A DNA stretch of 64,000 nucleotides from Halanaerobium hydrogeniformans (lineage in GTDB: Bacteria; Bacillota; Halanaerobiia; Halanaerobiales; Halanaerobiaceae). The position numbers and the translations under genes were made by a program. The stretch spans positions 1,860,001 through 1,924,000 of the forward strand of contig NC_014654.1 of assembly GCF_000166415.1 (NCBI RefSeq), read 5' to 3'. Below the pieces are notes generated by a model that saw only the letters and a list, made by a program, of their open reading frames with translations, ran no database searches and was not told the origin of the DNA. The first letter of the stretch is position 1. The number at the start of each line of letters is the position of its first letter. Below are positions 1 through 64,000 of this stretch, piece after piece.

Positions 1-1001
1 ATAAACCCATATTTTTGATCTTCCGCAAAGAAAAATTGGGCATCATCTAATCTTCCTTTTAAAACCATTTCATTACCGGCAATTACTTCAGCTAAATAAT
101 CGCTGCCTCCATCTCTGACACCAATAAATTCTGCCTTTAATTCTCCATTAGCTTTAACCGGAAAATAGCGCTGATGCTTTTCCATAGCAGTAATTAATAC
201 TTCATCTGGAAGTTCTAGGTATTCTTCTGAAAACTGACCTTTAAAAGCTGTAGGATATTCAACTAAATCTACAACTTCATCTAAAAGGCTTTCTTTAATA
301 ACTGCTTTACCACTTAAATTTAGTTTTTCGATCTGATCTTTGATAATTTTTCTCCTGGTGCCTTCTTTAACAATAATATAATTGTCCTGGAGAATATTGA
401 AATAGGTATCAGCATGTTTTATCTTTACCTTACCCTCACTTAAAAAGCGGTGGCCAAGACTAAAGACTTCAGAATTAACATCTGCAATTTCTAAATCTAT
501 TTTTTCTTCTCCAAATAGGGCAAGTAACCATTTAATAGGGCGAATAAATTCCATTTTTACACTTCCCCAGCGCATTGCTTTAGGTAAGGGAACTTTTTTT
601 ACAATACTTTTTAAAATATCAGCTAAAATATCTTTGCTGGCTTTTCCTTTTTCAACTTTTTCAGCATATAGGTAACCATCTTTTTCAACCAGATCGGCTA
701 CTTCTACTCCCTGCCCTCTGGCGAAACCCTGACCGGCTTTGGTAGCTTCACCATTTTCATCATAAGCAATATTAACTGCTGGTCCTCGAACACTTTCTCT
801 CTTATCTTTTTGCTTTTCTGCTAGATTTTTGATTGATAATACTAATCTGCGGGGAGTTGAATAAACATTAATTGCTTCATACTCTAAATTATTATTAGCA
901 AAAATTTCTTTTGCGCATTCTAAATAATCTATTCTAAATTTTTTCATTGATTCTGCTGGCATTTCTTCAGTTCCAATTTCAAATATTAAATTCTTGGCCA
1001 T
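1..1001 (-). CDS. glyS: Glycyl-tRNA synthetase beta subunit (partial, C-terminus beyond window)
   Basis: Beta chain of the alpha2beta2 glycyl-tRNA synthetase, which charges tRNA-Gly in the cytoplasm. The reading frame starts at ATG 1001 and stays open to the window edge, giving about 333 of roughly 690 usual residues. The N-terminus MAKNLIFEIGTEEMPA and the later YSTPRRL and RGPA segments are typical of GlyS. A Shine-Dalgarno AGGAG lies inside the end of glyQ, and glyQ stops only 5 bases upstream, so the two subunits are translated from one message. Only the 5' half is visible, so the integrity of the C-terminal anticodon-binding region cannot be judged. Confidence 0.96.
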   Translation of the reverse strand, partial: MAKNLIFEIGTEEMPAESMKKFRIDYLECAKEIFANNNLEYEAINVYSTPRRLVLSIKNLAEKQKDKRESVRGPAVNIAYDENGEATKAGQGFARGQGVEVADLVEKDGYLYAEKVEKGKASKDILADILKSIVKKVPLPKAMRWGSVKMEFIRPIKWLLALFGEEKIDLEIADVNSEVFSLGHRFLSEGKVKIKHADTYFNILQDNYIIVKEGTRRKIIKDQIEKLNLSGKAVIKESLLDEVVDLVEYPTAFKGQFSEEYLELPDEVLITAMEKHQRYFPVKANGELKAEFIGVRDGGSDYLAEVIAGNEMVLKGRLDDAQFFFAEDQKYGF

Positions 1002-1006
1002 TTCTA

Positions 1007-1855
1007 TCACTCCTGATCTCCTGAGTCCAAATATCTGGCTGCACATTTGTGGGCCAGTTTTCGAACTCTTTTAATAAATCTTGTTCTTTCAGTAACACTA
1101 ATAGCTCCTCTTGCATCTAATAAATTAAAATTATGAGAACACTTGAGTGTATAATCATAAGCTGCAAGTGTTAAATCAGCTTCAAGACAATTTTCTGCCT
1201 CTGCTTCATAAATATCAAAAAGTTTAAATAATCTATCGATATCTGCTATTTCAAAATTATAGGCTGATTGTTCAACTTCATTTTGATGATAAATATCTCT
1301 ATATTTTACTCCTTCTACCCAGGTTAAATCATATACATTGTTTACTTCCTGTAAATACATGGCAATTCTTTCTAATCCATAGGTGATTTCTACTGTTACA
1401 GGATCTGCTTTAAAACCTCCAACCTGTTGAAAATAGGTAAATTGTGTTATTTCCATACCATCAAGCCAGACTTCCCAGCCAAGTCCCCAGGCTCCAAGGG
1501 TTGGTGATTCCCAGTTATCCTCAACAAAACGTATATCATGTTTTTTAGCGTCTATTCCTAATGCACCCAAACTGGCTAAATATATTTCCTGTATATCATC
1601 AGGAGAAGGTTTCATAATTACCTGATATTGAAAATATCTCTGTAGACGATAGGGATTATCACCATAACGTCCATCAGTTGGACGTCTACAGGGTTGTACA
1701 TAAGCAGTATCCCATCCTTCCGGGCCAAGTGATCTTAAAAAAGTTGAAGGACTCATCGTCCCTGCTCCAACTTCAATATCATAAGGCTGTTCTATCACAC
1801 AACCCTGATCACTCCAAAATTTATCCAGAGCAAAAATTATTTCCTGGAAATTCAT
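1007..1855 (-). CDS. glyQ: Glycyl-tRNA synthetase alpha subunit
   Basis: Catalytic-chain partner of GlyS, 282 aa, close to the usual 290-300 residues. Class II synthetase features are seen: [14 protein letters not shown] at the N-terminus, [14 protein letters not shown] (residues about 23-36), and the [19 protein letters not shown] segment (about 54-72). The start ATG 1855 is preceded by GAGAGGAAGTG. The gene has its own promoter between it and recO and lies just behind the recO terminator. glyQ-glyS therefore forms a separate two-gene unit, although it is collinear with the era-recO cluster as in Bacillus. No T-box fits in the 94 bp upstream. Confidence 0.97.
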
Positions 1856-1886
1856 AAATACACTTCCTCTCTTTTAACATTTTTCT

Positions 1887-1915
1887 ATTTAAAATTAATT
1901 AAAATCATTTCTCAA
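1887..1915 (-). promoter_or_regulatory. Predicted sigma-A promoter of glyQS
   Basis: On the minus strand TTGAGA (1915-1910), 17 bases, then TTAAAT (1892-1887). The -35 box starts right in the T-tract of the recO terminator, so the terminator and the next promoter are packed end to end. Prediction by eye only; the -10 is a weak match. Confidence 0.45.
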
Positions 1916-1942
1916 AACAAAACCTTATCCTTTAGGACAAGG
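1913..1942 (-). terminator. Rho-independent terminator after recO
   Basis: Minus-strand stem CCTTGTCC / GGATAAGG with loop TAAA (1942-1923), followed by TTTTGTTTT. It begins 8 bases after the recO stop and insulates glyQS from the upstream operon. Confidence 0.75.
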
Positions 1943-1949
1943 CCAAAGT

Positions 1950-2717
1950 TTAGCTATTCATATTCCTTAGGGTATATAGAAAAGATAAAGACTTTGGATT
2001 TAAATCAAGGTGATATGCCAAAAAATTTTCTGTTAGCTCCATTAATTTATTTGTCAGAGGCTCAGAAAATTGTTTGGCTTTCAATATCGTTATTTTAGCA
2101 AAAATAATTTTATACAGAGCTCTCATCTGATTTAATGAAAAATCGCTATAATCAAATTCTGCCTTGCTAAGACACTCTCTACAAATTGAGCCACCTTCTT
2201 TTACCCCAACCGCAGTAAAACCTTTTAAATTTATTTTTTCCCCGCAAACTGTACAGCTTTCAATTTCTGGTTTAACCCCCAGCAAAAGCAATAATTTTGC
2301 TTCAAAAACTGTTAAATAAAATAATAGTTCATTTTTTTCTGCTTTATTCATATATTCCAAGATTACAGCCAGCAGAGAAAATAATGCTTGATCTGCTTCA
2401 AATTCCAATCCTGCTCTTTCAATGTATTCAGCAGCCACACTGGCATGTGCCATATAGTCTAAATCCTCACGAAGTTTCGAATTCATGGCAATAGATTCAA
2501 TATGATTTATTTTAGCCAAAGATCTGCCTTTATATAAGGTAAAGTGGTGATGGCTAAATGGTAAAACAAGACCTGAGCGTGACTTATTACCCTTTCGTGC
2601 CCCTCTGGCAACTGCTTTAACTTTACCATTTTCTTTTGTATACAGGGTAATAAGCCTATCTGATTCACCTAAATCAAATTGTTTAAGCACGATAGCTTCG
2701 GTCTCAAATGTAGCCAA
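1950..2717 (-). CDS. recO: DNA repair protein RecO
   Basis: RecFOR-pathway recombination mediator that helps load RecA onto SSB-coated single-stranded DNA. At 255 aa it has the family's usual size. The N-terminal OB fold starts ETEAIVLKQFDLGESDRL. The C-terminal part holds a four-cysteine zinc site (SCTVCGEK near residue 155, SICREC near 180). The start codon is TTG at 2717, with GGAG about 10 bases upstream; no ATG alternative fits. It is the last gene of the phoH-era-recO run and is closed by a hairpin terminator. Confidence 0.95.
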   Translation of the reverse strand: MATFETEAIVLKQFDLGESDRLITLYTKENGKVKAVARGARKGNKSRSGLVLPFSHHHFTLYKGRSLAKINHIESIAMNSKLREDLDYMAHASVAAEYIERAGLEFEADQALFSLLAVILEYMNKAEKNELLFYLTVFEAKLLLLLGVKPEIESCTVCGEKINLKGFTAVGVKEGGSICRECLSKAEFDYSDFSLNQMRALYKIIFAKITILKAKQFSEPLTNKLMELTENFLAYHLDLNPKSLSFLYTLRNMNS

Positions 2718-2734
2718 ATTAAGTCAACTCCAAT

Positions 2735-3418
2735 TTAATCTTTCTCATCAGTCACTATAGTAACTCCAGAGCTGGCACCTATTCTATTTGCTCCAGCATC
2801 GAGCATATCTAGTGCTTCTTCAAAATTATGAATACCACCTGATGCTTTAACTCCTACATCACGGCCAACTGTTTTCCTCATTAGACTGACATCTTCTATT
2901 TTAGCTCCATAACTACCAAAACCTGTTGAAGTTTTAACAAAATCTACTCCAGCATCTTTAGCTATTTCACAGGCCTTTGTAATTTCTTTTTCATTTAAAT
3001 AACAGGTTTCCAATATAACCTTGACGATAATATCAGAAGTTACTCCTGCAGTTTTAGTAGCATCAACTACTGCTTTAATGTCGGATTTGAAGATTTCTAA
3101 TGCTCCAGATTTGAAAGCTCCAATATTCATAACCATATCGATCTCTTGAGCTCCATTTTTAATAGCATTTCTTGTTTCATATGATTTAACTTCAGTGGTG
3201 CTTGCACCCAGTGGAAATCCAACTACTGTACAAACTTTAACTGAACATTCTTCTAAAAGCTTTGCTGCTAAAGGAACATAAATAGGGTTAATACATACAG
3301 AGGCAAATTCGTGTTCTTTAGCCTCTTTACATAATTTTTTAATGTCATCCACTGTTGCAGTGGGATCTAAATTAGTATGGTCAATCATTTTAGCCATATC
3401 TCGCGGTTTGATCGCCAT
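2735..3418 (-). CDS. deoC: Deoxyribose-phosphate aldolase
   Basis: Cleaves 2-deoxyribose-5-phosphate to acetaldehyde and glyceraldehyde-3-phosphate in deoxynucleoside catabolism. 227 aa from ATG 3418. A GTG at 3430 is in frame, but its first base is part of the AAGGAG ribosome binding site, so the ATG 11 bases downstream of that site is preferred. Class I aldolase segments are seen: IDHTNLDP near the N-terminus, VGFPLGA, EIDMVMNIG, the Schiff-base lysine in DFVKTSTGFG, and VKASGGI near the C-terminus. It sits with cdd (cytidine deaminase), consistent with pyrimidine nucleoside salvage. Confidence 0.96.
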   Translation of the reverse strand: MAIKPRDMAKMIDHTNLDPTATVDDIKKLCKEAKEHEFASVCINPIYVPLAAKLLEECSVKVCTVVGFPLGASTTEVKSYETRNAIKNGAQEIDMVMNIGAFKSGALEIFKSDIKAVVDATKTAGVTSDIIVKVILETCYLNEKEITKACEIAKDAGVDFVKTSTGFGSYGAKIEDVSLMRKTVGRDVGVKASGGIHNFEEALDMLDAGANRIGASSGVTIVTDEKD

Positions 3419-3497
3419 TATAAAATTCACTCCTTATTTTCTTTTAATTTCCATCAGTCAATAATTATATTCTTCAAATTCAACAATAATCCTGCAT

Positions 3498-4838
3498 TTA
3501 AGTTAATCTTTCTAATAAAAGTGTTGCCAGAGTAAAGTAAATGAAAAGACCAGATATATCAATTAAAGTAGTTATAAATGGACCTGCAGCAACCGCAGGA
3601 TCAACACCAAAATAATCAACTATAAAAGGAATACTGGTACCTAAGATTACAGCTGTAACCATTGTTGTAACCATTGAAAAACCTACTACAAAAGCAATTG
3701 CGATATTATTATGCCAGAAAAATGTAATCAACAAAAGAGAACCACCAATCAATAGTGCCATTACTATTCCAGCCTTAAATTCATTAAATAAATGCTTGAA
3801 AAAATGTTTAACTTCAAGCTCGTCTGTAGCAAGGCCTCTTACAACTATAGTTAATGATTGAGTGCCAACGTTTCCTCCCATATCCATTAATACAGGTATA
3901 AAAATTGCTAAAGCAGCTATAGACTGTAGTGACTCTTCAAAACGACCTATAACACTACCTGAGAGGAGCCCTCCAAATAGAAGTATAAACAACCAGGGGA
4001 TCCTTTTTTTTACAGCCTCCATAAAATTACCATGGATATCATATGTACTAGTTGCACCAGACATTTTAAATAAATCCTCGGTTGTTTCTTCTTCAATAAT
4101 ATCTAAAATATCATCTACGGTTATAATACCCACCAATTGCTTGTGTTTATTAATAACTGGTACGGCTAGCAAATTATATTTAGAAAGTATTTTGGCTACT
4201 TCTTCCTGATCTAAATTTACATCTACCTTTACTACATTTTTATTCATGATATCATTTAACTTTTCATTTCTATGAGCTGTAAGTAACTGTCTAACTGATA
4301 AAACACCTAATAATTCTTTTTTTCTAGAAATTACATAAATATAATAGATCATTTCAGGTTCTATCATTAAGTCTTTTATTTTATTTAAAACTGTTGAAAC
4401 AGAATTATCAGCATAAAATGCAATAAATTCTGTTGTCATTCGTCCACCGGCACTTTCATCATCATATTCTAGAAGCTCTTTTAATTCTAGTGCCTTATTT
4501 TCTTTCATTAATTTTAAAACTTCTTTAATTTTCCCTACTCTTAAAACACCCAGCAAATCTGCAGCATCATCATTATACATATTACTCAAAATTTCTGCTA
4601 ATTTAAATGTTGATATTTTTGTAGTAATTTCTTTTTGCAGATCTTCATCAAAAAATATTATTATTTCACTTAAAACTGCTGGAGAAAGATTAACAATGTT
4701 TTCAAGCAAAACTTCTTCAGAAAGAGTAGATAAAAATTCTGCCACATCAGCTGGATAATTGTCTTCATAAAAGTCATAAAAGTTTTCATAGTTCTCAGGA
4801 ACTAATTCATTAGTAATATTTTCTTTTATTATTGTCAT
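3498..4838 (-). CDS. mgtE: Magnesium transporter MgtE
   Basis: Mg2+-gated magnesium channel in the cytoplasmic membrane. 446 aa from ATG 4838 (GGAG 8 bases upstream). An in-frame GTG at 4847 overlaps that ribosome binding site and is rejected. Domain order is as in the family: acidic N-terminal superhelical domain (about 1-130), tandem CBS domains (about 135-255), and about five membrane helices (from residue 280) with the PVLMDMGGNVGTQSLT pore-region motif. It lies between era and deoC, which is not its usual neighbourhood in Bacillus. No magnesium riboswitch is visible in the 34 bp upstream. Confidence 0.95.
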   Translation of the reverse strand: MTIIKENITNELVPENYENFYDFYEDNYPADVAEFLSTLSEEVLLENIVNLSPAVLSEIIIFFDEDLQKEITTKISTFKLAEILSNMYNDDAADLLGVLRVGKIKEVLKLMKENKALELKELLEYDDESAGGRMTTEFIAFYADNSVSTVLNKIKDLMIEPEMIYYIYVISRKKELLGVLSVRQLLTAHRNEKLNDIMNKNVVKVDVNLDQEEVAKILSKYNLLAVPVINKHKQLVGIITVDDILDIIEEETTEDLFKMSGATSTYDIHGNFMEAVKKRIPWLFILLFGGLLSGSVIGRFEESLQSIAALAIFIPVLMDMGGNVGTQSLTIVVRGLATDELEVKHFFKHLFNEFKAGIVMALLIGGSLLLITFFWHNNIAIAFVVGFSMVTTMVTAVILGTSIPFIVDYFGVDPAVAAGPFITTLIDISGLFIYFTLATLLLERLT

Positions 4839-4872
4839 AAGCACCACTCCAATGTATATAACTAAAAAGTTT

Positions 4873-5754
4873 TTATTTGTAACCCATTCTCTTCATCAGA
4901 TTATCTTTATCTCTCCAATTTTTTAATACTTTTACCCAGAGGTCTAAATATACCTTGGTCTGCATCAAATCCTCGATCTCTTTTCTTGCTTCTTTTCCTA
5001 TTCTTTTAATCATCTTGCCATTTTTACCAATTATAATTCCTTTATGAGATTTTTTTTCAACATAAATATTTGCCCGAATATAATAATCTTCGTTATCTCT
5101 TTCTTTAACCTCTTCAACTAAAACAGCAGCCCCATAAGGCACTTCTTCTCTTGTCAGATAAAAAATCTTTTCTCGAATTAACTCTGCAAAAACAAAACGT
5201 TCAATTTGATCTGTAATCATATCTTCGGGATAATACTGAGGCCCTTCTGGTAAATATGAAAAAATTTCTTCTAACAAAGTATCGATATTTTTGTTATTAA
5301 GTGCTGAAATCGGAATAACTTCTTCCCCAACTTTTTGACTGTATTTTTTCTGTCTTAATAAAAGATCTTTGTTAGAAATTTTATCTATCTTATTCATGAC
5401 ATAGATAATATTTTTTTTTGAACTTTTTATTTGATCATAAATCATCTGATCATTTTTACCCCAATAAGTACTGGCATCAAGAATAAATATAATTATGTCT
5501 ATTCCGTCAAGACTGCTATATGCTTCTTCAAGCATAAATTTATCAAGTTTGTTTCTTGCCTGATGGATTCCCGGGGTATCAATAAAAATTATTTGCCCCT
5601 TTTCCTCTGTGTAAATTGCTTTTATACTATTTCTGGTAGTTTGGGGGCGGGGAGAAATAATATTTATTTTTTCCCCAACTAAATTATTCACTAAGGTCGA
5701 TTTTCCTACATTTGGTCTGCCAATAACTGTTACAAAGCCTGATTTATAAGTCAT
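4873..5754 (-). CDS. era: GTPase Era
   Basis: Essential GTPase that binds the 3' end of 16S rRNA during 30S assembly. 293 aa from ATG 5754. G1 GRPNVGKST (about residue 10), G3 DTPG, G4 NKID and the C-terminal KH domain with GKNGKMIKRIG are all present. The start overlaps the last 11 bases of cdd. TGGAG seven bases upstream supports it over an in-frame GTG at 5778 that has no ribosome binding site. The overlap implies translational coupling to cdd, matching the cdd-era order in Firmicutes. Confidence 0.97.
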   Translation of the reverse strand: MTYKSGFVTVIGRPNVGKSTLVNNLVGEKINIISPRPQTTRNSIKAIYTEEKGQIIFIDTPGIHQARNKLDKFMLEEAYSSLDGIDIIIFILDASTYWGKNDQMIYDQIKSSKKNIIYVMNKIDKISNKDLLLRQKKYSQKVGEEVIPISALNNKNIDTLLEEIFSYLPEGPQYYPEDMITDQIERFVFAELIREKIFYLTREEVPYGAAVLVEEVKERDNEDYYIRANIYVEKKSHKGIIIGKNGKMIKRIGKEARKEIEDLMQTKVYLDLWVKVLKNWRDKDNLMKRMGYK

Positions 5755-6166
5755 TATTTTTCTCCATTGATTTCTCACTAAATGCTCCTGGTAAAAGTTC
5801 TAAATTACTCATAATTTTTTCTTTCCCACCTTTTTCTGTCACCATTATAATTTCTATTTCTCCATCAGCAAACTCATTAATTACCTGCCTGCAAGCTCCA
5901 CAGGGTGTAATTGTTTTTTGAGTATTACTTACTAATAATAGAGCTTTAATTTTTTCTTTACCATCAGAAATAGCACTAAAAATAGCCGATCTTTCCGCAC
6001 AATTAGTAAGGCTAAAAGAGGCATTTTCTATATTAGCTCCATTATATATTGAACCATCATCCATTAACACAGCAGCTCCTAAAGGGAAATTAGAATATGG
6101 TACATAAGCATTTTCTTGAGCTTTTAAAGCAGACTTTAAAAGTTCTCTTTTAATTTTTTTATCCAT
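5744..6166 (-). CDS. cdd: Cytidine deaminase
   Basis: Zinc hydrolase converting cytidine and deoxycytidine to uridine forms. 140 aa, the usual length for the tetrameric class. The zinc-site motifs NCAERSAIF (catalytic Glu, first Cys) and TPCGACRQV (two Cys) are both intact. The C-terminus overlaps the era start by 11 bases. Together with deoC it points to pyrimidine salvage inside this otherwise housekeeping cluster. Confidence 0.97.
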   Translation of the reverse strand: MDKKIKRELLKSALKAQENAYVPYSNFPLGAAVLMDDGSIYNGANIENASFSLTNCAERSAIFSAISDGKEKIKALLLVSNTQKTITPCGACRQVINEFADGEIEIIMVTEKGGKEKIMSNLELLPGAFSEKSMEKNNDL

Positions 6167-6185
6167 AATAAATGCATCCTTTGCT

Positions 6186-7277
6186 CTAATAATTTATTTC
6201 TGTACCATTAGGAACTAACTGGATCCAGGTTTGTCCCGGATTGATCTCAATTTCATTGTCATTGTTATCTAAATAAACAAGCTGGTTGTTAGAGTTTCTT
6301 TCCCAGTTCCCATTGATAACTGTTCCATCTCTAAATAGCTTAATATCGCCATTAGAGTTAAGATTAATATTTTGACGGCCTTCTTCATCTTTCGTATAGG
6401 TATCTACATATTTGACAATAATATTTTTAGCAGTTAAATGCTCTCCGCTTTCAACTTGATGTGGTGTGTCAAAATCATTAATATAACGGTAATAATTATT
6501 TTCTAAACTATTGTAACGATATAAGACATTATAGCCTCCCCAATAATCAATAGTTATTTCTTCTGCAGAACTAAAATTGCTGATTACAGAGGCAGTTATA
6601 AAATTAAATTGATCAGGATATTCTCTTTCATCTAAATTATTTAAATAATCACCTAAAGAAGATTTACCTGTATAAAGGTTGTTTGGTGCTCTTCTTTTAC
6701 TACTTCTCCAAAAATACTGGCTTTGATAAATTTCATCTAAATGCATTAGTTCAATATCATTTAACATTTGAAAACCATCTGGACTTGCTCCTGCATGTAA
6801 AAAAAGCGCATCATAATCAGCTGCAGTTTCAATTATAAAAGGTCTAGCACTTCTAATTGGACCGATTTTTTCTGGAACTTCCGGCCAAAAAATTGCTAAA
6901 AATCTTGTAATACCTCCTTCAAGCATAAACTCATAAATTATTTCTGCCTCATTAATCCCACTTTGAGGACGAGCTGCCGGAGAATTTTCAATTGAGACGG
7001 CTATAGCCCTATTATAATATTCATCTTCAACCGGCATTCCTGTAAATGGTGAAACTGATTGATAACTATGGTCACCATTTTGTTGTATTTCTTGTCTCCC
7101 ATTTTGGTATTCAGTTTCTATTCTATCGAGCTGCTCAAATATTTCTTCCTCAATCAGTTCTTCCTGAATAGGCTGTTCCGGATCAAGATGTTGATCATCA
7201 TCTTGATCAGCACATGCTCCTAAAAATATCAAGCTGAATATAAGTAAAAAAACCAGTGCAATTGATTTTCTTTTCAT
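6186..7277 (-). CDS. DUF3048 (YerB-like) lipoprotein
   Basis: Predicted lipoprotein of 363 aa. A lysine-arginine N-terminus and hydrophobic stretch end in the lipobox LGAC (Cys about residue 22), followed by an acidic, glutamate-rich linker. The remainder matches the DUF3048 family (YerB of Bacillus): PFTGMP, SIENSPAARPQSGI and IGPIRSARPF are recognisable, with the second DUF3048 half at the C-terminus. The biochemical role is unknown; YerB has been linked to PcrA in Bacillus. It sits between the CorC-like gene and cdd, in the operon direction. Start ATG 7277 follows AGAGGTG. Confidence 0.85.
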   Translation of the reverse strand: MKRKSIALVFLLIFSLIFLGACADQDDDQHLDPEQPIQEELIEEEIFEQLDRIETEYQNGRQEIQQNGDHSYQSVSPFTGMPVEDEYYNRAIAVSIENSPAARPQSGINEAEIIYEFMLEGGITRFLAIFWPEVPEKIGPIRSARPFIIETAADYDALFLHAGASPDGFQMLNDIELMHLDEIYQSQYFWRSSKRRAPNNLYTGKSSLGDYLNNLDEREYPDQFNFITASVISNFSSAEEITIDYWGGYNVLYRYNSLENNYYRYINDFDTPHQVESGEHLTAKNIIVKYVDTYTKDEEGRQNINLNSNGDIKLFRDGTVINGNWERNSNNQLVYLDNNDNEIEINPGQTWIQLVPNGTEINY

Positions 7278-7296
7278 TTTTACACCTCTATCTAAA

Positions 7297-8556
7297 CTAT
7301 TCTTTTTCTTTAAGCTCTAACTCTTTTTTGCTTATAAGTTTAACTTTTCTAATCCTATTATCAATTATATTTTCTACTATAAGAGTTAAACCTTTTAATT
7401 TTATTTTTTCTCCCTGGATTGGTAATCTATTTAAATTATTTAAAATTAAACCACTTACAGTTTCAAAATCATCATTTTCTTCTAATGGGTCTTTTAAAAA
7501 TTTATTCAATTCTTCTATATCTGTTCTGCCGTCTAGCAAAAGTTTATTGTTATCGATTACTTCAATATAACTTTTTTCAAGATCAAATTCATCCTGAATA
7601 TCACCTACAATTTCCTCTAATAAATCTTCGATTGTAATCAAGCCTGAAGTTCCTCCATATTCATCAACTATTATAGCCATATGTTCTTTTCTTTCCTTCA
7701 TTTCTGATAATAATTGGTTGATCGGTTTACCTTCAGGGATAAAATAAATAGGCTTTATGAAGTCTTCTATTTCAGTTTTTTTATCTTTTTCAAGCAATAA
7801 TTCTAACAAATCTTTTATATATACTAACCCGATAATATTATCAATTGATTCTTCATATACCGGTATTCTAGAATGACCTTTTTCAACCCCTAACCTTATT
7901 AATTCTTTTAAAGAATCATTCTTTTCAACACAAACTATATCAATTCTAGGCACCATATTTTCTTTAACCAGAGTATCATCAAACTCAAAAACACTTTGAA
8001 TCATCTCCTGCTCAGTTTCTTTGATTACTCCCTCACGCTGACTAACCTCTACAAAACGTCTTATTTCATCTTCACTTAAAAAAGCAGAAGAAATTAAACT
8101 AGAATCTTTAACAAATAAATTTACTATACTGGTAAGAATAAAAATTACCGGCATAAATATTTTTTCCATATAATATAATGGGGTAGCAGCAGTTTTAGCA
8201 TAAGCAATAGACAAGTTGTTTCCTAAAGCTTTCGGTGTAATCTCACCAAAAATTAATATTATAAAAGTAACCAGGCCTGTAGCTATCCCAACCCCTTTAT
8301 TGCCAAATATTTCAATAGCAAGAGCTGTAGCTATGGAGGATGCAGCAATATTTACCAGGTTATTACCAATCAAAATAGTTGTTAATAACTTAGTCTGGTC
8401 TTCAAGTAATTTATCCACCTGAGACGCACCTTCATCACCATGTTGTACTCTATCCTTTATTTTTATTCTATTAACTGACATAAAGGCGGTTTCAGAACCA
8501 GAAAAAAAGGCTGATAAAAATAAAAGTATTAACAACAATATAAGCTCTAAATACAT
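7297..8556 (-). CDS. CNNM/CorC (HlyC) family membrane protein with CBS domains
   Basis: 419 aa. An N-terminal CNNM transmembrane domain (three or four helices, about 1-180, including FSGSETAFMSVNR) is followed by paired CBS domains (about 205-330) and a CorC_HlyC transporter-associated domain (about 345-410). Members are implicated in Mg2+ or Co2+ efflux or resistance. The family name hemolysin is historical and no toxin role is implied. A second magnesium-related gene, mgtE, lies about 2.5 kb downstream in the same direction. The exact substrate cannot be read from sequence. Confidence 0.88.
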   Translation of the reverse strand: MYLELILLLILLFLSAFFSGSETAFMSVNRIKIKDRVQHGDEGASQVDKLLEDQTKLLTTILIGNNLVNIAASSIATALAIEIFGNKGVGIATGLVTFIILIFGEITPKALGNNLSIAYAKTAATPLYYMEKIFMPVIFILTSIVNLFVKDSSLISSAFLSEDEIRRFVEVSQREGVIKETEQEMIQSVFEFDDTLVKENMVPRIDIVCVEKNDSLKELIRLGVEKGHSRIPVYEESIDNIIGLVYIKDLLELLLEKDKKTEIEDFIKPIYFIPEGKPINQLLSEMKERKEHMAIIVDEYGGTSGLITIEDLLEEIVGDIQDEFDLEKSYIEVIDNNKLLLDGRTDIEELNKFLKDPLEENDDFETVSGLILNNLNRLPIQGEKIKLKGLTLIVENIIDNRIRKVKLISKKELELKEKE

Positions 8557-8586
8557 GCTATCTCCCCCAAAATAAAATCTCTTTCT

Positions 8587-9291
8587 TTATCTTAATCTAA
8601 AAAAATAAAAAATTATAACTGTTGTTATAAAACCAAGCAAAGCCCCAAAAAATATTTCTTTGAAGGTGTGGGTTCCAGACTCTAGACGACTTTGTGCAAT
8701 CAAAAATAAAAGCACAAGTGATAATGAAAAAGCAATCAAATTTCCAGTTAAAAATAATATTATCAAAGAAGCAGAAGCAGCAAGGGCAGTATGGCCACTT
8801 ACAACCCCCCCTCTTAATGGTGTACCACTAATAAAAATAGATTTTAACGCTACTACAAGTATAAAAATAATCATAATATTTATAAACGCTAAGTGCAGAG
8901 GTTCATGTCTAATTGTTAAGATTGTAGCTGCAGAAACATCCTTGAATTTATTAAAGAAAACTAAATAAGCTATAAATAGTGCATTGCCTGCAGCAATCAC
9001 AACCGCAGCAGCACTGATGTTTTTAGCGATCCTAGCTTTAATAGTATATTCCTGACTAATAATATCTATTATTACTTCTACAGCTGTATTAAGCAATTCT
9101 GCAAAGATAACAAAGCTAATAGATATAATTACCAGGGCAAGTTCAACTCTGCTTAAATCGAAAAAAAGACTAAATCCCAACACCAATGCCGCAGCTAAAA
9201 AGTGGATCTGCATATTTAATTGGGTCCGAAAAGAATGAATTAAACCAGCTATAGCATGATTAAAGCTGTCGATAGTTTTTAGAAGCCACAT
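8587..9291 (-). CDS. dgkA: Undecaprenol/diacylglycerol kinase (DgkA) fused to a PAP2-like phosphatase domain
   Basis: 234 aa, about twice the size of a plain DgkA. Residues about 1-120 are a DgkA-type membrane kinase with the signature FAELLNTAVEVIID. Residues about 125-234 contain several membrane helices and PAP2-superfamily motifs: VVSGHTALA (SGH box) and SRLESGTHTFKEI (SR...H box). One polypeptide thus has a lipid kinase and an opposing lipid phosphatase domain, suited to the undecaprenol/undecaprenyl-phosphate cycle of cell-wall synthesis. It lies in the canonical ybeY-dgkA-cdd-era position. The first PAP2 box (KxxxxxxRP) is not obvious, so phosphatase activity is inferred. Confidence 0.85.
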   Translation of the reverse strand: MWLLKTIDSFNHAIAGLIHSFRTQLNMQIHFLAAALVLGFSLFFDLSRVELALVIISISFVIFAELLNTAVEVIIDIISQEYTIKARIAKNISAAAVVIAAGNALFIAYLVFFNKFKDVSAATILTIRHEPLHLAFINIMIIFILVVALKSIFISGTPLRGGVVSGHTALAASASLIILFLTGNLIAFSLSLVLLFLIAQSRLESGTHTFKEIFFGALLGFITTVIIFYFFRLR

Positions 9292-9299
9292 AATAACAC

Positions 9300-9731
9300 C
9301 TAATCCCTGCTTAAATCTAACTCAGTGAGTATTCGCTCTTCTTTTTGTCTCATCTTATTTTTTTCTTCCTGACCATGATGATCATAACCAAAAAGATGAA
9401 GTATACCATGAACGGTTAAATAAGCTAATTCTCGTTTTAAAGAATGGCCGTATTCTTCTGCCTGTGATACAGCTCTCTCAGAAGAAATAATTATATCTCC
9501 AAGTACTTCATCATCTATAGGAAAAGATAACACGTCAGTCGCTGCATCAATATTCCTATATTTTTTGTTTAACTTCTTTATTTCTTCATTACTCACAAAA
9601 GCAACACTGACTTCACCACCACTATATCCTTCTACTTCTGCAGCAGTTATAATCACTTTTGCTAATAAATCTTTCATTTTTTGATCTATCTCCAAAAAAT
9701 CCTGCATGTCATTAAATTCAACATTAATCAT
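9300..9731 (-). CDS. ybeY: Endoribonuclease YbeY
   Basis: Metal-dependent endoribonuclease for 16S rRNA 3'-end maturation and ribosome quality control. 143 aa, typical length. The zinc motif is complete: HGILHLFGYDH (three histidines) near residue 113-123. Start ATG 9731 has GGAG upstream and overlaps the end of the preceding HD-domain gene by 8 bases, indicating coupled translation. It stops with TAG, 9 bases before dgkA. Confidence 0.96.
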   Translation of the reverse strand: MINVEFNDMQDFLEIDQKMKDLLAKVIITAAEVEGYSGGEVSVAFVSNEEIKKLNKKYRNIDAATDVLSFPIDDEVLGDIIISSERAVSQAEEYGHSLKRELAYLTVHGILHLFGYDHHGQEEKNKMRQKEERILTELDLSRD

Positions 9732-11976
9732 TATTATCTCCGCCTTTCATCTCTTTGAGTAGTTTTTCTGGATATTCTACTCTCTGATGATAAATACCGG
9801 TTAAAACTTTGACAAAACTCTTTGTGATTTTATCTAAATCCCTTAGAGTTAAATCGGATTTATCTAATTGATTTTCAATTAATTTGTCTTTAATTAAGCC
9901 CCTGACAAAGCCTTCTATTCGATCATGATTATTTTTATTAAAGTTTTTAGAACGTACGGCTGCTTCTGTTATGTCTGCTAACATAATTATGGCTGCTTCT
10001 TTACTTTGAGGTTTAGGTCCATCATAACGAAAATCTTTTTTTTCGATATCATCATGCTTATTTTCCTGTATTGCCTGTTGATAAAAATAAGAAATTAAAT
10101 TTGTGCCATGGTGCTCTTTTATAATATCAATAATTTTACCGGGAATCCCATACTCTTCTGCCATTTCAACTCCATCTTTTACATGTGATTTAATAATTAA
10201 AGCACTTAAATTTGGAGATGTTTTATCATGAGGATTTTCAGCTCCAAAATGATTTTCTGAAAAAAAGTAAGGCCTTTTTAATTTACCAATATCATGATAA
10301 TAAGCAGCAGCTCTAGCAAGTAAAGAATCTGCTCCTACATCCTCTGCAGCTGTTTCAGCGAGGTTACCAACAATAATACTATGATGATAAGTACCAGGAG
10401 CTTCTACTAACATTCTTTTTAAAACAACCTGGCTTGGATTAGATAATTCTAATAATTTGACAGAAGATGTCATATCAAATAAGTCTTCTAAATAAGGTAA
10501 AAATCCATTAGCTAAGACACCTACTAAAAGACCATTTGTTATTCCTCCACCAACTGCCCAAATCATATAATTCCAATTTGGACTCTCCTGTAAAAGTGAT
10601 AAACCACCAATTAAAAACATTAGTACAACACTAATATTAAGACCAGCCCTTATTATATCTCCCCGTTCCTTTACTTTGCTGACACTATAAATAGCAACCA
10701 GACCACCAAGCAAAGAAGTTAGAACTATATTATAGTTCATATCATATATAGGAGCAATTAACATGCTTAAAAACAAGGTAGTGACAAGAGCAGTATCAGT
10801 ATCAATTAATATAGTTAACAAAATTGACGCCATAGCAGTAGGTACAAGAAAATCTACAAATGGATTTTGAAAAAAACTAAAAGTTTTTGCAAGCAAAAGA
10901 ACAATAACAATTAAAATCTCAATTAATAATAATTGACTATTATCTTCCCAGATATTTTTTTTGTATTTATGAAAATAAAAAGCTAATAGAAGAACAATAA
11001 TAAAGGCAATTAATATCCTTCCAAATATATTGAAATAATTAAGCTCTGACCTCTGCAGACCCAGTCTTTCTAAAATTTCTATGTCAGCTTCAGTTACAAC
11101 ATCACCCTGGCGAACAATAATTTCTCCCTGACGCACTGTATTTTGAATAGGCTCAATTTGGCCAACTGCTTCTTGGCGTCTGGCCTCGGTTGCTTCCGTG
11201 TTTAAAAACATATTTGCTTCCAGAGTATTTTCTGTTATTTCAGCGAGAGCAAGTCTTTTATCTCTTGAAATGTCCATTTCCATAGCTGACTGACTGATAT
11301 TATCTCTAGCGCTGGATAACTCAGCTGGTAAAATTCTCCTGGATAATGCAGAAATCAATAAATTATCTGCCCGTGTTCTTATATCCTCTAATTCTTCTTC
11401 TGGCAGAGTAATTAACGTTTCCAAATTTTCATCAGAAATTTCAAAAGTAATCTCATCTTTAATATTTGTCATTATTAGATTTATATCTTCTGAATCTAAA
11501 CTTCCTAATTCTTCCTCAGAAAAGCTAAGTTCTGGCTCAGAACCATCAGTTAAAGCTTCAAATTCTTCTTCAACCTGTTGGTCTGGACTTTCAAGTGCAG
11601 CCAATTTTTCTATTAGTACACTTTCTCGTTCTTCAATAATTGAATCAAATAACAAATCTATTCGATCTCTAATATCTCGCTCCACTGTACCATCTTCTTC
11701 ATAAACTCTTGGGGCACTCTCCTCTGCTCTCTGTCTTAATTCTTCAGTTCTTGATTCATCTATAAATGTAATAGTTCGAGGAGCAGTTATATTGCTTTGA
11801 CTCACCTGTCCAGGACGTAAATCTACCTGGTCAGGGATTAAATCTATGCTGAGAGTTAAGGCGATTATAATAAAAAATAGAACCCCCCAAATTATTTTAT
11901 ATGTCCTGTTAGAAAAGTTTAAATACTTTTCTCGCCATTTACGGAGTCTTATCCTTATTTCTTTCATTAATCTCAT
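9724..11976 (-). CDS. pgpH: 7TM-HD family cyclic-di-AMP phosphodiesterase (PgpH/YqfF type)
   Basis: 750 aa membrane protein. One N-terminal helix is followed by a large extracytoplasmic 7TMR-HDED domain (about 50-300), a seven-helix block (about 310-500), and a cytoplasmic HD phosphohydrolase domain with YYHDIGK near residue 560 and downstream KSHVKDG and EHHGT histidines. The family (PgpH of Listeria, YqfF of Bacillus) hydrolyses the second messenger c-di-AMP, which controls potassium and osmolyte uptake. That role is known for homologues and inferred here. Start ATG 11976 follows GGGAG. The gene sits in the conserved phoH-yqfF-ybeY order. Confidence 0.93.
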   Translation of the reverse strand: MRLMKEIRIRLRKWREKYLNFSNRTYKIIWGVLFFIIIALTLSIDLIPDQVDLRPGQVSQSNITAPRTITFIDESRTEELRQRAEESAPRVYEEDGTVERDIRDRIDLLFDSIIEERESVLIEKLAALESPDQQVEEEFEALTDGSEPELSFSEEELGSLDSEDINLIMTNIKDEITFEISDENLETLITLPEEELEDIRTRADNLLISALSRRILPAELSSARDNISQSAMEMDISRDKRLALAEITENTLEANMFLNTEATEARRQEAVGQIEPIQNTVRQGEIIVRQGDVVTEADIEILERLGLQRSELNYFNIFGRILIAFIIVLLLAFYFHKYKKNIWEDNSQLLLIEILIVIVLLLAKTFSFFQNPFVDFLVPTAMASILLTILIDTDTALVTTLFLSMLIAPIYDMNYNIVLTSLLGGLVAIYSVSKVKERGDIIRAGLNISVVLMFLIGGLSLLQESPNWNYMIWAVGGGITNGLLVGVLANGFLPYLEDLFDMTSSVKLLELSNPSQVVLKRMLVEAPGTYHHSIIVGNLAETAAEDVGADSLLARAAAYYHDIGKLKRPYFFSENHFGAENPHDKTSPNLSALIIKSHVKDGVEMAEEYGIPGKIIDIIKEHHGTNLISYFYQQAIQENKHDDIEKKDFRYDGPKPQSKEAAIIMLADITEAAVRSKNFNKNNHDRIEGFVRGLIKDKLIENQLDKSDLTLRDLDKITKSFVKVLTGIYHQRVEYPEKLLKEMKGGDNND

Positions 11977-11978
11977 AA

Positions 11979-12941
11979 TTAGCTCCCACTTTCGTAACTT
12001 TCGTATGCTTTAATAATTTCTTTAACTAAATCATGACGTACCACATCATGTCTGGTTAAATAAACAAAATCTATCCCCTTAATATCTTTTAATATTTTCT
12101 GGACAGTTGCTAATCCTGAGTTTTTCTTATGAGGTAAATCAATCTGGGTTATATCTCCAGTTATTACTGCTTTAGAATTAAAACCAATTCTAGTCAAAAA
12201 CATCTTCATCTGTTCTAAAGTAGTATTTTGAGCTTCATCTAAAATCACAAAAGAATCATCTAAAGTTCTCCCTCTCATATAGGCTAATGGAGCAACTTCA
12301 ATAATATCTTTTTCCTGATATAATTTTGCTTTTTCTGGACCTAGTATATCGTAAAGTGCATCATATAAGGGGCGTAAATAAGGATCAACTTTTTCCTGCA
12401 TATCTCCTGGTAAAAACCCCAAATTCTCTCCAGCTTCTATTGCAGGTCTTGTTAATACAATCCTATTAACCTTATTATTCATAAGACTTTTTACAGCCAT
12501 TACCATTGCTAAATATGTCTTACCAGTCCCGGCTGGACCAATAGAAAAAACTATATCCCTGTTTTTTATAGACTCAATATATAATTTTTGCCCCATAGTT
12601 TTGGCTTTGATTTTTCTGCCCTTATAATTTTCCTGAATTACCTCATTATAAATATCATTTAAATTAACCTCTGGATTTCTTTTAAGTAATTCAGCAGCAT
12701 ATTTTAATTTTCTAGGTGAAAATTCATCTTTTCTATTTGTCATAGAAAGGAGCTTTTTTATTATCATTTCTTTTTTCTCCATATCACAATCTTGACATTC
12801 TATTTTAATTTGATTACCTCTTCCACTAAGTTTTACAGATAAAATATTTTCTAATAATTTTAAATTTCTATCATTATGCCCAAAAAAGTTTTGGGCTATC
12901 TGGTAATCATTTATTTCTATTTTACTTTCTCCTTTAGACAA
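11979..12941 (-). CDS. phoH: PhoH-like ATPase
   Basis: 320 aa cytoplasmic P-loop ATPase of the PhoH (PhoL) family. Walker A is GPAGTGKTYLA (about residue 138-148) and Walker B is FVILDEAQNTT (about 232-242). The N-terminal part resembles a KH-like RNA-binding region. The role is probably RNA metabolism linked to YbeY, with which it is almost always encoded. The start is TTG 12941 with GGGAGG eight bases upstream. The stop is 2 bases before the downstream HD gene. In spore formers yqfC and yqfD precede phoH; here they do not. Confidence 0.94.
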   Translation of the reverse strand: MSKGESKIEINDYQIAQNFFGHNDRNLKLLENILSVKLSGRGNQIKIECQDCDMEKKEMIIKKLLSMTNRKDEFSPRKLKYAAELLKRNPEVNLNDIYNEVIQENYKGRKIKAKTMGQKLYIESIKNRDIVFSIGPAGTGKTYLAMVMAVKSLMNNKVNRIVLTRPAIEAGENLGFLPGDMQEKVDPYLRPLYDALYDILGPEKAKLYQEKDIIEVAPLAYMRGRTLDDSFVILDEAQNTTLEQMKMFLTRIGFNSKAVITGDITQIDLPHKKNSGLATVQKILKDIKGIDFVYLTRHDVVRHDLVKEIIKAYESYESGS

Positions 12942-13038
12942 TTTTTAATCCTCCCTCATTATTTAATTAACTTCTAGAGCAAAGAAAATATTCCTTCCTT
13001 TTTATAAATATAGCTTCTTATAAAAACCCTATTTTTTT

Positions 13039-13044
13039 ATTATA
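13039..13044 (-). promoter_or_regulatory. Predicted extended -10 promoter of the phoH operon
   Basis: Minus strand TGATATAAT (TATAAT at 13044-13039, TG one base upstream) lies just behind the terminator of the previous gene and about 100 bases before phoH. No convincing -35 was found, which fits an extended -10 promoter. The rest of the 177-bp gap shows nothing else. Confidence 0.4.
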
Positions 13045-13075
13045 TCATATTTGTATTAATAGATAAATTCACTTG

Positions 13076-13104
13076 AAAAAACTGCAACCTGAGGCTGCAG
13101 TTTT
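13076..13104 (-). terminator. Rho-independent terminator
   Basis: Nine-base stem AAAACTGCA / TGCAGTTTT (13104-13096 with 13086-13078) and a nine-base loop, followed on the minus strand by TTTTTT. It lies 15 bases after the stop of the 150-aa gene and separates the floA segment from the phoH operon. Confidence 0.8.
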
Positions 13105-13118
13105 ATCCAAGATTAAAT

Positions 13119-13571
13119 TCAATTCTTTCTTTGCAGGGCTTTTGGCTCTGCTAAAATTTCTTTATAGAGCACAGCTTTTTCTAATTCGCTGTAATCTTGA
13201 AACTTTTCAGCAAATGAAACCCCGTCTTTTTTAGAAGTAAAAATTCTTTTTTCTTTTTTCATTCTTTCGTTTCTTTTCAATTCAACTTTTTTGTTAATAG
13301 CTTCTTTTTCCAACTCAGTTTTGCTACTTTTTTCAGGTGGTTCTTCTTCATAAGCTAATTTATATTCTTCTCGAGATCCTTGTTGCTCTGTTTCATAATT
13401 ATAGTCATAATCATAGTCTCTATTTTGTGAACGACCTTCTTTTACATCAGCTTCCAATTCTGCAGCTTTTTCTTGGATAAAGTTAAATATCTTTTTAAAA
13501 GTATTTATAACTTTAACAAAAACAACAAAAAAGAAGATTAAAACAGGAAGTAAATATATTAAACTCTCCAT
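13119..13571 (-). CDS. Hypothetical membrane-anchored protein
   Basis: 150 aa and not recognised. One N-terminal membrane helix (about residues 5-23) is followed by a charged segment, a tyrosine/aspartate-rich stretch (about 53-60), and a lysine/glutamate-rich, probably helical C-terminal half ending in LYKEILAEPKALQRKN. Short membrane-anchored proteins with a similar terminal EILxxPkA pattern occur in other Firmicutes (from memory). It follows floA by 33 bases and ends at a terminator, so it is the last gene of the NfeD-floA unit. It sits where Bacillus has yqfB but shows no resemblance that would support that name. Confidence 0.7.
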   Translation of the reverse strand: MESLIYLLPVLIFFFVVFVKVINTFKKIFNFIQEKAAELEADVKEGRSQNRDYDYDYNYETEQQGSREEYKLAYEEEPPEKSSKTELEKEAINKKVELKRNERMKKEKRIFTSKKDGVSFAEKFQDYSELEKAVLYKEILAEPKALQRKN

Positions 13572-13604
13572 AACTATTAATCCCTCCTGTTGAGAATTCC
13601 AAAT

Positions 13605-14588
13605 TTAATTTCCAATATTTTCGTTATTCTTTTCCGATGACTCCGAAATGCTTGATCTCATTTTTGTATCAGATTCAATATTTTTCAGATTCATATAATC
13701 CATAACACCCAGATTACCATTTTTTAAGGCTTCTGCCATAGCTAAAGGAACTTGAGCTTCTGCTTCTACCACTTTAGCTCTCATTTCCTGTACCCTAGCT
13801 TTCATTTCTTGTTCTTCTGCAACTGCCATTGCTCTTCTTTCTTCTGCTTTAGCCTGTGCAATTTCTTTATCAGCTTCTGCCTGATCTGTCTGTAATTGGG
13901 CTCCAATATTTTTACCTACATCTACATCAGCTATATCAATTGATAATATTTCAAAAGCGGTACCAGAATCAAGACCCTTATCTAAAACAGTTTTAGAAAT
14001 AGAATCTGGATTTTCAAGTACTTTTTTGTGAGATTCTGCTGAACCAACTGTAGTAACAATTCCTTCTCCAACTCTTGCCAGTACTGTTTCTTCACCAGCT
14101 CCACCAACCAGACGTTCTATATTAGCTCTTACAGTTACTCTAGCAGTAGCCATTACCTGTATACCATCCATAGCCACAGCTGTAACGATTGGTGTTTGAA
14201 TTACTTTTGGGTTAACACTCATTTTTACTGCTTCTAAAACATCTCTTCCTGCTAAATCGATCGCTGCTGCCCTTTCAAAACTTAGAGCTATCTCTGCTCT
14301 ATGAGCTGCTATTAAGGCATCAACAACCCGATCAACATTACCTCCAGCAAGGTAATGAGCTTCAAGTTGATCACTGCTTATTTTCATACCTGCCTTATGA
14401 GTTTTAATCATTGGGCCAACAATTGAGGAAGGAATAACCCGCCTTAATCTCATTCCAATTAAGTTAAAAAAACTAACCTTTACTCCAGCTGCTGTTGCAG
14501 AAATCCAAAGTCCAATTGGAATAAAGTAAAAAAATAGAACCAAAAATATTAATAACGCAATTAAAATAAATACTGTCAATAATTCCAT
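13605..14588 (-). CDS. floA: Flotillin-like protein FloA
   Basis: 327 aa scaffold of functional membrane microdomains. An N-terminal hydrophobic segment (about 5-27) is followed by an SPFH/band-7-like domain and a helical region rich in alanine and glutamate ([20 protein letters not shown], about 235-255), typical of flotillin coiled coils. Length and composition match FloA (YqfA) of Bacillus. It is immediately downstream of the NfeD-type protease gene (1-base gap), the standard pairing. Confidence 0.94.
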
Positions 14589-14589
14589 T

Positions 14590-15882
14590 TTATTTTGCCT
14601 CCTCTTCTATTTCCCTAACAACTATTCTGCTTCCAGAAACTGATACAACCTCTACTGTGCTATTTTTTTCTATAAAACCGCCTTCACTTACTGCATCAAC
14701 CCTGCTGTTGTCAATTTCTATCGTCCCTGCCGGTCTTAATTTTGTTATTGTAACAGCTTTGCGACCTACGTAATCTTTTTTATCTGAAGATGAGTAATAT
14801 CCTTCAGAACTTTTTTCAAGTGATATCTTATTCCAAAACCGGCTTGTGCCGAGTTTTTTAATCATTATAAAAGCAATTAAAAGAGTAAAAAACATTACTC
14901 CTAATAGGACATTAAGTGCTATTGTCCTGTTTGGAAAAACAAAGAATAAGCTAATTAAAACAGCAGTAATACCACTTATACCAGCTACACCAAAACCCGG
15001 AATAACAAAAATCTCGAAGAATATAAGTATTATACCGATCATAAAGAGGATTAACATTCCCATCCCTATAGCACCGGTTAGAATATGGCCTGCAAAGAAA
15101 ATTAGTAAAGAAAGTATTCCTATTGTTCCACCTACAGCAAATCCGGGTGTTAGAGCTTCAAAAATTAATGCAGAAAAAGCTACTACTAACAATAAGGCAC
15201 TAATATAAGGATTTGTTATCAAAGCAATAATGTTGTGAAGACTACTTCTTTCTATTCTTATAATTTCCTCTGTTCTAATCGACTTCAATTCACTTAATTC
15301 ATTCAAGTTTTCAGCTATAAAATCTGCCATTCCTAATTCAACTGCTTCTCTAGCAGTCAGAGTAAGTAGTTTCTCTCTTTCGATTATTGACTCTATTTCT
15401 AAATCCGAATCAACCATTGCTTCTGCAATCTGACCATTTCTGCCTGTTCTTTCTGCAGTTGCAGCAAATTCTTTTCTTAGTGCAGAAATATACTTTTCTT
15501 CCTGGGGCCTAGTTTCGGCTGCTCCAATACTAGAACCAGAAGAAATATAGATCTCATCCCCGGTCAAAGCAAGTAATGCTGCTGCAGACCAGGCTCTACC
15601 ATTTACAAAAGTAATAATTCGTAAAGGGGAATTGAATATTCTATCTCGAATTCTTAATGCTGGATCAACATAACCACCTAGACTATTTATTTCAATTATA
15701 AATTCTTCAGCACCTTCTGCCTCCGCCTTAGTTAAAGCGTCATTAATAAACGAATACTGAGCTATATTTATTTCGCCTTCTAGTTGGATGTGATATATAG
15801 AAGCTGAAGCTCTTTCAGCTGAAGAAAAAATAGTAATAATTATTAAAAATAGTATTAAAAAAATCAAAACTTTTTTTCTCAA
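14590..15882 (-). CDS. NfeD family membrane-bound serine protease (YqeZ-like)
   Basis: About 430 aa. A signal peptide is followed by a ClpP-class protease domain (INSLGGYV about residue 50; [10 protein letters not shown] with the probable catalytic Ser, about 90), four to five membrane helices (about 215-345) and a C-terminal NfeD OB-fold domain (about 365-430). Family members act with flotillins or stomatins in membrane quality control. The start is uncertain. TTG 15882 has AGGGGTG six bases upstream and directly begins a signal peptide ([12 protein letters not shown]). GTG 15891 lies within that site. ATG 15927 is in frame but would add an unusual leader. TTG is chosen. Confidence 0.9.
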
Positions 15883-15940
15883 TTTTTTCACCCCTAAAAT
15901 GAGGATCAGAGGGTTATTAACCTCCATAGTTTAAATAAAA

Positions 15941-16393
15941 TTATTTTGAGCCGAGTTTTTCTTTAACCTTTTGGCTGACAAGACTTCCATCTGCCCTACC
16001 TTTTATTTTGGGCATAATTTTAGCCATAACCTGCCCCATATCTTTCATGCTTTCTGCTCCGGTTTCATTGATTATTGTTTCAACAATTTTATCGATCTCT
16101 TCTTCTGACATCTGCTCTGGTAAATACTCTTCTAATATTTCAACTTCTCCATATAGTTTATCAAGTACTTCTTTTTTTCCTGATTTTTTAAAATCTGGTA
16201 TCGAGTCTTTAATAGATTTTACCTTTTTAGCTATAACGGCAATTACTCCCTTATTATCGAGTTCTTCTCCTGTTGCAATTTCTTTATTTTTGATTTCTGA
16301 TCTTGTCATTCTAATTACTGCTAAACGTTCTTTATCTTTTTCTTTCATAGCTTTTTTCATATCCTCTAGCAGTCTATCTTTTAAATCTTTCAT
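15941..16393 (-). CDS. yqeY: GatB/YqeY domain-containing protein
   Basis: 150 aa, helical, with the YqeY-family segments RLAVIRMTRSEIKNKE (about 22-37) and the C-terminal MGQVMAKIMPKIKGRADGSL. The fold resembles the tRNA-binding tail of GatB, and a role in translation or tRNA metabolism is assumed for the family but not shown. In Bacillus rpsU (ribosomal protein S21) precedes yqeY; here only a 23-bp gap separates it from the HIT gene and rpsU is missing. ATG 16393 follows GGGAG. Confidence 0.93.
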   Translation of the reverse strand: MKDLKDRLLEDMKKAMKEKDKERLAVIRMTRSEIKNKEIATGEELDNKGVIAVIAKKVKSIKDSIPDFKKSGKKEVLDKLYGEVEILEEYLPEQMSEEEIDKIVETIINETGAESMKDMGQVMAKIMPKIKGRADGSLVSQKVKEKLGSK

Positions 16394-16416
16394 TTTCCCA
16401 ACTCCCTAATGAAATA

Positions 16417-16761
16417 TTAGCCTGGAGGCCACTGCAGTTTTCTTCCACCTAATAAATGGAAATGGATATGGTAAACACTTTGTCCACCATCATCATTACA
16501 ATTGCTAACAATTCTATAACCGCTTTCAGCTATATTTTTTTCTGCAGCCAATTGCTTTGCAACCTGATAAATATGGCCTATTAAATTATTATTTTCTTTC
16601 TCTAAGTTATTTAGATTAGAAATGTGTTTTTTAGGTACTATCAAAAGATGAACAGGTGCCTGAGGATTAATGTCTTTAAATACCACAAGCCTATCATCAC
16701 TATAAACAAAATCTGTTTCCATCTCACCAGTTGCTATTTTACAAAATAGACAATCTTCCAT
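16417..16761 (-). CDS. hinT: HIT family nucleotide hydrolase (HinT-like)
   Basis: 114 aa, typical of the HinT branch. N-terminal CLFCKIATGE and the catalytic histidine triad HIHFHLLGGR (about residue 97-106) are intact. Family members hydrolyse purine nucleoside phosphoramidates and acyl-adenylates. It lies between mtaB and yqeY, same strand. Start ATG follows AGGTG. The natural substrate is not known. Confidence 0.94.
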   Translation of the reverse strand: MEDCLFCKIATGEMETDFVYSDDRLVVFKDINPQAPVHLLIVPKKHISNLNNLEKENNNLIGHIYQVAKQLAAEKNIAESGYRIVSNCNDDGGQSVYHIHFHLLGGRKLQWPPG

Positions 16762-16835
16762 TTTAACACCTCCAAAAATAATTAAGTTGTCTTATCAGTT
16801 ATTACATATATTCTCTTAAAAGCTGCTAGTTCCTG

Positions 16836-18149
16836 CTATTCTATAATTATTCCTTTAATATGAGAATGATCAAATGACTGCTCAAGTTTCACTTCTCTTA
16901 AAGTGTTTTTTAGATTATCTGGACCTTCTACCAGTATTTTAAGGTAATTATCTGTATAACCGGTTAAAAATCCTGTTTGCTGATCTCTTGCTTCTTCAAT
17001 TAAAACTTTTTTGTTTTGACCTAAAAAATTCGCTTGATATTCTTCCATCAAAGATTTATTGATAAACCGCAATTTTTTGCTAAATTTTTTGATAATATTT
17101 CCATTAAGCTTGTTATCCATCTTAAAAGCAGGAGTGCCTTCTCGTGCTGAAAACGGAAAAACATGTATTTTGCTGAATTTAAGCTCTTTAACTAACTCTA
17201 ATGTTTGCTTAAAAGTCTTTTCATTTTCTCCTGGAAAACCAACGATAATATCGGTTGTAATTGCTATATCAGGTATTTTAGCCCTTATTTTATTGATCGT
17301 TTCTTTAAATTCCTCTGCCGTATAGGGTCTCTGCATTGCCTTTAAAATTTCATTACTTCCGCTTTGAAGAGGTAAATGAAGGTGGGGACAAAAAATATCA
17401 TTTTCAGCAATTAAATCAATCATTTTCGCATCAATTTCTGTACCTTCAATTGAACTAAGTCTTAGCCTCTGAAGATTATTTAATTCAGTTAATTGCTGCA
17501 TCAGGTCAGTTAATGCAGTTTTATTACCCTTGTCAGTCCCATATGCCCCGAGATGAGTGCCAGTTAAAATAATCTCTTTAACTCCCTGGCCGATCATCTT
17601 TTTAATCTCATTTAAAATAGATTTTTGTTCCCTACTTCTTACAGGTCCTCTAGCATAAGGAATTATACAATAACTGCAAAATTGATTGCAACCATCTTCA
17701 ATTTTAATATTAGCTCTGGTTGTATTACTTAATCTTTTTATTTCTAAATCTTCGTAATCTTTTAATTCCTGATATTCTTTTATCTCGTTATCTACATTTT
17801 TACCAGCCAGTAATTTTTTAACCTTATTAACTATTTTAGACTTATTACTACTACCCATTATAAAATCAATCTCAGAAATCGAACTAACTTCTTCCGGAAA
17901 TGCCTGTGTATAACAACCAACAACAGCTACCAAACTGTCATTATTGCTTCTTTTTGCTCTTCTAGCAATTTTTCTACTTTTGCTAGCAGCCTGATTAGTT
18001 ACAGTACAACTATTAATTATATAAACATCTGCCTCAGCAGAAAAATCTACAATTTCAAAATTATTATCTAAAAAGATATCTATTATTGCTTCAGTTTCAT
18101 ATTGATTTACTTTACAGCCTAAAGTATAAAAAGCTGCTTTTTTATTCAT
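16836..18149 (-). CDS. mtaB: tRNA (N6-threonylcarbamoyladenosine(37)-C2)-methylthiotransferase MtaB
   Basis: Radical SAM enzyme that makes ms2t6A at position 37 of ANN-decoding tRNAs. 437 aa from ATG 18149, 1 base after the rsmE stop. Longer in-frame starts would run into rsmE and are rejected. The N-terminal UPF0004 domain has TLGCKVNQ, SCTVT and VVGCYTQ cysteines for the auxiliary cluster. The radical SAM core is CNQFCSYCIIP (CxxxCxxC), followed by a C-terminal TRAM domain (about 370-437). The CKVNQ form is typical of MtaB rather than MiaB. Confidence 0.95.
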   Translation of the reverse strand: MNKKAAFYTLGCKVNQYETEAIIDIFLDNNFEIVDFSAEADVYIINSCTVTNQAASKSRKIARRAKRSNNDSLVAVVGCYTQAFPEEVSSISEIDFIMGSSNKSKIVNKVKKLLAGKNVDNEIKEYQELKDYEDLEIKRLSNTTRANIKIEDGCNQFCSYCIIPYARGPVRSREQKSILNEIKKMIGQGVKEIILTGTHLGAYGTDKGNKTALTDLMQQLTELNNLQRLRLSSIEGTEIDAKMIDLIAENDIFCPHLHLPLQSGSNEILKAMQRPYTAEEFKETINKIRAKIPDIAITTDIIVGFPGENEKTFKQTLELVKELKFSKIHVFPFSAREGTPAFKMDNKLNGNIIKKFSKKLRFINKSLMEEYQANFLGQNKKVLIEEARDQQTGFLTGYTDNYLKILVEGPDNLKNTLREVKLEQSFDHSHIKGIIIE

Positions 18150-18150
18150 T

Positions 18151-18903
18151 TTAATCACCGAGTTCACCTTTCTCATATAATAAACAACATAAAGCTGCAA
18201 TACCTGCAGTTTCTGTTCTCATTATTCTTGGCCCTAAAGTAATTGTCTCTGCATCTAGATCATTTTTAAGTTTTTCCACTTCATCTTCAGAAAAACCACC
18301 TTCTGGACCAATAATTAATAAAATAGAAGCATCAGATTTAACATTATTTTGATTAAAAAAGTTTTTTAACGAAAATTTATTTTCATCTTCCCACAATATT
18401 AATCTGAAATCAAATTGATCTTTAAGATCTTTTAAGCTAGAAGTAGAATAAAAGTTTTTAATTTCTGGAATAATAGATCTTCCCGATTGTTTAGCAGCAG
18501 CTTCTGCAACCCTCTGCCATCTCTTAAGCTTTTTTTCTTTCTTTTTATGATTATATCTAACAATACTTCTTTCTGATTCTAATGGTATCATAGCTTTAAA
18601 TCCAATTTCAGTTGCCTTCTCAACAATTAAGTCCATTTTTCTCTTTTTTGGCAGGCCCTGAGCTAAAACAACATTCAACTGAGCTTCAACTGAAGACTTT
18701 TCACGATTAATAACTTCCAGTTCTGCTGACTCTTCTTGAAAAGAAACTATTTTGGCTTCAAGATCAAAACCATCTTTATCAGAAACAATAACCCTGTCAC
18801 CTATATTAAGGCGCAGGGAATTTTTTAGATGATTATAATCATTTCCTTGAATAGAAATTTTTTCTCCGATTGCTGCACTATCTTTTATAAAAAATTTATT
18901 CAT
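18151..18903 (-). CDS. rsmE: 16S rRNA (uracil(1498)-N3)-methyltransferase
   Basis: SPOUT-class methyltransferase acting on U1498 of 16S rRNA. 250 aa, usual length. The N-terminal PUA-like domain is followed by the knotted SAM-binding part with LIIGPEGGFSEDEV (about 195-208) and LGPRIMRTETA (about 223-233). It follows dnaJ by 28 bp. In Bacillus prmA stands between dnaJ and rsmE; here prmA is absent from this spot. Confidence 0.96.
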   Translation of the reverse strand: MNKFFIKDSAAIGEKISIQGNDYNHLKNSLRLNIGDRVIVSDKDGFDLEAKIVSFQEESAELEVINREKSSVEAQLNVVLAQGLPKKRKMDLIVEKATEIGFKAMIPLESERSIVRYNHKKKEKKLKRWQRVAEAAAKQSGRSIIPEIKNFYSTSSLKDLKDQFDFRLILWEDENKFSLKNFFNQNNVKSDASILLIIGPEGGFSEDEVEKLKNDLDAETITLGPRIMRTETAGIAALCCLLYEKGELGD

Positions 18904-18931
18904 TTTCTTTCACTCCGTATAATTTCTTTAT

Positions 18932-20056
18932 TCATACATTAAGTGCATCTTTTATTTTTTTTAAAAAACCTTTATGCTCCGGGTTTATTTCTTCACCACT
19001 GATTTCAGCAAATTTTGTCAGTAAGTCTTTTTGTTGACTATCAAGATCTTTTGGTATTATAACCTTAACTTTAATATATTGATCTCCACGACCATATCCA
19101 TTTAGATGAGAAATACCCTTATTTTTTAACCTAAAAGTAGTTCCTGGTTGAGTACCTTCAGGTATATCAAACTGAACTTTACCTTCTAAAGTGGGAACTT
19201 TTATCTTATCACCTAAAGCTGCTTGAACAAAACTTATTGGAACCTCACAATAAAGATCATCCCCTTTACGGTCAAATATATCATGATCTTGAACATCGAT
19301 AATTATATATAAATCTCCTGATGGTCCACCTTTTTCTCCAGCCTGACCTTCACCAGCCATTCTTAAACGAGTACCGGTGTCAACACCTTCAGGAATATTA
19401 ACAGTTAATTTGCGCTGTTTACGAACCTTACCTGAGCCATTACATTTAGTACATGGTTCAGAAATTATCTTACCTTCTCCCCGACAGGTTGGACAAACCC
19501 TGCTCTGGGTAAACTGACCAAACGGAGTCTGTTTGCTAGTTCTCACTTGGCCCTGGCCATGACAATCCGGGCAAGTTTTTACATCTGAACCAGGCTCTGC
19601 TCCACTGCCTTGACAGTGATTACATTCTTCTTCACGTGGAAGTCTAATTTCTTTTTTGCCACCAAATGCAGCTTCTTCAAAAGATATTTCCATTCTATAC
19701 TGAAGATCTGCACCGCGTTTTGGTCCACTTTGCCTTCTGCTGCCACCGCCGCCGAAGCCAAACATGTTAAATAGGTCGTCAAGACCACCAAAACCACCAC
19801 GAGCAAAATCATCAAAGTTAAAGTCATTTTCATTTATACCAGAATGTCCATATTGATCATAACGAGATCTTTTATCTGGATCACTCAATATCTCATATGC
19901 TTCAGAAATTTCCTTAAATTTATCAGATGTATCTTCTCCATCCTGGTTCATATCAGGATGATATTTCTTTGCCAATTTACGATATGCTTTTTTAATTTCA
20001 CTTTGGTCAGCATCACGGCTTACACCAAGTATTTCATAATAATCTTTTTGAGCCAT
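18932..20056 (-). CDS. dnaJ: Chaperone protein DnaJ
   Basis: Type I J-protein co-chaperone of DnaK, 374 aa. The J domain carries the HPD motif (KKYHPDMN, about residue 32). Then come a Gly/Phe-rich region (about 80-115), the zinc domain with four CxxCxGxG-type repeats (about 145-215), and the C-terminal substrate-binding domain. Unusually, a strong terminator-like hairpin lies between dnaK and dnaJ only 20 bases before this start, so its level probably depends on read-through. No separate promoter was seen in that gap. Confidence 0.97.
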
Positions 20057-20075
20057 CTTTTTAAGTCACCTCTCT

Positions 20076-20130
20076 AAAAAAAAAGATAAACAGTTACAGG
20101 GAGAGCCTAACTCCCCCTTTAACTGAGTTT
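20076..20130 (-). terminator. Terminator-like hairpin between dnaK and dnaJ
   Basis: On the minus strand CAGTTA...GGGGAG pairs with CTCTCC...TAACTG (arms about 20127-20088), followed by ATC and nine T residues (20084-20076). It has all the parts of a rho-independent terminator but sits inside the hrcA-grpE-dnaK-dnaJ operon. It is likely an attenuator or RNA-processing signal that sets the DnaK:DnaJ ratio. Confidence 0.75.
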
Positions 20131-20145
20131 ATATCTTCTCTTTAA

Positions 20146-22008
20146 TTATTTCTCTTCGTCCTCATCTACTTCTTCATAATCTACATCTACTGTATTATCA
20201 TCTGCACTACTTTCTGTTTGTGCTCTACCTTGTTGAGCCCCTGGCTGAGGTCCAGCTGCTCCAGCCTGAGCACCTTCAGCTTGACTGTAAAGTTCAGAGC
20301 TCAATTCAGTTAATTCTTCAGTAAGTGCTTCCATTTTAGCTTTGATTTCCTCTATATCGTCACCCTCTAATGCTGTTTCAAGTTCATCTTTTGCTGCTTC
20401 TACTTTTTCTTTAACATCGGCAGGAACTTTATCTCCAGCATCTTTTAAGGTCTTTTCTGTTTGGTGAACTAGTGCATCTGCTTCATTACGTGTTTCAATT
20501 TTTTCTACTCGTTTTTTATCTTCTTCTTCATGTTCTTTTGCATCTTTTACCATTTCTTCAATTTCTTCTTCAGATAAACCACTTGTAGACTTAATTGTGA
20601 TATTCTCTGAATTACCAGTTCCTTTATCCTTGGCAGATACATGAACAATTCCGTTTTTATCAATTTCAAACTCTACTTCAATTTGTGGTACTCCACGAGG
20701 TGCAGGAGGAATATCAGTTAATTGGAAACGGCCTAATGTTTTATTATCTTTAGCCATTTTCCTTTCACCCTGCAGTACATGGATGTCTACACTTGTTTGA
20801 TTATCACTTGCTGTAGAGAATATCTTACTCTTAGAAGTTGGAATTGTAGTATTTCTTTCAATCAATTTAGTAAATACTCCACCTAAGGTTTCAATACCTA
20901 AAGATAGAGGAGTTACATCAAGTAGAACTACATCATCAACCTCACCTGAAAGAATACCTCCCTGAATTGCTGCTCCAACAGCTACAACTTCATCAGGATT
21001 AATACCTTTATGAGCATCTTTACCAATTAAATCCTCAACAGCAGACTGAACAGCTGGTATTCTGGTTGATCCACCAACTAAAATAACTTCATCTATATCA
21101 GAAGGATCCATACCCGCATCACTTAAGGCCTGACGAGCAGGTTTCATTGTATCTTCAATTAAATCACTAATTAGCTTTTCAAATTTAGCCCTTGTCAGAT
21201 CTATATCTAAATGTTCAGGACCAGATTCTGTCTGAGTAATAAATGGTAGATTAACATTAGTTTGCTTTACACTAGAAAGTTCTATTTTTGCTTTTTCTGC
21301 AGCATCTTTTAATCTTTGCAGTGCCATCTTATCTTTTCTAAGATCAATACCAGTAGAATTCTGAAATTCATCAGCTAAATATTCAATAATTCTTTGATCA
21401 AAATCATCGCCACCTAAATGGTTGTTACCACTAGTAGCAATTACCTCAAAAACTCCATCTCCAATATCCAGAATGGAAACATCAAAAGTTCCACCACCAA
21501 GGTCATAAACCAGTATTGTTTGTTCTGATTTATCATCAAGTCCATATGCTAAAGAAGCAGCAGTTGGCTCATTAATTATTCTTTCTACTTTTAAGCCAGC
21601 AATTTTTCCTGCATCTTTTGTTGCCTGGCGCTGACTATCAGTAAAGTAAGCCGGTACAGTAATAACAGCTTCATCTACATCTTCACCTAAATATTCTTCT
21701 GCATCTCTTTTGATCTTCTGCAAAATCATAGCAGAAATTTCTTGGGGTGTATGTTTTTCTTCATTAAGTACTACAGTGTGATCTGTCCCCATCTCTCTTT
21801 TAATAGAACTTACAGTCTGATCAGGATTAGTAATTGCCTGACGTTTAGCATGTTCACCGACAATTCTTTCTCCCTTTTTAGAGTAAGCAACAACTGATGG
21901 AGTTGTTCTTCCACCTTCTTTATTTGGAATAACAGTTGGTTCTCCACCTTCCATTACTGCTACACAAGAATTTGTAGTACCTAAGTCAATACCTATAACT
22001 TTACCCAT
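20146..22008 (-). CDS. dnaK: Molecular chaperone DnaK (Hsp70)
   Basis: 620 aa ATP-dependent chaperone. The N-terminal ATPase domain starts [11 protein letters not shown] and contains [15 protein letters not shown]. The substrate-binding domain runs from about residue 365, and the acidic C-terminal tail ends [11 protein letters not shown]. It works with DnaJ and GrpE encoded on either side, under the CIRCE-controlled promoter upstream of hrcA. ATG 22008 follows a strong GGAGGAAG site. The 92-bp gap to grpE shows no clear extra promoter. Confidence 0.98.
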
Positions 22009-22100
22009 TTTATCTTCCTCCTTAAAAATTATATACCATTTTTTTATAAGTTTTATCTAAATTTAATATTAGCTTTAACATAAAAAGAATTAAAGAAATT

Positions 22101-22739
22101 TTAAACAGCAACTCTAACCATAGCTGGTCTAATAACTCTTCCCTCAATCATAAAACCTTTTTGCATTACATCTATTACAATTTCTTTATCCAGATCGCCT
22201 TCAGCATCAACCTTCATAATAGCCTCATGAAACTCAGGATTAAATTCTTCACCTTCAGCCTCAATTTCTTCTATTCCTTCATCGGAAAATGCTTTTAAGA
22301 ACTGTTGATAGATCATTTTTACCCCATTATAAAATTCAGAGTCACCATCTTCAGCCTTTAGAGCTCTTTCAAAATTATCAAAAACAGGTAGAAGGCTGGA
22401 AGCAAGTTCTATTTTGCCCTGAATAGTCATTTCAGATTTTTCTCGCTGACTTCGCTTGCGATAATTTACAAAATCAGCCTGAAGTCTCTGTAATCTACTT
22501 AATAGATCATCAACTTCTGCATCTAATTCTTCTATCTTTTCGTTTTTCTCTCTCAATTCTTCAACTAATTCTTCTCTTGTTAATTCTAATTTAACATCCT
22601 CTTTTTTTGAGTCATCTTTAGAATTATTTAACTCTTCCTCAGCAACTTCTTCTGCTTTTTGCTCATTATTTTGATTTTCATTATTTTCATTTTCAGTGTT
22701 TTTTTGAAATTCCTCTTTTTCTTTGTTCACAAAAATCAC
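22101..22739 (-). CDS. grpE: Nucleotide exchange factor GrpE
   Basis: 212 aa. A long acidic, asparagine/glutamate-rich N-terminus (about 1-65) leads into the coiled coil and the conserved GrpE core: DFVNYRKRSQREK (about 90-102) and the C-terminal beta domain with MIEGRVIRPAMVRVA. It releases ADP from DnaK. The frame can start at GTG 22739, which overlaps the hrcA stop as GTGA, or at GTG 22730. The first is reported because of the coupling, but the choice is open. Confidence 0.95.
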   Translation of the reverse strand: MIFVNKEKEEFQKNTENENNENQNNEQKAEEVAEEELNNSKDDSKKEDVKLELTREELVEELREKNEKIEELDAEVDDLLSRLQRLQADFVNYRKRSQREKSEMTIQGKIELASSLLPVFDNFERALKAEDGDSEFYNGVKMIYQQFLKAFSDEGIEEIEAEGEEFNPEFHEAIMKVDAEGDLDKEIVIDVMQKGFMIEGRVIRPAMVRVAV

Positions 22740-23785
22740 CCACTCGCTTTCGAAATTAAGTTCCCTAAAATATCAGAAATCACATCAACCAAAGAAATAA
22801 CTCGTGGATATTCCATTCGGGTCGGTCCGATAACACCGATTTTACCGACTGCTCTATCTGAAATATAATATGTTGCTACTACCAGTGAGCAGTTTTTAAT
22901 GCCTTCTACCTCATTTTCTTGACCAATTTTTATTTCTAAATCATCATTAGAAATACTATTGATTATCTTTTTCAACATTTCTTCTTGGTCAAGTAATTTG
23001 AGCATTTTTTTCAGTCTCTCCAGATCATTAAACTCGGGCTGTTCCAAAATATATGAAGTCCCACCCAAATAAACCTTAACACTATCAGGCTCAAAAGCAC
23101 CTTCTAACTCATTATAAAATTGTTTAAATAAATCCACTGACAAATCTAATTTTGCCAGCAGTTCTTTTTCAAGACTGTTTAAGTAAGAAACATCAAGCTC
23201 AGATAAAAGTTTATTTTCTAATTTATCACTTAAAAATCTGTTTAGATAAGAAATTTTTTGAACAGATAAATTCTGCTGCAATTTAATTATTTTATTATTG
23301 ACCATCCCTGTATCTGTTACCAGAACAACCAACAATGAATTATTTTCTAATTGCATTATCTCAACTTTTTTTAATTTGCTGACCTGAGTTTTTGGTTCAC
23401 TTACCAATGCAGTATAATGAGTAATATTTGAAAGCATTTTAGCCATGCCAGAAATAATATCCTGGACATCTTGTAGATCTTGATATAAATCTTCAATGTT
23501 TTTTATTATTCCAGTAACATCCTGTTCTTCTTTTCTTATCAATTCATCAACATAATATCGATAACCTTTATCAGAAGGTATACGGCCAGCAGAAGTATGT
23601 GGCTGTTCTAAAAAGCCTAGATCTTCTAAGTCAGCCATTTCGTTTCTGATAGTTGCAGGACTTACATCCAGATTGTATTTTTTCGCAAGAGTTCTTGAAC
23701 CAATAGGAGAAGCAGAAATTATATGCTCCTGAATGATGGCCTGCAGTATTCTTTTTTTGCGTTCATCAAGTTCTTCAACCATCAT
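22736..23785 (-). CDS. hrcA: Heat-inducible transcription repressor HrcA
   Basis: 349 aa repressor of class I heat-shock genes. The N-terminal winged helix contains KYNLDVSPATIRNEMADLE (about 30-48), followed by GYLEQPHTSAG-like LGFLEQPHTSAGRIPSDKG (about 51-69) and the GAF-like inducer domain. It binds the CIRCE inverted repeat 15 bases upstream of its own start, so the operon is autoregulated and needs GroEL for HrcA maturation in characterised species. ATG 23785 follows GAGGTG. Confidence 0.97.
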   Translation of the reverse strand: MMVEELDERKKRILQAIIQEHIISASPIGSRTLAKKYNLDVSPATIRNEMADLEDLGFLEQPHTSAGRIPSDKGYRYYVDELIRKEEQDVTGIIKNIEDLYQDLQDVQDIISGMAKMLSNITHYTALVSEPKTQVSKLKKVEIMQLENNSLLVVLVTDTGMVNNKIIKLQQNLSVQKISYLNRFLSDKLENKLLSELDVSYLNSLEKELLAKLDLSVDLFKQFYNELEGAFEPDSVKVYLGGTSYILEQPEFNDLERLKKMLKLLDQEEMLKKIINSISNDDLEIKIGQENEVEGIKNCSLVVATYYISDRAVGKIGVIGPTRMEYPRVISLVDVISDILGNLISKASG

Positions 23786-23799
23786 TTCTCACCTCTTTT

Positions 23800-23826
23800 T
23801 TAGCACTCGCTTAAAGAGAGTGCTAA
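23800..23826 (-). promoter_or_regulatory. CIRCE operator of the hrcA operon
   Basis: Perfect match to the CIRCE consensus: TTAGCACTC (23800-23808), nine bases, GAGTGCTAA (23818-23826). It lies between the promoter and hrcA, where HrcA binding blocks transcription. Confidence 0.98.
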
Positions 23827-23837
23827 CAGCTAATAAT

Positions 23838-23866
23838 AAAATAACATATTGATTTTTTTTTGTCAA
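23838..23866 (-). promoter_or_regulatory. Sigma-A promoter of the hrcA-grpE-dnaK-dnaJ operon
   Basis: Minus strand TTGACA (23866-23861), 17 bases including an A-tract, TATTTT (23843-23838). The CIRCE element starts 12 bases downstream, overlapping the expected initial transcribed region. Confidence 0.75.
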
Positions 23867-23892
23867 ATAATAAAGCAAATTATTTTAAGAAT

Positions 23893-25047
23893 TTATTTCA
23901 AAAAAGCTAGAAAAACCTCATTTGCCAGTAGTTTACCTTTTGCTGTCAAATATATACGTTGATTACTTTCTTCTAATAAAGATTTTCTTTTTAAATTATC
24001 TACTGAATCTCTGAAAATACTATTAAAATCTTTTTTGAATTTTAAATTAAAACGATGTAAACTTACACCCGCTTGAGTTCTTAGTGCTAAAAAGCAGTAT
24101 TCAGCCATCATATCTTCTTTACTTAATATGTTGATTTCTTTTTCTATTTCTAGATGATCTGAAAAAGATTTTAAATATTTATTTAGATCAGCATTATTTT
24201 TATATCTGATACGGCCATTAAAACCAGCAGCCCCTGGCCCTAGACCAATATATCTTTTATAGTTCCAGTACAGATAATTATGCTGAGCTCTATAACCACT
24301 TTTAGCAAAATTAGATATTTCATAATTATTATAATCGGCCTTGAGCAAAAATTGCTGTGCTAGATTATACATTTCTGCATCAATTTTATCAGCAGGTAAT
24401 TTAAACTCACCTTTATTTAATTTATCATAAAATGGTGTTTGCTCATGAATTTCAAGGTTATACAAAGAAATATGAGGTGGGTTAAAAGATGTTAAAACTT
24501 CTAGATCTTTTTTAAAATCTTTTACACTTTGTCCAGGAAGAGCAAAGATCAAATCTATGCTATAATTATCAAAGTATTTTTTGAGTAATTTAATTGCATT
24601 AATATTTTTCTTACGAGTACTATTTCTTCCCAAAAAATTTAAATACTTATTATTAAATGACTGTACTCCTAAACTGATTCTATTTATTCCGGATCTTTTA
24701 TATAATATTATTTTTTCTTCATTTAAAGAGAAAGGATTAGCTTCAATGGTTATTTCAGCTGTTGGCGGCAGGTTAAAAGAATTTCTTATTTTATTAAGTA
24801 ATATAAAAATTTTTTCACCACAAATTAAAGATGGAGTTCCTCCACCAATATAAATTGAACGCAGTAATTTATTGTCTACAGATTTAATTATATCATCTAA
24901 TTCTTTAAAAAGGGCGGCCCAATAAAGGTCCACCCTCTTTTTATTATATTCAACTGAATAGAAATCACAGTATGGACATTTAGAATGACAAAAAGGTATA
25001 TGAATATAAAGAGCTGATGGCTCTGAAAATCTAATTTCTTTATTCAT
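23893..25047 (-). CDS. hemW: Radical SAM protein HemW (coproporphyrinogen oxidase-like heme chaperone)
   Basis: 384 aa from ATG 25047. The radical SAM cluster [16 protein letters not shown] lies near residue 15-30, followed by IGGGTPS, GVQSFN and a C-terminal HemN_C domain. The extra cysteine pattern and the position upstream of hrcA match HemW, which inserts heme, rather than the oxygen-independent coproporphyrinogen oxidase HemN. An ATG at 25053 sits only 1 base from the AAAGG site, so 25047 is preferred. It overlaps the end of lepA by 8 bases. Confidence 0.92.
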
Positions 25048-26827
25048 CTTCATGCCTTTCTAGAACAGTCATAAATGCTTCCTGGGGAATTTCTACACTA
25101 CCAACCTGTTTCATTCTCTTTTTACCTTCTTTTTGTTTTTCAAGCAGCTTTCTTTTCCGACTTACATCTCCACCATAACACTTCTGTAAAACATTTTTTC
25201 TAACAGCCGGAATATTAACTCTAGCAATAATCTTGCCACCAACTGCTGCCTGAATAGGTACTTTAAACATATGCCGCGGAATAACTTCTTTTAATTTTCT
25301 GGTTAATGCATTTCCACGCTGATAAGAATTTTCTTCATGAACTATGGTAGATAAGGCATCAACAACTTCTTCGTTAACTAAAATGTCAAGTTTAACAAGC
25401 TTTGATTCTTTATAGCCTTCTAATTCATAGTCAAGTGTAGCATAGCCTCTTGTCCTCGATTTTAGCTGATTAAAAAAGTCTGTAATAATTTCACTTAAAG
25501 GCATTTCATATTTTAAATTAACCCTATCCTGATTTATATACTGCATATCTTTAAATTCACCGCGGTTTTCCTGGCATAATTCCATTGCCTGGCCAACATA
25601 TTCTTCAGGTAGATGAATCTCAGCAGTAACAAAAGGTTCTTTTATTTTTTCAGTCTCAGAAGGGTCAGGGAATAAGGCTGGATTTTCTATCTCTAATTCT
25701 TCCCCGTTTTTCTTAATTATTTTATATTCAACACTTGGAGCTGTAATTACTAAATCAAGATCATACTCTCTTTCCAGTCTTTCCTGGATTACTTCCATAT
25801 GAAGCAGGCCTAAAAATCCACAGCGAAAACCAAAACCAAGTGCTTCCGAAGTTTCAGCTTCAAAAGTAAATGAAGCATCATTTAATTGTAGTTTTTCTAA
25901 AGCCTCTTTTAATACTTCATAATCAGCATTATCTGTTGGATACAAGCCACTAAAAACCATTGGTTTGACTTTTTTATACCCGGGTAGTGCTTTCGTTGCA
26001 GGTCGATCTTTTTTAGTTATTGTATCACCAACTCTACAATTGCGAACATCTTTAATTCCTGCAATAATATAACCAACTTCTCCTGAACTTAACTCATCCT
26101 TTTCTTTCATGTCAGGAGCAAAAAAACCTACTTCATCAACCTGGTAGCTTTTATTATTGGACATTAATAGGATTTTATCATTTTTTTTGACAGAACCTTC
26201 CATTATTCTAACATAAGCGATAACTCCCTGATAAGAATCATAAAAGGAATCAAAAACTAAAGCCCTAAGTGGTTCATCATTTCCTGCAAAAGGAGCAGGA
26301 ACTCTCTCAATAACAGCCTCTAAAATTTTATCGATATTAGTGCCATCCTTTGCACTAGCCAAAATTGCTTCATCTGGATCAATCCCTATATCCATCAGCT
26401 GTTCTTTTACCATATCTGGATTAGCTGCTGGTAAATCAATTTTATTGATGACAGGAATAATCTCTAAATCATGTTCTAAAGCTAAATATATATTTGCCAT
26501 TGTCTGAGCTTCTACACCCTGGGCAGCATCGATAACTAAAAGAGCCCCCTCACAAGCGGCAAGACTTCTGGAAACTTCATAAGAAAAATCTACATGTCCA
26601 GGTGTGTCAATTAAATTGAGTTCATAACCTTTATAATCAATAGTAACAGCCTGAGCTTTAATAGTTATTCCTCTTTCTCTTTCTAAATCCATTTTATCTA
26701 ATACTTGTGCCTGCATGTTTCGATCTGTAATTGTATTTGTAAACTCCAGCATACGATCAGCAAGGGTAGATTTCCCGTGATCAATATGAGCAATTATGCA
26801 AAAGTTTCTAATCATATCAGTCTGCAA
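25040..26827 (-). CDS. lepA: Elongation factor 4 (LepA)
   Basis: Ribosomal back-translocase GTPase, 595 aa, the usual length. GTPase motifs [17 protein letters not shown] and NKIDLP are intact, followed by EF-G-like domains and the LepA-specific C-terminal domain. The start chosen is TTG 26827, preceded by GGAGGAGGAAGC. ATG 26815 is an alternative (591 aa). An ATG at 26899 would extend the protein by 24 residues of non-family sequence across that strong ribosome binding site and is rejected. Confidence 0.96.
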
Positions 26828-26922
26828 ATAGCTTCCTCCTCCAAAATTTAATACTGTTGTAATTATAACACCACCATATTTTATAATCAAGCATCTCAAG
26901 TGTAAAAAAGGCTTTTTAACCC

Positions 26923-26951
26923 TTGCATTTTATAAATTTACATGTTAAAAT
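26923..26951 (+). promoter_or_regulatory. Predicted promoter of rpsT
   Basis: TTGCAT (26923-26928), 17 bases, TAAAAT (26946-26951), about 60 bases upstream of the rpsT start. It is divergent from lepA. Confidence 0.6.
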
Positions 26952-27013
26952 TGTAATGTTGCAAATTAAGTCTAAAATTATAAATATCCATTATCAAGAG
27001 GGGGTGAAGTTAG

Positions 27014-27274
27014 ATGCCTATTATTAAGTCTGCGAAAAAGAGAGTAAAAGTTACAGAAAAGAAGACCGCTCAAAACCGTGAGTGGAAAGATAAACTTAAA
27101 ACAGCTATTAAAGATTTTAAAAATGTAGTTGAAGCAGGGAACAAAGAAAAAGCAGAAGAACAGTTAAAAGAGACTATTAAGGTCATCGATAAGGCTGTAT
27201 CACGCAATATAATTCATAAAAATAATGCAGCCCGCAAAAAATCCCGCCTCACAAAAATGTATAATAACATGTAA
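27014..27274 (+). CDS. rpsT: 30S ribosomal protein S20
   Basis: 86 aa, very basic, usual length. The N-terminus MPIIKSAKKRVK and the C-terminal VIDKAVSRNIIHKNNAARKK pattern are diagnostic of S20, a primary 16S rRNA binder. A GAGGGGTGAAG ribosome binding site precedes ATG 27014. It is the only plus-strand gene in the first 34 kb, is monocistronic, and is closed by two hairpins in series. Confidence 0.98.
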   Translation: MPIIKSAKKRVKVTEKKTAQNREWKDKLKTAIKDFKNVVEAGNKEKAEEQLKETIKVIDKAVSRNIIHKNNAARKKSRLTKMYNNM

Positions 27275-27277
27275 ATA

Positions 27278-27336
27278 AAAAAGATAGCTATCTTTTTAAT
27301 TTTTAAAACTCATCCAATTTGGATGGGTTTTTTTAT
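27278..27336 (+). terminator. Tandem hairpins ending rpsT (second is the terminator)
   Basis: A perfect palindrome AAAAAGATAG/CTATCTTTTT (27278-27297) is followed by a stem AAACTCATCC / GGATGGGTTT with loop AATTT (27305-27329) and then a run of seven further T residues. The second hairpin is a standard rho-independent terminator. Confidence 0.8.
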
Positions 27337-27339
27337 TAT

Positions 27340-28347
27340 TTAATAATTTATCGCTTTAATAATTATCATTTCTAAAGCAGTATTTTGTTCTGGATAATAA
27401 CCTGTTAAAAAATGATAATTTGCAGTTAAAATTTCTTCCAAAATTCTTTCTAATTCTAGTTGAGTAAAATTTCTGCTTCTCTGCAGAGCTTTTTTAACTG
27501 GATAAGGATGTTTGTTTATCTTTTTAGCAATTTCTTTATTGTTTTTTGTAAATTGACTGTAATATTTAACCTGCATCAATAATTCGATTTGATTTGCTAA
27601 CATAGTTAATAAATACAGGGGATATACACCTTTATTTAACATTTCTTTAAGACTTATAAGTGCTTTATCTGTTTTCTTTTCTCCAATCAAATCTAAAAAC
27701 GCAAAAATTTCTTCATCTTCTATAAATCTTTCTCTGCTGATTAAATCTTTTATATCATAATATGAGATTTTTTCCTTATCGGGAAATCGAGTAATTATCT
27801 TTTCAATCTCAGTTGCAAGAATTTCTAATTTGTTGCTAAACATATTTTCTAAAACCTTAATTGATCTTTTATCAATTTTTTTATTGTGTTCCCTAAAACG
27901 TCTAACAATCCATTTGTCTAAATTCCCATATTTGGGGGCTTTAAACTCAAAATAACTACCTTTTTTCTTTATGGTTAAATATAATTTTTTTCTCTTATCT
28001 AATGAATTGGAGCTCAAAAATAAAAGGCAGGTGGTTTTGTCTAAATTTTCAATAATAGAAATAAGCTTTTGTTGTGCTTTTTTATCAAAAGAGTCCTCAG
28101 CTTCTAATTGAGAGATCACAAATCTTTTTTTGCTTCCCAGAGGTGGAGTCTGAACTGCATTGCTTAGTTTTTTAAAATAATCCTCTCCAGGCTGAACAAT
28201 TGATAAATTAAAATCTCTGATATTTTCTTCAACAAACTTATCAATAAATTTATCTTTAAATTCATCTCTAAGATAATTATCTGCTGAATAAATATAATAT
28301 AGATTTTTTAATTTATTCTCATTTTCTATAAAGTCTTTAACTTCCAT
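27340..28347 (-). CDS. holA: DNA polymerase III subunit delta
   Basis: 335 aa clamp-loader subunit. The N-terminal LYYIYSADNYLRDEFKDKF resembles the HolA opening. The AAA+-like region is without Walker motifs, and the C-terminal helical collar contains VYPLYLLTMLANQI and a QLELERILEEILTANYHFLTG-type segment, as is usual. It follows comEC in the same direction and is convergent with rpsT, matching the comEC-holA-rpsT order of Firmicutes. ATG 28347 follows GGAGGATA. Confidence 0.93.
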   Translation of the reverse strand: MEVKDFIENENKLKNLYYIYSADNYLRDEFKDKFIDKFVEENIRDFNLSIVQPGEDYFKKLSNAVQTPPLGSKKRFVISQLEAEDSFDKKAQQKLISIIENLDKTTCLLFLSSNSLDKRKKLYLTIKKKGSYFEFKAPKYGNLDKWIVRRFREHNKKIDKRSIKVLENMFSNKLEILATEIEKIITRFPDKEKISYYDIKDLISRERFIEDEEIFAFLDLIGEKKTDKALISLKEMLNKGVYPLYLLTMLANQIELLMQVKYYSQFTKNNKEIAKKINKHPYPVKKALQRSRNFTQLELERILEEILTANYHFLTGYYPEQNTALEMIIIKAINY

Positions 28348-28445
28348 ACTATATCCTCCAAAAAAATATTTTAATTTCTTCTCTTATTTCATATCTTATC
28401 ATAGATCGTTAAAATACCGCAAACAATCTTCTGTGAAATCAGAAA

Positions 28446-30779
28446 CTAGTCTAAAAAAGAATTAACTTTTAAATTAATCCCATCAGTTTTTACTGCTACT
28501 GCACCATCTTTATCAGTTCTAAAATATTTAATTTTTCTTTTCTCTAAATTTTTTATAACTTTTTCTGCAGGATGATTAAAATTATTTCTCCCAACTGGAA
28601 TAACAGCATAATCTGGTGCAATAGAATCTAAAAAGAATTTGCTGCTAGATGTATCACTGCCATGATGACCAACTTTTAAGACATCAATTTTACCCAGCTG
28701 GTGTTCTCTAACGATCCTTTTTTCACCACAACTGTATAAGTCACCTGTAAAAATAAAACTGTGTTTACCATATTCTAATAAAAAAACGAGAGAATTTTTG
28801 TTTTCATCTTCAAATACTGTATTTTTGGGAGGATTCAAAAAATTAATTCTGCAGCCTGAAACATTAAAAGAATTATTCTCTGAAAGATAAAATAAATTAC
28901 TATTTTTATTATTATTAGTATAATTAATAATATAATTTTTAAATTGGTCTCTTTCTGCCGGCTGAGCTATAAATATATTTCTAACATTTTTATTTTCTAA
29001 TAAAGTAGGTATCCCTCCAGTATGATCTGCATGAAAATGACTTATTACAAGATAGTCTATGCTGGAAACTCCTTTGTAATTTAAAAATGGTAAAATGCTA
29101 TATTCGATATTTCTTCCTTGAGGTCCAGGGGGACCTGTATCTACAAGCATGTTTTGCCCATCTGGAAACTGAATATATATCCCATCTCCTTGACCTACAG
29201 AAATAAAATGGAGTTCTAAAAGTCCTGAGTTAAAAGTAGAGAATATTAAGAGAAAAATAATTAAAAAAGTTACAGGAAAGATTTTTCTAGCCCAATTAAA
29301 TTTTTTGTTGTTCAGCTCAATAATTCTTGTTTTAAATACATAAGGCAAAGTAAACATTATTATATAATATAAAAAGACCAAAGCAAGATTTGGGCGAGAT
29401 ATTGTGAGCATTCTACCCTGGATTTGAGTCATTAACTCTAAAGTTTTAAAAAATATATTTAGAATCATTTCTAGAGGTGGCCCAAAGAAATAAATAAGTG
29501 GAGGTAAAACAGTACTTAAAACCAGGATAAATAAAATCAGTGGAAGTAAAAAACTAATAATTGGAATTGCCCAAAGGTTTGTTATTAAAGCTATATAAGC
29601 ATACTGACCAAAATAATAAGCTGTTAAAGGTATTGCGGCCAATTGGGCAGCAATAGATACGGCAAATATTTTATTTAAAAATTCTGAAATTAAAGGGGTT
29701 AAATAATATAATGTTAAAACAAGGGAATAAGAAAGTTGCAAACCTACTGTAAATAACAAATATGGATTTATAAGCAGATTAATTAGAAGGCTAAAAGCAA
29801 TGATATTTAAGAAATCAGCTTTACGATTAAATATTTCTGCCCACAAATATAATAAAGCAAATATTGATGCCCGTAATATTGAAGCTCTTACTCCAACCAA
29901 TATAATATATATAATATTAAATAAAGTTATGACACAAAGAGCAGTTTTTCTTTCTTCAAAAATATTAAAAGCAAAATAGCTAAAAACCATGATAATTATT
30001 GCGATATGCAAACCAGAAATGGCAAGTAAATGACTGGCTCCTGCCTCCTGTAATTGTTTTTCTTTGTGATAAGAAATTGCAGATCTTTCTCCTAATAAAA
30101 TTGCTTTGATAAAACCTGCATTTTCATTACTAACTAAACTATCAATGGTCGAAAGTATATTATATTTGCTTTTGATGAGATAATTTTTATAAGAAAATTT
30201 TCTGTGATGATAGTTTATATTTTTAATCGACCAGCTTTGAAGATATATTCCATTCTGTTTTAAATGGCTCCGATAACAAAAACCACCAGGATTTTTTTGC
30301 TCTTCTGGAAGTGAGACTTTAATATCAGCAGAAATAACAATATTATTTTCATAATAATCGAAGTTCTGTTTTGCTGTAATAATCTTTCCATATTTAACTT
30401 TTTCTCCGTTAATATAATCAGCTTTAATATAAAGATTATTTCCTTCTAAATCTGCTGGGTCTATTATAATCCGTCCTTTAATATTTACATAATCATCATC
30501 AAGAAAATTTACAATAGAATAAGAACTATGATATTTATATTCTTGATAAGAATATAATGAGCTGCCAAACAGTAAAAATACTAATGATAAAACAATAATT
30601 AGCTTTCTTTTGGAAAAGTCATATTCATAAATAAAATAATATAATATAGAAATTAGTTGAATAAATATCAACATTTTTAAAGCAAAATAAAATTTTATTT
30701 CAATTAAAATTCGCGCCAAAATAATTCCAGTAAGCATTGCAAAAGCTATACATATAAAAGGTTTTCTATTAATATTCAT
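28446..30779 (-). CDS. comEC: DNA uptake channel protein ComEC/Rec2
   Basis: 777 aa membrane protein of the competence machinery. N-terminal helices and an OB-like DUF4131 domain (about 30-190) are followed by the multi-helix Competence domain (about 215-500, containing LLAISGLHIAII) and a C-terminal metallo-beta-lactamase-like domain with SHFHADHTGG (about 580) and GHHGSDTSS (about 700). It forms the channel for single-stranded DNA and may degrade the other strand. The start ATG overlaps the comEA stop (ATGA). Other competence genes are not in the window, so active transformation is unproven. Confidence 0.94.
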   Translation of the reverse strand: MNINRKPFICIAFAMLTGIILARILIEIKFYFALKMLIFIQLISILYYFIYEYDFSKRKLIIVLSLVFLLFGSSLYSYQEYKYHSSYSIVNFLDDDYVNIKGRIIIDPADLEGNNLYIKADYINGEKVKYGKIITAKQNFDYYENNIVISADIKVSLPEEQKNPGGFCYRSHLKQNGIYLQSWSIKNINYHHRKFSYKNYLIKSKYNILSTIDSLVSNENAGFIKAILLGERSAISYHKEKQLQEAGASHLLAISGLHIAIIIMVFSYFAFNIFEERKTALCVITLFNIIYIILVGVRASILRASIFALLYLWAEIFNRKADFLNIIAFSLLINLLINPYLLFTVGLQLSYSLVLTLYYLTPLISEFLNKIFAVSIAAQLAAIPLTAYYFGQYAYIALITNLWAIPIISFLLPLILFILVLSTVLPPLIYFFGPPLEMILNIFFKTLELMTQIQGRMLTISRPNLALVFLYYIIMFTLPYVFKTRIIELNNKKFNWARKIFPVTFLIIFLLIFSTFNSGLLELHFISVGQGDGIYIQFPDGQNMLVDTGPPGPQGRNIEYSILPFLNYKGVSSIDYLVISHFHADHTGGIPTLLENKNVRNIFIAQPAERDQFKNYIINYTNNNKNSNLFYLSENNSFNVSGCRINFLNPPKNTVFEDENKNSLVFLLEYGKHSFIFTGDLYSCGEKRIVREHQLGKIDVLKVGHHGSDTSSSKFFLDSIAPDYAVIPVGRNNFNHPAEKVIKNLEKRKIKYFRTDKDGAVAVKTDGINLKVNSFLD

Positions 30780-31411
30780 CTCAAACTAATCTCATCTCTA
30801 ATATTATCTAAAGTTTTTTCTCCTATTCCACTTATATTTATTAAGTCTTCTTTTGTTTGAAAATGACCATTTTCTTCTCGATAGCTAATTATAGCTCTCG
30901 CTTTTGCTTCCCCAATACCACTTAAGTTTACCAACTCATTAGCATCTGCTCTATTAATATTAATTAAAGAATTGTTATTATTTTCTGAAAAAAATTCTAA
31001 ATTATCAGGTTCAGTTAAATTTTGTTCTACGGCATGATTATTAATACCTCTTTCTCTAGCATTTTTATTTGGAATTATAATTTTTTGGCCATCAACAAGC
31101 GATACTGCAAGATTAATTAATTCTAAATCAGCTTTATCAGTTAATCCACCTGCGATTTTGAGCAGATCAACCAGACGAGCACCATCTTCAAGTTGGTAAA
31201 CACCTGGATTATTAACTTCTCCAGTCAGATGAACAATTATAGTGAAATTATTTTCAACTACATTAAGATTTTGGTCAATCTCTATAACTTTTTCTGTGTT
31301 TTGATTGAAATCCATATTATAATTTTCCTGGCTATTGAAAAAATAAGAAAACAACGAGAAAAAAACAAGAATAACAAGAACAAAATATTTCTTATTTAGT
31401 TTTTCAAACAT
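30776..31411 (-). CDS. comEA: Competence DNA-binding protein ComEA
   Basis: 211 aa. An N-terminal membrane anchor (about 10-25) is followed by a SLBB domain (LTGEVNNPGVYQLEDGARL, about 62-80) and a C-terminal double helix-hairpin-helix domain (NRADANELVNLSGIGEAKA, about 150-168, then ISGIGEKTL). It binds incoming DNA at the cell surface and hands it to ComEC. ATG 31411 lies after GGGGGTG; an in-frame GTG at 31420 is part of that site and is rejected. It is coupled to comEC by a 4-base overlap. Confidence 0.94.
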   Translation of the reverse strand: MFEKLNKKYFVLVILVFFSLFSYFFNSQENYNMDFNQNTEKVIEIDQNLNVVENNFTIIVHLTGEVNNPGVYQLEDGARLVDLLKIAGGLTDKADLELINLAVSLVDGQKIIIPNKNARERGINNHAVEQNLTEPDNLEFFSENNNNSLININRADANELVNLSGIGEAKARAIISYREENGHFQTKEDLINISGIGEKTLDNIRDEISLR

Positions 31412-31480
31412 TTTTAACACCCCCTATTTATTATTTATGGATAAATAATAAAATTCCTGTAAAAATATTACAAAATATCC

Positions 31481-31509
31481 AAAAAAATTAACCGACTTTA
31501 GAGCCGGTT
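31481..31509 (-). terminator. Rho-independent terminator after udk
   Basis: Minus-strand stem AACCGGC / GTCGGTT with a six-base loop (31509-31490), then TTAA-free AATTTTTTT reading through 31481. It separates udk from comEA. Confidence 0.75.
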
Positions 31510-31533
31510 ATTTGAAATACACATATTATTAAA

Positions 31534-32145
31534 TTAAGTTCGCAAATGGTCTTTTATTTTTTTAATGATCAAATCATTTGCAATATCATTTAAACCTCCA
31601 TGGGGAATTATAATATCTGAATAATATTTGCTTGGTTCAACATATTTTTGGTGCATCGGTTTTACAGTGCTTAAATACTGTTTTTTTACAGATTCAAAGC
31701 TTCTATCTCTTTGTTTAATATCTCTAGTAATTCTTCGCAAAAGTCTTATATCAGCATCTGTATCTACATAAATTTTTAAATCAAATAACTTTCTTAAAGT
31801 TTCATAATGAAAAATCAAAATACCCTCAACTATTATTATTGGTGCTGGTTTAACCTTCTTTTTTTCTTCTAGCCGTTCGTTTTTTTTATAAGAATAAACA
31901 GGTCTATTAATAGCCTCTCCATTTTTTAATTTTTTTAGGTGTTTAACTAAAAGTTCTGTTTCAAATGAACCCGGATGATCAAAATTTATTTTATCATCTT
32001 CCACTTTAAAATAAGAACTATCATAATAATAATAATCATGTTTTAAAATAACTGCATTATCTGCAAAAGAGTCCTTTAATATTCTGGCAAGTGTAGTTTT
32101 GCCAGAAGCAGTTCCACCTGCAATGCCAATTAAAAATGTCTTCAT
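31534..32145 (-). CDS. udk: Uridine/cytidine kinase
   Basis: 203 aa P-loop kinase of pyrimidine salvage. Walker A is GIAGGTASGKTTLA (about 7-20), then KHDYYYYDSS, FDHPGSFET (about 57-65), VEGILIF (about 107) and the arginine-rich lid RLLRRITRDIKQRDRS (about 133-148). It phosphorylates uridine and cytidine. Length and motifs match Udk. It is followed by a terminator and precedes the comEA-comEC unit. Confidence 0.93.
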   Translation of the reverse strand: MKTFLIGIAGGTASGKTTLARILKDSFADNAVILKHDYYYYDSSYFKVEDDKINFDHPGSFETELLVKHLKKLKNGEAINRPVYSYKKNERLEEKKKVKPAPIIIVEGILIFHYETLRKLFDLKIYVDTDADIRLLRRITRDIKQRDRSFESVKKQYLSTVKPMHQKYVEPSKYYSDIIIPHGGLNDIANDLIIKKIKDHLRT

Positions 32146-32158
32146 TTTTTTGCCCCTT

Positions 32159-32473
32159 TTATATTTTATAAAATTCTATGTCATTATCTTTTAATTCTAC
32201 CCTATACATTTCTTTATAAATAATATTATATTTAATAATAATATCGAGTACTTCTTTTAAATTTTTTTCTATTTTGATAGTTCTTCCGCAATCTGCCTCA
32301 ATAACATCTGGTAGTGGAATTATTTTATATTCAATTTCATTTTCTTTTAAAATTTTTTCTGCTTTTATAGAATCTTCTTTTGACTGAAAAATTATTACAT
32401 AATAACTATTATTATTTTTTCGCAATTTATTTAAACTCCTTTTCCCCTCTGTTATTTTGATTCCTGAATTCAA
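32159..32473 (-). CDS. DUF3343 family protein (putative Se/S carrier-like)
   Basis: 104 aa. The core YYVIIFQSKEDSIKAEKIL and the following IPLPDVIEADCGRTIKI match the DUF3343 pattern, in which a cysteine-glycine pair (CG, residue about 65) is conserved. Such proteins are often annotated as putative selenium or sulfur carriers, but no selenium-metabolism gene is nearby. The N-terminal 20 residues are an unusual basic extension. The start TTG 32473 has AAGGA about nine bases upstream. It lies between udk and the patatin gene; its function is not known. Confidence 0.7.
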   Translation of the reverse strand: MNSGIKITEGKRSLNKLRKNNNSYYVIIFQSKEDSIKAEKILKENEIEYKIIPLPDVIEADCGRTIKIEKNLKEVLDIIIKYNIIYKEMYRVELKDNDIEFYKI

Positions 32474-32525
32474 ATATTTAATTCCTTATATAATTTAATA
32501 AGCTTTATCTTACTTTGTTTAAAAA

Positions 32526-33725
32526 TTATTTCAAAAATATTTTTTCAGCAATATCTAATAATAGATCTTCTTTAAGTTGTTTGGGTAGAAATTTGCTGGT
32601 TTTAATAAATGCAGGAAGTTTTTTTCTTAAAGATTCATCTTTTTTATGATAGTTTTTCTTAACTAAATTTAAAAGTTTTTCAAAATGATATATTTCAAAT
32701 CTATTAATTTTATTATTTTCTGCTAACTTTTCTAAGAGAACAATCATTATTTTGGAATAATCCGCTTGATAATCTAACTCTAGCAGATTAACTAGTTTGG
32801 GTATGAAATTTTCAAAAAAAGAACGTTGATGAGGTTCCTCTGGAAAAGAAAACTGTCTTAACAATTCTTTTTTTTCTTCTTTATTAATTTCCAAAAGATA
32901 ATTAATAAAATAATTTTCCTGTTCAGGTCCTGTTATATAATATTTTTTACCAAGTAAATTTTTAAAATATTTTATTGTATCATAATAACCCATTTGAATA
33001 TTTCGCCTGGCATTTTCCTGATCAAAATTCAACATTCTCCCTAAATCTTCAGATGGATTAATATATATTATTTCTGTATCTTCATCTTCTTTTTTTTCAA
33101 TATCTCCCAGGCCATATGTTCTAATAGCAATTAGTTTTTTATAGCCTTTATCTAAAAGTGTTTTTATAGGCAAATTATTGTAAAAACCTCCATCTATTAA
33201 AATCTTTCCATCTATTCTTTCCAATTTAAAAGCAGGAAGATAGGAACTTGCAAGAATATAATCTATAACTTTACCCTCAGGAATATCTTCTAAAAATAAT
33301 TCAAGTGGTTTAAAATCACTTAAAGAAAGTGTTACAATTGCAAAATCAATATCTGAACTTCTTAATAATCGCTCATCAATATTTTCTTTTAAAATAGATT
33401 TTAAATAAGAGCTGTCAAGCCCTTTATTTTGCAGTAACTCTTTTGCCTTAGCTATAAAATAAGAGATATTATCCTGGTTAATAGTAAGGTTAAGTAATTG
33501 AGACAGATATTTATCTTCTATATCTAAGACCTGTGAGGTAGAAACATTATACCAATAATCATAGGCCTCATCAAGTTTGCCCTGGACATACATTGCTCCA
33601 TTCATCGCACCGATCGATGTCCCTGCAACAGCAGAAATTTTAATATCTAGTTCTTCAATTGCCTTTAAAGCACCAATGTGATAAGCACCTTTTGCACCAC
33701 CACCCTCAAGCACTAAACCATACAT
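32526..33725 (-). CDS. Patatin-like phospholipase family protein
   Basis: 399 aa. The patatin domain is complete: oxyanion loop EGGGAKGAYHIGAL (about 7-20), nucleophile elbow GTSIGAMNG (about 40-48) and the dyad aspartate in LIDGGFYNNLP (about 176-186). The C-terminal 170 residues are helical and lysine-rich with no recognised domain. No signal peptide is seen, so it is probably a cytoplasmic or membrane-associated lipid acyl hydrolase. ATG 33725 follows GAGGAGG and a good promoter lies about 35 bases upstream. Confidence 0.9.
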   Translation of the reverse strand: MYGLVLEGGGAKGAYHIGALKAIEELDIKISAVAGTSIGAMNGAMYVQGKLDEAYDYWYNVSTSQVLDIEDKYLSQLLNLTINQDNISYFIAKAKELLQNKGLDSSYLKSILKENIDERLLRSSDIDFAIVTLSLSDFKPLELFLEDIPEGKVIDYILASSYLPAFKLERIDGKILIDGGFYNNLPIKTLLDKGYKKLIAIRTYGLGDIEKKEDEDTEIIYINPSEDLGRMLNFDQENARRNIQMGYYDTIKYFKNLLGKKYYITGPEQENYFINYLLEINKEEKKELLRQFSFPEEPHQRSFFENFIPKLVNLLELDYQADYSKIMIVLLEKLAENNKINRFEIYHFEKLLNLVKKNYHKKDESLRKKLPAFIKTSKFLPKQLKEDLLLDIAEKIFLK

Positions 33726-33756
33726 TTTTTTAACCTCCTCAGTTTAAACAAATTAT

Positions 33757-33784
33757 ATTATAGATCTTTTTGTAAAAAAATCAA
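33757..33784 (-). promoter_or_regulatory. Predicted promoter of the patatin-like gene
   Basis: Minus strand TTGATT (33784-33779), 16 bases, TATAAT (33762-33757). Confidence 0.6.
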
Positions 33785-33793
33785 TTTATCTAA

Positions 33794-33904
33794 AACTGCC
33801 AAGAAAGCTCCATCCGACGCGAAGCTAGTATCTCTTTTGATGCAAATCTTGGTTTTGATTTAGGTGGAGAGGTTCACAGTCTTGATTCAATATTCTTTAA
33901 ATGA
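33794..33904 (+). pseudogene. Possible coding relic without a start codon
   Basis: Part of the 414-bp gap between the patatin gene and the kinase-like gene. A 36-codon stretch is open between two stops (TAA 33791, TGA 33902) with no ATG, GTG or TTG plus ribosome binding site. It reads NCQESSIRREASISFDANLG... and is locally richer in G+C (CATCCGACGCGAAGC) than its surroundings. The alternating polar/hydrophobic pattern resembles a beta-strand protein fragment. It may be the remnant of a lost gene; it could also be chance. The rest of the gap (33905-34139) is AT-rich and holds only the weak kinase-gene promoter. Confidence 0.25.
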
Positions 33905-34068
33905 TTCTAGTTATATTAATATTTCTTTAGAAATACATATTTCCCTTTAAAAAGTATAATTTAAACAAAAAAATCTATTTACACAACTTATTGTACACTA
34001 CTCTGTTATTAATTTGAAACTGCTCAAATTATTGATTATTTTTATTTTGTATTCAAATAACTGATGAT

Positions 34069-34078
34069 ATGATATAAT
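34069..34078 (+). promoter_or_regulatory. Weak extended -10 promoter for the kinase-like/HPRT-like pair
   Basis: TGATATAAT with TATAAT at 34073-34078 and TG one base upstream of it. TTGTAT at 34047 is too distant (20 bases) to be a standard -35. It lies about 62 bases before the gene. Confidence 0.35.
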
Positions 34079-34139
34079 AAAAATAAATAAAGCTTGATAT
34101 TGCTGGCTACTCCAAAAAATATAATTTTAAAGAGGGAAG

Positions 34140-35096
34140 GTGAAGAGCTTGCAAATTATAACAATTTCTCGCCAAACAGCAAGTGGAGGTAATGAAATTG
34201 CTGAACAACTTGCCAAAAGATTAGGTTTTAAATTAATTAATCGTGATTATGTTTTAGAAAAATGGCTTCCAGATGTAGCTGATGACCATCAATTACACAT
34301 GTTAAAACAGAGTCGCAAATTTTACAACCGTAGGATTGAGCAAAAATATGGACTAGAAAAAGATCTTACTTTCGCTGGTTTTATTGAAAATAGATTGAGA
34401 GATTTAGCTAAAGAAAAAAATCTACTCATTGTAGGCTTGGGAGCTCAAGTTATATTCAAAAATCATTCTAGAGCAATTCATATTAAAATAGTTGCTTCCG
34501 ATGAATATAGAGTTAATAAAATTTCAAAAAAATATGGTCTTAAAAAGGAGCAGGCTGAAAGAACTATTGAACTTAGTGACCGCAAAAAACGCCGCTATGT
34601 TTGGCAGGTTCATGAAGTAGACTGGTCTGACCCAACATTATACCACTTAAGTATTAATAGTGCTGGTATCAATCTTGAGCAGGCCTTAAGTATATTAAGC
34701 AACTTAGCAGATTTTAAAAAAGAAAGCCCAGAAGCTCTTAATGATAAAAATAATGAAGAAGAACAGAAAAAAGAGCATAATTTTGCTCATCCCAGTGAAA
34801 AAGAATTTGCTAAAATACTCGATATGCATCATATAAAATGGGAATATGAACCAACTGAATTTCCTCTTGAATGGGATGCTGAAGGAAATATAAGCATGGG
34901 ATTTCGACCAGATTTTTATCTAACCGAATATGACACATATATTGAATTAACGACTATGAAAAGAAAATATGTAACTGAAAAAAATAAAAAAGTTAAACTA
35001 CTTAAAGAAACTTATCCCCACATAAATGTAAAAATTGTTTACAAAAAAGATTTTCACACTTTAGTTGAAAAATTTAACTTTAATAAAGGAGAATAA
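34140..35096 (+). CDS. Cytidylate-kinase-like domain fused to a PD-(D/E)XK-like domain
   Basis: 318 aa, two-domain protein. Residues about 1-195 resemble the cytidylate-kinase-like family: P-loop region ISRQTASGGNEIAEQLAKRLGF, then DYVLEKW, LIVGLGAQVIF, and SDRKKRR...VDWSDPTLYHLSINSAG. A charged linker (about 200-218) leads to a domain of about 100 residues with HPSEKEFAKIL (helix with Glu), GFRPDFYL and YIELTTMKRK, arranged like a PD-(D/E)XK nuclease core (E, D, ExT). From memory, this second domain is found next to or fused with HPRT-like proteins in other phyla. The substrate and activity are unknown. The first P-loop glycine is replaced by Thr-Ala. Start GTG 34140 (GAGGGAA upstream) or TTG 34149. 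A 3-bp gap separates it from the HPRT-like gene. Confidence 0.75.
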   Translation: MKSLQIITISRQTASGGNEIAEQLAKRLGFKLINRDYVLEKWLPDVADDHQLHMLKQSRKFYNRRIEQKYGLEKDLTFAGFIENRLRDLAKEKNLLIVGLGAQVIFKNHSRAIHIKIVASDEYRVNKISKKYGLKKEQAERTIELSDRKKRRYVWQVHEVDWSDPTLYHLSINSAGINLEQALSILSNLADFKKESPEALNDKNNEEEQKKEHNFAHPSEKEFAKILDMHHIKWEYEPTEFPLEWDAEGNISMGFRPDFYLTEYDTYIELTTMKRKYVTEKNKKVKLLKETYPHINVKIVYKKDFHTLVEKFNFNKGE

Positions 35097-35099
35097 AAA

Positions 35100-35630
35100 A
35101 TGGAGACAGACAAAAATTTAGGCAAAATAATAATTAGTGAAAAAGAAATCTCAGAAAAAGTAGAAGAATTGGCTACTCAAATTAATAAGGATTATAAGGA
35201 CAAAGAAATTATAATTGTAAGCATTCTCAAAAGTTCTCTCTATTTTATGACAGATTTGACCCAAATGCTTGAAATTCCTTTAAAATTAGATTTTCTAGAA
35301 ATCAGTCATTACAGTGATGAAGATGATTCTGGAATAATCAGGGTTACAAGAGATTTAGAATTCAGTATTGCAAATAAGGAAGTCCTTATAATAGAAAACA
35401 TTATAAGGACCGGGCTTACACAAAGTTATTTACTTAGAAATTTAAAATCCAGAAATCCAAAAAGTTTAAATATTTGTACTTTCCTCAATAATACAGAGAA
35501 AAAATTAGTAGAATTACCTGTTCATTATAGTGGTTTTGAAGTTAAAGATGAATATTTAGTCGGGTACGGTTTAGATTATAAAGAAAAATATAGAAATTTA
35601 CCCTATATTGCAGAATATAATTTTAATTAA
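35100..35630 (+). CDS. HPRT-like protein with degenerate PRPP-binding motif
   Basis: 176 aa with the fold-defining segments of hypoxanthine-guanine phosphoribosyltransferase: [30 protein letters not shown] and the C-terminal [17 protein letters not shown]. The active site is altered. The PRPP motif usually reads VLIVEDIID[ST]G; here it is [11 protein letters not shown], so the second acidic residue is Asn and the catalytic Asp is Arg. The LKG loop is LKS, and the DKP-like segment is NNT. The protein is probably not a normal purine-salvage enzyme. It is the second gene of a tight pair with the kinase/nuclease-like fusion (3-bp gap) and overlaps the end of copA by 4 bases on the other strand. 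Confidence 0.8.
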
Positions 35631-38023
35631 CTTAAACTAATATCCTTATTTTTCAATCTACTTGAATTTAGAATAACGCTGATTGAACTTACTGTCATAG
35701 CTGCTGCTGCAATAATAGGATTTAATAAACCTAAAGCTGCAATTGGAATTGCTATAGTGTTATATATAAAAGCCCAGAATAAATTTTGCTTGATTGTAGA
35801 AAATGTATATCGGCTTAATTTTAAGCCTGAAACTACAGAACTTAACTCACCGCTTACTAATGTAAGATCTGAAGACTCGATGGCGATATCTGTACCAGTT
35901 CCAATTGCAATTCCAACATTTGCCTGTTTTAATGCAGGTGCATCATTTATTCCATCACCTACCATAGCCACTATCTCTCCTTGAGACTGCAATTTTTTGA
36001 CCTCATTTGACTTTTGTTCAGGTAATACTTCAGAAATAATTATTTCTATTCCAACCTGATCTGCAATAGCTCTAGCGGTTCTTGCATTATCACCAGTTAT
36101 CATAATAGTTTTTAGACCCATATCTTTAAAAGCTTTAATTGCTTTTACAGAATCACTTTTTATAGTATCAGCTACAGCAATAATCCCTACAGCTTTCCCA
36201 TCATAAGCAACTATCATTGCAGTTTTTGCTTCTTCTTCTAATTCAATAATTTGATCTTTTAATTTTTTGATATCAATTTCATTTAACTCCATTAATTTTT
36301 GATTCCCAACTAAAATCACTTTGTCATTTAACACTGCTTTAATACCTCGACCTACTACTGCATTAAATTCTTCAGTTTCGTTAAGCTGTATTTTTTTTTC
36401 TTTTGCCTTTTTGACAATGGCATCAGCAAGTGGATGCTCTGAAGATTTTTCGGCACTTCCAGCAAGCTTTAGCACCTCTTTTTCATCAAAATCACCAACA
36501 GTTATAATATCTGTTACTTCAGCTTCCCCCTTGGTTATTGTACCAGTTTTATCAAGGACTACAGCTGTAATATCTTTCATTGTTTGTACTGCCTCTCCAT
36601 CTCTAATCAATACTCCATTTTCTGCTCCTTTGCCTGTACCAACCATCAAAGCAGTAGGAGTTGCTAATCCAAGTGCACATGGACAAGCAATAACTAAAAC
36701 AGCTATACTGGCAAAAACAGCAGTAGTAATTTCTTGAGTACCCCCGATAATAATCCAGGCCAAAAAAGTTAATATTGATAAAATAATTACTGTAGGTACA
36801 AAATATGAAGTTACTTTATCAGCAAAAGCTTGAATAGGAACTTTTGAGCCCTGAGCTTCCTCAACCATTTTAATTACTTGAGATAGAAAAGTATCTTCAC
36901 CGATTTTAGTTGCTTTTACTTTAAGAACACCCTGTTTATTAATAGTACTACCAATGACTTCATCACCTTCAAGCTTTTTAACTGGCATAGATTCGCCTGT
37001 AGCCATTGATTCATCAACAGAACTTTTACCTCCGATCACTTCACCATCAGTCGGGATCTTCTCACCGGGTTTAACAAGCATAATATCTCCAATTCCAACT
37101 TCTTCTACTGGAATCATTTTTTCTTGATCACCAGTTATTACTCTTGCAGTATCAGCTCCAAGCTCCATCAGTTTCTTTATTGCCTGTGAGGCTCTTCCTT
37201 TAGCTTTACTTTCTAAATATTTACCTAACAAATGAAATGCCATAATACCAGCAGCTAAACCAAAGAATCTATCAAGATCAAAGAAAAAGGATGAAACACC
37301 ATATGCATAAGCAGATAAAGTACCAAGAGTTATCAAAACATCCATATTGGCACCACCATGCTTAATCGAATTAAATGCACCTTTATGGGTCTTATATCCC
37401 AGTATAAACACTACTGGAAAGGCAAGAGCAGCCTCAATTAAAGCCTGGAAAAAAGGTGGTACTGGCAAACTGAACCCCAAAAGTGAGCCGAACATTAAGA
37501 TAAAAACTGGAATAGTTAAAGCAAAAGCATATATCAATTTTTTTTGAGCCATCTTCATTTCTTGATTTTCATGTTCAACCTTATCTTCGGCGTCAGAAAT
37601 ATCATCGCTTTCCACATCATAACCTGCCTCTTTTACTGCTTTAATAATATCTTTTTTTTCTGTTAAATCACCAAAATATTCAACATGTCCTTTTTCAGTC
37701 GCAAAGTTTATATTAACTTCTATAACTCCATCAATTTTCTTAATACTTTTTTCAATTGCCTGAGCACAAGCTGTACAAGACATCCCCTTAATAGATAGGT
37801 CAAGCTTTTGTTTTTTAACTCCATAACCACTATTAACTACAATTTTTTCAAGTTCAAAAATAGAAATTTTATCTTCATTAAATTTTACGGTAGCTTTTTC
37901 AGTATTAATATTTACATTTGCCTCAGTAATACCTTCAGTATTTTTTAAAGATTTTTCAACACTCTGAGCACAGGCAGCACAACTCATACCTGTAACTGCA
38001 AAAGTTATTTTTTTATCAGACAT
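35627..38023 (-). CDS. copA: Copper-exporting P1B-type ATPase CopA with two HMA domains
   Basis: 798 aa from ATG 38023, which has AGGAGG ten bases upstream; an in-frame ATG at 38050 would place that site inside the gene. It has two N-terminal metal-binding domains ([10 protein letters not shown] near residue 13, [10 protein letters not shown] near 83), eight membrane helices, the ion-binding CPC ([11 protein letters not shown]), the phosphorylation site DKTGT, the SEHPLA motif and the hinge GDGINDAPA. The CPC class exports Cu(I) or Ag(I). The promoter carries an operator shared with a second copper locus at 53.4 kb. The two genes overlap convergently with the HPRT-like gene. Confidence 0.96.
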
Positions 38024-38057
38024 TGCTATAATACCTCCTGTTTTTCTCATAAATTAT

Positions 38058-38112
38058 ATACCCCTATTGGGTATCTTTACTATAGTATAACACTCAACTT
38101 TAATTATGTCAA
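38058..38112 (-). promoter_or_regulatory. copA promoter with CsoR-type operator
   Basis: Minus strand TTGACA (38112-38107), exactly 17 bases, TATACT (38089-38084), followed by the inverted repeat ATACC-N7-GGTAT (38058-38074), here with arms extended to ATACCC/GGGTAT, overlapping the likely start of transcription. Position and sequence resemble CsoR operators of copper efflux operons. The whole element is nearly repeated at 53366-53420. The remaining 100 bp toward the GNAT gene show nothing else. Confidence 0.75.
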
Positions 38113-38219
38113 AAAAATTCTATCCCAAGTCATAACTCAGAATAGAATTAATTTTAAACAACTATTGATAAATTTAACGAATAGTAATTTCCCCAATATT
38201 TAAATTTATTAATCATGTA

Positions 38220-38717
38220 TTATAGCTTTTTTACCCACAGACCTCTTTCATAACCTTTTTTATGATCAGTCGCAACACAATTAAAACCGAGCCCTTGATA
38301 AAAATTAATAAGTTTTTTATTCTCTAATGAAGAATAGAGCTGTACAAATTGAGCATTCTTTTCATTTAATTTTTCAAGAGCCTTTTTAAATAATTTACTG
38401 CCTAAACCATGGTTTTGATAATCTGGAGCAACAGCAAATCTTTTCAATAAATATCTATGCTCTACAACTTCTTCTAAACGTAGTGAAGCAATTATCTTAT
38501 CATTATCAAGCATTATTAAAACAATATTTTTCTCAATATCTTCAGATATATCTTCAAGGCTCTCTTTAAGAGCAGAATTAACAACTTTTTGGTTTTTGTT
38601 TTTTGTTTTTCCGTAATCAGCAAAAGCTTTTTTCATAAGCTCATTTATTCCCTCAGCATCTTTTTGGGATGCAAGTCTACATGTATACTCTATTTTAGAA
38701 CTAAACTCAACTAACAA
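38220..38717 (-). CDS. GNAT family N-acetyltransferase
   Basis: 165 aa with a GNAT fold. The acetyl-CoA loop FAVAPDYQNHGLGSKLFKKA lies near residue 105-124, and the LINFYQGLGFN motif near the C-terminus. The gap after argF is 11 bases, so the two are cotranscribed under the Arg T-box. Short GNAT proteins serve as N-acetylglutamate synthases in some bacteria, which would fit arginine synthesis, but nothing in the sequence proves the substrate. The start chosen is TTG 38717, six bases after AGGGGTG; GTG 38726 lies within that site. Confidence 0.8.
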   Translation of the reverse strand: MLVEFSSKIEYTCRLASQKDAEGINELMKKAFADYGKTKNKNQKVVNSALKESLEDISEDIEKNIVLIMLDNDKIIASLRLEEVVEHRYLLKRFAVAPDYQNHGLGSKLFKKALEKLNEKNAQFVQLYSSLENKKLINFYQGLGFNCVATDHKKGYERGLWVKKL

Positions 38718-38728
38718 ATTAATCACCC

Positions 38729-39718
38729 CTAAATTGTTGCTGTCATAACAGCTTTTATTGTATGCATTCGATTTTCTGCCTGGTCAAAAACTTTAGAATA
38801 TTTACTTTCAAATACTTCATCACTAACTTCCATTTCTGTAATCCCAAATTCATCTAATATCTTCTGTCCATTTTCAGTCTCACTGTTATGATAAGCTGGT
38901 AAACAATGCAAAAGTATAACTTCATTGTTTCCAGTATTGTTGATCATATCCATATTAACTTGATAATCTTTTAAAAGTTCAATCCGTTCTGCAAACTTTT
39001 GCTCTTCTCCCATAGACACCCAGACATCAGTATATATAACATCGGCATTTTTTACTCCCTCAACCGGATCAGCTGTCAGTTCAATTTTAGAACCCGACTT
39101 TTCAGCTAGAGCCTCACATTCCGCAAGCAAATCTTTTTCAGGCCATAATTTCTCAGGAGCTACAACAGTATAATTAATTCCCATTATGGCAGAACCGACC
39201 ATTAAAGAATTAGCCATATTATTTCTTCCATCACCGGTATAGACAAGATTTATCCCTTTTAGTTTAGAAAAGTTTTCTTTGATAGTTAAAAAATCTGCTA
39301 AAATTTGTGTAGGATGAAAAAGATCTGTTAAACCATTCCAGACTGGAACTCCTGCATGCTCTCCTAAAATTTCTACGGTTTGATGCGAATATCCTCTGAA
39401 CTCTATCCCATCAAACATTCTGCCTAAAACTCTAGCAGTGTCAGCAACAGTTTCTTTTTTTCCTAATTGTATATCATTCTTACCCAGATATTCAGTACTT
39501 CCACCTTCATCTTTAGCTGCAACAGCAAATGCACAACGAGTTCTAGTAGATGGTTTCTCAAAAATCAAAGCAATATTTTTCCCGGTCAATAAATCACCTT
39601 TAATACCTGTCCTTTTTTTTGATTTAAGTTCTGCTGATAAAGTTAATAAATAATCAATTTCTTTTTGTGAATAATCTTTCAGCTTTAAAAAATTTCTCCC
39701 TTTTAGATTAAAAGCCAT
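38729..39718 (-). CDS. argF: Ornithine carbamoyltransferase
   Basis: 329 aa. Carbamoyl-phosphate motif STRTRCAFA (about 57-65), then [14 protein letters not shown] (about 137-150) and HCLPAYH (about 272-278, ornithine loop Cys). It makes citrulline from ornithine and carbamoyl phosphate in the arginine pathway; catabolic use cannot be excluded from sequence. Regulation by an upstream T-box with a proposed Arg specifier argues for a biosynthetic role. No other arg genes are adjacent apart from the GNAT. ATG 39718 follows AAGGAGGAG. Confidence 0.94.
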
Positions 39719-39777
39719 AATTATCTCCTCCTTAAATTCTCACGGCTAAAAACTCTGCAAATTTTGCAATAAAACTA

Positions 39778-40015
39778 AAAAACCCCGCTCTCCTATTTAT
39801 AAGAGACGAGGAATTACCCGTGTTACCACTCTAGTTGTCAGCATAAACTTAAGAACTGACCACTCAAAATTTAACGCCATTTAGCGTCTCTTCCTACTTA
39901 TTTCAGAAGAGATCCTCCAGGTGCGTTTCAAAATGAATTTTAGACCGAACTCACAGCTACTTCGGCTTGCTTTACTAAAAATACAAATTTACTTTCCTTT
40001 CCCAGGATATAATAT
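39778..40015 (-). ncRNA. T-box riboswitch, proposed tRNA-Arg specific, upstream of argF
   Basis: The minus-strand T-box sequence AGAGTGGTAACACGGG (39834-39819) is followed by a terminator stem CCTCG-CTCTT / GGAGAG-CGGGG and TTTTTT (39814-39778). Upstream are AGTA-type motifs and a stem I region. The triplet CGC (39925-39923), in the context GAAA-CGC-ACC, is the best specifier candidate and codes Arg. The TGGT core pairs with a tRNA ending ACCA, as does the tRNA-Arg at 52.3 kb. Uncharged tRNA-Arg would favour read-through into argF. The specifier is assigned by eye. Confidence 0.85.
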
Positions 40016-40028
40016 ATTATTTTTTATA

Positions 40029-40057
40029 ATTATATATATTTTTTTAAAAAATTGCAA
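40029..40057 (-). promoter_or_regulatory. Promoter of the T-box-argF-GNAT unit
   Basis: Minus strand TTGCAA (40057-40052), 17 bases, TATAAT (40034-40029), immediately upstream of the T-box leader. Confidence 0.7.
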
Positions 40058-40092
40058 GTTTATTAAAAAAGTAAAAATATTCTGACAATAAT

Positions 40093-41454
40093 CTAAACCT
40101 CGATATTTTTCCATTTTCCTTTTTTAAATCGGATTAAAACATAGCTACCCCTAACAGACCAATCAACAACCATAGCAAGCCATCCACCTGCAAGACCAAG
40201 TCCAAATCTATGTACTAATAAATAACCTAAAAATAGTCTAAAAACCCAACTAGACAAAGCTGTACTATAAAAAACAGCTTTTGTATCTCCAGCTCCTCTT
40301 AAAGCACCTGCAAAAATAAAATGAGTTCCCATTTGCAGCTGAGAAAAAGCTATTATTCTCAAATTTAATGCACCCATAGCAATAATATCTGGGTTATCAG
40401 TGTAAAGTTTAATCAAAAATTCGGGGAATATTAAAAATATTAAAGCCATAAAACCCATAATTAACGAACCAATTTTCCAGGCTTCATAACTGCCTTTTTC
40501 TGCACCAGAAAAATTATTTGCTCCAATATTCTGACCCACAATTGTTGTTGCAGCCACTGCAATTCCAAAGCCAGGCATATAAGAAATAGATTCTGCATTT
40601 ATTGCTATTTGATGTGCAGCATAGGCAGTAGTCCCTAAAGCTGCAATAATACGAACAAATAACAATTGAGCCATTCGCCTGACTGATTCTTCCAATGCAG
40701 TAGGTACCCCGACCCTAAGAATCCTTTTAATCAATGTTAATTTGATTTTAAAGAAATTTTTAAAATTCATTTTTAAAACACTATAATTTGAAAAAGACAG
40801 GGCTAATAAAACAATCCCTCCAAAAGAACGTGATATAGTTGTTGCTAAAGCAGCTCCATTCACACCTAGTTCTGGAAACCCAAAATTCCCAAATATTAAA
40901 AGATAGTTCAAAATTATATTGAGAAGATTTACAACGATATTTACCTTCATTGGAATTTTGGTTTCTCCAGCACCTCTAAGAGCAGCAGTTACTATAAATG
41001 CGAGCACCATAAATACAAACCCAGGAGTCATTATTCTAAGATATGAACTTCCAAGTTCTATAACTTCTGCGTCCCCTCCCATAAAAGCTAATAAATATGG
41101 GGCGGAAAAATAAAATAAAATTGCAGCAACAATACTAAATAGAATTGACATAAGTATCGACTGCTGTAAAACTAAAGCTGCATCTTTATTATTATCTGAA
41201 CCAATGAATCTGGAAACCAAAGCAGTTGTTCCAACACTTAATGCAGAAGCAAAAGCAGCCGTAAAGAAAACAGGCTGCATAGTTAAACCAATTGCTGTTA
41301 CAGCTGCTGCTCCTAAACGGCCAACCATCATCATATCAACTATGTGGGTGATAGTAGCTAAAAACTGTTCTGCAATTACAGGCCAGGCCAGCTTTAATAT
41401 CACTTTTTTTGTAGAACTAGCTTCAGTTATAATTGCTTTGTTTTCTTTCCCCAC
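40093..41454 (-). CDS. MATE family multidrug efflux transporter
   Basis: 453 aa, twelve predicted membrane helices in two similar halves, each starting with a segment like LAWPVIAEQFLATITHIVDMMMVGRLG or VGVPTALEESVRRMAQLLFVRIIAALGT (shortened here to their opening residues). Members export cationic drugs with Na+ or H+. The substrate is not predictable. The start GTG 41454 has GGGAGGG seven bases upstream. The gene follows an unusual structured 89-bp gap after rseC. Confidence 0.9.
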   Translation of the reverse strand: MGKENKAIITEASSTKKVILKLAWPVIAEQFLATITHIVDMMMVGRLGAAAVTAIGLTMQPVFFTAAFASALSVGTTALVSRFIGSDNNKDAALVLQQSILMSILFSIVAAILFYFSAPYLLAFMGGDAEVIELGSSYLRIMTPGFVFMVLAFIVTAALRGAGETKIPMKVNIVVNLLNIILNYLLIFGNFGFPELGVNGAALATTISRSFGGIVLLALSFSNYSVLKMNFKNFFKIKLTLIKRILRVGVPTALEESVRRMAQLLFVRIIAALGTTAYAAHQIAINAESISYMPGFGIAVAATTIVGQNIGANNFSGAEKGSYEAWKIGSLIMGFMALIFLIFPEFLIKLYTDNPDIIAMGALNLRIIAFSQLQMGTHFIFAGALRGAGDTKAVFYSTALSSWVFRLFLGYLLVHRFGLGLAGGWLAMVVDWSVRGSYVLIRFKKGKWKNIEV

Positions 41455-41543
41455 CTATTGACCCTCCCGGGGCAAGCCCACAAGAATTCGTGTCCCGTAA
41501 GAAATACGGCTCACTCGTTAGCTTATCTTTTTAATTAAGAACC
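41455..41543 (-). other. Structured, GC-richer leader before the MATE gene
   Basis: Minus-strand gap with three small hairpins in about 50 bases: CCGTA-TTTCT-TACGG, CACGAATTCTTGTG, and GGGC-TTG-CCC, the last directly before the GGGAGGG ribosome binding site. G+C content is clearly above the surrounding intergenic DNA. No known riboswitch was recognised. Confidence 0.4.
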
Positions 41544-42002
41544 TTAATTTTCACAAAAAACTTCAGCATTATTTACTACCCTAATGATTTCTGGATGAAA
41601 ATAACTTTTTGCCCCTGCCTTTTTATCAAAATACTTCAAAAAAGCAAAAGATAATAAAAAACCTACTACTGAACCTATAATACCAGCTATTTCATCTGCC
41701 AGAGCAAAAACTGCCAATAAATAGCTACCAGCAAAATAACCAGCTATTATAGCTACTAATGGAAATAAATATACCAAAAAAGCTGAAAACAATACAGGTT
41801 TTGCTCCCATCTCAAGTTCTACCATACTGCCAACTTCAGCATCTATAGGATCATTAACCAAAACATCCATTTCATCCACTTCATGGCTCTGATCAGCTCC
41901 AAGCATACATTTTTCATCACATTTATTGCAGGCAGAGCTCCTTACAATTCTAACTAAACTCTGTCCATTTTTTTTATCAATAACTTGAGCCATTTCTTTC
42001 AT
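41544..42002 (-). CDS. RseC/SoxR-reducing-system family protein
   Basis: 152 aa from ATG 42002 (GAGGTG upstream; an in-frame GTG at 42011 overlaps it). The N-terminal part holds a cysteine cluster SACNKCDEKCMLG (about 23-35), followed by two membrane helices (about 77-95 and 105-125) and a short cytoplasmic tail, the layout of RseC. In other bacteria relatives help reduce SoxR or accompany the Rnf complex. No rnf gene is in view, so the role is open. It is 15 bases after leuS. Confidence 0.82.
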   Translation of the reverse strand: MKEMAQVIDKKNGQSLVRIVRSSACNKCDEKCMLGADQSHEVDEMDVLVNDPIDAEVGSMVELEMGAKPVLFSAFLVYLFPLVAIIAGYFAGSYLLAVFALADEIAGIIGSVVGFLLSFAFLKYFDKKAGAKSYFHPEIIRVVNNAEVFCEN

Positions 42003-42017
42003 GATTTTCACCTCAAT

Positions 42018-44513
42018 TTATTTAATTACAAGGTTAACTAATTTTGAAGGCACATAAATAGTTTTTACTAATTCATTACCTTCTAAATATGATTTAACTT
42101 TTTCTTCTTTCATAACCTTTTCTTTTACCTCTGATTCTGATATATCAGCATCTACATTTATTTTTTCTCTTACTTTACCATTTATTTGTATTACTATTGT
42201 AATTTCATCTTTTTCAAGTGCTGCTTCATTATACTCAGGCCAACTACCTTTATGAATACTTTCTTCATAACCAATTTTTTCCCACAATTCCTCACTTAAA
42301 AATGGAGCAAAGGGTGCTAATAATAAAAGTGTGTTTTCAGCAGCTGCTCTTAATAGAGAACTATTTATCTCTGCATTATCACGATCATTTAAATATGAAT
42401 ATACTTCGTTAGTTAATTCCATTATCGCACTAATTGCAGTATTAAAGTTGAGTCTTTCACCAATATCTTCACTTACTTTTTTGATGCTACTGTGCATAAT
42501 CCTATATAATTTTTTAGCTTCTTTATCAAGTTCATCAGCTATAACTTCGCCTTCACCACTTCTTATTATTTCAATATTTTCTGTAATATATCTCCAGACA
42601 CGATTTAAAAAGCGATTAGCACCTTCCACACCTTTATTGCTCCATTCAAGATCTTTTTCAGGAGGAGAAGCAAAAAGAATGAAAAGTCGAGCTGTGTCTG
42701 CACCATATTCTTCTAATATATCTTTGGGATCAACTACATTACCCTTAGATTTAGACATCTTAGCTCCATCTTTCAACACCATACCCTGAGCTAGCCAGTT
42801 TGTAAATGGCTCAACAGCTTCTGCCATCCCCATATCGTGAACTACTTTAGTAAAAAATCTCGAATATAAAAGATGTAAAATAGCATGTTCTATTCCACCA
42901 ATATATTGATCAACCGGAAACCATTTATCTGCTTTTGCTTTAGAAAATGCTTTATGCTCATTATTAGCATCAGTGTAGCGGAGAAAATACCAGGAAGAGT
43001 CAACAAATGTATCCATGGTATCTGTTTCTCTTTTCGCAGCCCCACCACATTGAGGGCAAGTGGTATTAACAAATTCATCTACTTTTTTTAATGGTGATTC
43101 TCCACTGGGAGAAAACTCAACATCATGTGGTAATTCTACAGGCAAATCTTCTTCTGGAACAGCTACCGCACCACAATCATCACAATAAACTATTGGGATA
43201 GGTGCACCCCAATAACGCTGTCTGGATATTAACCAGTCACGTAATCTATAATTTGTTTCTAATTTAGCAAAACCTGCTTTTGAAAAATCTTCTGCCATTT
43301 TATTAAATGCCTCATCTACACTTAAACCATTATATTTATCAGAATTAATTAAATAGCCATCATCAGCATAGGCTTCTTCCATTTCAGATCCTTTAAACTT
43401 CTCTTCTTCATCTTCAGGCTGAATAACTGCTTTAATAGGAATATCATATTTTTTAGCAAAATCAAAATCGCGCTGATCATGAGCAGGTACAGCCATAATT
43501 GCCCCTGTTCCATAACTCATCAAAACATAATTTGCTATATAGATTGGTATTTCTTTTTCATTTACCGGATTTATTGCATATGCTCCAGTGAATATTCCCA
43601 GTTTTTCAGTTTCAGCTGAAGTTCTTTCTTCTTCTTTTTGCTTTTTAACTTTAGCTATAAAATCTTTTATCTCTTGCTCTTTGTCTGTCCCCTCAGTTAA
43701 ATCACTAACCAGTGGATGTTCGGGAGCAAGCACCATGTAAGTTGCACCATAAAGAGTGTCTGGTCTGGTTGTAAACACTTCTAAATGTTCGTTTAAATCT
43801 TTTAGAGGGAAGTTTATTCTTGTTCCTTCACTACGGCCGATCCAATTTTTCTGCATTGTTTTTACTTTTTCTGGCCAGTTATCAAGCTCTTTAAAATCAT
43901 CTAAAAGCCTATCTGCATAATCTGTTATTTTTAAAAACCACTGTTCAAGCTCTCTTGGTTCAACTTCAGTACCACATCTTTCACAACCTTCATTAACAAC
44001 CTGTTCATTTGCTAATACGGTTTCACAACTTGGACACCAGTTAACTGTTGATTCTTTTCTATATGCTAAATCCCTTTCAAACATTTTAGCAAAAAACCAC
44101 TGTGTCCATTTGTAGTAGTCTTTTGAAGCTGTAGTTACTTCTCTGTCCCAGTCATAACTTAAACCCATTGCTTTCATTTGTTCTTTCATATGGGCAATAT
44201 TTTGCCAGGTCCATTCTTTTGGATGAATGTTTCCATGTTTTATTGCAGCATTTTCTGCCGGCAAACCAAAAGCATCCCAACCCATCGGATGAAGAACATT
44301 ATAGCCTTCCATCCTTTTATATCTTGCCACTACATCACCAATAGAATATACTCTTACATGTCCCATATGTAAATTGCCTGATGGATAAGGAAACATTTCT
44401 AAAACATAATAGTTTTCCTTATCTGGATCTGTTCCAGTTTTATCTAAATTTGATTTTTCCCATCTGCTTAACCATTTTTCTTCTACTTTATGAAACGGAT
44501 AATAATCCTGCAA
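42018..44513 (-). CDS. leuS: Leucyl-tRNA synthetase
   Basis: 831 aa class I synthetase. The HIGH-type motif appears as HMGH (residues 49-52 in FPYPSGNLHMGHVRVY). The editing domain lies around residues 230-420 (TTRPDTLYGATYMVLAPEH), the KMSKS motif near 583, and the anticodon domain is C-terminal. The zinc-finger-like CPSCETV...CERCG pair near 160-180 is present. The start is TTG 44513 with AAGGAGTG nine bases upstream. No leucine T-box fits in the 29 bp between rsfS and leuS, so it shares the nadD-yqeK-rsfS transcript. Confidence 0.97.
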   Translation of the reverse strand: MQDYYPFHKVEEKWLSRWEKSNLDKTGTDPDKENYYVLEMFPYPSGNLHMGHVRVYSIGDVVARYKRMEGYNVLHPMGWDAFGLPAENAAIKHGNIHPKEWTWQNIAHMKEQMKAMGLSYDWDREVTTASKDYYKWTQWFFAKMFERDLAYRKESTVNWCPSCETVLANEQVVNEGCERCGTEVEPRELEQWFLKITDYADRLLDDFKELDNWPEKVKTMQKNWIGRSEGTRINFPLKDLNEHLEVFTTRPDTLYGATYMVLAPEHPLVSDLTEGTDKEQEIKDFIAKVKKQKEEERTSAETEKLGIFTGAYAINPVNEKEIPIYIANYVLMSYGTGAIMAVPAHDQRDFDFAKKYDIPIKAVIQPEDEEEKFKGSEMEEAYADDGYLINSDKYNGLSVDEAFNKMAEDFSKAGFAKLETNYRLRDWLISRQRYWGAPIPIVYCDDCGAVAVPEEDLPVELPHDVEFSPSGESPLKKVDEFVNTTCPQCGGAAKRETDTMDTFVDSSWYFLRYTDANNEHKAFSKAKADKWFPVDQYIGGIEHAILHLLYSRFFTKVVHDMGMAEAVEPFTNWLAQGMVLKDGAKMSKSKGNVVDPKDILEEYGADTARLFILFASPPEKDLEWSNKGVEGANRFLNRVWRYITENIEIIRSGEGEVIADELDKEAKKLYRIMHSSIKKVSEDIGERLNFNTAISAIMELTNEVYSYLNDRDNAEINSSLLRAAAENTLLLLAPFAPFLSEELWEKIGYEESIHKGSWPEYNEAALEKDEITIVIQINGKVREKINVDADISESEVKEKVMKEEKVKSYLEGNELVKTIYVPSKLVNLVIK

Positions 44514-44542
44514 AGATATTCACTCCTTTTTTATATGATTAC

Positions 44543-44899
44543 TTACTTTTCTTCTCTTAATATTTTTTCAGCATCTGCCCAAAGTCTTTCTAAATCATAA
44601 TATTCTCTTTCCCTTTTTTGAAAAATATGGATTATAACGTCTGAATAATCCATTAGCACCCAGTGAGCATCATCAAGACCCGCAATTTTTTTGGGCTCAA
44701 TACCTTTTTTGGATAGTTCTTCATCAATTGCTCTAGCAACAGCTTTAACCTGCTTATCAGAATTAGCACTGCAAATCACAAAATAATCTGCAATAACAGT
44801 TAATCCCTCAACATTCAAAATATCAATATCTTCTGCTTTTTTATCATCTGCTGCCTGAGCAGCGATTACTGCAATATCTTTTATAGTTATTTCTGACAT
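44543..44899 (-). CDS. rsfS: Ribosomal silencing factor RsfS
   Basis: 118 aa, usual length. Conserved pieces VIADYFVICSANSDKQVKAVA (opening residues VIADYFVICS near 30), WVLMDYSDVIIHIF and FYDLERLWADA-type YYDLERLWADA. It binds L14 and prevents 30S-50S joining under starvation. It follows the LCP-family gene and yqeK in the order nadD-yqeK-LCP-rsfS. Confidence 0.95.
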   Translation of the reverse strand: MSEITIKDIAVIAAQAADDKKAEDIDILNVEGLTVIADYFVICSANSDKQVKAVARAIDEELSKKGIEPKKIAGLDDAHWVLMDYSDVIIHIFQKREREYYDLERLWADAEKILREEK

Positions 44900-44914
44900 T
44901 TAATAATTCCTCCT

Positions 44915-46072
44915 CTAATGGGGTAGTTCATAGTCATGACCTAAAATAATCTCTAAATTTTTAGCTCCTGAGTCCTCTTCTGAAAACTTTTTTTCAGCAT
45001 TAAGAAGTTCAGCTACTTTTTTTGCTGTACTTTCATCATCTTCATTAAAATATATAATTAATGAATTTTCATAATTAAAATGGTCAGCATTACCTATACG
45101 ATCAATTTGAAAACCGTATTTTCTTAATAAACTAGCAGTATTTGAAGCTATACCATAACCTCCCTGACCATTTAGAATTTTCAGCTTATAATTACTATTA
45201 TTGATATAAGATTTATTTCTAACCAGGTTTTCAATCATCACCTGACTTTTCTCCATATCAGCTAACCAATAACTGATTCCAGCAATATAACGTGCTTCTC
45301 CTGGTAAGGTTCTAATCTCAATATTATTTAAATCCATATCTTTTGCTGTTGACAAAAATGGACTAATATCTCTTATAGGTATGTCGGTATCTATCGATCT
45401 ATTAATTTCTCTAAAAATACCCGGTAAACTAGTTACTGTTGAAGGAGAAACAACTTTTTCAATTACTGCATCAATAAATTTTTGCTGTCTTTCTATTCTG
45501 CCGATATCGCCACTTTGATCACGATAACGGACATATTTCAAAGCTTCTTCACCACTTAAATGCTGTTTGCCCTGACTTATATTAATATACAGGTCACCAG
45601 CTCTATCTACATAATTTAAATCTTTTTCAACATCAATTTCAATCCCGCCAAGCCTATCAATTATATTCTCAAAACCTTTAAAATCAGATGCTAAATAATA
45701 ATCAATATTTATATCCAATAATTCTTCTACTGTTTCTTTTGTTAAATCTATACCACCTCTGGCAAAAGAGGTGTTAAGTTTGGTAAAATTTTTGCCTTCT
45801 ATGTTAATATATGTATCCCTTGGCAAAAATATTACCCCTGCTTCATTAGTGTCTACATCAATGCTTATCAAAATAATTGTATCTGCCCTTGAAGCACCAC
45901 CATTAATATCAGAATCATAACCTACAGCTAAAATATTAACTTTATTGTCTTCAAAAGGGCCATCTGTAATTTGACTTAGTTCATCATTCCAGATATAAGC
46001 AACAGAGATACCAATTATAAGCATAAATATGATTAAAGATATATATTTCCAGTCTGTCAATTTTTCTAACAT
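44915..46072 (-). CDS. LytR-CpsA-Psr (LCP) family protein
   Basis: 385 aa. One N-terminal membrane helix (about 11-27) is followed by an LCP catalytic domain with NILAVGYDSD, SRADTIILISID (about 80-91), FLPRDTYI (arginine, about 101) and GDIGRIERQQKFI (about 187-199), then a C-terminal LytR_C domain (about 290-375: LKILNGQGGYGIASNTASLL). Family members attach anionic polymers to peptidoglycan outside the membrane. In a diderm host the acceptor may differ. The start overlaps the yqeK stop by 3 bases. Confidence 0.92.
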   Translation of the reverse strand: MLEKLTDWKYISLIIFMLIIGISVAYIWNDELSQITDGPFEDNKVNILAVGYDSDINGGASRADTIILISIDVDTNEAGVIFLPRDTYINIEGKNFTKLNTSFARGGIDLTKETVEELLDINIDYYLASDFKGFENIIDRLGGIEIDVEKDLNYVDRAGDLYINISQGKQHLSGEEALKYVRYRDQSGDIGRIERQQKFIDAVIEKVVSPSTVTSLPGIFREINRSIDTDIPIRDISPFLSTAKDMDLNNIEIRTLPGEARYIAGISYWLADMEKSQVMIENLVRNKSYINNSNYKLKILNGQGGYGIASNTASLLRKYGFQIDRIGNADHFNYENSLIIYFNEDDESTAKKVAELLNAEKKFSEEDSGAKNLEIILGHDYELPH

Positions 46073-46662
46073 TAATTATCACTTCTCTTTAACAAGAATT
46101 TATTTCGCAATTCATTAGTGTATGGATGAACAGGGTTGTCAAGTTCTAGCTGATATAAAATACTGTAATGAGATATTAAATAAATACCTCTATCTAAGTC
46201 AGCTTTAATTACCTTTCGGATTTTATCTAAACCTTTAAATTTGCGATCTTCTTCAACAAAATCAGCAGCATAAATAATTTGAGCAATTATACCCATGTTC
46301 GGATGACCTAAAGTATGATACCTTATAGCCTCAAGAATTTCATAATTTTTTATATTAAACTCAATTTTTGCAAATTCTGCTCCCGCTGGGGCATGCAAAA
46401 CTGCTGAAATAGACCATTCCAGCTTGTTAATTTCCCATTTTGTATCTTTAAGCAAATCCTCAATTTCATCTTTACTAAATGATTTAGCTATATCATGTAA
46501 ATAAGCTGCAGTTTTTACCTTGTCTAAATCAGCTCCATGAATTTCTGCTAATTCTACCGCAGCTTTAACAACTTTTTGAGTATGATTAAATCGTTCTGAA
46601 TTTAAATAATTCTTCATCTCAGCAAGTTCGATATTTTCCTCAAAAAAATTTATATTATCCAT
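46072..46662 (-). CDS. yqeK: HD-domain hydrolase YqeK (diadenosine tetraphosphatase)
   Basis: 196 aa from ATG 46662. HD motifs FNHTQKV, LHDIAKS (His-Asp pair near residue 55-60) and HTLGHPNMG, followed by YAADFVEEDRKF, match YqeK, a symmetrical Ap4A hydrolase. Starts at 46665 or 46662 lie just after AGGTGA, which also contains the nadD stop. A longer frame inside nadD is rejected. Translation is coupled to nadD. Confidence 0.92.
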   Translation of the reverse strand: MDNINFFEENIELAEMKNYLNSERFNHTQKVVKAAVELAEIHGADLDKVKTAAYLHDIAKSFSKDEIEDLLKDTKWEINKLEWSISAVLHAPAGAEFAKIEFNIKNYEILEAIRYHTLGHPNMGIIAQIIYAADFVEEDRKFKGLDKIRKVIKADLDRGIYLISHYSILYQLELDNPVHPYTNELRNKFLLKRSDN

Positions 46663-46666
46663 CATA

Positions 46667-47269
46667 TCACCTGTACAAATCTTTACGATAAATATAGTCA
46701 ACAACATTGTCGTGACTTAAATATTTAATCGAATTATTTTCTTTAACTTGATTTCTTATAAAAGATGAAGAAAGATCTATGCTTATGCCCTGATAAAGCC
46801 TGATATTATCTAAATATGCCTGGTATTTACTCTTTTGTAAAATTTTATTAAGTTCATAACCGGGCCGTTTGAAAACAATAAATTTACCCCTTGATAATAA
46901 GTAATCAGGTTTATGCCAGTCAAAAATATCTGCCAGAGAATCAGCTCCAATAATAAAAAAAACTTTCTCGGCATTAATATTGGGAACAAATTCTTTTAAA
47001 GTTCTAGCAGTATATGAATAACCTTCTGACTTAATTTCCCAATCGGAAACCTCAAAAAAAGGATTATCCGCGACTGCAAGTTCAACCATTTTAAGTCTAT
47101 CTTTATCAGAACTAACACATTGTTCTCTTTTATGAGGAGGTCTACCAGCAGGCATAAAAATAATTTTATCAAGCTCAAAATAATTTTTGATCTGTTCAGA
47201 CAAAATTAAATGCCCTAAATGGGGAGGATCAAAAGTTCCTCCAAAGATTGCTACTTTATTATTTGACAT
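46667..47269 (-). CDS. nadD: Nicotinate-nucleotide adenylyltransferase
   Basis: 200 aa. The nucleotidyltransferase signature GGTFDPPHLGHL is near residue 10-21, followed by MPAGRPPHK, FIIGADSL and the C-terminal ISSSFIR-type SIDLSSSFIRNQV. It makes deamido-NAD from nicotinate mononucleotide. ATG 47269 follows GAGGTG; an in-frame GTG at 47278 lies within that site. It is the first gene of the minus-strand nadD-yqeK-LCP-rsfS-leuS run and is divergent from the gamma carbonic anhydrase gene. Confidence 0.95.
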   Translation of the reverse strand: MSNNKVAIFGGTFDPPHLGHLILSEQIKNYFELDKIIFMPAGRPPHKREQCVSSDKDRLKMVELAVADNPFFEVSDWEIKSEGYSYTARTLKEFVPNINAEKVFFIIGADSLADIFDWHKPDYLLSRGKFIVFKRPGYELNKILQKSKYQAYLDNIRLYQGISIDLSSSFIRNQVKENNSIKYLSHDNVVDYIYRKDLYR

Positions 47270-47450
47270 ACTTTCCACCTCTAATTTTATACATCTTTAA
47301 TTATAAATTATTTCCTTTCAGCTTGCAAGCTAAATGGGTCAAACAGTTTAGACTTTTCTTATTATATCAATAATTAATCTTTCTAAAAAGCAGGAATTAA
47401 ATTGTAAAGAGAGAAATTTAATCATAACAGCAATTTAAGGAGGTTTGATA

Positions 47451-47969
47451 ATGTTATACAAATATAAAAACTTTAGGCCAGTTTTAGGAGAAAATTGTCT
47501 TAATACCCCAGGCTGTAGGATCATTGGTCGAGTAGAAATTGGAGACTACTGCAGCATCTGGTATAACACAACTATTCGTGGTGATATCGATGAAATTAAA
47601 ATTGGAGATTATACTAATGTGCAGGAAAATTCTGCCCTCCATGTAGATGAAGATCAGGGTTTATATATCGGCTCTTATGTAACAATAGGTCATAATGCGG
47701 TTGTTCATGCCTGTAATATTGGGGATAACTGTTTAATTGGAATGAATGCAACTATTTTGACCGGTGCAGAAATAGGAGAAAATTCAATTATTGGGGCTGG
47801 TGCTTTAGTTCCTGAAAACAAAAAAATACCTGCAGGAAGTCTTGTGCTTGGTGTGCCGGCCAAGGTTATTAGAGAACTAAGTGAAGAAGAAAAAGAAGGT
47901 ATCCACCAACATGCAGTAAATTATGCGGATTTAATTGATGATCATCAGAATGTGCAGGAACTATATTAA
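47451..47969 (+). CDS. Gamma-class carbonic anhydrase-like hexapeptide protein
   Basis: 172 aa left-handed beta-helix protein. Hexapeptide repeats run from about residue 20 to 150. The family segments SIWYNTTIRGD (with Arg and Asp), NVQENSALHVD (His), and VTIGHNAVVHACNIGDNCLIGM (shortened: GHNAVVHAC) provide the three metal histidines. Many homologues lack measurable carbonic anhydrase activity. The start ATG 47451 follows AGGAGG at 7 bases. It is a single gene ended by a long hairpin. Confidence 0.88.
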   Translation: MLYKYKNFRPVLGENCLNTPGCRIIGRVEIGDYCSIWYNTTIRGDIDEIKIGDYTNVQENSALHVDEDQGLYIGSYVTIGHNAVVHACNIGDNCLIGMNATILTGAEIGENSIIGAGALVPENKKIPAGSLVLGVPAKVIRELSEEEKEGIHQHAVNYADLIDDHQNVQELY

Positions 47970-47977
47970 TAAAATAT

Positions 47978-48025
47978 AAACAGACTATATAAAACAAAAA
48001 ATTTATATAGTCTGTTTTCACTTTT
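47978..48025 (+). terminator. Long hairpin terminator between convergent genes
   Basis: 16-bp perfect stem AAACAGACTATATAAA / TTTATATAGTCTGTTT (47978-47993 and 48002-48017), then CACTTTTTTT on the plus strand. It may also help end metH from the other side. Confidence 0.8.
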
Positions 48026-48034
48026 TTTAATTTA

Positions 48035-50416
48035 TTAGCCAAAAATTTTCTTAGCTATTTCTACAGCATCTTTAGCATCTTTAGCATAGTAATCAGCATT
48101 TATCATTTCAGCATAATCTGGAGTTAAAACTGCTCCTCCAACCATTATCAAACAATCCGGATTTTCTTCTTTTACAATCTGAATAGTTTTTTCCATATTT
48201 TTTACCGTTGTGGTCATAAGAGCACTTAAACCTAATAATTTGATATTATTATCTTTAACTACTTTTTTCACTTCATTCTCTGACACATTACGGCCTAAAT
48301 CAATTATTTTATAACCATAATTTTCTAAAACTGTTTTAACAATATTCTTTCCTATATCATGTACATCACCTTTAACAGTTGCTAAAACAATCTCTCCTCT
48401 CGAAATATCTTCATCACCATTTTTAGCCATTTCTGCTTTTAGAACAGCAAATGCCTCTTTAACTGTTTCAGCTGATTGAACCAGTTGGGGCAAAAATATT
48501 TTTCCTTCCTCATAACGTTCTCCAACAATATCTAGAGCAGGTATTAAGTGATTATTTACAATCTCAAGTGCATCTTTCTCTGCCAAGAGTTTTTTTGTTA
48601 ATTTTGCCGCTTCTTTTTTTATACCTTTGACTATAATTTCTTCTAGTTCCATAGTTTCTATAGCAGAATTTTCTTTTTTAATTTCTTCTTGATCAACATT
48701 TGCCATAAATTCTATATATTCTACTGCCCCTTTATCTAGATTAGCCAGCACTTTAAATGCCTTAATATTGGCCATCATCTCACTATCATTGGGATCAATT
48801 ATAGCTAAGTTTAAACCTTGATAAAGAGCCAGAGTTAAGAAGTTTCTATTCAAAACAGCTCTAGCTGGAAGTCCAAAAGATACATTTGAAACACCTAAAG
48901 TAGTATTTACATTAAGTTTTTCTTTAACCATCTTAAGAGCTTTTAATGTTTCTTTTACACCTTTCTGCTGAGCAGAGGCTGTTAAGGTTAAACAATCAAC
49001 AATTATTTTTTCTCTTTTTATTCCGTATTCTTCCGCTTTATTTACAATCCTTTTAGCAATTTCAAAGCGGCCTTCAGCAGTTTCAGGTATCCCATCTTCA
49101 TCCATAGTTAATGCAATAACCGCTGCACCATATTTTTTGATAAGAGGTAGTGTTTTTTCGAGAACTTCTGTTTCTCCATTAATTGAATTTACAACTGCTG
49201 TACCATTATAATAGCGCAATGCCTTTGCTATTACATTTTCATCGCTGGAGTCGATTTGGAGTGGTATATCAAGAATTGCCTGCAGTTCTTTAATAACTTT
49301 TACCATCATTTCTTCTTCATTAATCTCAGGCAACCCCAGATTAACATCAAGTATATCTGCACCTGCTTCTACCTGCTCAATCGCAACTCTTGTAATATAA
49401 TCTAAATCTTTATTTCTAAGTGCTTTTTTAAATTCATTTTTTCCTGTAGGATTAATTCTTTCACCAACTACATTTATCTTCTTTAAATCTTTCCATTTTG
49501 AAGGTGTACATGCAATAGAAATTTCCTCATTATTTGATTTTTTTACAGCTTTATCTTTTAAAAAATCGGCAATAAGAGCAATAAAATCTTCATTAGTACC
49601 ACAACATCCTCCTACAACTGCCAATCCTTTTTCATAAAGACGGGCAATAGGTTTATAATATTCTTCTGGACTTAATTTAAAAACTGTTTTGCCTTCTTCC
49701 ACTACTGGTAAACCTGCATTTGCCTGAAGTATAACCGGAGTATTAGAATATTTTAGAACTTCTTCTGCTAAAGACTCCAATTTTTCTGGTCCTAAAGAAC
49801 AATTTAAACCGAGAGCATCAACACCCAAACCTTCAAGTACAGAAATTGTTGAATGGATATTCCCTCCAGTAAATGTCCTGCCATCTTCCTCAAAAGTCAA
49901 AGTGCAAAAAACAGGCAAATTACTATTTTCTTTTGCTGCAAGCACAGCTGCTTTTGCTTCACAAAGATCAGCAATTGTTTCTATGTGAATTATATCTACC
50001 CCACTTTTAACTCCCTGTAAAATCTGCTGCTGATAAAGAGAATATGCTTCATCAAAAGTTAAACTACCCATTGGTTCAAGCAATTCACCTAAAGGTCCTA
50101 ATCCAAGTGCAACCAGAGCATCTTTAGAGCTTTCAATAACTGCTCTTTTAGCATTTTCTACTGCTGCAGAAATTATTTCTTCAACTGTATAATCAATTTC
50201 TGACATTTTTAATTTGTTAGCACCAAAAGTATTTGTTGTTATAATTTCAGAGCCTGCCTTAAGATAACTTTTATGTATATCTATTATTACTTCTTTTTTT
50301 CCTATATTTAATATTTCTGGTACTGAGCCAGCTTTTAAACCACGCTGCTGTAAAACAGTTCCCATTGCCCCATCGAAAAGCATAACTTTTTTACCTAATC
50401 TATTTTCGAGCTCCAC
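48035..50416 (-). CDS. metH: Cobalamin-dependent methionine synthase without reactivation domain
   Basis: 793 aa. The homocysteine-binding domain (about 1-290) has zinc ligands in LGLNCSLGP and GGCCGTN. The pterin domain (about 310-560) has VVGERINPTGK. The B12-binding cap (about 585-665) and B12 domain (about 670-793) carry the axial histidine in GDVHDIGKNIV. The C-terminal S-adenosylmethionine reactivation domain is missing, as in other anaerobes, and is encoded by the next gene upstream. The start GTG 50416 (GGGGG upstream) overlaps that gene by 17 bases. It is controlled by the SAM-I riboswitch at 52.2 kb. Confidence 0.95.
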   Translation of the reverse strand: MELENRLGKKVMLFDGAMGTVLQQRGLKAGSVPEILNIGKKEVIIDIHKSYLKAGSEIITTNTFGANKLKMSEIDYTVEEIISAAVENAKRAVIESSKDALVALGLGPLGELLEPMGSLTFDEAYSLYQQQILQGVKSGVDIIHIETIADLCEAKAAVLAAKENSNLPVFCTLTFEEDGRTFTGGNIHSTISVLEGLGVDALGLNCSLGPEKLESLAEEVLKYSNTPVILQANAGLPVVEEGKTVFKLSPEEYYKPIARLYEKGLAVVGGCCGTNEDFIALIADFLKDKAVKKSNNEEISIACTPSKWKDLKKINVVGERINPTGKNEFKKALRNKDLDYITRVAIEQVEAGADILDVNLGLPEINEEEMMVKVIKELQAILDIPLQIDSSDENVIAKALRYYNGTAVVNSINGETEVLEKTLPLIKKYGAAVIALTMDEDGIPETAEGRFEIAKRIVNKAEEYGIKREKIIVDCLTLTASAQQKGVKETLKALKMVKEKLNVNTTLGVSNVSFGLPARAVLNRNFLTLALYQGLNLAIIDPNDSEMMANIKAFKVLANLDKGAVEYIEFMANVDQEEIKKENSAIETMELEEIIVKGIKKEAAKLTKKLLAEKDALEIVNNHLIPALDIVGERYEEGKIFLPQLVQSAETVKEAFAVLKAEMAKNGDEDISRGEIVLATVKGDVHDIGKNIVKTVLENYGYKIIDLGRNVSENEVKKVVKDNNIKLLGLSALMTTTVKNMEKTIQIVKEENPDCLIMVGGAVLTPDYAEMINADYYAKDAKDAVEIAKKIFG

Positions 50417-51128
50417 AATAAACCCCCTTTTTTCTCAGTTTGCATTCTTTGTAAAGCCTACAGAATCTGCAGTTTTTTTCTTCAAAAGAATTGTCATTTT
50501 TATTTTTTTGTTCTTCTTTATTTAAATATCCATTTTTTCCTATTACTCCAATTATAGCTGTAACAGATTTAGCAGGCATCAGTAAATTGTATTTAGAAGC
50601 TGTTAAACCTATTTTTTTGGGAGCATTTAAAACTTTTAAAAATTCTTTTTGAATTTTAATATCAAGATCCCCATAGCCCGGACTATATCTAAAAGTTATA
50701 TTCTTTTTACCAGCGGCAAAAACCTTCTTTTTTATCTCCTCTTCAACATGATCACACGCTTCTTCAATCGCTGTTGTTGCACAAGCATCTAAAATCATCG
50801 ATTTAGTAATAGAAGTCTTTTCATAATAGGATATTCTTTTATCAACCTGATTACCTAAAGTTGCAGCCATCAGAAAGACTTCTGAAGAATTTTTAAGATG
50901 TTTAATGATACTTTTTCCTCGAAGACATAATGTTGTATTTTTTATATCTACACAATTTTTTGTAATTTGTATAGGAAATTTTTTATATATATAACGAAAA
51001 TTTATTATTTCTTTTAGCTCTTCAGTAGCTTCAGCAATTAAAGTATTAATAATTTGGTCATTAAAATCTTCATCAGTATTTAAATATCTTAATACTTCAC
51101 TTTTATCAATTTTAAATTTAAATGACAT
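50400..51128 (-). CDS. Methionine synthase activation-domain protein (stand-alone)
   Basis: 242 aa from ATG 51128. It resembles the vitamin B12-dependent methionine synthase activation domain. The segment ITFRYSPGYGDLDI (about 145-160) contains the RYSPGYGD SAM-binding signature, and KIGLTASKYNLLMPAKSVTAIIG (opening IGLTAS) is typical. The C-terminus has a four-cysteine tail (CRFC...CKLR...YCG) that may hold a metal or iron-sulfur cluster. It is likely the in-trans partner that remethylates cob(II)alamin of MetH. It sits between metF and metH, with overlaps or near overlaps on both sides. Confidence 0.88.
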   Translation of the reverse strand: MSFKFKIDKSEVLRYLNTDEDFNDQIINTLIAEATEELKEIINFRYIYKKFPIQITKNCVDIKNTTLCLRGKSIIKHLKNSSEVFLMAATLGNQVDKRISYYEKTSITKSMILDACATTAIEEACDHVEEEIKKKVFAAGKKNITFRYSPGYGDLDIKIQKEFLKVLNAPKKIGLTASKYNLLMPAKSVTAIIGVIGKNGYLNKEEQKNKNDNSFEEKNCRFCRLYKECKLRKKGVYCGARK

Positions 51129-51129
51129 A

Positions 51130-52017
51130 TTAATCAGCCTTTTCCACATTTATATAATCAATTAAAGAACCCACTGCATCTTTGATTTTTTTGGCTACAT
51201 AAGGGTTATTCATTGTATATAGATGTATGCCATCTACATCACTTGCTATAAGATCTACGATCTGTTCAACTGCATATGCAATCCCTGCATCCCTTAATGC
51301 CTCATCATTATCACCATATTTATCAAGAATCTTGGTGAATTTTTTTGGCAGGTATGCATCAGAAAGTTCTATTATTCGGCTGACCTGTCTTTTATTAATA
51401 ACCGGCATTATTCCGGCTTCAATTGGAACATCAATACCTTTAGCTGCAGCTTTTTCACGAAATTTATAAAATAATTCGTTTTCAAAAAACATCTGGGTAA
51501 TTAAATAATCAACCCCATGATCAACCTTTTGTTTTAAATGAATTATATCCTCTTCCAGACTATCTGACTCAAGATGGCCCTCAGGATAACAGGCAGCTGC
51601 AACACCAAAATCACCTTTTTGCTTGATATGATCTACTAATTGATATGAATAATTATAATCTCCAATTTCTTTGCCATGATCTGGATGATCTCCTCTTAAA
51701 GCCAAAATATTTTCTATGTTTTTAGCCTTCAAATCATCTATAATTTGATTTAATGTTTTTCTGGTAGAATTAATACAGGTTAAATGGGCCAGAGATTCTA
51801 TACCATACTTTTCTTTTAAAAGTGAAGATATTTCAACTGTGCGATTTTTATTTACTCCACCTCCAGCACCATAGGTTACACTAATATAATCTGGATTTAT
51901 TCCCTGCAGTTCATCTAATGTCTGATAAATATCCTCTATTGGCACATCATTACGTGGTGGAAAAACCTCTAAAGAAAAAACAAGCTTTTTTTCTGCAAAT
52001 ATTTTTTTTATTTTCAT
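51130..52017 (-). CDS. metF: Methylenetetrahydrofolate reductase
   Basis: 295 aa, typical of the FAD-containing bacterial MetF. Catalytic Glu in SLEVFPPRND (about 16-25), then YISVTYGAGGG (about 43-53), LALRGDHP (about 108-115) and ITQMFFEN (about 170-177). It supplies methyl-THF to MetH. First gene of the metF-activase-metH operon, directly under the SAM-I riboswitch. ATG 52017 follows GAGGAGG. Confidence 0.95.
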   Translation of the reverse strand: MKIKKIFAEKKLVFSLEVFPPRNDVPIEDIYQTLDELQGINPDYISVTYGAGGGVNKNRTVEISSLLKEKYGIESLAHLTCINSTRKTLNQIIDDLKAKNIENILALRGDHPDHGKEIGDYNYSYQLVDHIKQKGDFGVAAACYPEGHLESDSLEEDIIHLKQKVDHGVDYLITQMFFENELFYKFREKAAAKGIDVPIEAGIMPVINKRQVSRIIELSDAYLPKKFTKILDKYGDNDEALRDAGIAYAVEQIVDLIASDVDGIHLYTMNNPYVAKKIKDAVGSLIDYINVEKAD

Positions 52018-52130
52018 TTTAAATCCTCCTCAATTCTCTACTCCATTTAAAAGATAAATTGACTAAAAAACTATTCTTTTAAATTATCTCTTCTATAACT
52101 ATCATATCATTAAATTTTTCTCTATAAAAG

Positions 52131-52272
52131 AAAAAAACCACTTCTAAGTAGAAGTGGTAACTCACAACTACTTATCTTTCAGGACACACCTGTTGGATTT
52201 AGCACCGGGCAGTATAATCTGCTGGTTGCTGGGTTTCAAAGGGCCAATTCCCTCCACCTCTCTTGATAAGAA
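52131..52272 (-). promoter_or_regulatory. SAM-I (S-box) riboswitch
   Basis: The minus-strand aptamer begins CTTATCAAGAGAGGTGGAGG and continues with the core GGCCC...GAAACCCAGCAAC and the later GGTGCTAAATCC and GATAAG elements. The terminator is CCACTTCTA/TAGAAGTGG plus seven T (52157-52131). SAM binding stabilises termination, so metF-metH expression falls when SAM is abundant. This is a textbook match to the class. Confidence 0.96.
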
Positions 52273-52290
52273 TTTATTCTATTTTTAACT

Positions 52291-52319
52291 ACTTTAACAT
52301 ATTATTTTTTTTCTGTCAA
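52291..52319 (-). promoter_or_regulatory. Promoter of the SAM-I/metF operon
   Basis: Minus strand TTGACA (52319-52314), 17 bases, TAAAGT (52296-52291). The -35 box starts only 7 bases beyond the 3' CCA of the tRNA-Arg gene. Confidence 0.75.
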
Positions 52320-52326
52320 GTATAAA

Positions 52327-52401
52327 TGGTGCCCCCGGTAGGAGTCGAACCTACGCACACGGCTTCGGAGGCCGTTGCTCTATCCACTGAGCTACGGGGG
52401 C
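52327..52401 (-). tRNA. tRNA-Arg(CCG)
   Basis: Complete cloverleaf on the minus strand. The acceptor is GCCCCCG / CGGGGGC, the discriminator is A, and the 3' CCA is encoded. The D-arm is GCTCAGTGGATAGAGC, the anticodon stem is ACGGC/GCCGT with loop CTCCGAA (anticodon CCG at 52368-52366), and the T-loop is GGTTCGACTCC. It reads the rare CGG codon. Confidence 0.97.
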
Positions 52402-52482
52402 ATCACTTAAATTATTCTAACAGAAGAGAATTACTTTGTCAATTTGAGAATTTATTGGATTATTTAGTTCACCGCTTTAAAA

Positions 52483-52692
52483 TTATACAATTTTTATAAA
52501 TTTATAGCCTACCGCTTCTATTGCTGCAGCTAATTTATCTTCTTCAGCAGCTTTATTTAAATCAATTACAGCTTGATCATTATCAGCACTTACTTCTGCA
52601 GATTCTATTTCAGCAAAATCTTCAAGTGCTTTTTTAACTCTTTTTTCACAATGGCCACAACTCATACCCTCAATAATTATTGTTTTTTTCAT
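52483..52692 (-). CDS. copZ: Heavy-metal-associated (CopZ-like) copper chaperone
   Basis: 69 aa single HMA domain with the metal motif GMSCGHCEKRV (residues about 9-19) and the ferredoxin-like fold pattern ending YKFIKIV. It probably carries Cu(I) to CopA, whose gene is 15 kb away. Last gene of the three-gene operon from the CsoR-type promoter at 53.4 kb. ATG 52692 follows GGAGGA. Confidence 0.9.
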   Translation of the reverse strand: MKKTIIIEGMSCGHCEKRVKKALEDFAEIESAEVSADNDQAVIDLNKAAEEDKLAAAIEAVGYKFIKIV

Positions 52693-52722
52693 GATTTAGT
52701 CCTCCAGATTATTAATTTTAAA

Positions 52723-52959
52723 TTATTTTAAATCTTTTTTTCTCTGCAAAAAATCTTCTCTTGATATTTTACCTAAAGCATATTCATGTTGTAATACAGC
52801 AAGCGCTTCTCTACGACCACTGTTATTTTTGGATTTAAATAATAGTACAATTGAAGTTAATATAGTTCCCCAGAATAAAAGCGGCATCAGCCACCAAAAA
52901 CTACCGAGAAAATTTCCACCGATTCCACCATATCCACCTAAAGCTAAACAATATCCCAT
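52723..52959 (-). CDS. Small membrane protein with SHOCT domain
   Basis: 78 aa. A glycine-rich N-terminus and one membrane helix (about 18-43) are followed by a C-terminal SHOCT motif (ALAVLQHEYALGKISREDF, about 53-71). SHOCT domains are short oligomerisation modules of unknown detail. It lies between the first SHOCT gene and copZ, with AGGAGG before ATG 52959. A role in copper handling is inferred from the operon only. Confidence 0.8.
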   Translation of the reverse strand: MGYCLALGGYGGIGGNFLGSFWWLMPLLFWGTILTSIVLLFKSKNNSGRREALAVLQHEYALGKISREDFLQRKKDLK

Positions 52960-52995
52960 CTTTATTTGCCTCCTAATTTATATTTTGATTCATTT

Positions 52996-53256
52996 TTAAT
53001 CTCTTATATCTTTTAAAATCTCATCAAGTTCGGACTTTGTTATTTCTCCTTTAGCATAACGTTCTTTTGCAATTTCTTCTGCACTTTTACTGCTGTTATT
53101 AGAATCTCTATATCTATGGTTCGAAGAATTTCCATCTTTGTTTTTATTTAAATTATAAATGAAGTAAATTACACCCACTATAATTAACAACCAAAATATC
53201 ATAAAAAATCCTCCTCCCATCATTCCTCCCATCATTCTATGAGGAAATCTCATCAT
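52996..53256 (-). CDS. Small Met-rich membrane protein with SHOCT domain
   Basis: 86 aa. The Met/His-rich N-terminus MMRFPHRMMGGMMGG is suited to binding Cu(I). It is followed by one membrane helix (about 17-37), a polar linker and a C-terminal SHOCT motif (EIAKERYAKGEITKSELDEI). Start ATG 53256 lies ten bases after AGGAGG; an in-frame ATG at 53265 is only one base from it. First gene of the operon; a third operator-like repeat lies just upstream. Confidence 0.8.
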   Translation of the reverse strand: MMRFPHRMMGGMMGGGFFMIFWLLIIVGVIYFIYNLNKNKDGNSSNHRYRDSNNSSKSAEEIAKERYAKGEITKSELDEILKDIRD

Positions 53257-53287
53257 AATTAACATACCTCCTTTTAAATTGATTTAT

Positions 53288-53304
53288 ATACCATTACCCG
53301 GTAT
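53288..53304 (-). promoter_or_regulatory. Third CsoR-like inverted repeat, in the operon leader
   Basis: ATACC-ATTACCC-GGTAT, the same ATACC-N7-GGTAT layout as the other two operators. It lies between the main promoter and the first gene, next to a TATAAT (53316-53311) that lacks a good -35. It may be a second repressor site or mark a second start. Confidence 0.5.
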
Positions 53305-53365
53305 ACCTATATTATAATTAGCAATTGTGAAGAAAATATGAATTTATCTAAAAAGTTTCTAAAAT

Positions 53366-53420
53366 ATACCCCTATAAGGTATCTTAAGTATAGTATAACA
53401 CTCAGGATAATTCCTGTCAA
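53366..53420 (-). promoter_or_regulatory. Copper-operon promoter with CsoR-type operator
   Basis: Minus strand TTGACA (53420-53415), 17 bases, TATACT (53397-53392), then ATACC-CCTATAA-GGTAT (53366-53382). It shares TGAGTGTTATACTATA and the ATAGGGGTATAT half-site with the copA promoter at 38.1 kb, so both loci should answer to one regulator. Confidence 0.75.
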
Positions 53421-53462
53421 AAAAAGACTGCTTAGATCATCTCAATGAGATTTTCTAAGCAG
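53421..53462 (-). terminator. Terminator of the upstream lipoprotein gene
   Basis: Stem CTGCTTAGA / TCTAAGCAG (53462-53454 with 53436-53428), followed by TCTTTTTTT on the minus strand. The T-tract runs directly into the -35 box of the copper-operon promoter. Confidence 0.8.
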
Positions 53463-53493
53463 CTTTAAGTAATTTGATTTAAACTAAAATTTA

Positions 53494-54021
53494 TTATTCT
53501 ATGTCACCTGTTATTGTAGAATCTTCATCCATTGAAAAAGTTTCTTCAGCTTCTTCTGTTTCAAAATAGAGATTACCGTCTAGAGTAAAGTCTATTAACT
53601 CAAAGTTTTCAGCTTCTACATATACATCTCCAACAAAGGTTCCACCCTGGAATCTAGTGCTTGGACTCTGTACAGTAATACTAGGTGCTTCAAGAGTATA
53701 TCTGTCAGTTAAATTACGATCATCATCCTGATCATAAAGAGCTATCTTGCGGTCTAACTCATTATTATTTGTAAATTCACCTACTAATATAATATCTTCA
53801 TCAACACTCAGATCCTGCTGAATAATCACAATCCAGGACCCATCTTCAGAAGTTGCATTTAATAAAGATGCTTGATCAATAACTACAGAAGCAGATGCAA
53901 CAACATCTTCATCTGTTTCTACTGCCTCTTCAGCAGGATCATCAGCACCACAGGCTGTTAAAAGTAAACCCACAGCTAAAATCAAAATAATTAACAATGC
54001 TACTTTTTTATTCTTTAAAAT
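53494..54021 (-). CDS. Hypothetical lipoprotein, probable AUU start
   Basis: 175 aa counted from ATT 54021. The signal peptide LKNKKVALLIILILAVGLL ends in the lipobox LTAC, followed by an acidic tail and a beta-rich region (IILVGEFTNNNELDRKIALY, then FVGDVYVEAENFELIDF and DGNLYFET) that may be a small right-handed repeat. Family not recognised. The ribosome binding site AGGAGGTGATC is near perfect and lies 7 bases before ATT. The only standard start in frame, TTG 53997, has no such site and would cut off the positive n-region of the signal peptide. It is monocistronic, ended by a terminator. Confidence 0.7.
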   Translation of the reverse strand: MLKNKKVALLIILILAVGLLLTACGADDPAEEAVETDEDVVASASVVIDQASLLNATSEDGSWIVIIQQDLSVDEDIILVGEFTNNNELDRKIALYDQDDDRNLTDRYTLEAPSITVQSPSTRFQGGTFVGDVYVEAENFELIDFTLDGNLYFETEEAEETFSMDEDSTITGDIE

Positions 54022-54184
54022 AAGATCACCTCCTCTTAATAATAATTAAAGGTAAAATAAAAATAAGATATATCTTTATTTAATCTATAGTATAGTACTT
54101 TGCTTTACTTTTGTCAAAAATTAATTCATAAACTTTATCTATTTGATTATCAATAAATGCAAATTATTCTAAGCTAAATTAAAT

Positions 54185-54213
54185 TTGACAGATTGCTTTT
54201 CGGAAAGTATAAT
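54185..54213 (+). promoter_or_regulatory. Consensus promoter of cysK
   Basis: TTGACA (54185-54190), 17 bases, TATAAT (54208-54213), an exact consensus promoter. It gives a leader of about 145 bases before cysK. Confidence 0.85.
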
Positions 54214-54231
54214 CTAAATTAGTATTAAATA

Positions 54232-54252
54232 CATAATTCCGATAAAGTTATG
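54232..54252 (+). promoter_or_regulatory. Inverted repeat in the cysK leader, candidate operator
   Basis: CATAA (54232-54236), 11 bases, TTATG (54248-54252), about 12-20 bases downstream of the expected transcription start. The Rrf2-type regulator encoded next to cysK is a possible binder. The rest of the leader (54253-54345, including CTGGGATGCTCTCACCTG) has no recognised element. Confidence 0.4.
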
Positions 54253-54366
54253 ATAGATTAAAAATATATTATAAACGTGACTGGGATGCTCTCACCTGTA
54301 AGGGAAAACTAACTGCTTCAATCTTAGTTATAATTAGTAAATTTCTTGCAAATAAGGAGGTTTAAG

Positions 54367-55287
54367 ATGAGAAAAGTTAATAATATTACTCAATTAATAG
54401 GTAGAACTCCAATTGTTAAGTTAAGAAATCTTGTTGAAAAAGACTCAGCAGATGTTTATCTTAAACTAGAATATTTTAATCCAGGAGGTAGTATTAAAGA
54501 CAGACCTGCTTTTAATATGATAAAAACTGCGCAAAAAAATGGCAGATTAAAAAAGGGTGGTACTATTATAGAAGCGACAAGTGGTAATACTGGAATTGGT
54601 TTAGCAATGGTTGCAGCTGCTGAAGGATATAATTGTATAATTATAATGCCTGACAGTGTTTCAGAAGAAAGAATTAAAATCTTAAAAGCATATGGAGCAG
54701 AAGTTATATTAACTCCTGCGGAAAATTTGATGCAGGGAGCCATTGATAAAGCTAAATCTATCAATGAAAATATAAGCAACTCATTTATAATAAATCAATT
54801 TGAAAACCCTGCTAATCCTGATGCTCACCGTCAGAGCACTGCCCTGGAAATACTTGAACAGCTCGATTATCAACTAGATGCTTTTGTTGCTAGTGCAGGT
54901 ACAGGAGGAACGATCACTGGTACTGGGGAAAAGCTTAAAGAGAAAATCAAAAATTTAAAAATATATACAGTTGAATCTAAAAATTCGCCTGTTTTAAGTG
55001 GGGGTAAAGCAGGTAAGCATAAAATACCGGGAACTGGCCCGGGTTTTATCCCAAAAAACTTAAATACCAGTATTTATGATGATATTTTTAAAATATCTGA
55101 TCAAAAAGTAATTGAAATAACGAGATTACTTGCCTCTAAAGAAGGGTTATTATTAGGTCCATCTTCTGGAGCAGCAGCCTGGGCTGCAATTAAAGTTGCA
55201 AAAGAATTAGGTAAAGGAAAAAATGTTTTGGCAATCGCAGCTGATAATGGGGAAAGGTATTTAAGTCAAGATTATTTCTCTAACTAA
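54367..55287 (+). CDS. cysK: Cysteine synthase (O-acetylserine sulfhydrylase)
   Basis: 306 aa from ATG 54367, which has AAGGAGG upstream; an in-frame start at 54346 lies before that site and is rejected. PLP lysine in NPGGSIKDRP (about 37-46), SGNTGIG (about 67-73), GTGGTITGTG (about 176-185) and GPSSGAAAW (about 265-273). It makes cysteine from O-acetylserine and sulfide. It is convergent with an Rrf2 regulator gene; in Bacillus CysK and the Rrf2 protein CymR form a regulatory complex. Confidence 0.94.
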   Translation: MRKVNNITQLIGRTPIVKLRNLVEKDSADVYLKLEYFNPGGSIKDRPAFNMIKTAQKNGRLKKGGTIIEATSGNTGIGLAMVAAAEGYNCIIIMPDSVSEERIKILKAYGAEVILTPAENLMQGAIDKAKSINENISNSFIINQFENPANPDAHRQSTALEILEQLDYQLDAFVASAGTGGTITGTGEKLKEKIKNLKIYTVESKNSPVLSGGKAGKHKIPGTGPGFIPKNLNTSIYDDIFKISDQKVIEITRLLASKEGLLLGPSSGAAAWAAIKVAKELGKGKNVLAIAADNGERYLSQDYFSN

Positions 55288-55298
55288 ATTGTTAAAAA

Positions 55299-55331
55299 AC
55301 ACTTAATCCCCTGGATTAACCAGAGGATATT
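55299..55331 (-). terminator. Hairpin between cysK and the Rrf2 gene
   Basis: Stem of about nine pairs, ATCCTCTGG / CCAGGGGAT with loop TTAAT on the minus strand, followed by TAAGTGTTTTTT. It is likely to end the Rrf2 transcript; the plus-strand side lacks a T-run. Confidence 0.45.
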
Positions 55332-55339
55332 AAATATAG

Positions 55340-55789
55340 TTAAATATGATAAATATAACCATCACTATTATTAGCCTTTATTTCAGCAGCTCTTTTGCTT
55401 AAATCTGCCAGAGTTATAGCAGCTAAATGCTTAAATATAAGGTTTTCTAAACCATTCCATAACTCATAAGCAGCCTTTTTATAAATTTCAGCTTCCGAGC
55501 TTATTTTTTCCGGACCTTGCTCTGAAATAACAGGACCTTCTAAAACCTTCAAAATATCAGCAGCAGTTATTTCCTCAGGGCTTTGATTTAAAAGATAACC
55601 TCCATGGGCTCCCCTGATACCTTTAACTAAGTCAGCTTTTTTTAATTTTGCAAATAACTGTTCTAAATATCTTTCAGATATATTTTGCTTCTCTGCAATT
55701 TCCCTTAAAGGAATTGCTTGAGAGCCCTCACTAGCTGCTATATACATCAAAGCCCGCAAACCGTAACGCGCCTGACTTGAAATTTCCAT
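55340..55789 (-). CDS. Rrf2 family transcriptional regulator (CymR-like)
   Basis: 149 aa. The N-terminal winged helix starts MEISSQARYGLRALMYIA, with LREIAEKQNISERYLEQLFAKL recognition region (28-48) and GGYLLNQSPEEIT. It contains no cysteine at all, so it cannot hold the iron-sulfur cluster of IscR or NsrR. That and the neighbouring cysK favour a CymR-type sulfur regulator. The target site is unproven; the inverted repeat in the cysK leader is one candidate. It has its own promoter. Confidence 0.85.
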   Translation of the reverse strand: MEISSQARYGLRALMYIAASEGSQAIPLREIAEKQNISERYLEQLFAKLKKADLVKGIRGAHGGYLLNQSPEEITAADILKVLEGPVISEQGPEKISSEAEIYKKAAYELWNGLENLIFKHLAAITLADLSKRAAEIKANNSDGYIYHI

Positions 55790-55842
55790 TAAAACACTTC
55801 ACCTTAATCTAAATCAATAAATAATATTAATTCTTAATTAAA

Positions 55843-55871
55843 ATTATATTATATTTTTTGAAAAGATTCAA
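55843..55871 (-). promoter_or_regulatory. Promoter of the Rrf2 gene
   Basis: Minus strand TTGAAT (55871-55866), 17 bases, TATAAT (55848-55843). Confidence 0.65.
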
Positions 55872-55909
55872 TTTTATAAACCAAATTATTTATCTATTTT
55901 TTTCCAAAT

Positions 55910-55938
55910 TTGATTTTTGGGATTATAGTTGTTATAAT
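55910..55938 (+). promoter_or_regulatory. Promoter of the yjbQ-like gene
   Basis: TTGATT (55910-55915), 17 bases, TATAAT (55933-55938), with TG at the extended -10 position. It shows that the stop-containing gene below still has intact expression signals. Confidence 0.65.
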
Positions 55939-56032
55939 GAAACCGAATAAAAATACAAGGTGAAAATAAATTCTTTTAACAGTATTAGTTTTTCTTTTGA
56001 TTTTGGCTTAAAATTAAAAAAGGAGGCTAATT

Positions 56033-56428
56033 ATGTTAAAAAGATTAACAATTGAAACTGCAGAGGAAGTTGAATTTATTAAGATTACAGATCAAATCAT
56101 GAATGTTGTTTAGGAAACTGATGTTGAGTCAGGATTGCTGCAGGTCTATGTTCCTCACACTACTGCTGCTGTAACAATTATAGGAAATAGTGGTGCAGGT
56201 ATAACAAGAGATATAGTTTACGAAATAAACAAACTCGATGATGACTATGGACATTTAAAAGGAGATTCTTCAGCTGCCCATCTTAAAGCTAGTTATTTTG
56301 GTGTTGATCAGAACTTTATAATTGAAGACGGCGAAATCCTCTTAGGAGACAATCAGGATATTTATCTTGGCGAATTTTATGGACCTAGAACTAGAGAAGT
56401 AGTTGTAAAGGTTATGGCAGAGAAATAA
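56033..56428 (+). pseudogene. yjbQ: YjbQ/UPF0047 family gene with an in-frame UAG at codon 27
   Basis: Read from ATG 56033 (AGGAGG site eight bases upstream), the frame encodes a full-length YjbQ-family protein of about 131 residues except for TAG at 56111-56113. N-terminal MLKRLTIETAEEVEFIKITD and downstream YVPHTTAAVTI, GDSSAAHLKASYFG and YGPRTREVVVKVM all fit the family (secondary thiamine-phosphate-synthase activity is reported for some members). Only that one codon breaks the gene. Options are a recent nonsense mutation, read-through or suppression, a sequencing error, or recoding. Several other genes here end in TAG, so UAG is a normal stop. The part after TAG could only restart at TTG 56135 without a ribosome binding site. 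Confidence 0.85.
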
Positions 56429-56470
56429 TTAGCGAGTCCAGTTTATAGTTTATAAATATATATTTAGAAA

Positions 56471-56510
56471 GGGGTCCCGGACATTAATGTCTGGAATCCC
56501 TTTTGTTCTT
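56471..56510 (+). terminator. Terminator between yjbQ and the CvfB-like gene
   Basis: Near-complete 14-bp stem GGGGTCCCGGACAT / ATGTCTGGAATCCC (56471-56484 and 56487-56500), then TTTTGTTCTTT. It can serve both converging genes. Confidence 0.75.
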
Positions 56511-56518
56511 TAATTAAT

Positions 56519-56980
56519 TTATTTAATTTTAATTCCTTTATCTGTTATATCAATGATTCTTTCTTTATAAAGTCCACCGATGGCCTTTTTAAAACTTCCT
56601 TTACTCATTTCTAGTTTTTCTTTAATCTCTTCTGGTGAACTATTATCATTTAGAGCTAAAAACCCACCTTCATTTTTTAGAGTTTTTAAAATTTTTTCTT
56701 TTGCATCTTCAATCCTGCCATAGCCGATTTTCCTTAAGCTAAGATCAATTCTATTGTCATCCCTGATATTTTTTATATAAGCTGTAGTTTCATCCCCAAT
56801 TTCTAAATCCTTATAAATATCATTATTATAAACAAGCCCATAATACTTATTATTAATAATGGCTTTAATTCCTAAGTCAGTAAATTGATCAACCTTTATT
56901 TGAACCTCGTCCCCTTCACTAAATTCAACATTTTCTGGTTCTTCTTCAATAGTTCTATCATTTATTTCTTCACTGCTCAT
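56519..56980 (-). CDS. Short CvfB-like S1/winged-helix protein
   Basis: 153 aa from ATG 56980 (GAGGTG upstream; a longer in-frame TTG start lies before it). After an acidic N-terminus, one S1-like RNA-binding domain (about 20-88: GIKAIINNKYYGLVYNNDIY) is followed by a winged-helix domain (about 95-153: EMSKGSFKKAIGGLYKERII). This equals the C-terminal half of CvfB/YitL proteins, which normally carry about three S1 units before the winged helix. The role is probably RNA-related regulation. It precedes nothing on its 3' side except the terminator, and the CYTH-like gene is directly upstream. Confidence 0.8.
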   Translation of the reverse strand: MSSEEINDRTIEEEPENVEFSEGDEVQIKVDQFTDLGIKAIINNKYYGLVYNNDIYKDLEIGDETTAYIKNIRDDNRIDLSLRKIGYGRIEDAKEKILKTLKNEGGFLALNDNSSPEEIKEKLEMSKGSFKKAIGGLYKERIIDITDKGIKIK

Positions 56981-57007
56981 ATTTTTACACCTCAAATAAT
57001 ATATTAA

Positions 57008-57640
57008 TTAAGAAACTACATCTTTAAAATTTTCTTCATAAAGTAAAGTTGGTGGCTCTTTAATTATCATTCGCTTACTTAAATTATGATCTTGCACAAA
57101 GTCAAGTAATTCTTTGGCCATCATTCTAGCTTCCTTAATATCAGAAGCTGCCTTTTCTATTTCAAGCAGTACTGGATATTTTATCTGCTCAGTGTACATT
57201 AATTTTATCTTAAGGGATTTATAATCTCCTACAAAACTTTTGCCGTTAAATGACATAAATTCTTTATGTCCTATCTTTTCTATTTCTTTGATAACATCTT
57301 CTCTGCTTTTAACAGCTCTATTTCCACCCAAAATATTTATTATTTCACTATCAACAAAATTTTCATCAATTTTCTCACTATATTCACGCCGAATATTTAT
57401 TGTTTCACCTAAATCTGCTTCTTTATAAGCAAGACTCTGTAATTCATGCTTGGCAAAATTTGTTTTACTTACTCTTAATACTATATCTTCCCTAAAAAGA
57501 GCTGAACCAAAGTGCACAGTTTCCCATCTTAATTCTTTCTCTAAAGCTTTTTTTAGAAAAGGTAGGGTTTTATATACTTCAGCTTTATCTTTAAAATTAA
57601 ACCTTGTTTCCACTTCATAGATAAATTTTATTTTTACCAC
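57008..57640 (-). CDS. Uncharacterised protein, possibly CYTH-like
   Basis: 210 aa, not securely recognised. Features that suggest a CYTH (triphosphate tunnel metalloenzyme) fold are an opening EVETRF, resembling the ExExK signature but with Thr-Arg, several strand-like segments such as EDIVLRVSKTN and LKIKLMY, and a late LLEIEKAASDIKEAR. The start GTG 57640 directly follows AAAAGGG. It lies between the arsC relic and the CvfB-like gene, same strand. Assignment is tentative. Confidence 0.45.
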   Translation of the reverse strand: MVKIKFIYEVETRFNFKDKAEVYKTLPFLKKALEKELRWETVHFGSALFREDIVLRVSKTNFAKHELQSLAYKEADLGETINIRREYSEKIDENFVDSEIINILGGNRAVKSREDVIKEIEKIGHKEFMSFNGKSFVGDYKSLKIKLMYTEQIKYPVLLEIEKAASDIKEARMMAKELLDFVQDHNLSKRMIIKEPPTLLYEENFKDVVS

Positions 57641-57661
57641 CCCTTTTTGACAATATATTAT

Positions 57662-58064
57662 TTATATTTCTCCATTTCTTACTTTTTTAATTAGTTTTTT
57701 TACTTTACCATTAATAACTTCTCTGGTTGCTCTAAAAACCTCAATCGGTTTGCCAGCAGGATCTTCAAGTCCCCAATCTTCTCTAAATTTACATGGTAAA
57801 TAGGGACACTCTACTCCACAACCCATAGTTATTAGAATATCCAGTTCTGAAGGAATATCTTCTAATAATTTTGGTTGATGATCACTTATATCTATTCCCA
57901 CTTCCTCCATTGCTTTTACAGCATTTTTCTCTAACAGCATCAGCAGGGTCAGTCCCTGCACTATAGACATCGAGCACATCACTACCATAGGCCCTAGCAA
58001 ATCCTTCAGCCATTTGACTGCGGCATGAATTACCAATACAAACAAAAGCAACTTTATATTTCAT
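57662..58064 (-). pseudogene. arsC: ArsC-type arsenate reductase/LMW phosphatase gene with a frameshift
   Basis: From ATG 58064 the first 46 or so residues ([19 protein letters not shown] with the CX5R loop, then [11 protein letters not shown]) are in one frame. The remainder ([31 protein letters not shown] with the resolving cysteines, DWGLEDPAG) is in the -1 frame. The break is at a run of five A on the minus strand (57928-57924). One more A, or a -1 slip there, restores a full protein of about 133 aa. It is thus an arsenate reductase gene that is decayed, mis-sequenced or frameshift-expressed. GGAG precedes the start. No arsR or ars transporter is adjacent. Confidence 0.85.
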
Positions 58065-58177
58065 TATTTCATCTCCTTCAATATTTTTGATAAATTAAAA
58101 ACAAATATAGTATTAATTCTTACTTAAATGATAGACTATAGCTAAAAAATTGTCAAGAAAAGTAGAGTAAAGAAAGC

Positions 58178-58206
58178 TTGCAATAATAGTTCTAATTTCA
58201 TATTAT
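58178..58206 (+). promoter_or_regulatory. Promoter of rtcB
   Basis: TTGCAA (58178-58183), 17 bases, TATTAT (58201-58206), 70 bases before the gene. Confidence 0.6.
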
Positions 58207-58275
58207 AAAATTAGAAATAGAAATATTTTAGATCTTTATTAATCTTAGTAAGCAAGCATAATTAAGGAGGCCAAA

Positions 58276-59595
58276 ATGAGATTTTATAATTTTCCAGCTG
58301 AAGGAGAAATGCAGTGTGACGTTCGCCTCTTTGCAACTGAATTAATCTATAATGAGATTGAAGATACTGCTTTAAAGCAGCTTTTTGATGCAAGTAAAAT
58401 ACCGGGGATCATCGCTGTTATTGGAATGCCAGACCTTCATCAGGGTTATGGACTCCCAATTGGAGGAATAATGGTTTCCCGCTTAAATGATGGCATAATT
58501 TCACCAGGTGCAGTTGGTTTTGATATTAATTGTGGAGTTAGATTAATGACTACTCAATTAGAGTTTTCTGATATCCAGAAAAACTTAGAAAAAATAATGA
58601 GAAAAACACAAATAAAAATACCAGCCGGGGTTGGAGAAGAAAGAGAAAATAATTTTAATAAAAATGAGTTTAAAAAAATTGTAACCCATGGTGTCCCCTA
58701 TCTTGTAAATGAAAAAGGAATCGGAAATAAAAATGATATTGACTCTTGTGAAGATAATGGTTTTATAAAAGGAGCAGATGCAGACGCTGTGCCTGAAAAA
58801 GCAATTGAAAGAGCTTTCAACCAACTTGCAACCCTTGGTAGTGGTAATCATTTTTTAGAATTACAGAGAGTTAAAGAAGTTTATGCCGAAGATTGTGGAT
58901 TATTTGAGGGACAGTTAGTATTTATGATTCACACAGGTTCAAGAGCATTTGGTCACCAAATTGCCAAACATTACAGCAATATTGCCAAAAAATCAGGAGT
59001 AGCAACCCCGACCAAGAATCTTGCTTCATTCAAAATTGATTCTGAAGGAGGAATTAATTACAAAAAAGCCATGGCTGCTGCAGCCAATTTTGCCTTTGCA
59101 AACAGACATCTAATTGCTCATAAACTCCGTCATATAATTAAAGAATTTTATCCTAAAGAAAGCTTTGACCTCTTTTATGATATCACCCATAACATTGCTA
59201 AAAAAGAATTATATCAGGGAGAGGAAGTGTTAGTTCACCGCAAAGGTGCCTGTAAATTAGCAAAAGAAGATATAGCTTTAATACCCGGTTCAATGGGTAC
59301 CTTTAGCTATTTAATCAAAGCACAAAATAGCAAAGCAAATGAACTTTCTTACTATTCTACAGCTCATGGTGCTGGTCGAAAAATGAGCCGCAGTCAGGCC
59401 AAAAAAGATATTAGTCAAAAAGATCATTTTAACAGTATGGGAACTGTAAAACTCTTTCATAGTTCAAGAGATAGTATTTTAGACGAATCACCTCTAGCTT
59501 ATAAAGATATTAATTCTGTAATAGATGCTTTAGAAAAAACTGATCTTGCTAAAGCTGCTGCCAAGTTTGAGCCATTAGCGGTTATAAAAGGTTAA
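58276..59595 (+). CDS. rtcB: RtcB family RNA-splicing ligase
   Basis: 439 aa. Joins RNA 2',3'-cyclic phosphate (or 3'-phosphate) to 5'-OH ends using GTP and Mn2+. Seen are MPDLHQGYGLPIGG (about 51-64), VGFDINCGVR with the Mn ligand cysteine (about 80-89), GSGNHFLEL (about 193-201), MIHTGSRAFGH (about 217-227) and the guanylylated histidine in STAHGAGRKMSRSQA (about 358-372). Length lies between the E. coli and archaeal forms. No rtcA, rtcR or archease gene is next to it. AAGGAGG precedes ATG 58276. Confidence 0.95.
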   Translation: MRFYNFPAEGEMQCDVRLFATELIYNEIEDTALKQLFDASKIPGIIAVIGMPDLHQGYGLPIGGIMVSRLNDGIISPGAVGFDINCGVRLMTTQLEFSDIQKNLEKIMRKTQIKIPAGVGEERENNFNKNEFKKIVTHGVPYLVNEKGIGNKNDIDSCEDNGFIKGADADAVPEKAIERAFNQLATLGSGNHFLELQRVKEVYAEDCGLFEGQLVFMIHTGSRAFGHQIAKHYSNIAKKSGVATPTKNLASFKIDSEGGINYKKAMAAAANFAFANRHLIAHKLRHIIKEFYPKESFDLFYDITHNIAKKELYQGEEVLVHRKGACKLAKEDIALIPGSMGTFSYLIKAQNSKANELSYYSTAHGAGRKMSRSQAKKDISQKDHFNSMGTVKLFHSSRDSILDESPLAYKDINSVIDALEKTDLAKAAAKFEPLAVIKG

Positions 59596-59599
59596 AAAT

Positions 59600-60520
59600 T
59601 TAAACTAAAATTGGCATTTTCTGTTTATAAACAGAAAATCTAACTGGAGAAGTTCCAACAGTTTCTCCATCAACTTCAATAGCTATTTTTTCTTCAGCAG
59701 AAATCTCTATATTTTCTGCTGTTAGAGATTCAACCAGTGGATGACCTAAATGCTCCCCATCATAGGCTTTGAATAAATTATAAGCTATTGACAATTTATT
59801 AAAATCTTTTAATAAGATTATATTTAATTTGCCATTATCTAATTTAGCCTGGGGAGCAACTTTTATACCACCACCAAAGTATTTACCATTTGCTATAATT
59901 ACATTGCTAAGATTACCGGAAAAAACTATTTTACCATCTAATTTAAGTTCGGCTGATTTATTTTTATATTTAACTAGAGTAGTAAATACAGCTAATAAAT
60001 AAGAAAAACTTCCGCCAATAATTTTTTTGCTTTTATTAACTCTGTATACTACCTCTGCTCCAAGTCCACAATCTCCCACATTTATAAAATATCTTGTTTT
60101 TTCTTCACCACTACGGGCTAAATATTCAGCTTTGACCAGATCAAGATATTTAACTTCTTTTCTTTTAATTATTTCAATTACTTCGTTTATTTCTGAGCTG
60201 ATATTAAGACTTCTAATTAAATCAGAGCCTGTACCTTGAGCAAAAATTATTAATTTAGTCTTGATATTATCAAATCCATCAGCCATAATTATTCCGTTAA
60301 CAATTTCATTAACAGTACCATCTCCTCCAACTGCCATAATATAATCATAAGAATTTTTTACAGCTTCTGCTGCAATTTTTATCGCATGTTCTGGATGGGT
60401 AGTAAATTGCTCATCTAAATTAATATTATTATTTAAAAATATTTTTTTGTATTTTGGCCATTTTTTTTCAGTTTTGGAACCGGCCGAAACTGGATTAACT
60501 ATTGCTAATAGTTTTTGCAA
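59600..60520 (-). CDS. YegS/DagK-type diacylglycerol or lipid kinase
   Basis: 306 aa. DAGK catalytic motif GGDGTVNEIVNG (about residue 63-74), IVNPVSAGSK at the N-terminus, FAQGTGSDLIRSL (about 90-102) and the C-terminal EVDGETVGTSPVRF. It phosphorylates diacylglycerol or related lipids to recycle phosphatidic acid. The start is TTG 60520, eight bases after GGAGG; an in-frame GTG at 60535 lies before it. The final codons contain a perfect 24-bp palindrome (59616-59639). It is convergent with rtcB (4-bp gap). Confidence 0.92.
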   Translation of the reverse strand: MQKLLAIVNPVSAGSKTEKKWPKYKKIFLNNNINLDEQFTTHPEHAIKIAAEAVKNSYDYIMAVGGDGTVNEIVNGIIMADGFDNIKTKLIIFAQGTGSDLIRSLNISSEINEVIEIIKRKEVKYLDLVKAEYLARSGEEKTRYFINVGDCGLGAEVVYRVNKSKKIIGGSFSYLLAVFTTLVKYKNKSAELKLDGKIVFSGNLSNVIIANGKYFGGGIKVAPQAKLDNGKLNIILLKDFNKLSIAYNLFKAYDGEHLGHPLVESLTAENIEISAEEKIAIEVDGETVGTSPVRFSVYKQKMPILV

Positions 60521-60590
60521 ATTAATTACCTCCACTCCCTATCTATTTTAAAAGCTATTAAGAATTCTATTTGCATTTCAGTGGTTTAAC

Positions 60591-60619
60591 TTGATGAAGT
60601 TTAAAACTTATGTTAATAT
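60591..60619 (+). promoter_or_regulatory. Predicted promoter of the MFS gene
   Basis: TTGATG (60591-60596), 17 bases, TAATAT (60614-60619), in the 204-bp gap between the lipid kinase and the transporter. Confidence 0.5.
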
Positions 60620-60724
60620 TTTAATATATGAAAAATTATGTTTATATTATATCATAACTCTAATAGTTGAGAAAATTATAGTTTTTGAGCAATTAAAATA
60701 AATTCTATTGTGAGAGGAGGAAAA

Positions 60725-61960
60725 ATGCAAAACAATAACTCATCTGTAATTAAAGAACAAAAAAGCCGTTGGATTTATATACCACTTGGTTTGATTATTT
60801 TTATGTGTATGGGGACTATTTATTCCTGGAGTATTTTTAGAAAACCAATTGAAACAGCTTTTAATGTTTCAGCTACCCAGAGTTCTTTACCTTATATGTT
60901 CTTTCTAGTTTTTTATGCAATTACAATGCCCTTTGCAGGGAATTATATTGATAAATATGGACCTAAAATAATGACTATCCTAGGTGGAATATTTATCGGT
61001 GTAGCCTGGTTTCTTTCGGGTTTTACGGCAAATATTATTTTGTTAACCCTAACGTATGGAGTGCTTGGTGGGATTGGAGTTGGAATAGCTTATGGTGCCC
61101 CAATGGCAGTTGCTGCAAAATGGTTTCCAGATAAAAAGGGGCTGGCTGTCGGTTTAACTCTGGGAGGGTTTGGCTTCTCTCCTTTTTTAACTGCTCCTAT
61201 AGCAAACTGGCTGATAAGCACCTTTGGCCCTTTTACAACTTTTAAAGTTTTAGGAATAGCATTTGCACTGATTATATCAATACTTGCTTTACCACTAAAA
61301 TTTCCAGCTAAAATAGAGGGAGAAGCAGAGGATAATAGAAATAGTTCTAATTTAATAAAACAACTTGGACCTAAAGAAATGATGAAAAAGAAAAGTTTTT
61401 ATGCTCTCTGGGGCTGTTTTACAATCGGAACTGTTGTTGGTCTTATGGCTATTGGTATCTCAAGCCCTGTTGCAGAAGAACTTATTAATTTAAGTCCTGC
61501 TACCGCATCAATTTTCGTATCTATTTTTGCTATTTTCAATGGAATTGGCAGGCCAATTTTTGGAGCTTTAACAGATAAAATAAAACCACAAAAGACAGCT
61601 ATACTTTCATTTAGCTTAATAATTATTGCTTCTGTTTTGATGCTTTTGAATGTAAATGGGAATGCTGTTATTTATCTGATATCTTTTGCCCTGTTCTGGC
61701 TTAACCTAGGAGGCTGGCTGGCTATTGCTCCTGCTTCAACTGCTATTTTCTTTGGTAGTAGACATTATAGTAAAAACTATGGCTATTTATTTACCGCTTA
61801 TGGTGTAGGGGCAATCATAGGAAATCTGGTATCCGGAAGCATCAGAGATATTTTTGGCAGTTATAGTTTTGTCTTTTATCCTACAATAATCTTAGCATTT
61901 TTTGGGATATTTATTTCATTTAAATATTTAGATCAAAAACAGGCCCGTGAACTCAAATAG
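60725..61960 (+). CDS. OFA family MFS transporter (oxalate/formate antiporter-like)
   Basis: 411 aa with twelve predicted membrane helices. The first helix MGTIYSWSIFRKPIE is characteristic of the OFA family, as are YIDKYGPK (loop 2-3) and YGAPMAVAAKWFPDKKGLAVG near helix 4 (family pattern KWFPDKRGLA). A second MFS loop GRPIFGALTDKI lies after helix 8. OFA members move oxalate, formate, lactate or other monocarboxylates; the actual substrate is not determinable. ATG 60725 follows GAGGAGG; GTG 60710 upstream lies before that site. Confidence 0.9.
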   Translation: MQNNNSSVIKEQKSRWIYIPLGLIIFMCMGTIYSWSIFRKPIETAFNVSATQSSLPYMFFLVFYAITMPFAGNYIDKYGPKIMTILGGIFIGVAWFLSGFTANIILLTLTYGVLGGIGVGIAYGAPMAVAAKWFPDKKGLAVGLTLGGFGFSPFLTAPIANWLISTFGPFTTFKVLGIAFALIISILALPLKFPAKIEGEAEDNRNSSNLIKQLGPKEMMKKKSFYALWGCFTIGTVVGLMAIGISSPVAEELINLSPATASIFVSIFAIFNGIGRPIFGALTDKIKPQKTAILSFSLIIIASVLMLLNVNGNAVIYLISFALFWLNLGGWLAIAPASTAIFFGSRHYSKNYGYLFTAYGVGAIIGNLVSGSIRDIFGSYSFVFYPTIILAFFGIFISFKYLDQKQARELK

Positions 61961-61973
61961 TAAATTAATTAAA

Positions 61974-62012
61974 AAGAGCCTTCTAAAAGTTTTTATTTTT
62001 TAGAAGGCTCTT
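61974..62012 (+). terminator. Bidirectional terminator between the MFS gene and xth
   Basis: 15-bp perfect stem AAGAGCCTTCTAAAA / TTTTAGAAGGCTCTT (61974-61988, 61998-62012) with A- and T-rich flanks on both sides, placed between convergent genes. Confidence 0.8.
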
Positions 62013-62017
62013 GTTAT

Positions 62018-62782
62018 TTAAAATTTTAAATCAACAGTAACCGGACAGTGATCAGAACCCATAACATCTGTTAATATATCAGAGTGGTTTAGGTTATCTT
62101 CTAACTCTTCAGATATAAAGTGGTAATCTATTCTCCAACCGGCATTTCTTTCTCTGGCTCTGGTTCTATAGCTCCACCAGGAATAGGTCTCCTTGTCAGG
62201 ATAAAAATAGCGATATGTATCTATAAACCCATGGTTTTCAAGTTTATCGAGCCATTCCCTTTCTATCTCCAGAAAACCGGATGTATTTTTATTGGCATCT
62301 GGATTTTTTAGATCTAAAGGATGATGAGCAGTATTATAATCCCCTGATACTACTACCCCTTTTCCTTCTTCTCTCAATTCTTCGGCATATTCTAAAGTTG
62401 CATCATAAAAATCAAGTTTATAGTTTAGCCTTTCTTTACTGCTTTTACCATTGGGAAAATATATATTCAGTAGATAAAATTCTGGATATTCTGCAGCAAT
62501 TACTCTTCCTTCATAATCAAATCTTTCAATTCCAAATCCTTTCCAGACATCCAGAGGCTCTTCTTTACTATAAATAGCAACTCCACTATATCCAGCTTTT
62601 TCTCCATAATTAAAATAACTATGATAACCATCTATATTTTTGAGCTTATCTTTTAGCTGTTCAGGCTGGATCCTTATTTCCTGTAAAGCTAGTACATCAG
62701 GCTTTTCTTCTTCAATCCAGTCTAAAAATCCTTTTCTATTTACTGCTCGAATCCCATTAACATTCCAAGAATAAATACGCAT
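62018..62782 (-). CDS. xth: Exodeoxyribonuclease III (AP endonuclease family)
   Basis: 254 aa. EEP-fold nuclease with WNVNGIRAV (about 6-14), LALQEIR (catalytic Glu, about 33-39), GYSGVAIYSK, SGDYNTAH (about 147-154) and the C-terminal GSDHCPV. It acts in base excision repair on abasic sites and 3' blocks. ATG 62782 (GGAGG upstream) is preferred to the in-frame TTG 62785. Confidence 0.95.
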   Translation of the reverse strand: MRIYSWNVNGIRAVNRKGFLDWIEEEKPDVLALQEIRIQPEQLKDKLKNIDGYHSYFNYGEKAGYSGVAIYSKEEPLDVWKGFGIERFDYEGRVIAAEYPEFYLLNIYFPNGKSSKERLNYKLDFYDATLEYAEELREEGKGVVVSGDYNTAHHPLDLKNPDANKNTSGFLEIEREWLDKLENHGFIDTYRYFYPDKETYSWWSYRTRARERNAGWRIDYHFISEELEDNLNHSDILTDVMGSDHCPVTVDLKF

Positions 62783-62798
62783 CAAATACCTCCATAAT

Positions 62799-64000
62799 TT
62801 AAATAATATCTCTTTGATATATTTTTTCTACTCTTTCAAATTCATTTATAACTTCTTTATCATTCTGTTTAAATATCTTACTAAAAAGATAAATGACAAA
62901 TATATTTATTAAAAAGCCAGGTACTATTTCATATAAATGAGCACCTAAACCTGTTTCCTGCCAGACTATAACCGTAATTGTAGCAGCAATCATACCTGCG
63001 AATGCTCCCTGCCAGGAAGTTTTTTTATAAAATAAAGCAAAAAGTACTGTAGGTCCAAATGCTGCTCCTAAACCGGCCCAGGCATAGGCCACTAAATCCA
63101 GAACAGTATTATCTGGATTTAAAGCTAAAACAAAAGCAATAATTGCTATTAAAATTACAAATCCTCTACCTACCCACATTTTTTCTTTTTCTGAAGCTTC
63201 TCTACTAATGATTTTTGTATAAAAATCTTCTGTTAGCGTAGAAGAAGAAACTAAAAGTTGAGAATCAATTGTTGACATTATGGCTGATAAAATAGCAGCC
63301 AATAAGATTCCTCCAACCCAGGGATTAAATAGTTGCCCAATCATTTGAATAAATACAGTTTCACTATCAGCAAGGTTAGGAAACATCGGTAACCCTATAA
63401 TACCAACAAAAACAGCTGCAGTTAAGGAAATTGCAACCCAAATAACAGCAATTTTTTTAGCTGGTGCAACCTTTTTAATAGTATCAATACCCATAAAACG
63501 GGCCAGAATATGTGGTTGACCAAAATATCCTAATCCCCAGGCTGCAGCAGAAATTATTGCAGTAATTGTGATTCCTTCAGGTAAAAGTGAAAGAGAAAGC
63601 CCATTTTCAACAGCTGCCTCTGTTATAGCACTCATCCCTCCTATATAACCAAAACCAAAAGCAGGTACAATTGTAATAGCAAAAAACATTAAAATCCCCT
63701 GAAAAAAATCTGTCCAGGACACTGCCATAAAACCTCCGAGAAAAGTATATAATACAATTGCCAAACCACCCAACATAACAGCCAGATTATACTCTATATT
63801 AAATAATGATTCAAATAATATTCCTGATGCTACCAGTCCTGAAGCTGAGTAAATTGTAAAAAATAATAATATTACAACAGCTGAAAAAATTCTAAGCATC
63901 CCTGTATTATCACCAAAACGATCTTCAAAAAAAGATGGTAATGTCATAGAGTCAGTTTTTTCTGTATAAACTCTCAGCCGTGCTGCAACATACTGCCAGT
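62799..64000 (-). CDS. putP: Sodium/solute symporter, PutP-like (partial, N-terminus beyond window)
   Basis: The frame stays open to the window edge (start lies outside), so about 400 of the usual 490-500 residues are visible. Sodium:solute symporter family features are RLRVYTEKTDSMTLPSFFEDRF at the edge (loop after helix 2), GGFMAVSWTDFFQG, the LGYFGQPHILARFMGI segment and about ten membrane helices. These segments match Na+/proline symporter PutP, which would import proline as nutrient or osmolyte. The C-terminal tail is hydrophilic. An internal ATG at 63947 is not the start, because homology continues upstream. It follows xth in the same direction (16 bp). Confidence 0.88.
   Translation of the reverse strand, partial: WQYVAARLRVYTEKTDSMTLPSFFEDRFGDNTGMLRIFSAVVILLFFTIYSASGLVASGILFESLFNIEYNLAVMLGGLAIVLYTFLGGFMAVSWTDFFQGILMFFAITIVPAFGFGYIGGMSAITEAAVENGLSLSLLPEGITITAIISAAAWGLGYFGQPHILARFMGIDTIKKVAPAKKIAVIWVAISLTAAVFVGIIGLPMFPNLADSETVFIQMIGQLFNPWVGGILLAAILSAIMSTIDSQLLVSSSTLTEDFYTKIISREASEKEKMWVGRGFVILIAIIAFVLALNPDNTVLDLVAYAWAGLGAAFGPTVLFALFYKKTSWQGAFAGMIAATITVIVWQETGLGAHLYEIVPGFLINIFVIYLFSKIFKQNDKEVINEFERVEKIYQRDII

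Follow-up and report, generated by a model that had tools for sequence, protein, structure and literature searches.

An ExT variant of the PD-(D/E)XK fold encoded beside a diverged HPRT paralogue in Halanaerobium hydrogeniformans and other bacteria

Among the described proteins closest to the locus analysed here are two groups. The first is T7 endonuclease I (PF05367) with its phage and homing-type relatives. In T7 endonuclease I, residues E20, E35 and E65 have catalytic roles. The substitution D55A inactivates the enzyme, and the D55A protein still binds junctions (PMC9547003). In another family of PD-(D/E)XK nucleases, COG4636, the lysine has migrated into the next helix (PMC551604). The second group consists of proteins with a PRT fold. 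In human hypoxanthine phosphoribosyltransferase (HPRT), D137 is the general base. Lys165 of the same enzyme contacts the purine O6 (PMC2228302). In PurR, PyrR and perhaps ComFC, the last being a DNA-handling protein, PRT folds without normal catalysis act on nucleic-acid binders as switches that respond to PRPP or a nucleotide (PMC9005727).

We analysed a window of 64,000 nucleotides (positions 1860001-1924000) from the 2.6-Mb single-contig genome of Halanaerobium hydrogeniformans. As an earlier note on this DNA had described, an open reading frame at 34140-35096 (+ strand, as are all the features of P0001 and of the HPRT gene after it given coordinates below) encodes a protein of 318 residues, P0001. 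Its reading in the window begins with GTG and stops at 35094-35096; TTG at 34149 may be the true start, as the fourth codon often encodes Met in relatives; this has no bearing on the argument. P0001 consists of a kinase-like half (CK) and a nuclease-like half (EN), and an HPRT gene follows it. The reading we favour, with a probability of about 0.4, is that the two proteins form a module: the HPRT-like subunit would bind PRPP or a nucleotide and would control EN, which would act on nucleic acid in a metal-dependent manner.

Fold and active site of the C-terminal domain

EN covers residues 213-318 (34776-35093). The earlier note had likened this half to a PD-(D/E)XK core with ExT in place of ExK, and both profile matches and a confident model of EN alone bear that out. 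Residues 210-303 matched Phage_endo_I (PF05367) at an E value of 9e-4 and 19.3 bits, under the 29.1-bit cut-off for membership; EN also matched chains of T7 endonuclease I (3cae, E 2e-3) and, searched alone, PHROG endonuclease and Holliday-junction-resolvase families (1e-7 to 4e-6). The AlphaFold2 model of EN alone (pLDDT 85, pTM 0.77) has the order a-b-b-b-b-b-a-b-a. The structures closest to it are mostly PD-(D/E)XK proteins (I-Bth0305I, Z 8.2; Bax1, 8.0; VRR_NUC, 7.8; Hjc, 7.0; Vsr, 6.8; TnsA, 6.2), with Z values of 6-8 that are middling and would be weak alone, and the sequence matches share the weight. The model of full-length P0001 was poor (pLDDT 54.5), and only its C-terminal part was relied on. 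No confident match of the domain to a characterised non-nuclease family appeared. Taken together, sequence and model indicate that EN has the core fold of the PD-(D/E)XK superfamily and its PD...ExX motif.

We then counted active-site residues in one alignment of 50 distinct ExT homologues and 24 ExK relatives. The helix Glu, E220 (34797-34799, EN column 8), aligns with E20 of T7 endonuclease I and is present in 50/50 ExT and 23/24 ExK sequences (one gap); E237 of YEP (34848-34850, column 25) aligns with E35, likewise at 50/50 and 23/24. D258 of the PD motif (34911-34913, column 46) aligns with D55, and E269 of ExT (34944-34946, column 57) with E65, each found in every sequence of both sets (50/50 and 24/24). 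T271 (34950-34952, column 59) occupies the place of the catalytic lysine, K67 in T7 endonuclease I: it is Thr in all 50 members of the HPRT-linked clade and Lys in all 24 ExK relatives. The ExT clade thus carries the acidic residues E20, D55 and E65 of T7 endonuclease I throughout and nowhere its ExK lysine. The motifs picked out earlier are not chance resemblances, since E, E, D, E and T are retained in every one of the 50 homologues.

Two lysines in the helix that follows might bear on this loss. K281 (34980-34982, column 69) is Lys in 50/50 ExT sequences and not Lys in the ExK relatives, with a one-residue doubt in register, since the alignment near a three-residue insert is uncertain and the column adjoining K281 is usually Lys in the relatives. 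K284 (34989-34991, column 72) is common to both sets (49/50 ExT, with one gap; 19/24 ExK). K281 is our candidate for a relocated catalytic lysine. Like EN, the COG4636 nucleases lack the Lys beside the last acidic residue and conserve one in the next helix (PMC551604); they are a different family, however, with mostly a hydrophobic residue where EN has Thr, and EN has its association with HPRT. Under an alternative placement of the gap the ExK lysine would align with K274 (E+5, column 62), a column that is not conserved (K28, R10, N7, D4, E1), and K274 was dropped as a general substitute.

EN shares its fold, motif order and four acidic residues with T7 endonuclease I/PF05367 and the phage and homing-type relatives, and relatives of this kind on viral contigs are 27-41% identical to it over the domain. 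It differs from them in being cellular and HPRT-linked, in having ExT in every member and in a three-residue insert after the E strand. In a tree of 75 sequences the ExT group formed one side of a 100/100 branch, opposite the phage ExK relatives. The simplest reading of these sequences is that the catalytic Lys was lost once, through replacement by Thr, with the acidic cluster left intact. Among 2.9 million viral contigs scanned, 28 relatives turned up, none with ExT (the position was ExK or unreadable), and the idea that viruses carry the ExT module was dropped. Two further resemblances were seen: a UvrD-type helicase ORF (1498-3273 of locus L025) whose start resembles EN, with EHLGV at the ExK place, and an EN-like stretch, possibly an intein endonuclease, within a gene annotated dnaE in Miltoncostaea oceani (NZ_CP064357.1, 8423-8644).

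A change from catalytic Lys to Thr in 50/50 sequences also fits a domain that has ceased to cut. EN would then be a catalytically dead nucleic-acid binder docking on DNA or RNA, its HPRT-like partner would be a sensor of PRPP or purine nucleotides in the manner of PurR and PyrR, and the pair would control purine genes or structured DNA. Regulators with a PRT fold are established (PMC9005727), and junction binding outlasts catalysis in the dead D55A form of T7 endonuclease I (PMC9547003). Yet a domain kept for binding only would be expected to lose some of its acidic residues, and all four persist over about 19 families; there was also no conserved riboswitch upstream in the scanned loci, and no operator was identified. 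We regard such a regulator as unlikely, and rank it next after the HPRT-gated nuclease.

Gene pairing and distribution

The HPRT ORF (35100-35630) begins 3 bp past the P0001 stop, and by direct reading its ribosome-binding site, AAAGGAG (35085-35091), lies within the 3' end of the P0001 gene. The flanking genes, patatin-like upstream and a copper-type ATPase downstream, are both on the opposite strand, so P0001 and HPRT stand alone as a probable two-gene operon.

This arrangement is general. In 51 of 52 ExT-clade loci an HPRT gene either follows immediately on the same strand or is fused, and a contig end truncates the one exception (G189); counted by family label, the pairing spans about 19 families. 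The association proposed in the earlier note therefore held. Its wording 'other bacterial phyla' is borne out here by a single record, that of Thermomicrobium roseum, our only case outside the Bacillota, in which one fused gene, annotated hpt, encodes EN followed by HPRT. The two-gene loci have both genes on the same strand in 29/29 cases, and in 10 of the 29 the stop and start overlap by 4 bp, so translation of EN and HPRT is probably coupled. Because of this near-constant pairing, the fusion and the uniform orientation, we consider the two genes one functional unit. EN is its most constrained part, with the top identity in 62 of 64 comparisons (a count that includes redundant loci) and mean identities of 65% for EN, 54% for HPRT and 44% for CK.

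In regions of at most 16 kb, drawn from 18 families, no third gene recurred beside the pair; the other neighbour clusters there proved to be either common ABC-transporter-type genes or shadows of the pair on the antisense strand, and were set aside. Control of the module by a riboswitch was also dropped, as the window and nine further loci (the long loci scanned, L118-L126) had no Rfam match directly upstream of it. Rfam elements were seen elsewhere: in the window, a T-box leader (RF00230, 126 bits; 39799-40012, -) just upstream of an ornithine carbamoyltransferase-like gene on the same strand (38729-39718), and a SAM riboswitch (52169-52272, -) near a tRNA-Arg (ccg; 52327-52401, -); and, near the module of G222 but not upstream of it, a PYLIS_3 element and a ZTP riboswitch (566-665 and 10303-10387, -, of L123). 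The window also encodes a small protein of the Se_S_carrier family (PF11823; 32159-32473, -) between genes for a uridine kinase and a patatin-like phospholipase.

Of 398 evenly sampled Bacillota genomes, 34 gave strong matches (>150 bits), five only weak ones (<50 bits) and none scored in between. The module is mostly single copy, and G070 (L040, L046) and G269 (L141, L142) each have two EN-HPRT pairs. A short fragment in a Methanosarcinaceae MAG (L007, contig PXAV01000037.1) is 96% identical to the kinase half and consists of a kinase fragment alone; judging by its sequence it is probably Halanaerobium contamination. A scan of 197 archaeal genomes from the phylum of G235, run without a positive control and hence showing little, gave no match.

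A patchy presence of this sort (34/398 strongly positive), joined to nuclease-like and nucleotide-binding domains in a layout common among defence systems, raises the question of an anti-phage or anti-mobile-element system with a nucleotide-sensing subunit and a nuclease effector. But defence-gene neighbours do not recur, the usual copy number is one, and PADLOC gave only a 22-residue match to a PD-(D/E)XK model, which is not a full-length match, and none for HPRT. We think a defence role quite improbable. Among open-access papers we found none on the combination of kinase-like, nuclease-like and HPRT parts.

The HPRT paralogue and the kinase-like half

The module HPRT (176 aa) resembles HPRT/HGPRTase (TIGR01203) in its fold, in the TG of its PRPP loop and in its score, 181.6 bits against a curated cut-off of 150. 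It differs in being a second copy, located beside EN, and in the residues described below. The housekeeping HPRT of H. hydrogeniformans lies at positions 2165740-2166243 of the contig. A housekeeping copy was present in 31 of 32 module-bearing genomes (the exception, G417, is 90% complete), and three genomes without the module had the housekeeping copy only. In a tree of 30 module and 30 housekeeping sequences one branch (100/98) split the two kinds, which indicates that the module HPRT is an old paralogue.

Using human numbering, carried over through the conserved motifs EDxxDTG and LLDK and an alignment to solved HPRTs, we compared two functional positions. The catalytic Asp of the PRPP loop (human D137) is present in 30/30 housekeeping copies and has been lost from 12 of the 30 module copies (D18, G6, N3, R2, K1). 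The Lys that binds the purine O6 (human K165) is kept in 30/30 housekeeping copies and in only one of 30 module copies, with Asn in 16. The copy in the window has changed at both positions, with R103 (35406-35408; ENIIRTG vs EDIIDTG) in place of the Asp and N131 (35490-35492) in place of the Lys. The PRPP-loop Gly is retained in all 30 module copies. From these residues the module HPRT appears to be a protein of changed function and not a spare copy, and some module HPRTs may still be enzymes because about 60% keep the catalytic Asp. The partner is thus HPRT-like, as the earlier note had it, and at the same time a diverged paralogue, usually without the O6 Lys, often without the catalytic Asp and accompanied by a normal HPRT.

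Most module HPRTs still score over the HGPRTase cut-off, which is what a duplicated HPRT engaged in ordinary purine salvage, and placed by chance in an operon with an unrelated protein, would show. Adjacency in 51/52 loci, a fused gene and an O6 Lys lost from 29/30 module copies while kept in 30/30 housekeeping ones all run against it, and with the pairing conserved and HPRT residues lost this explanation is largely refuted, leaving it a very small probability.

The kinase-like half is less constant. CK comprises residues 1-192 (34140-34715), and residues 6-174 belong to Cytidylate_kin2 (PF13189; E 2e-35, 123 bits vs a cut-off of 28); P0001 does not reach the equivalog cut-off for CMP kinase (TIGR02173, 44.1 vs 102.1 bits). 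Its P-loop region, ISRQTASGGNEIA, has no Walker-A Lys, and the P-loop itself reads SRQTASGGNEIA. At the position after SGG, where that Lys would stand, 34 homologues have E15, D11, Y4, N2, K1 and G1. The solved, uncharacterised relatives 3hdt and 3fdi (PF13189), whose match covers the N-terminal half full-length, also have a P-loop without the Walker-A Lys; unlike CK, which is fused to EN here and missing in some members, they are stand-alone proteins. CK is degenerate in family f101 (L125, L126) and absent from Thermomicrobium. Kinase activity is doubtful, because the Walker-A Lys is absent and CK is degenerate or lost in some members. A charged, variable linker (34716-34775), with low pLDDT at residues 193-212 and poor conservation, connects CK to EN. 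Of the three-part module first proposed, the nuclease-like and HPRT-like parts remain: these form the constant core, and CK is not part of it.

The same residues bear on a metabolic enzyme set, in which the HPRT paralogue would move ribose-5-phosphate onto a non-standard base, CK would phosphorylate the product and EN would act as a specificity or scaffold domain. A base-binding Lys changed mostly to Asn, with the PRPP loop largely kept, is what altered base specificity would lead one to expect, and 18/30 module HPRTs have the catalytic Asp. In the other lineages, though, that Asp has been swapped for G, N, R or K, CK has no Walker-A Lys and in some members has degenerated or disappeared, and EN, not HPRT, is the most constrained part. 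We judge such a set improbable.

A possible link between purine nucleotides and nucleic acids

In the HPRT-gated nuclease that we favour, EN would have descended from a nuclease like T7 endonuclease I, and the HPRT paralogue would have given up normal purine salvage. The HPRT-like subunit would bind PRPP or a nucleotide, with base transfer absent or altered, and would switch EN, which would bind, and probably still cut, structured or damaged nucleic acid with Mg2+. K281, perhaps with K284, would replace the lost ExK Lys. CK, which precedes EN in most members, would be dispensable and could form a dimer interface or take in a second nucleotide signal. Beyond a conserved pair with altered active sites, these steps are what we infer from the fold, the pairing, the single ExT clade, the retained acidic metal-site residues and the HPRT residue losses.

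Four acidic residues invariant in 50/50 sequences are unneeded in a dead domain, and their invariance counts in favour of this reading. A switching role for the HPRT-like subunit is favoured because PurR and PyrR use a PRT fold as a switch responding to PRPP or a nucleotide, and such a fold occurs in ComFC, whose PRPP loop, DDIITTGTTL, also has no Asp at the place of human D137. These proteins resemble the module in having a PRT fold linked both to nucleic acid and to the binding of PRPP or nucleotides (PMC9005727); they differ in not being HPRT paralogues and in having Zn-finger, wHTH or RNA-binding parts, not a nuclease fold. Against the HPRT-gated nuclease stands the absence of the ExK Lys from every member, for which the proposed substitutes are candidates. 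The catalytic Asp retained by about 60% of module HPRTs also counts against it, as does the finding that no third gene hints at a process. The more specific proposal is an undescribed module that links purine status to DNA or RNA processing: its HPRT paralogue would sense PRPP or a nucleotide and would control a PD-(D/E)XK nuclease with a PD...ExT...K(next helix) site. This proposal is tentative, and we lean against it as a whole. An RNA-end-directed role, as once suggested, is speculation; nothing we found points there.

The sequences suggest selection both on the metal-site residues of EN and on the tie of EN to the HPRT paralogue. We caution against annotating these genes as plain hypoxanthine phosphoribosyltransferase and cytidylate kinase. 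Textbooks present HPRT as a salvage enzyme, and here an old paralogue of it, in about 19 bacterial families, stands beside the normal copy and is tied to a partner with a nuclease fold. Should the link prove functional, cells would have here a new route that couples purine nucleotides to nucleic-acid handling, and EN would offer a test of whether a PD-(D/E)XK site can work with Thr in place of the catalytic Lys.

Follow-up and report, generated by a model that had tools for sequence, protein, structure and literature searches.

Residue losses suggest that a second, partner-linked HPRT copy in Halanaerobium and many related bacteria senses or regulates and does not recycle purines

In the Bacillus anthracis HPRT, Hpt-1, the side chains of E99 and D100, together with the backbone of D103–T107, hold the ribose and the 5'-phosphates; the guanine oxygen is bound by K131, and R165 makes contact with the 3'-phosphates of ppGpp (excerpts of PMC6783271). 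A phosphoribosyltransferase (PRT) domain with no enzymatic activity is found in Bacillus subtilis PurR, where it binds PRPP and ppGpp. Its position 207, a Lys that is Arg in some homologues, contacts the 3'-phosphates of ppGpp, T211 holds the 5'-phosphates and a D203-to-Ala change makes PRPP competition ~100-fold weaker (excerpts of PMC8789054). A third comparison is the human HPRT paralogue PRTFDC1 (2jbh), for which the excerpts of PMC3144895 leave enzymatic activity unsettled and allow for regulation through PRPP.

We analysed a window of 64,000 nucleotides from Halanaerobium hydrogeniformans (NC_014654.1, positions 1,860,001 to 1,924,000), a genome assembled as a single contig of 2,613,117 bases. 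It contains an HPRT-like gene with the following features, in window coordinates.

35100–35630, + strand: HPRT-like ORF, 176 aa, ATG start, intact frame
35085–35091, + strand: AAAGGAG, RBS-like sequence for this ORF, read from the sequence and lying within the 3' end of the preceding gene
35394–35420, + strand: altered PRPP loop ENIIRTGLT (E99, N100, R103, T104–T107)
35490–35492, + strand: Asn131, aligned with the purine-O6-binding Lys of canonical HPRTs
35550–35606, + strand: retained C-terminal pocket region, 19 residues with D159 and R165, from alignment

The assignment of this ORF to the HPRT family is beyond chance by profile and sequence comparison, as the original prediction had proposed: it scores 181.6 bits against TIGR01203 (curated cut-off 150), E = 1.9e-21 against Pribosyltran and E = 2e-46 in a phmmer comparison with the Thermoanaerobacter HPRT 1r3u. 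An AlphaFold model of the protein, built from 22 alignment rows, was poor (pLDDT 57.2) and was left out of the analysis. The genome also carries a second, normal hpt downstream of tilS, with the motifs VEDIIDTGRT and LLDKPDRR, so the search for an intact copy that had been proposed as a check gave a positive answer. PRTFDC1 likewise is a paralogue kept alongside a normal HPRT, although it is eukaryotic, has no gene pairing and bears other substitutions.

The numbering of the window protein coincides with that of B. anthracis Hpt-1, which allows residues to be compared directly. Its loop codons at 35394–35414, GAA AAC ATT ATA AGG ACC GGG, encode E99-N100-I-I-R103-T-G, exactly as first reported. 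Alignment to solved bacterial HPRTs gives LKS for LKG, ENIIRTG for EDIIDSG and LNNT for LDKP, so that Asp100 is Asn, the catalytic Asp103 is Arg and the purine-binding Lys131 is Asn; the alignment bears out both the earlier reading of DKP as NNT and the retention of VGYGLDY and YRNLPY. The bacterial HPRTs 1r3u and Hpt-1 thus share E99, the TGLT loop, D159, R165 and the VGYGLDY/RNLPY signature with the window protein and differ from it in having Asp100, Asp103 and Lys131; the window gene, for its part, does not lie with tilS and is paired with the partner gene described below. Because E99 and the phosphate-binding T104-G105-L106-T107 (the TGxT 5'-phosphate loop) are kept, the PRPP loop is altered rather than destroyed. 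"Destroyed" was an overstatement: D159 and R165 also persist, and PurR binds PRPP with Lys or Arg at the corresponding position, according to the PurR excerpts cited above. That correspondence, of PurR K207 to HPRT D103, was made by spacing (D203/K207/T211 against E99/D103/T107). The window protein resembles the regulatory PRT of PurR in having a basic residue, Arg103, at the Asp position together with a kept phosphate loop. PurR differs in carrying the PF09182 DNA-binding domain on its own chain; this domain is absent from the HPRT-like protein and its partner, and PF09182 had no match anywhere in the window's genome.

The loss is shared by every carrier in the order. Among 38 genomes sampled, 17 have the partner gene with a second HPRT directly downstream and 21 have neither, a single HPRT being present in each of these. 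A housekeeping HPRT was also seen in 15 of the 17 carriers, the two without a visible copy being assemblies of 83% (G019) and 62% (G036) completeness. Position 103 is Arg in 14 carriers, Asn in two and Lys in one, and is Asp in none; position 100 is Asn in 11, Asp in five and Ala in one; Lys131 is missing from all 17. A single damaged allele is excluded by these 17 of 17 members, no pair in the order having an intact EDIID motif. The same gene order with intact EDIID, named in advance as evidence for such an allele, does exist, but in distant lineages only. The ORF is unbroken in all 17, and close Halanaerobium pairs gave dN/dS values of 0.045–0.068 for the HPRT-like gene and 0.064–0.091 for the partner, using an experimental NG86 code; in several of the pairs dS approached or exceeded 1. 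The proposed alignment with close relatives thus found the loss fixed and under selection, and a recent pseudogene was dismissed at dN/dS of about 0.05–0.07. That the gene is a decaying duplicate, as its lost catalytic residues might imply, is hardly credible and is already contradicted by the intact ORFs, the low dN/dS and the conserved adjacency.

The partner, which we call KN, ends 3 bp before the HPRT-like start.

34140–35096, + strand: KN, 318 residues, a kinase-like domain and a C-terminal nuclease-like domain; listed start GTG at 34140
34155–34661, + strand: Cytidylate_kin2 (PF13189) domain, KN residues 6–174, E = 2e-35, 123 bits against a cut-off of 28
34776–35069, + strand: T7-endonuclease-I-like (PD-(D/E)XK type) domain, 'ELTT', with E-L-T in place of E-x-K

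TTG at 34149 is the likelier KN start, since the relatives with which KN aligns begin MQIITISR. The AlphaFold model of KN (pLDDT 82.3) matched 3hdt (Z 22.8) and 3fdi (Z 22.3) in a fold search; these Cytidylate_kin2 proteins resemble the N-terminal domain, the matched span being residues 1–196, the kinase part, to which KN adds the ELTT domain. The P-loop has SGG in place of GK[ST] and so lacks its Lys, which is absent from 3hdt and 3fdi too in the printed alignments. The ELTT domain matched Phage_endo_I at E = 8.9e-4, and the ELTT profile (A3) matched T7 endonuclease I (3cae) at E = 4.7e-6. It has the D and E metal ligands of that enzyme, and the acids concerned (the D of PDF and the E of E-L-T) are invariant in the profile, whereas Thr stands at the position of the nuclease Lys: E-[LIV]-T-[TIV] occurs in 86 of 86 distinct ELTT domains. 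The solved T7 endonuclease chain 2pfj, presumably an inactivating mutant, has Ala there. The ELTT domain may be unable to cut; alternatively, the next helix, which holds two invariant Lys in the profile, may supply the missing residue. Two distant relatives with intact E-I-K or E-L-K (L022:1378-2532 and L138:2226-3494) are longer proteins with no adjoining HPRT and are possible active cousins of the domain.

A nuclease-like domain raises the question of an immunity-type or conflict system, its nuclease being under the control of the HPRT-like protein, and the patchy distribution of the pair within the genus (8 of 11 relatives) would suit one. We consider this very unlikely, given the Thr at the nuclease Lys position in all 86 domains and the outcome of the defence and phage searches. 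PADLOC models gave no match for the HPRT-like protein and only a weak, 22-residue match for KN (E = 1.8e-4), and the neighbours of the pair at 41 loci included no conserved mobile or defence genes. No relative of the partner was found in phages or, with partner profile A1, in IMG/VR; the ELTT profile A3 retrieved from IMG/VR a single viral contig, matched weakly at 26% (L169, IMGVR_UViG_3300033148_005555). Phage cargo was dismissed on the same searches.

Clustering the neighbours of the 41 loci also gave no further gene common beyond close relatives, and a larger operon was rejected. In the window, a copper-type P-ATPase gene (35627–38050) adjoins the pair, and at several Halanaerobium loci (L012:158-928, L054–L058 and L073) the adjoining gene is one that we take to be of the sirtuin (Sir2-like) family. 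Upstream, between a patatin-like gene (− strand, ending at 33725) and KN, one frame of the interval 33780–33960 reads ASISFDANLGFDLGGEVHSLDSIFFK up to a stop and resembles the tail of a beta-barrel-type gene that has otherwise been lost; 68 bases of this interval recur, at 81%, in the corresponding place in the genus relative G012. An Rfam scan of 33000–36500 returned nothing, and a promoter scan around the pair gave 14 hits against 11.6 expected in shuffles, an uninformative difference.

The pair extends well beyond the order. In a sample of the phylum, KN matched at E ≤ 1e-39 in 38 of 398 genomes, the next matches, near 1e-19, being of kinase type; further samples had KN in 10 of 72, 6 of 10 and 56 of 97 genomes. 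Of the 38, the 35 outside the order all exceeded the HPRT cut-off, 31 with at least two HPRT matches and four (G189, G270, G316 and G402) with one. An HPRT lies directly downstream (same strand, within 400 bases) of 83 of the 86 distinct ELTT domains, which were defined by a 60-bit threshold; E-x-K nucleases, among them the ones from L022 and L138, fall below it. The domain is fused to HPRT in one further case, and two (L178 and L187) have none downstream: the L187 genome (G566) has a paired-type HPRT apart from KN, on another contig (L216), and the L178 genome (G567) has a housekeeping-type HPRT only. The pair is thus not strictly obligatory.

The fusion, Thermomicrobium roseum WP_012643103.1, places an ELTT domain and then an HPRT domain in one ORF, which is annotated as hpt. 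Although a single case, it is the best sequence evidence for our suggestion that the HPRT-like protein contacts the C-terminal domain of its partner. The original prediction that the protein had been co-opted for a role with its 3-bp neighbour gains from this strong tie and from the fusion counterpart; the co-option did not begin with the loss of Asp. In paired motifs, the Asp of the EDxxD[TS]G loop is kept in 49 of 84 and lost in 35, so that Asp103 loss is, by these sequences, limited to some lineages.

We compared residues across 59 paired copies, 43 housekeeping copies and the fusion, a set that excludes the partial copies L072, L091 and L102, counts L021 as paired and enters G019 and G016, whose protein tails are identical, once. 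The phosphate pocket is almost invariant in the paired copies: G105, D159 and R165 occur in 59 of 59, E99 in 58, and position 107 is Thr in 52 and Ser in seven. D100 is present in 48 and D103 in 25, against 43 of 43 housekeeping copies for each, and 11 paired copies have Gly at position 103, as we take PRTFDC1 to have. K131 is absent from every paired copy and present in all 43 housekeeping copies; the fusion keeps it too, with Asn at 103. In the paired copies conservation is poor in loop II, the loop that shuts over the active site. The LKG-to-LKS change noted at the outset is true of the window but is confined to its own sub-clade, Gly being present in 48 of 59. By these counts, no paired Firmicutes copy retains purine recognition, the window's lineage and its neighbours have lost the general base as well, and the phosphate pocket stays. 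Since Lys131 is absent from every paired copy, even those with an intact EDIVDTG, specificity shifted first or independently of the loss of Asp.

A quick tree separated the paired copies and the fusion from the housekeeping copies by a starred branch (SH-aLRT 96); without the fusion, the 59 paired rows are set apart by a branch whose support is 74 and which is not starred. Lys131 changes once on this tree and Asp103 three times. Many independent losses of Asp were not upheld, as a tree in which the 34 Asp-less Firmicutes copies are held as one clade was better (p-AU 0.664), and one loss in Firmicutes with one in Thermomicrobium fits equally well.

The same counts bear on whether the paired protein is an enzyme of altered specificity, still transferring phosphoribose but to a base other than a 6-oxopurine, with the kinase-like partner handling the nucleotide product. 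The sole loss common to all paired copies is the purine-recognising Lys, the intact loop persists in 49 of 84 motifs and the partner has a nucleotide-kinase fold. Moreover, type I PRTases of other specificity encoded elsewhere in this genome have Ala (UPRT) or Thr (ComFC) at the position of Asp103, which suggests that this Asp marks 6-oxopurine chemistry and not PRPP binding as such. Against this, Arg occupies the general-base position in the window's clade, and Asp100 is replaced there by Asn or Ala in 12 of 17 members. Nor do the kinase domains of the partners have a P-loop Lys, and those of L134 and L135 align with the kinase profile only from position 111, over its last third. For the motifs that keep Asp103, which come from outside the order, a changed-specificity enzyme is as likely as a sensor, and this explanation is a better fit to such lineages than to the window's; overall we judge it rather unlikely. 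In L134, L135 and L160 the kinase domain is worn to at most its last third, and the ELTT domain is kept along with an HPRT having intact EDxIDTG, a pattern of loss opposite to that of the window.

A subunit that only scaffolds or stabilises and binds no ligand, in line with the scaffolding named in the original prediction, is a minority possibility that we take seriously. The catalytic and base-contacting residues are gone in the window's clade, and the gene pairing and the fusion also count in its favour. Retention of TGLT, D159 and R165 in 59 of 59 copies, or nearly so, points the other way, although constraints of the fold could explain part of it.

Our preferred reading, at a probability of roughly 45%, is that the HPRT-like protein serves as the ligand-sensing subunit in a complex formed with KN. 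It is favoured because of the analogy with PurR, and it draws support from the persistence of pocket residues in the 59 paired copies while the catalytic and base-recognition residues that the 43 housekeeping copies have are going. The fixed pairing, the fusion, the low dN/dS and the branch that divides paired from housekeeping copies speak for it as well. A duplicated HPRT would have lost 6-oxopurine recognition with Lys131 and become a subunit of an old two-gene module; in the window's lineage, the change of Asp103 to Arg would also have removed the general base and that of Asp100 to Asn a ribose-binding acid, with the pocket for a phosphorylated ribose remaining under selection. Such a protein would no longer make IMP or GMP and would instead bind a phosphorylated metabolite, perhaps PRPP, (p)ppGpp or a nucleotide. 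It may contact the nuclease-like domain of KN and tune KN, much as the PRT domain of PurR acts on its DNA-binding domain, the output being the binding of nucleic acid by a domain that is probably unable to cleave it. Two observations qualify the choice of ligand. The poorly kept loop II and the loss of Asp100 argue against tight PRPP binding in the window's clade, and guanine-type binding would need another contact, given that Lys131, the guanine-oxygen contact for ppGpp in the Hpt-1 excerpts cited above, is lost. A more specific proposal, which we regard as improbable, is that KN and the HPRT-like protein form an undescribed nucleotide-sensing switch doing the job of PurR outside Bacilli, in which a PRT with a basic residue for the catalytic Asp would respond to PRPP or (p)ppGpp by adjusting how a non-cutting ELTT domain binds nucleic acid, as two genes in Firmicutes and one protein in Thermomicrobium.

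The residue pattern says that the window copy is not a working hpt. Because paired copies score above the HPRT cut-off, they are likely to be annotated as working hpt genes, as the Thermomicrobium fusion is. The component families are already known, and what appears new is their combination: we found no description of the pair in the literature, within a search whose coverage of subscription journals and preprints was thin. Some copies in the paired clade have the catalytic Asp and others lack it, so the path from enzyme to regulator is testable on living homologues. Our analysis suggests that the second HPRT copy of Halanaerobium and many related bacteria senses or regulates and does not recycle purines; if the sensor reading is true, it would be a PRPP or alarmone sensor of new architecture.
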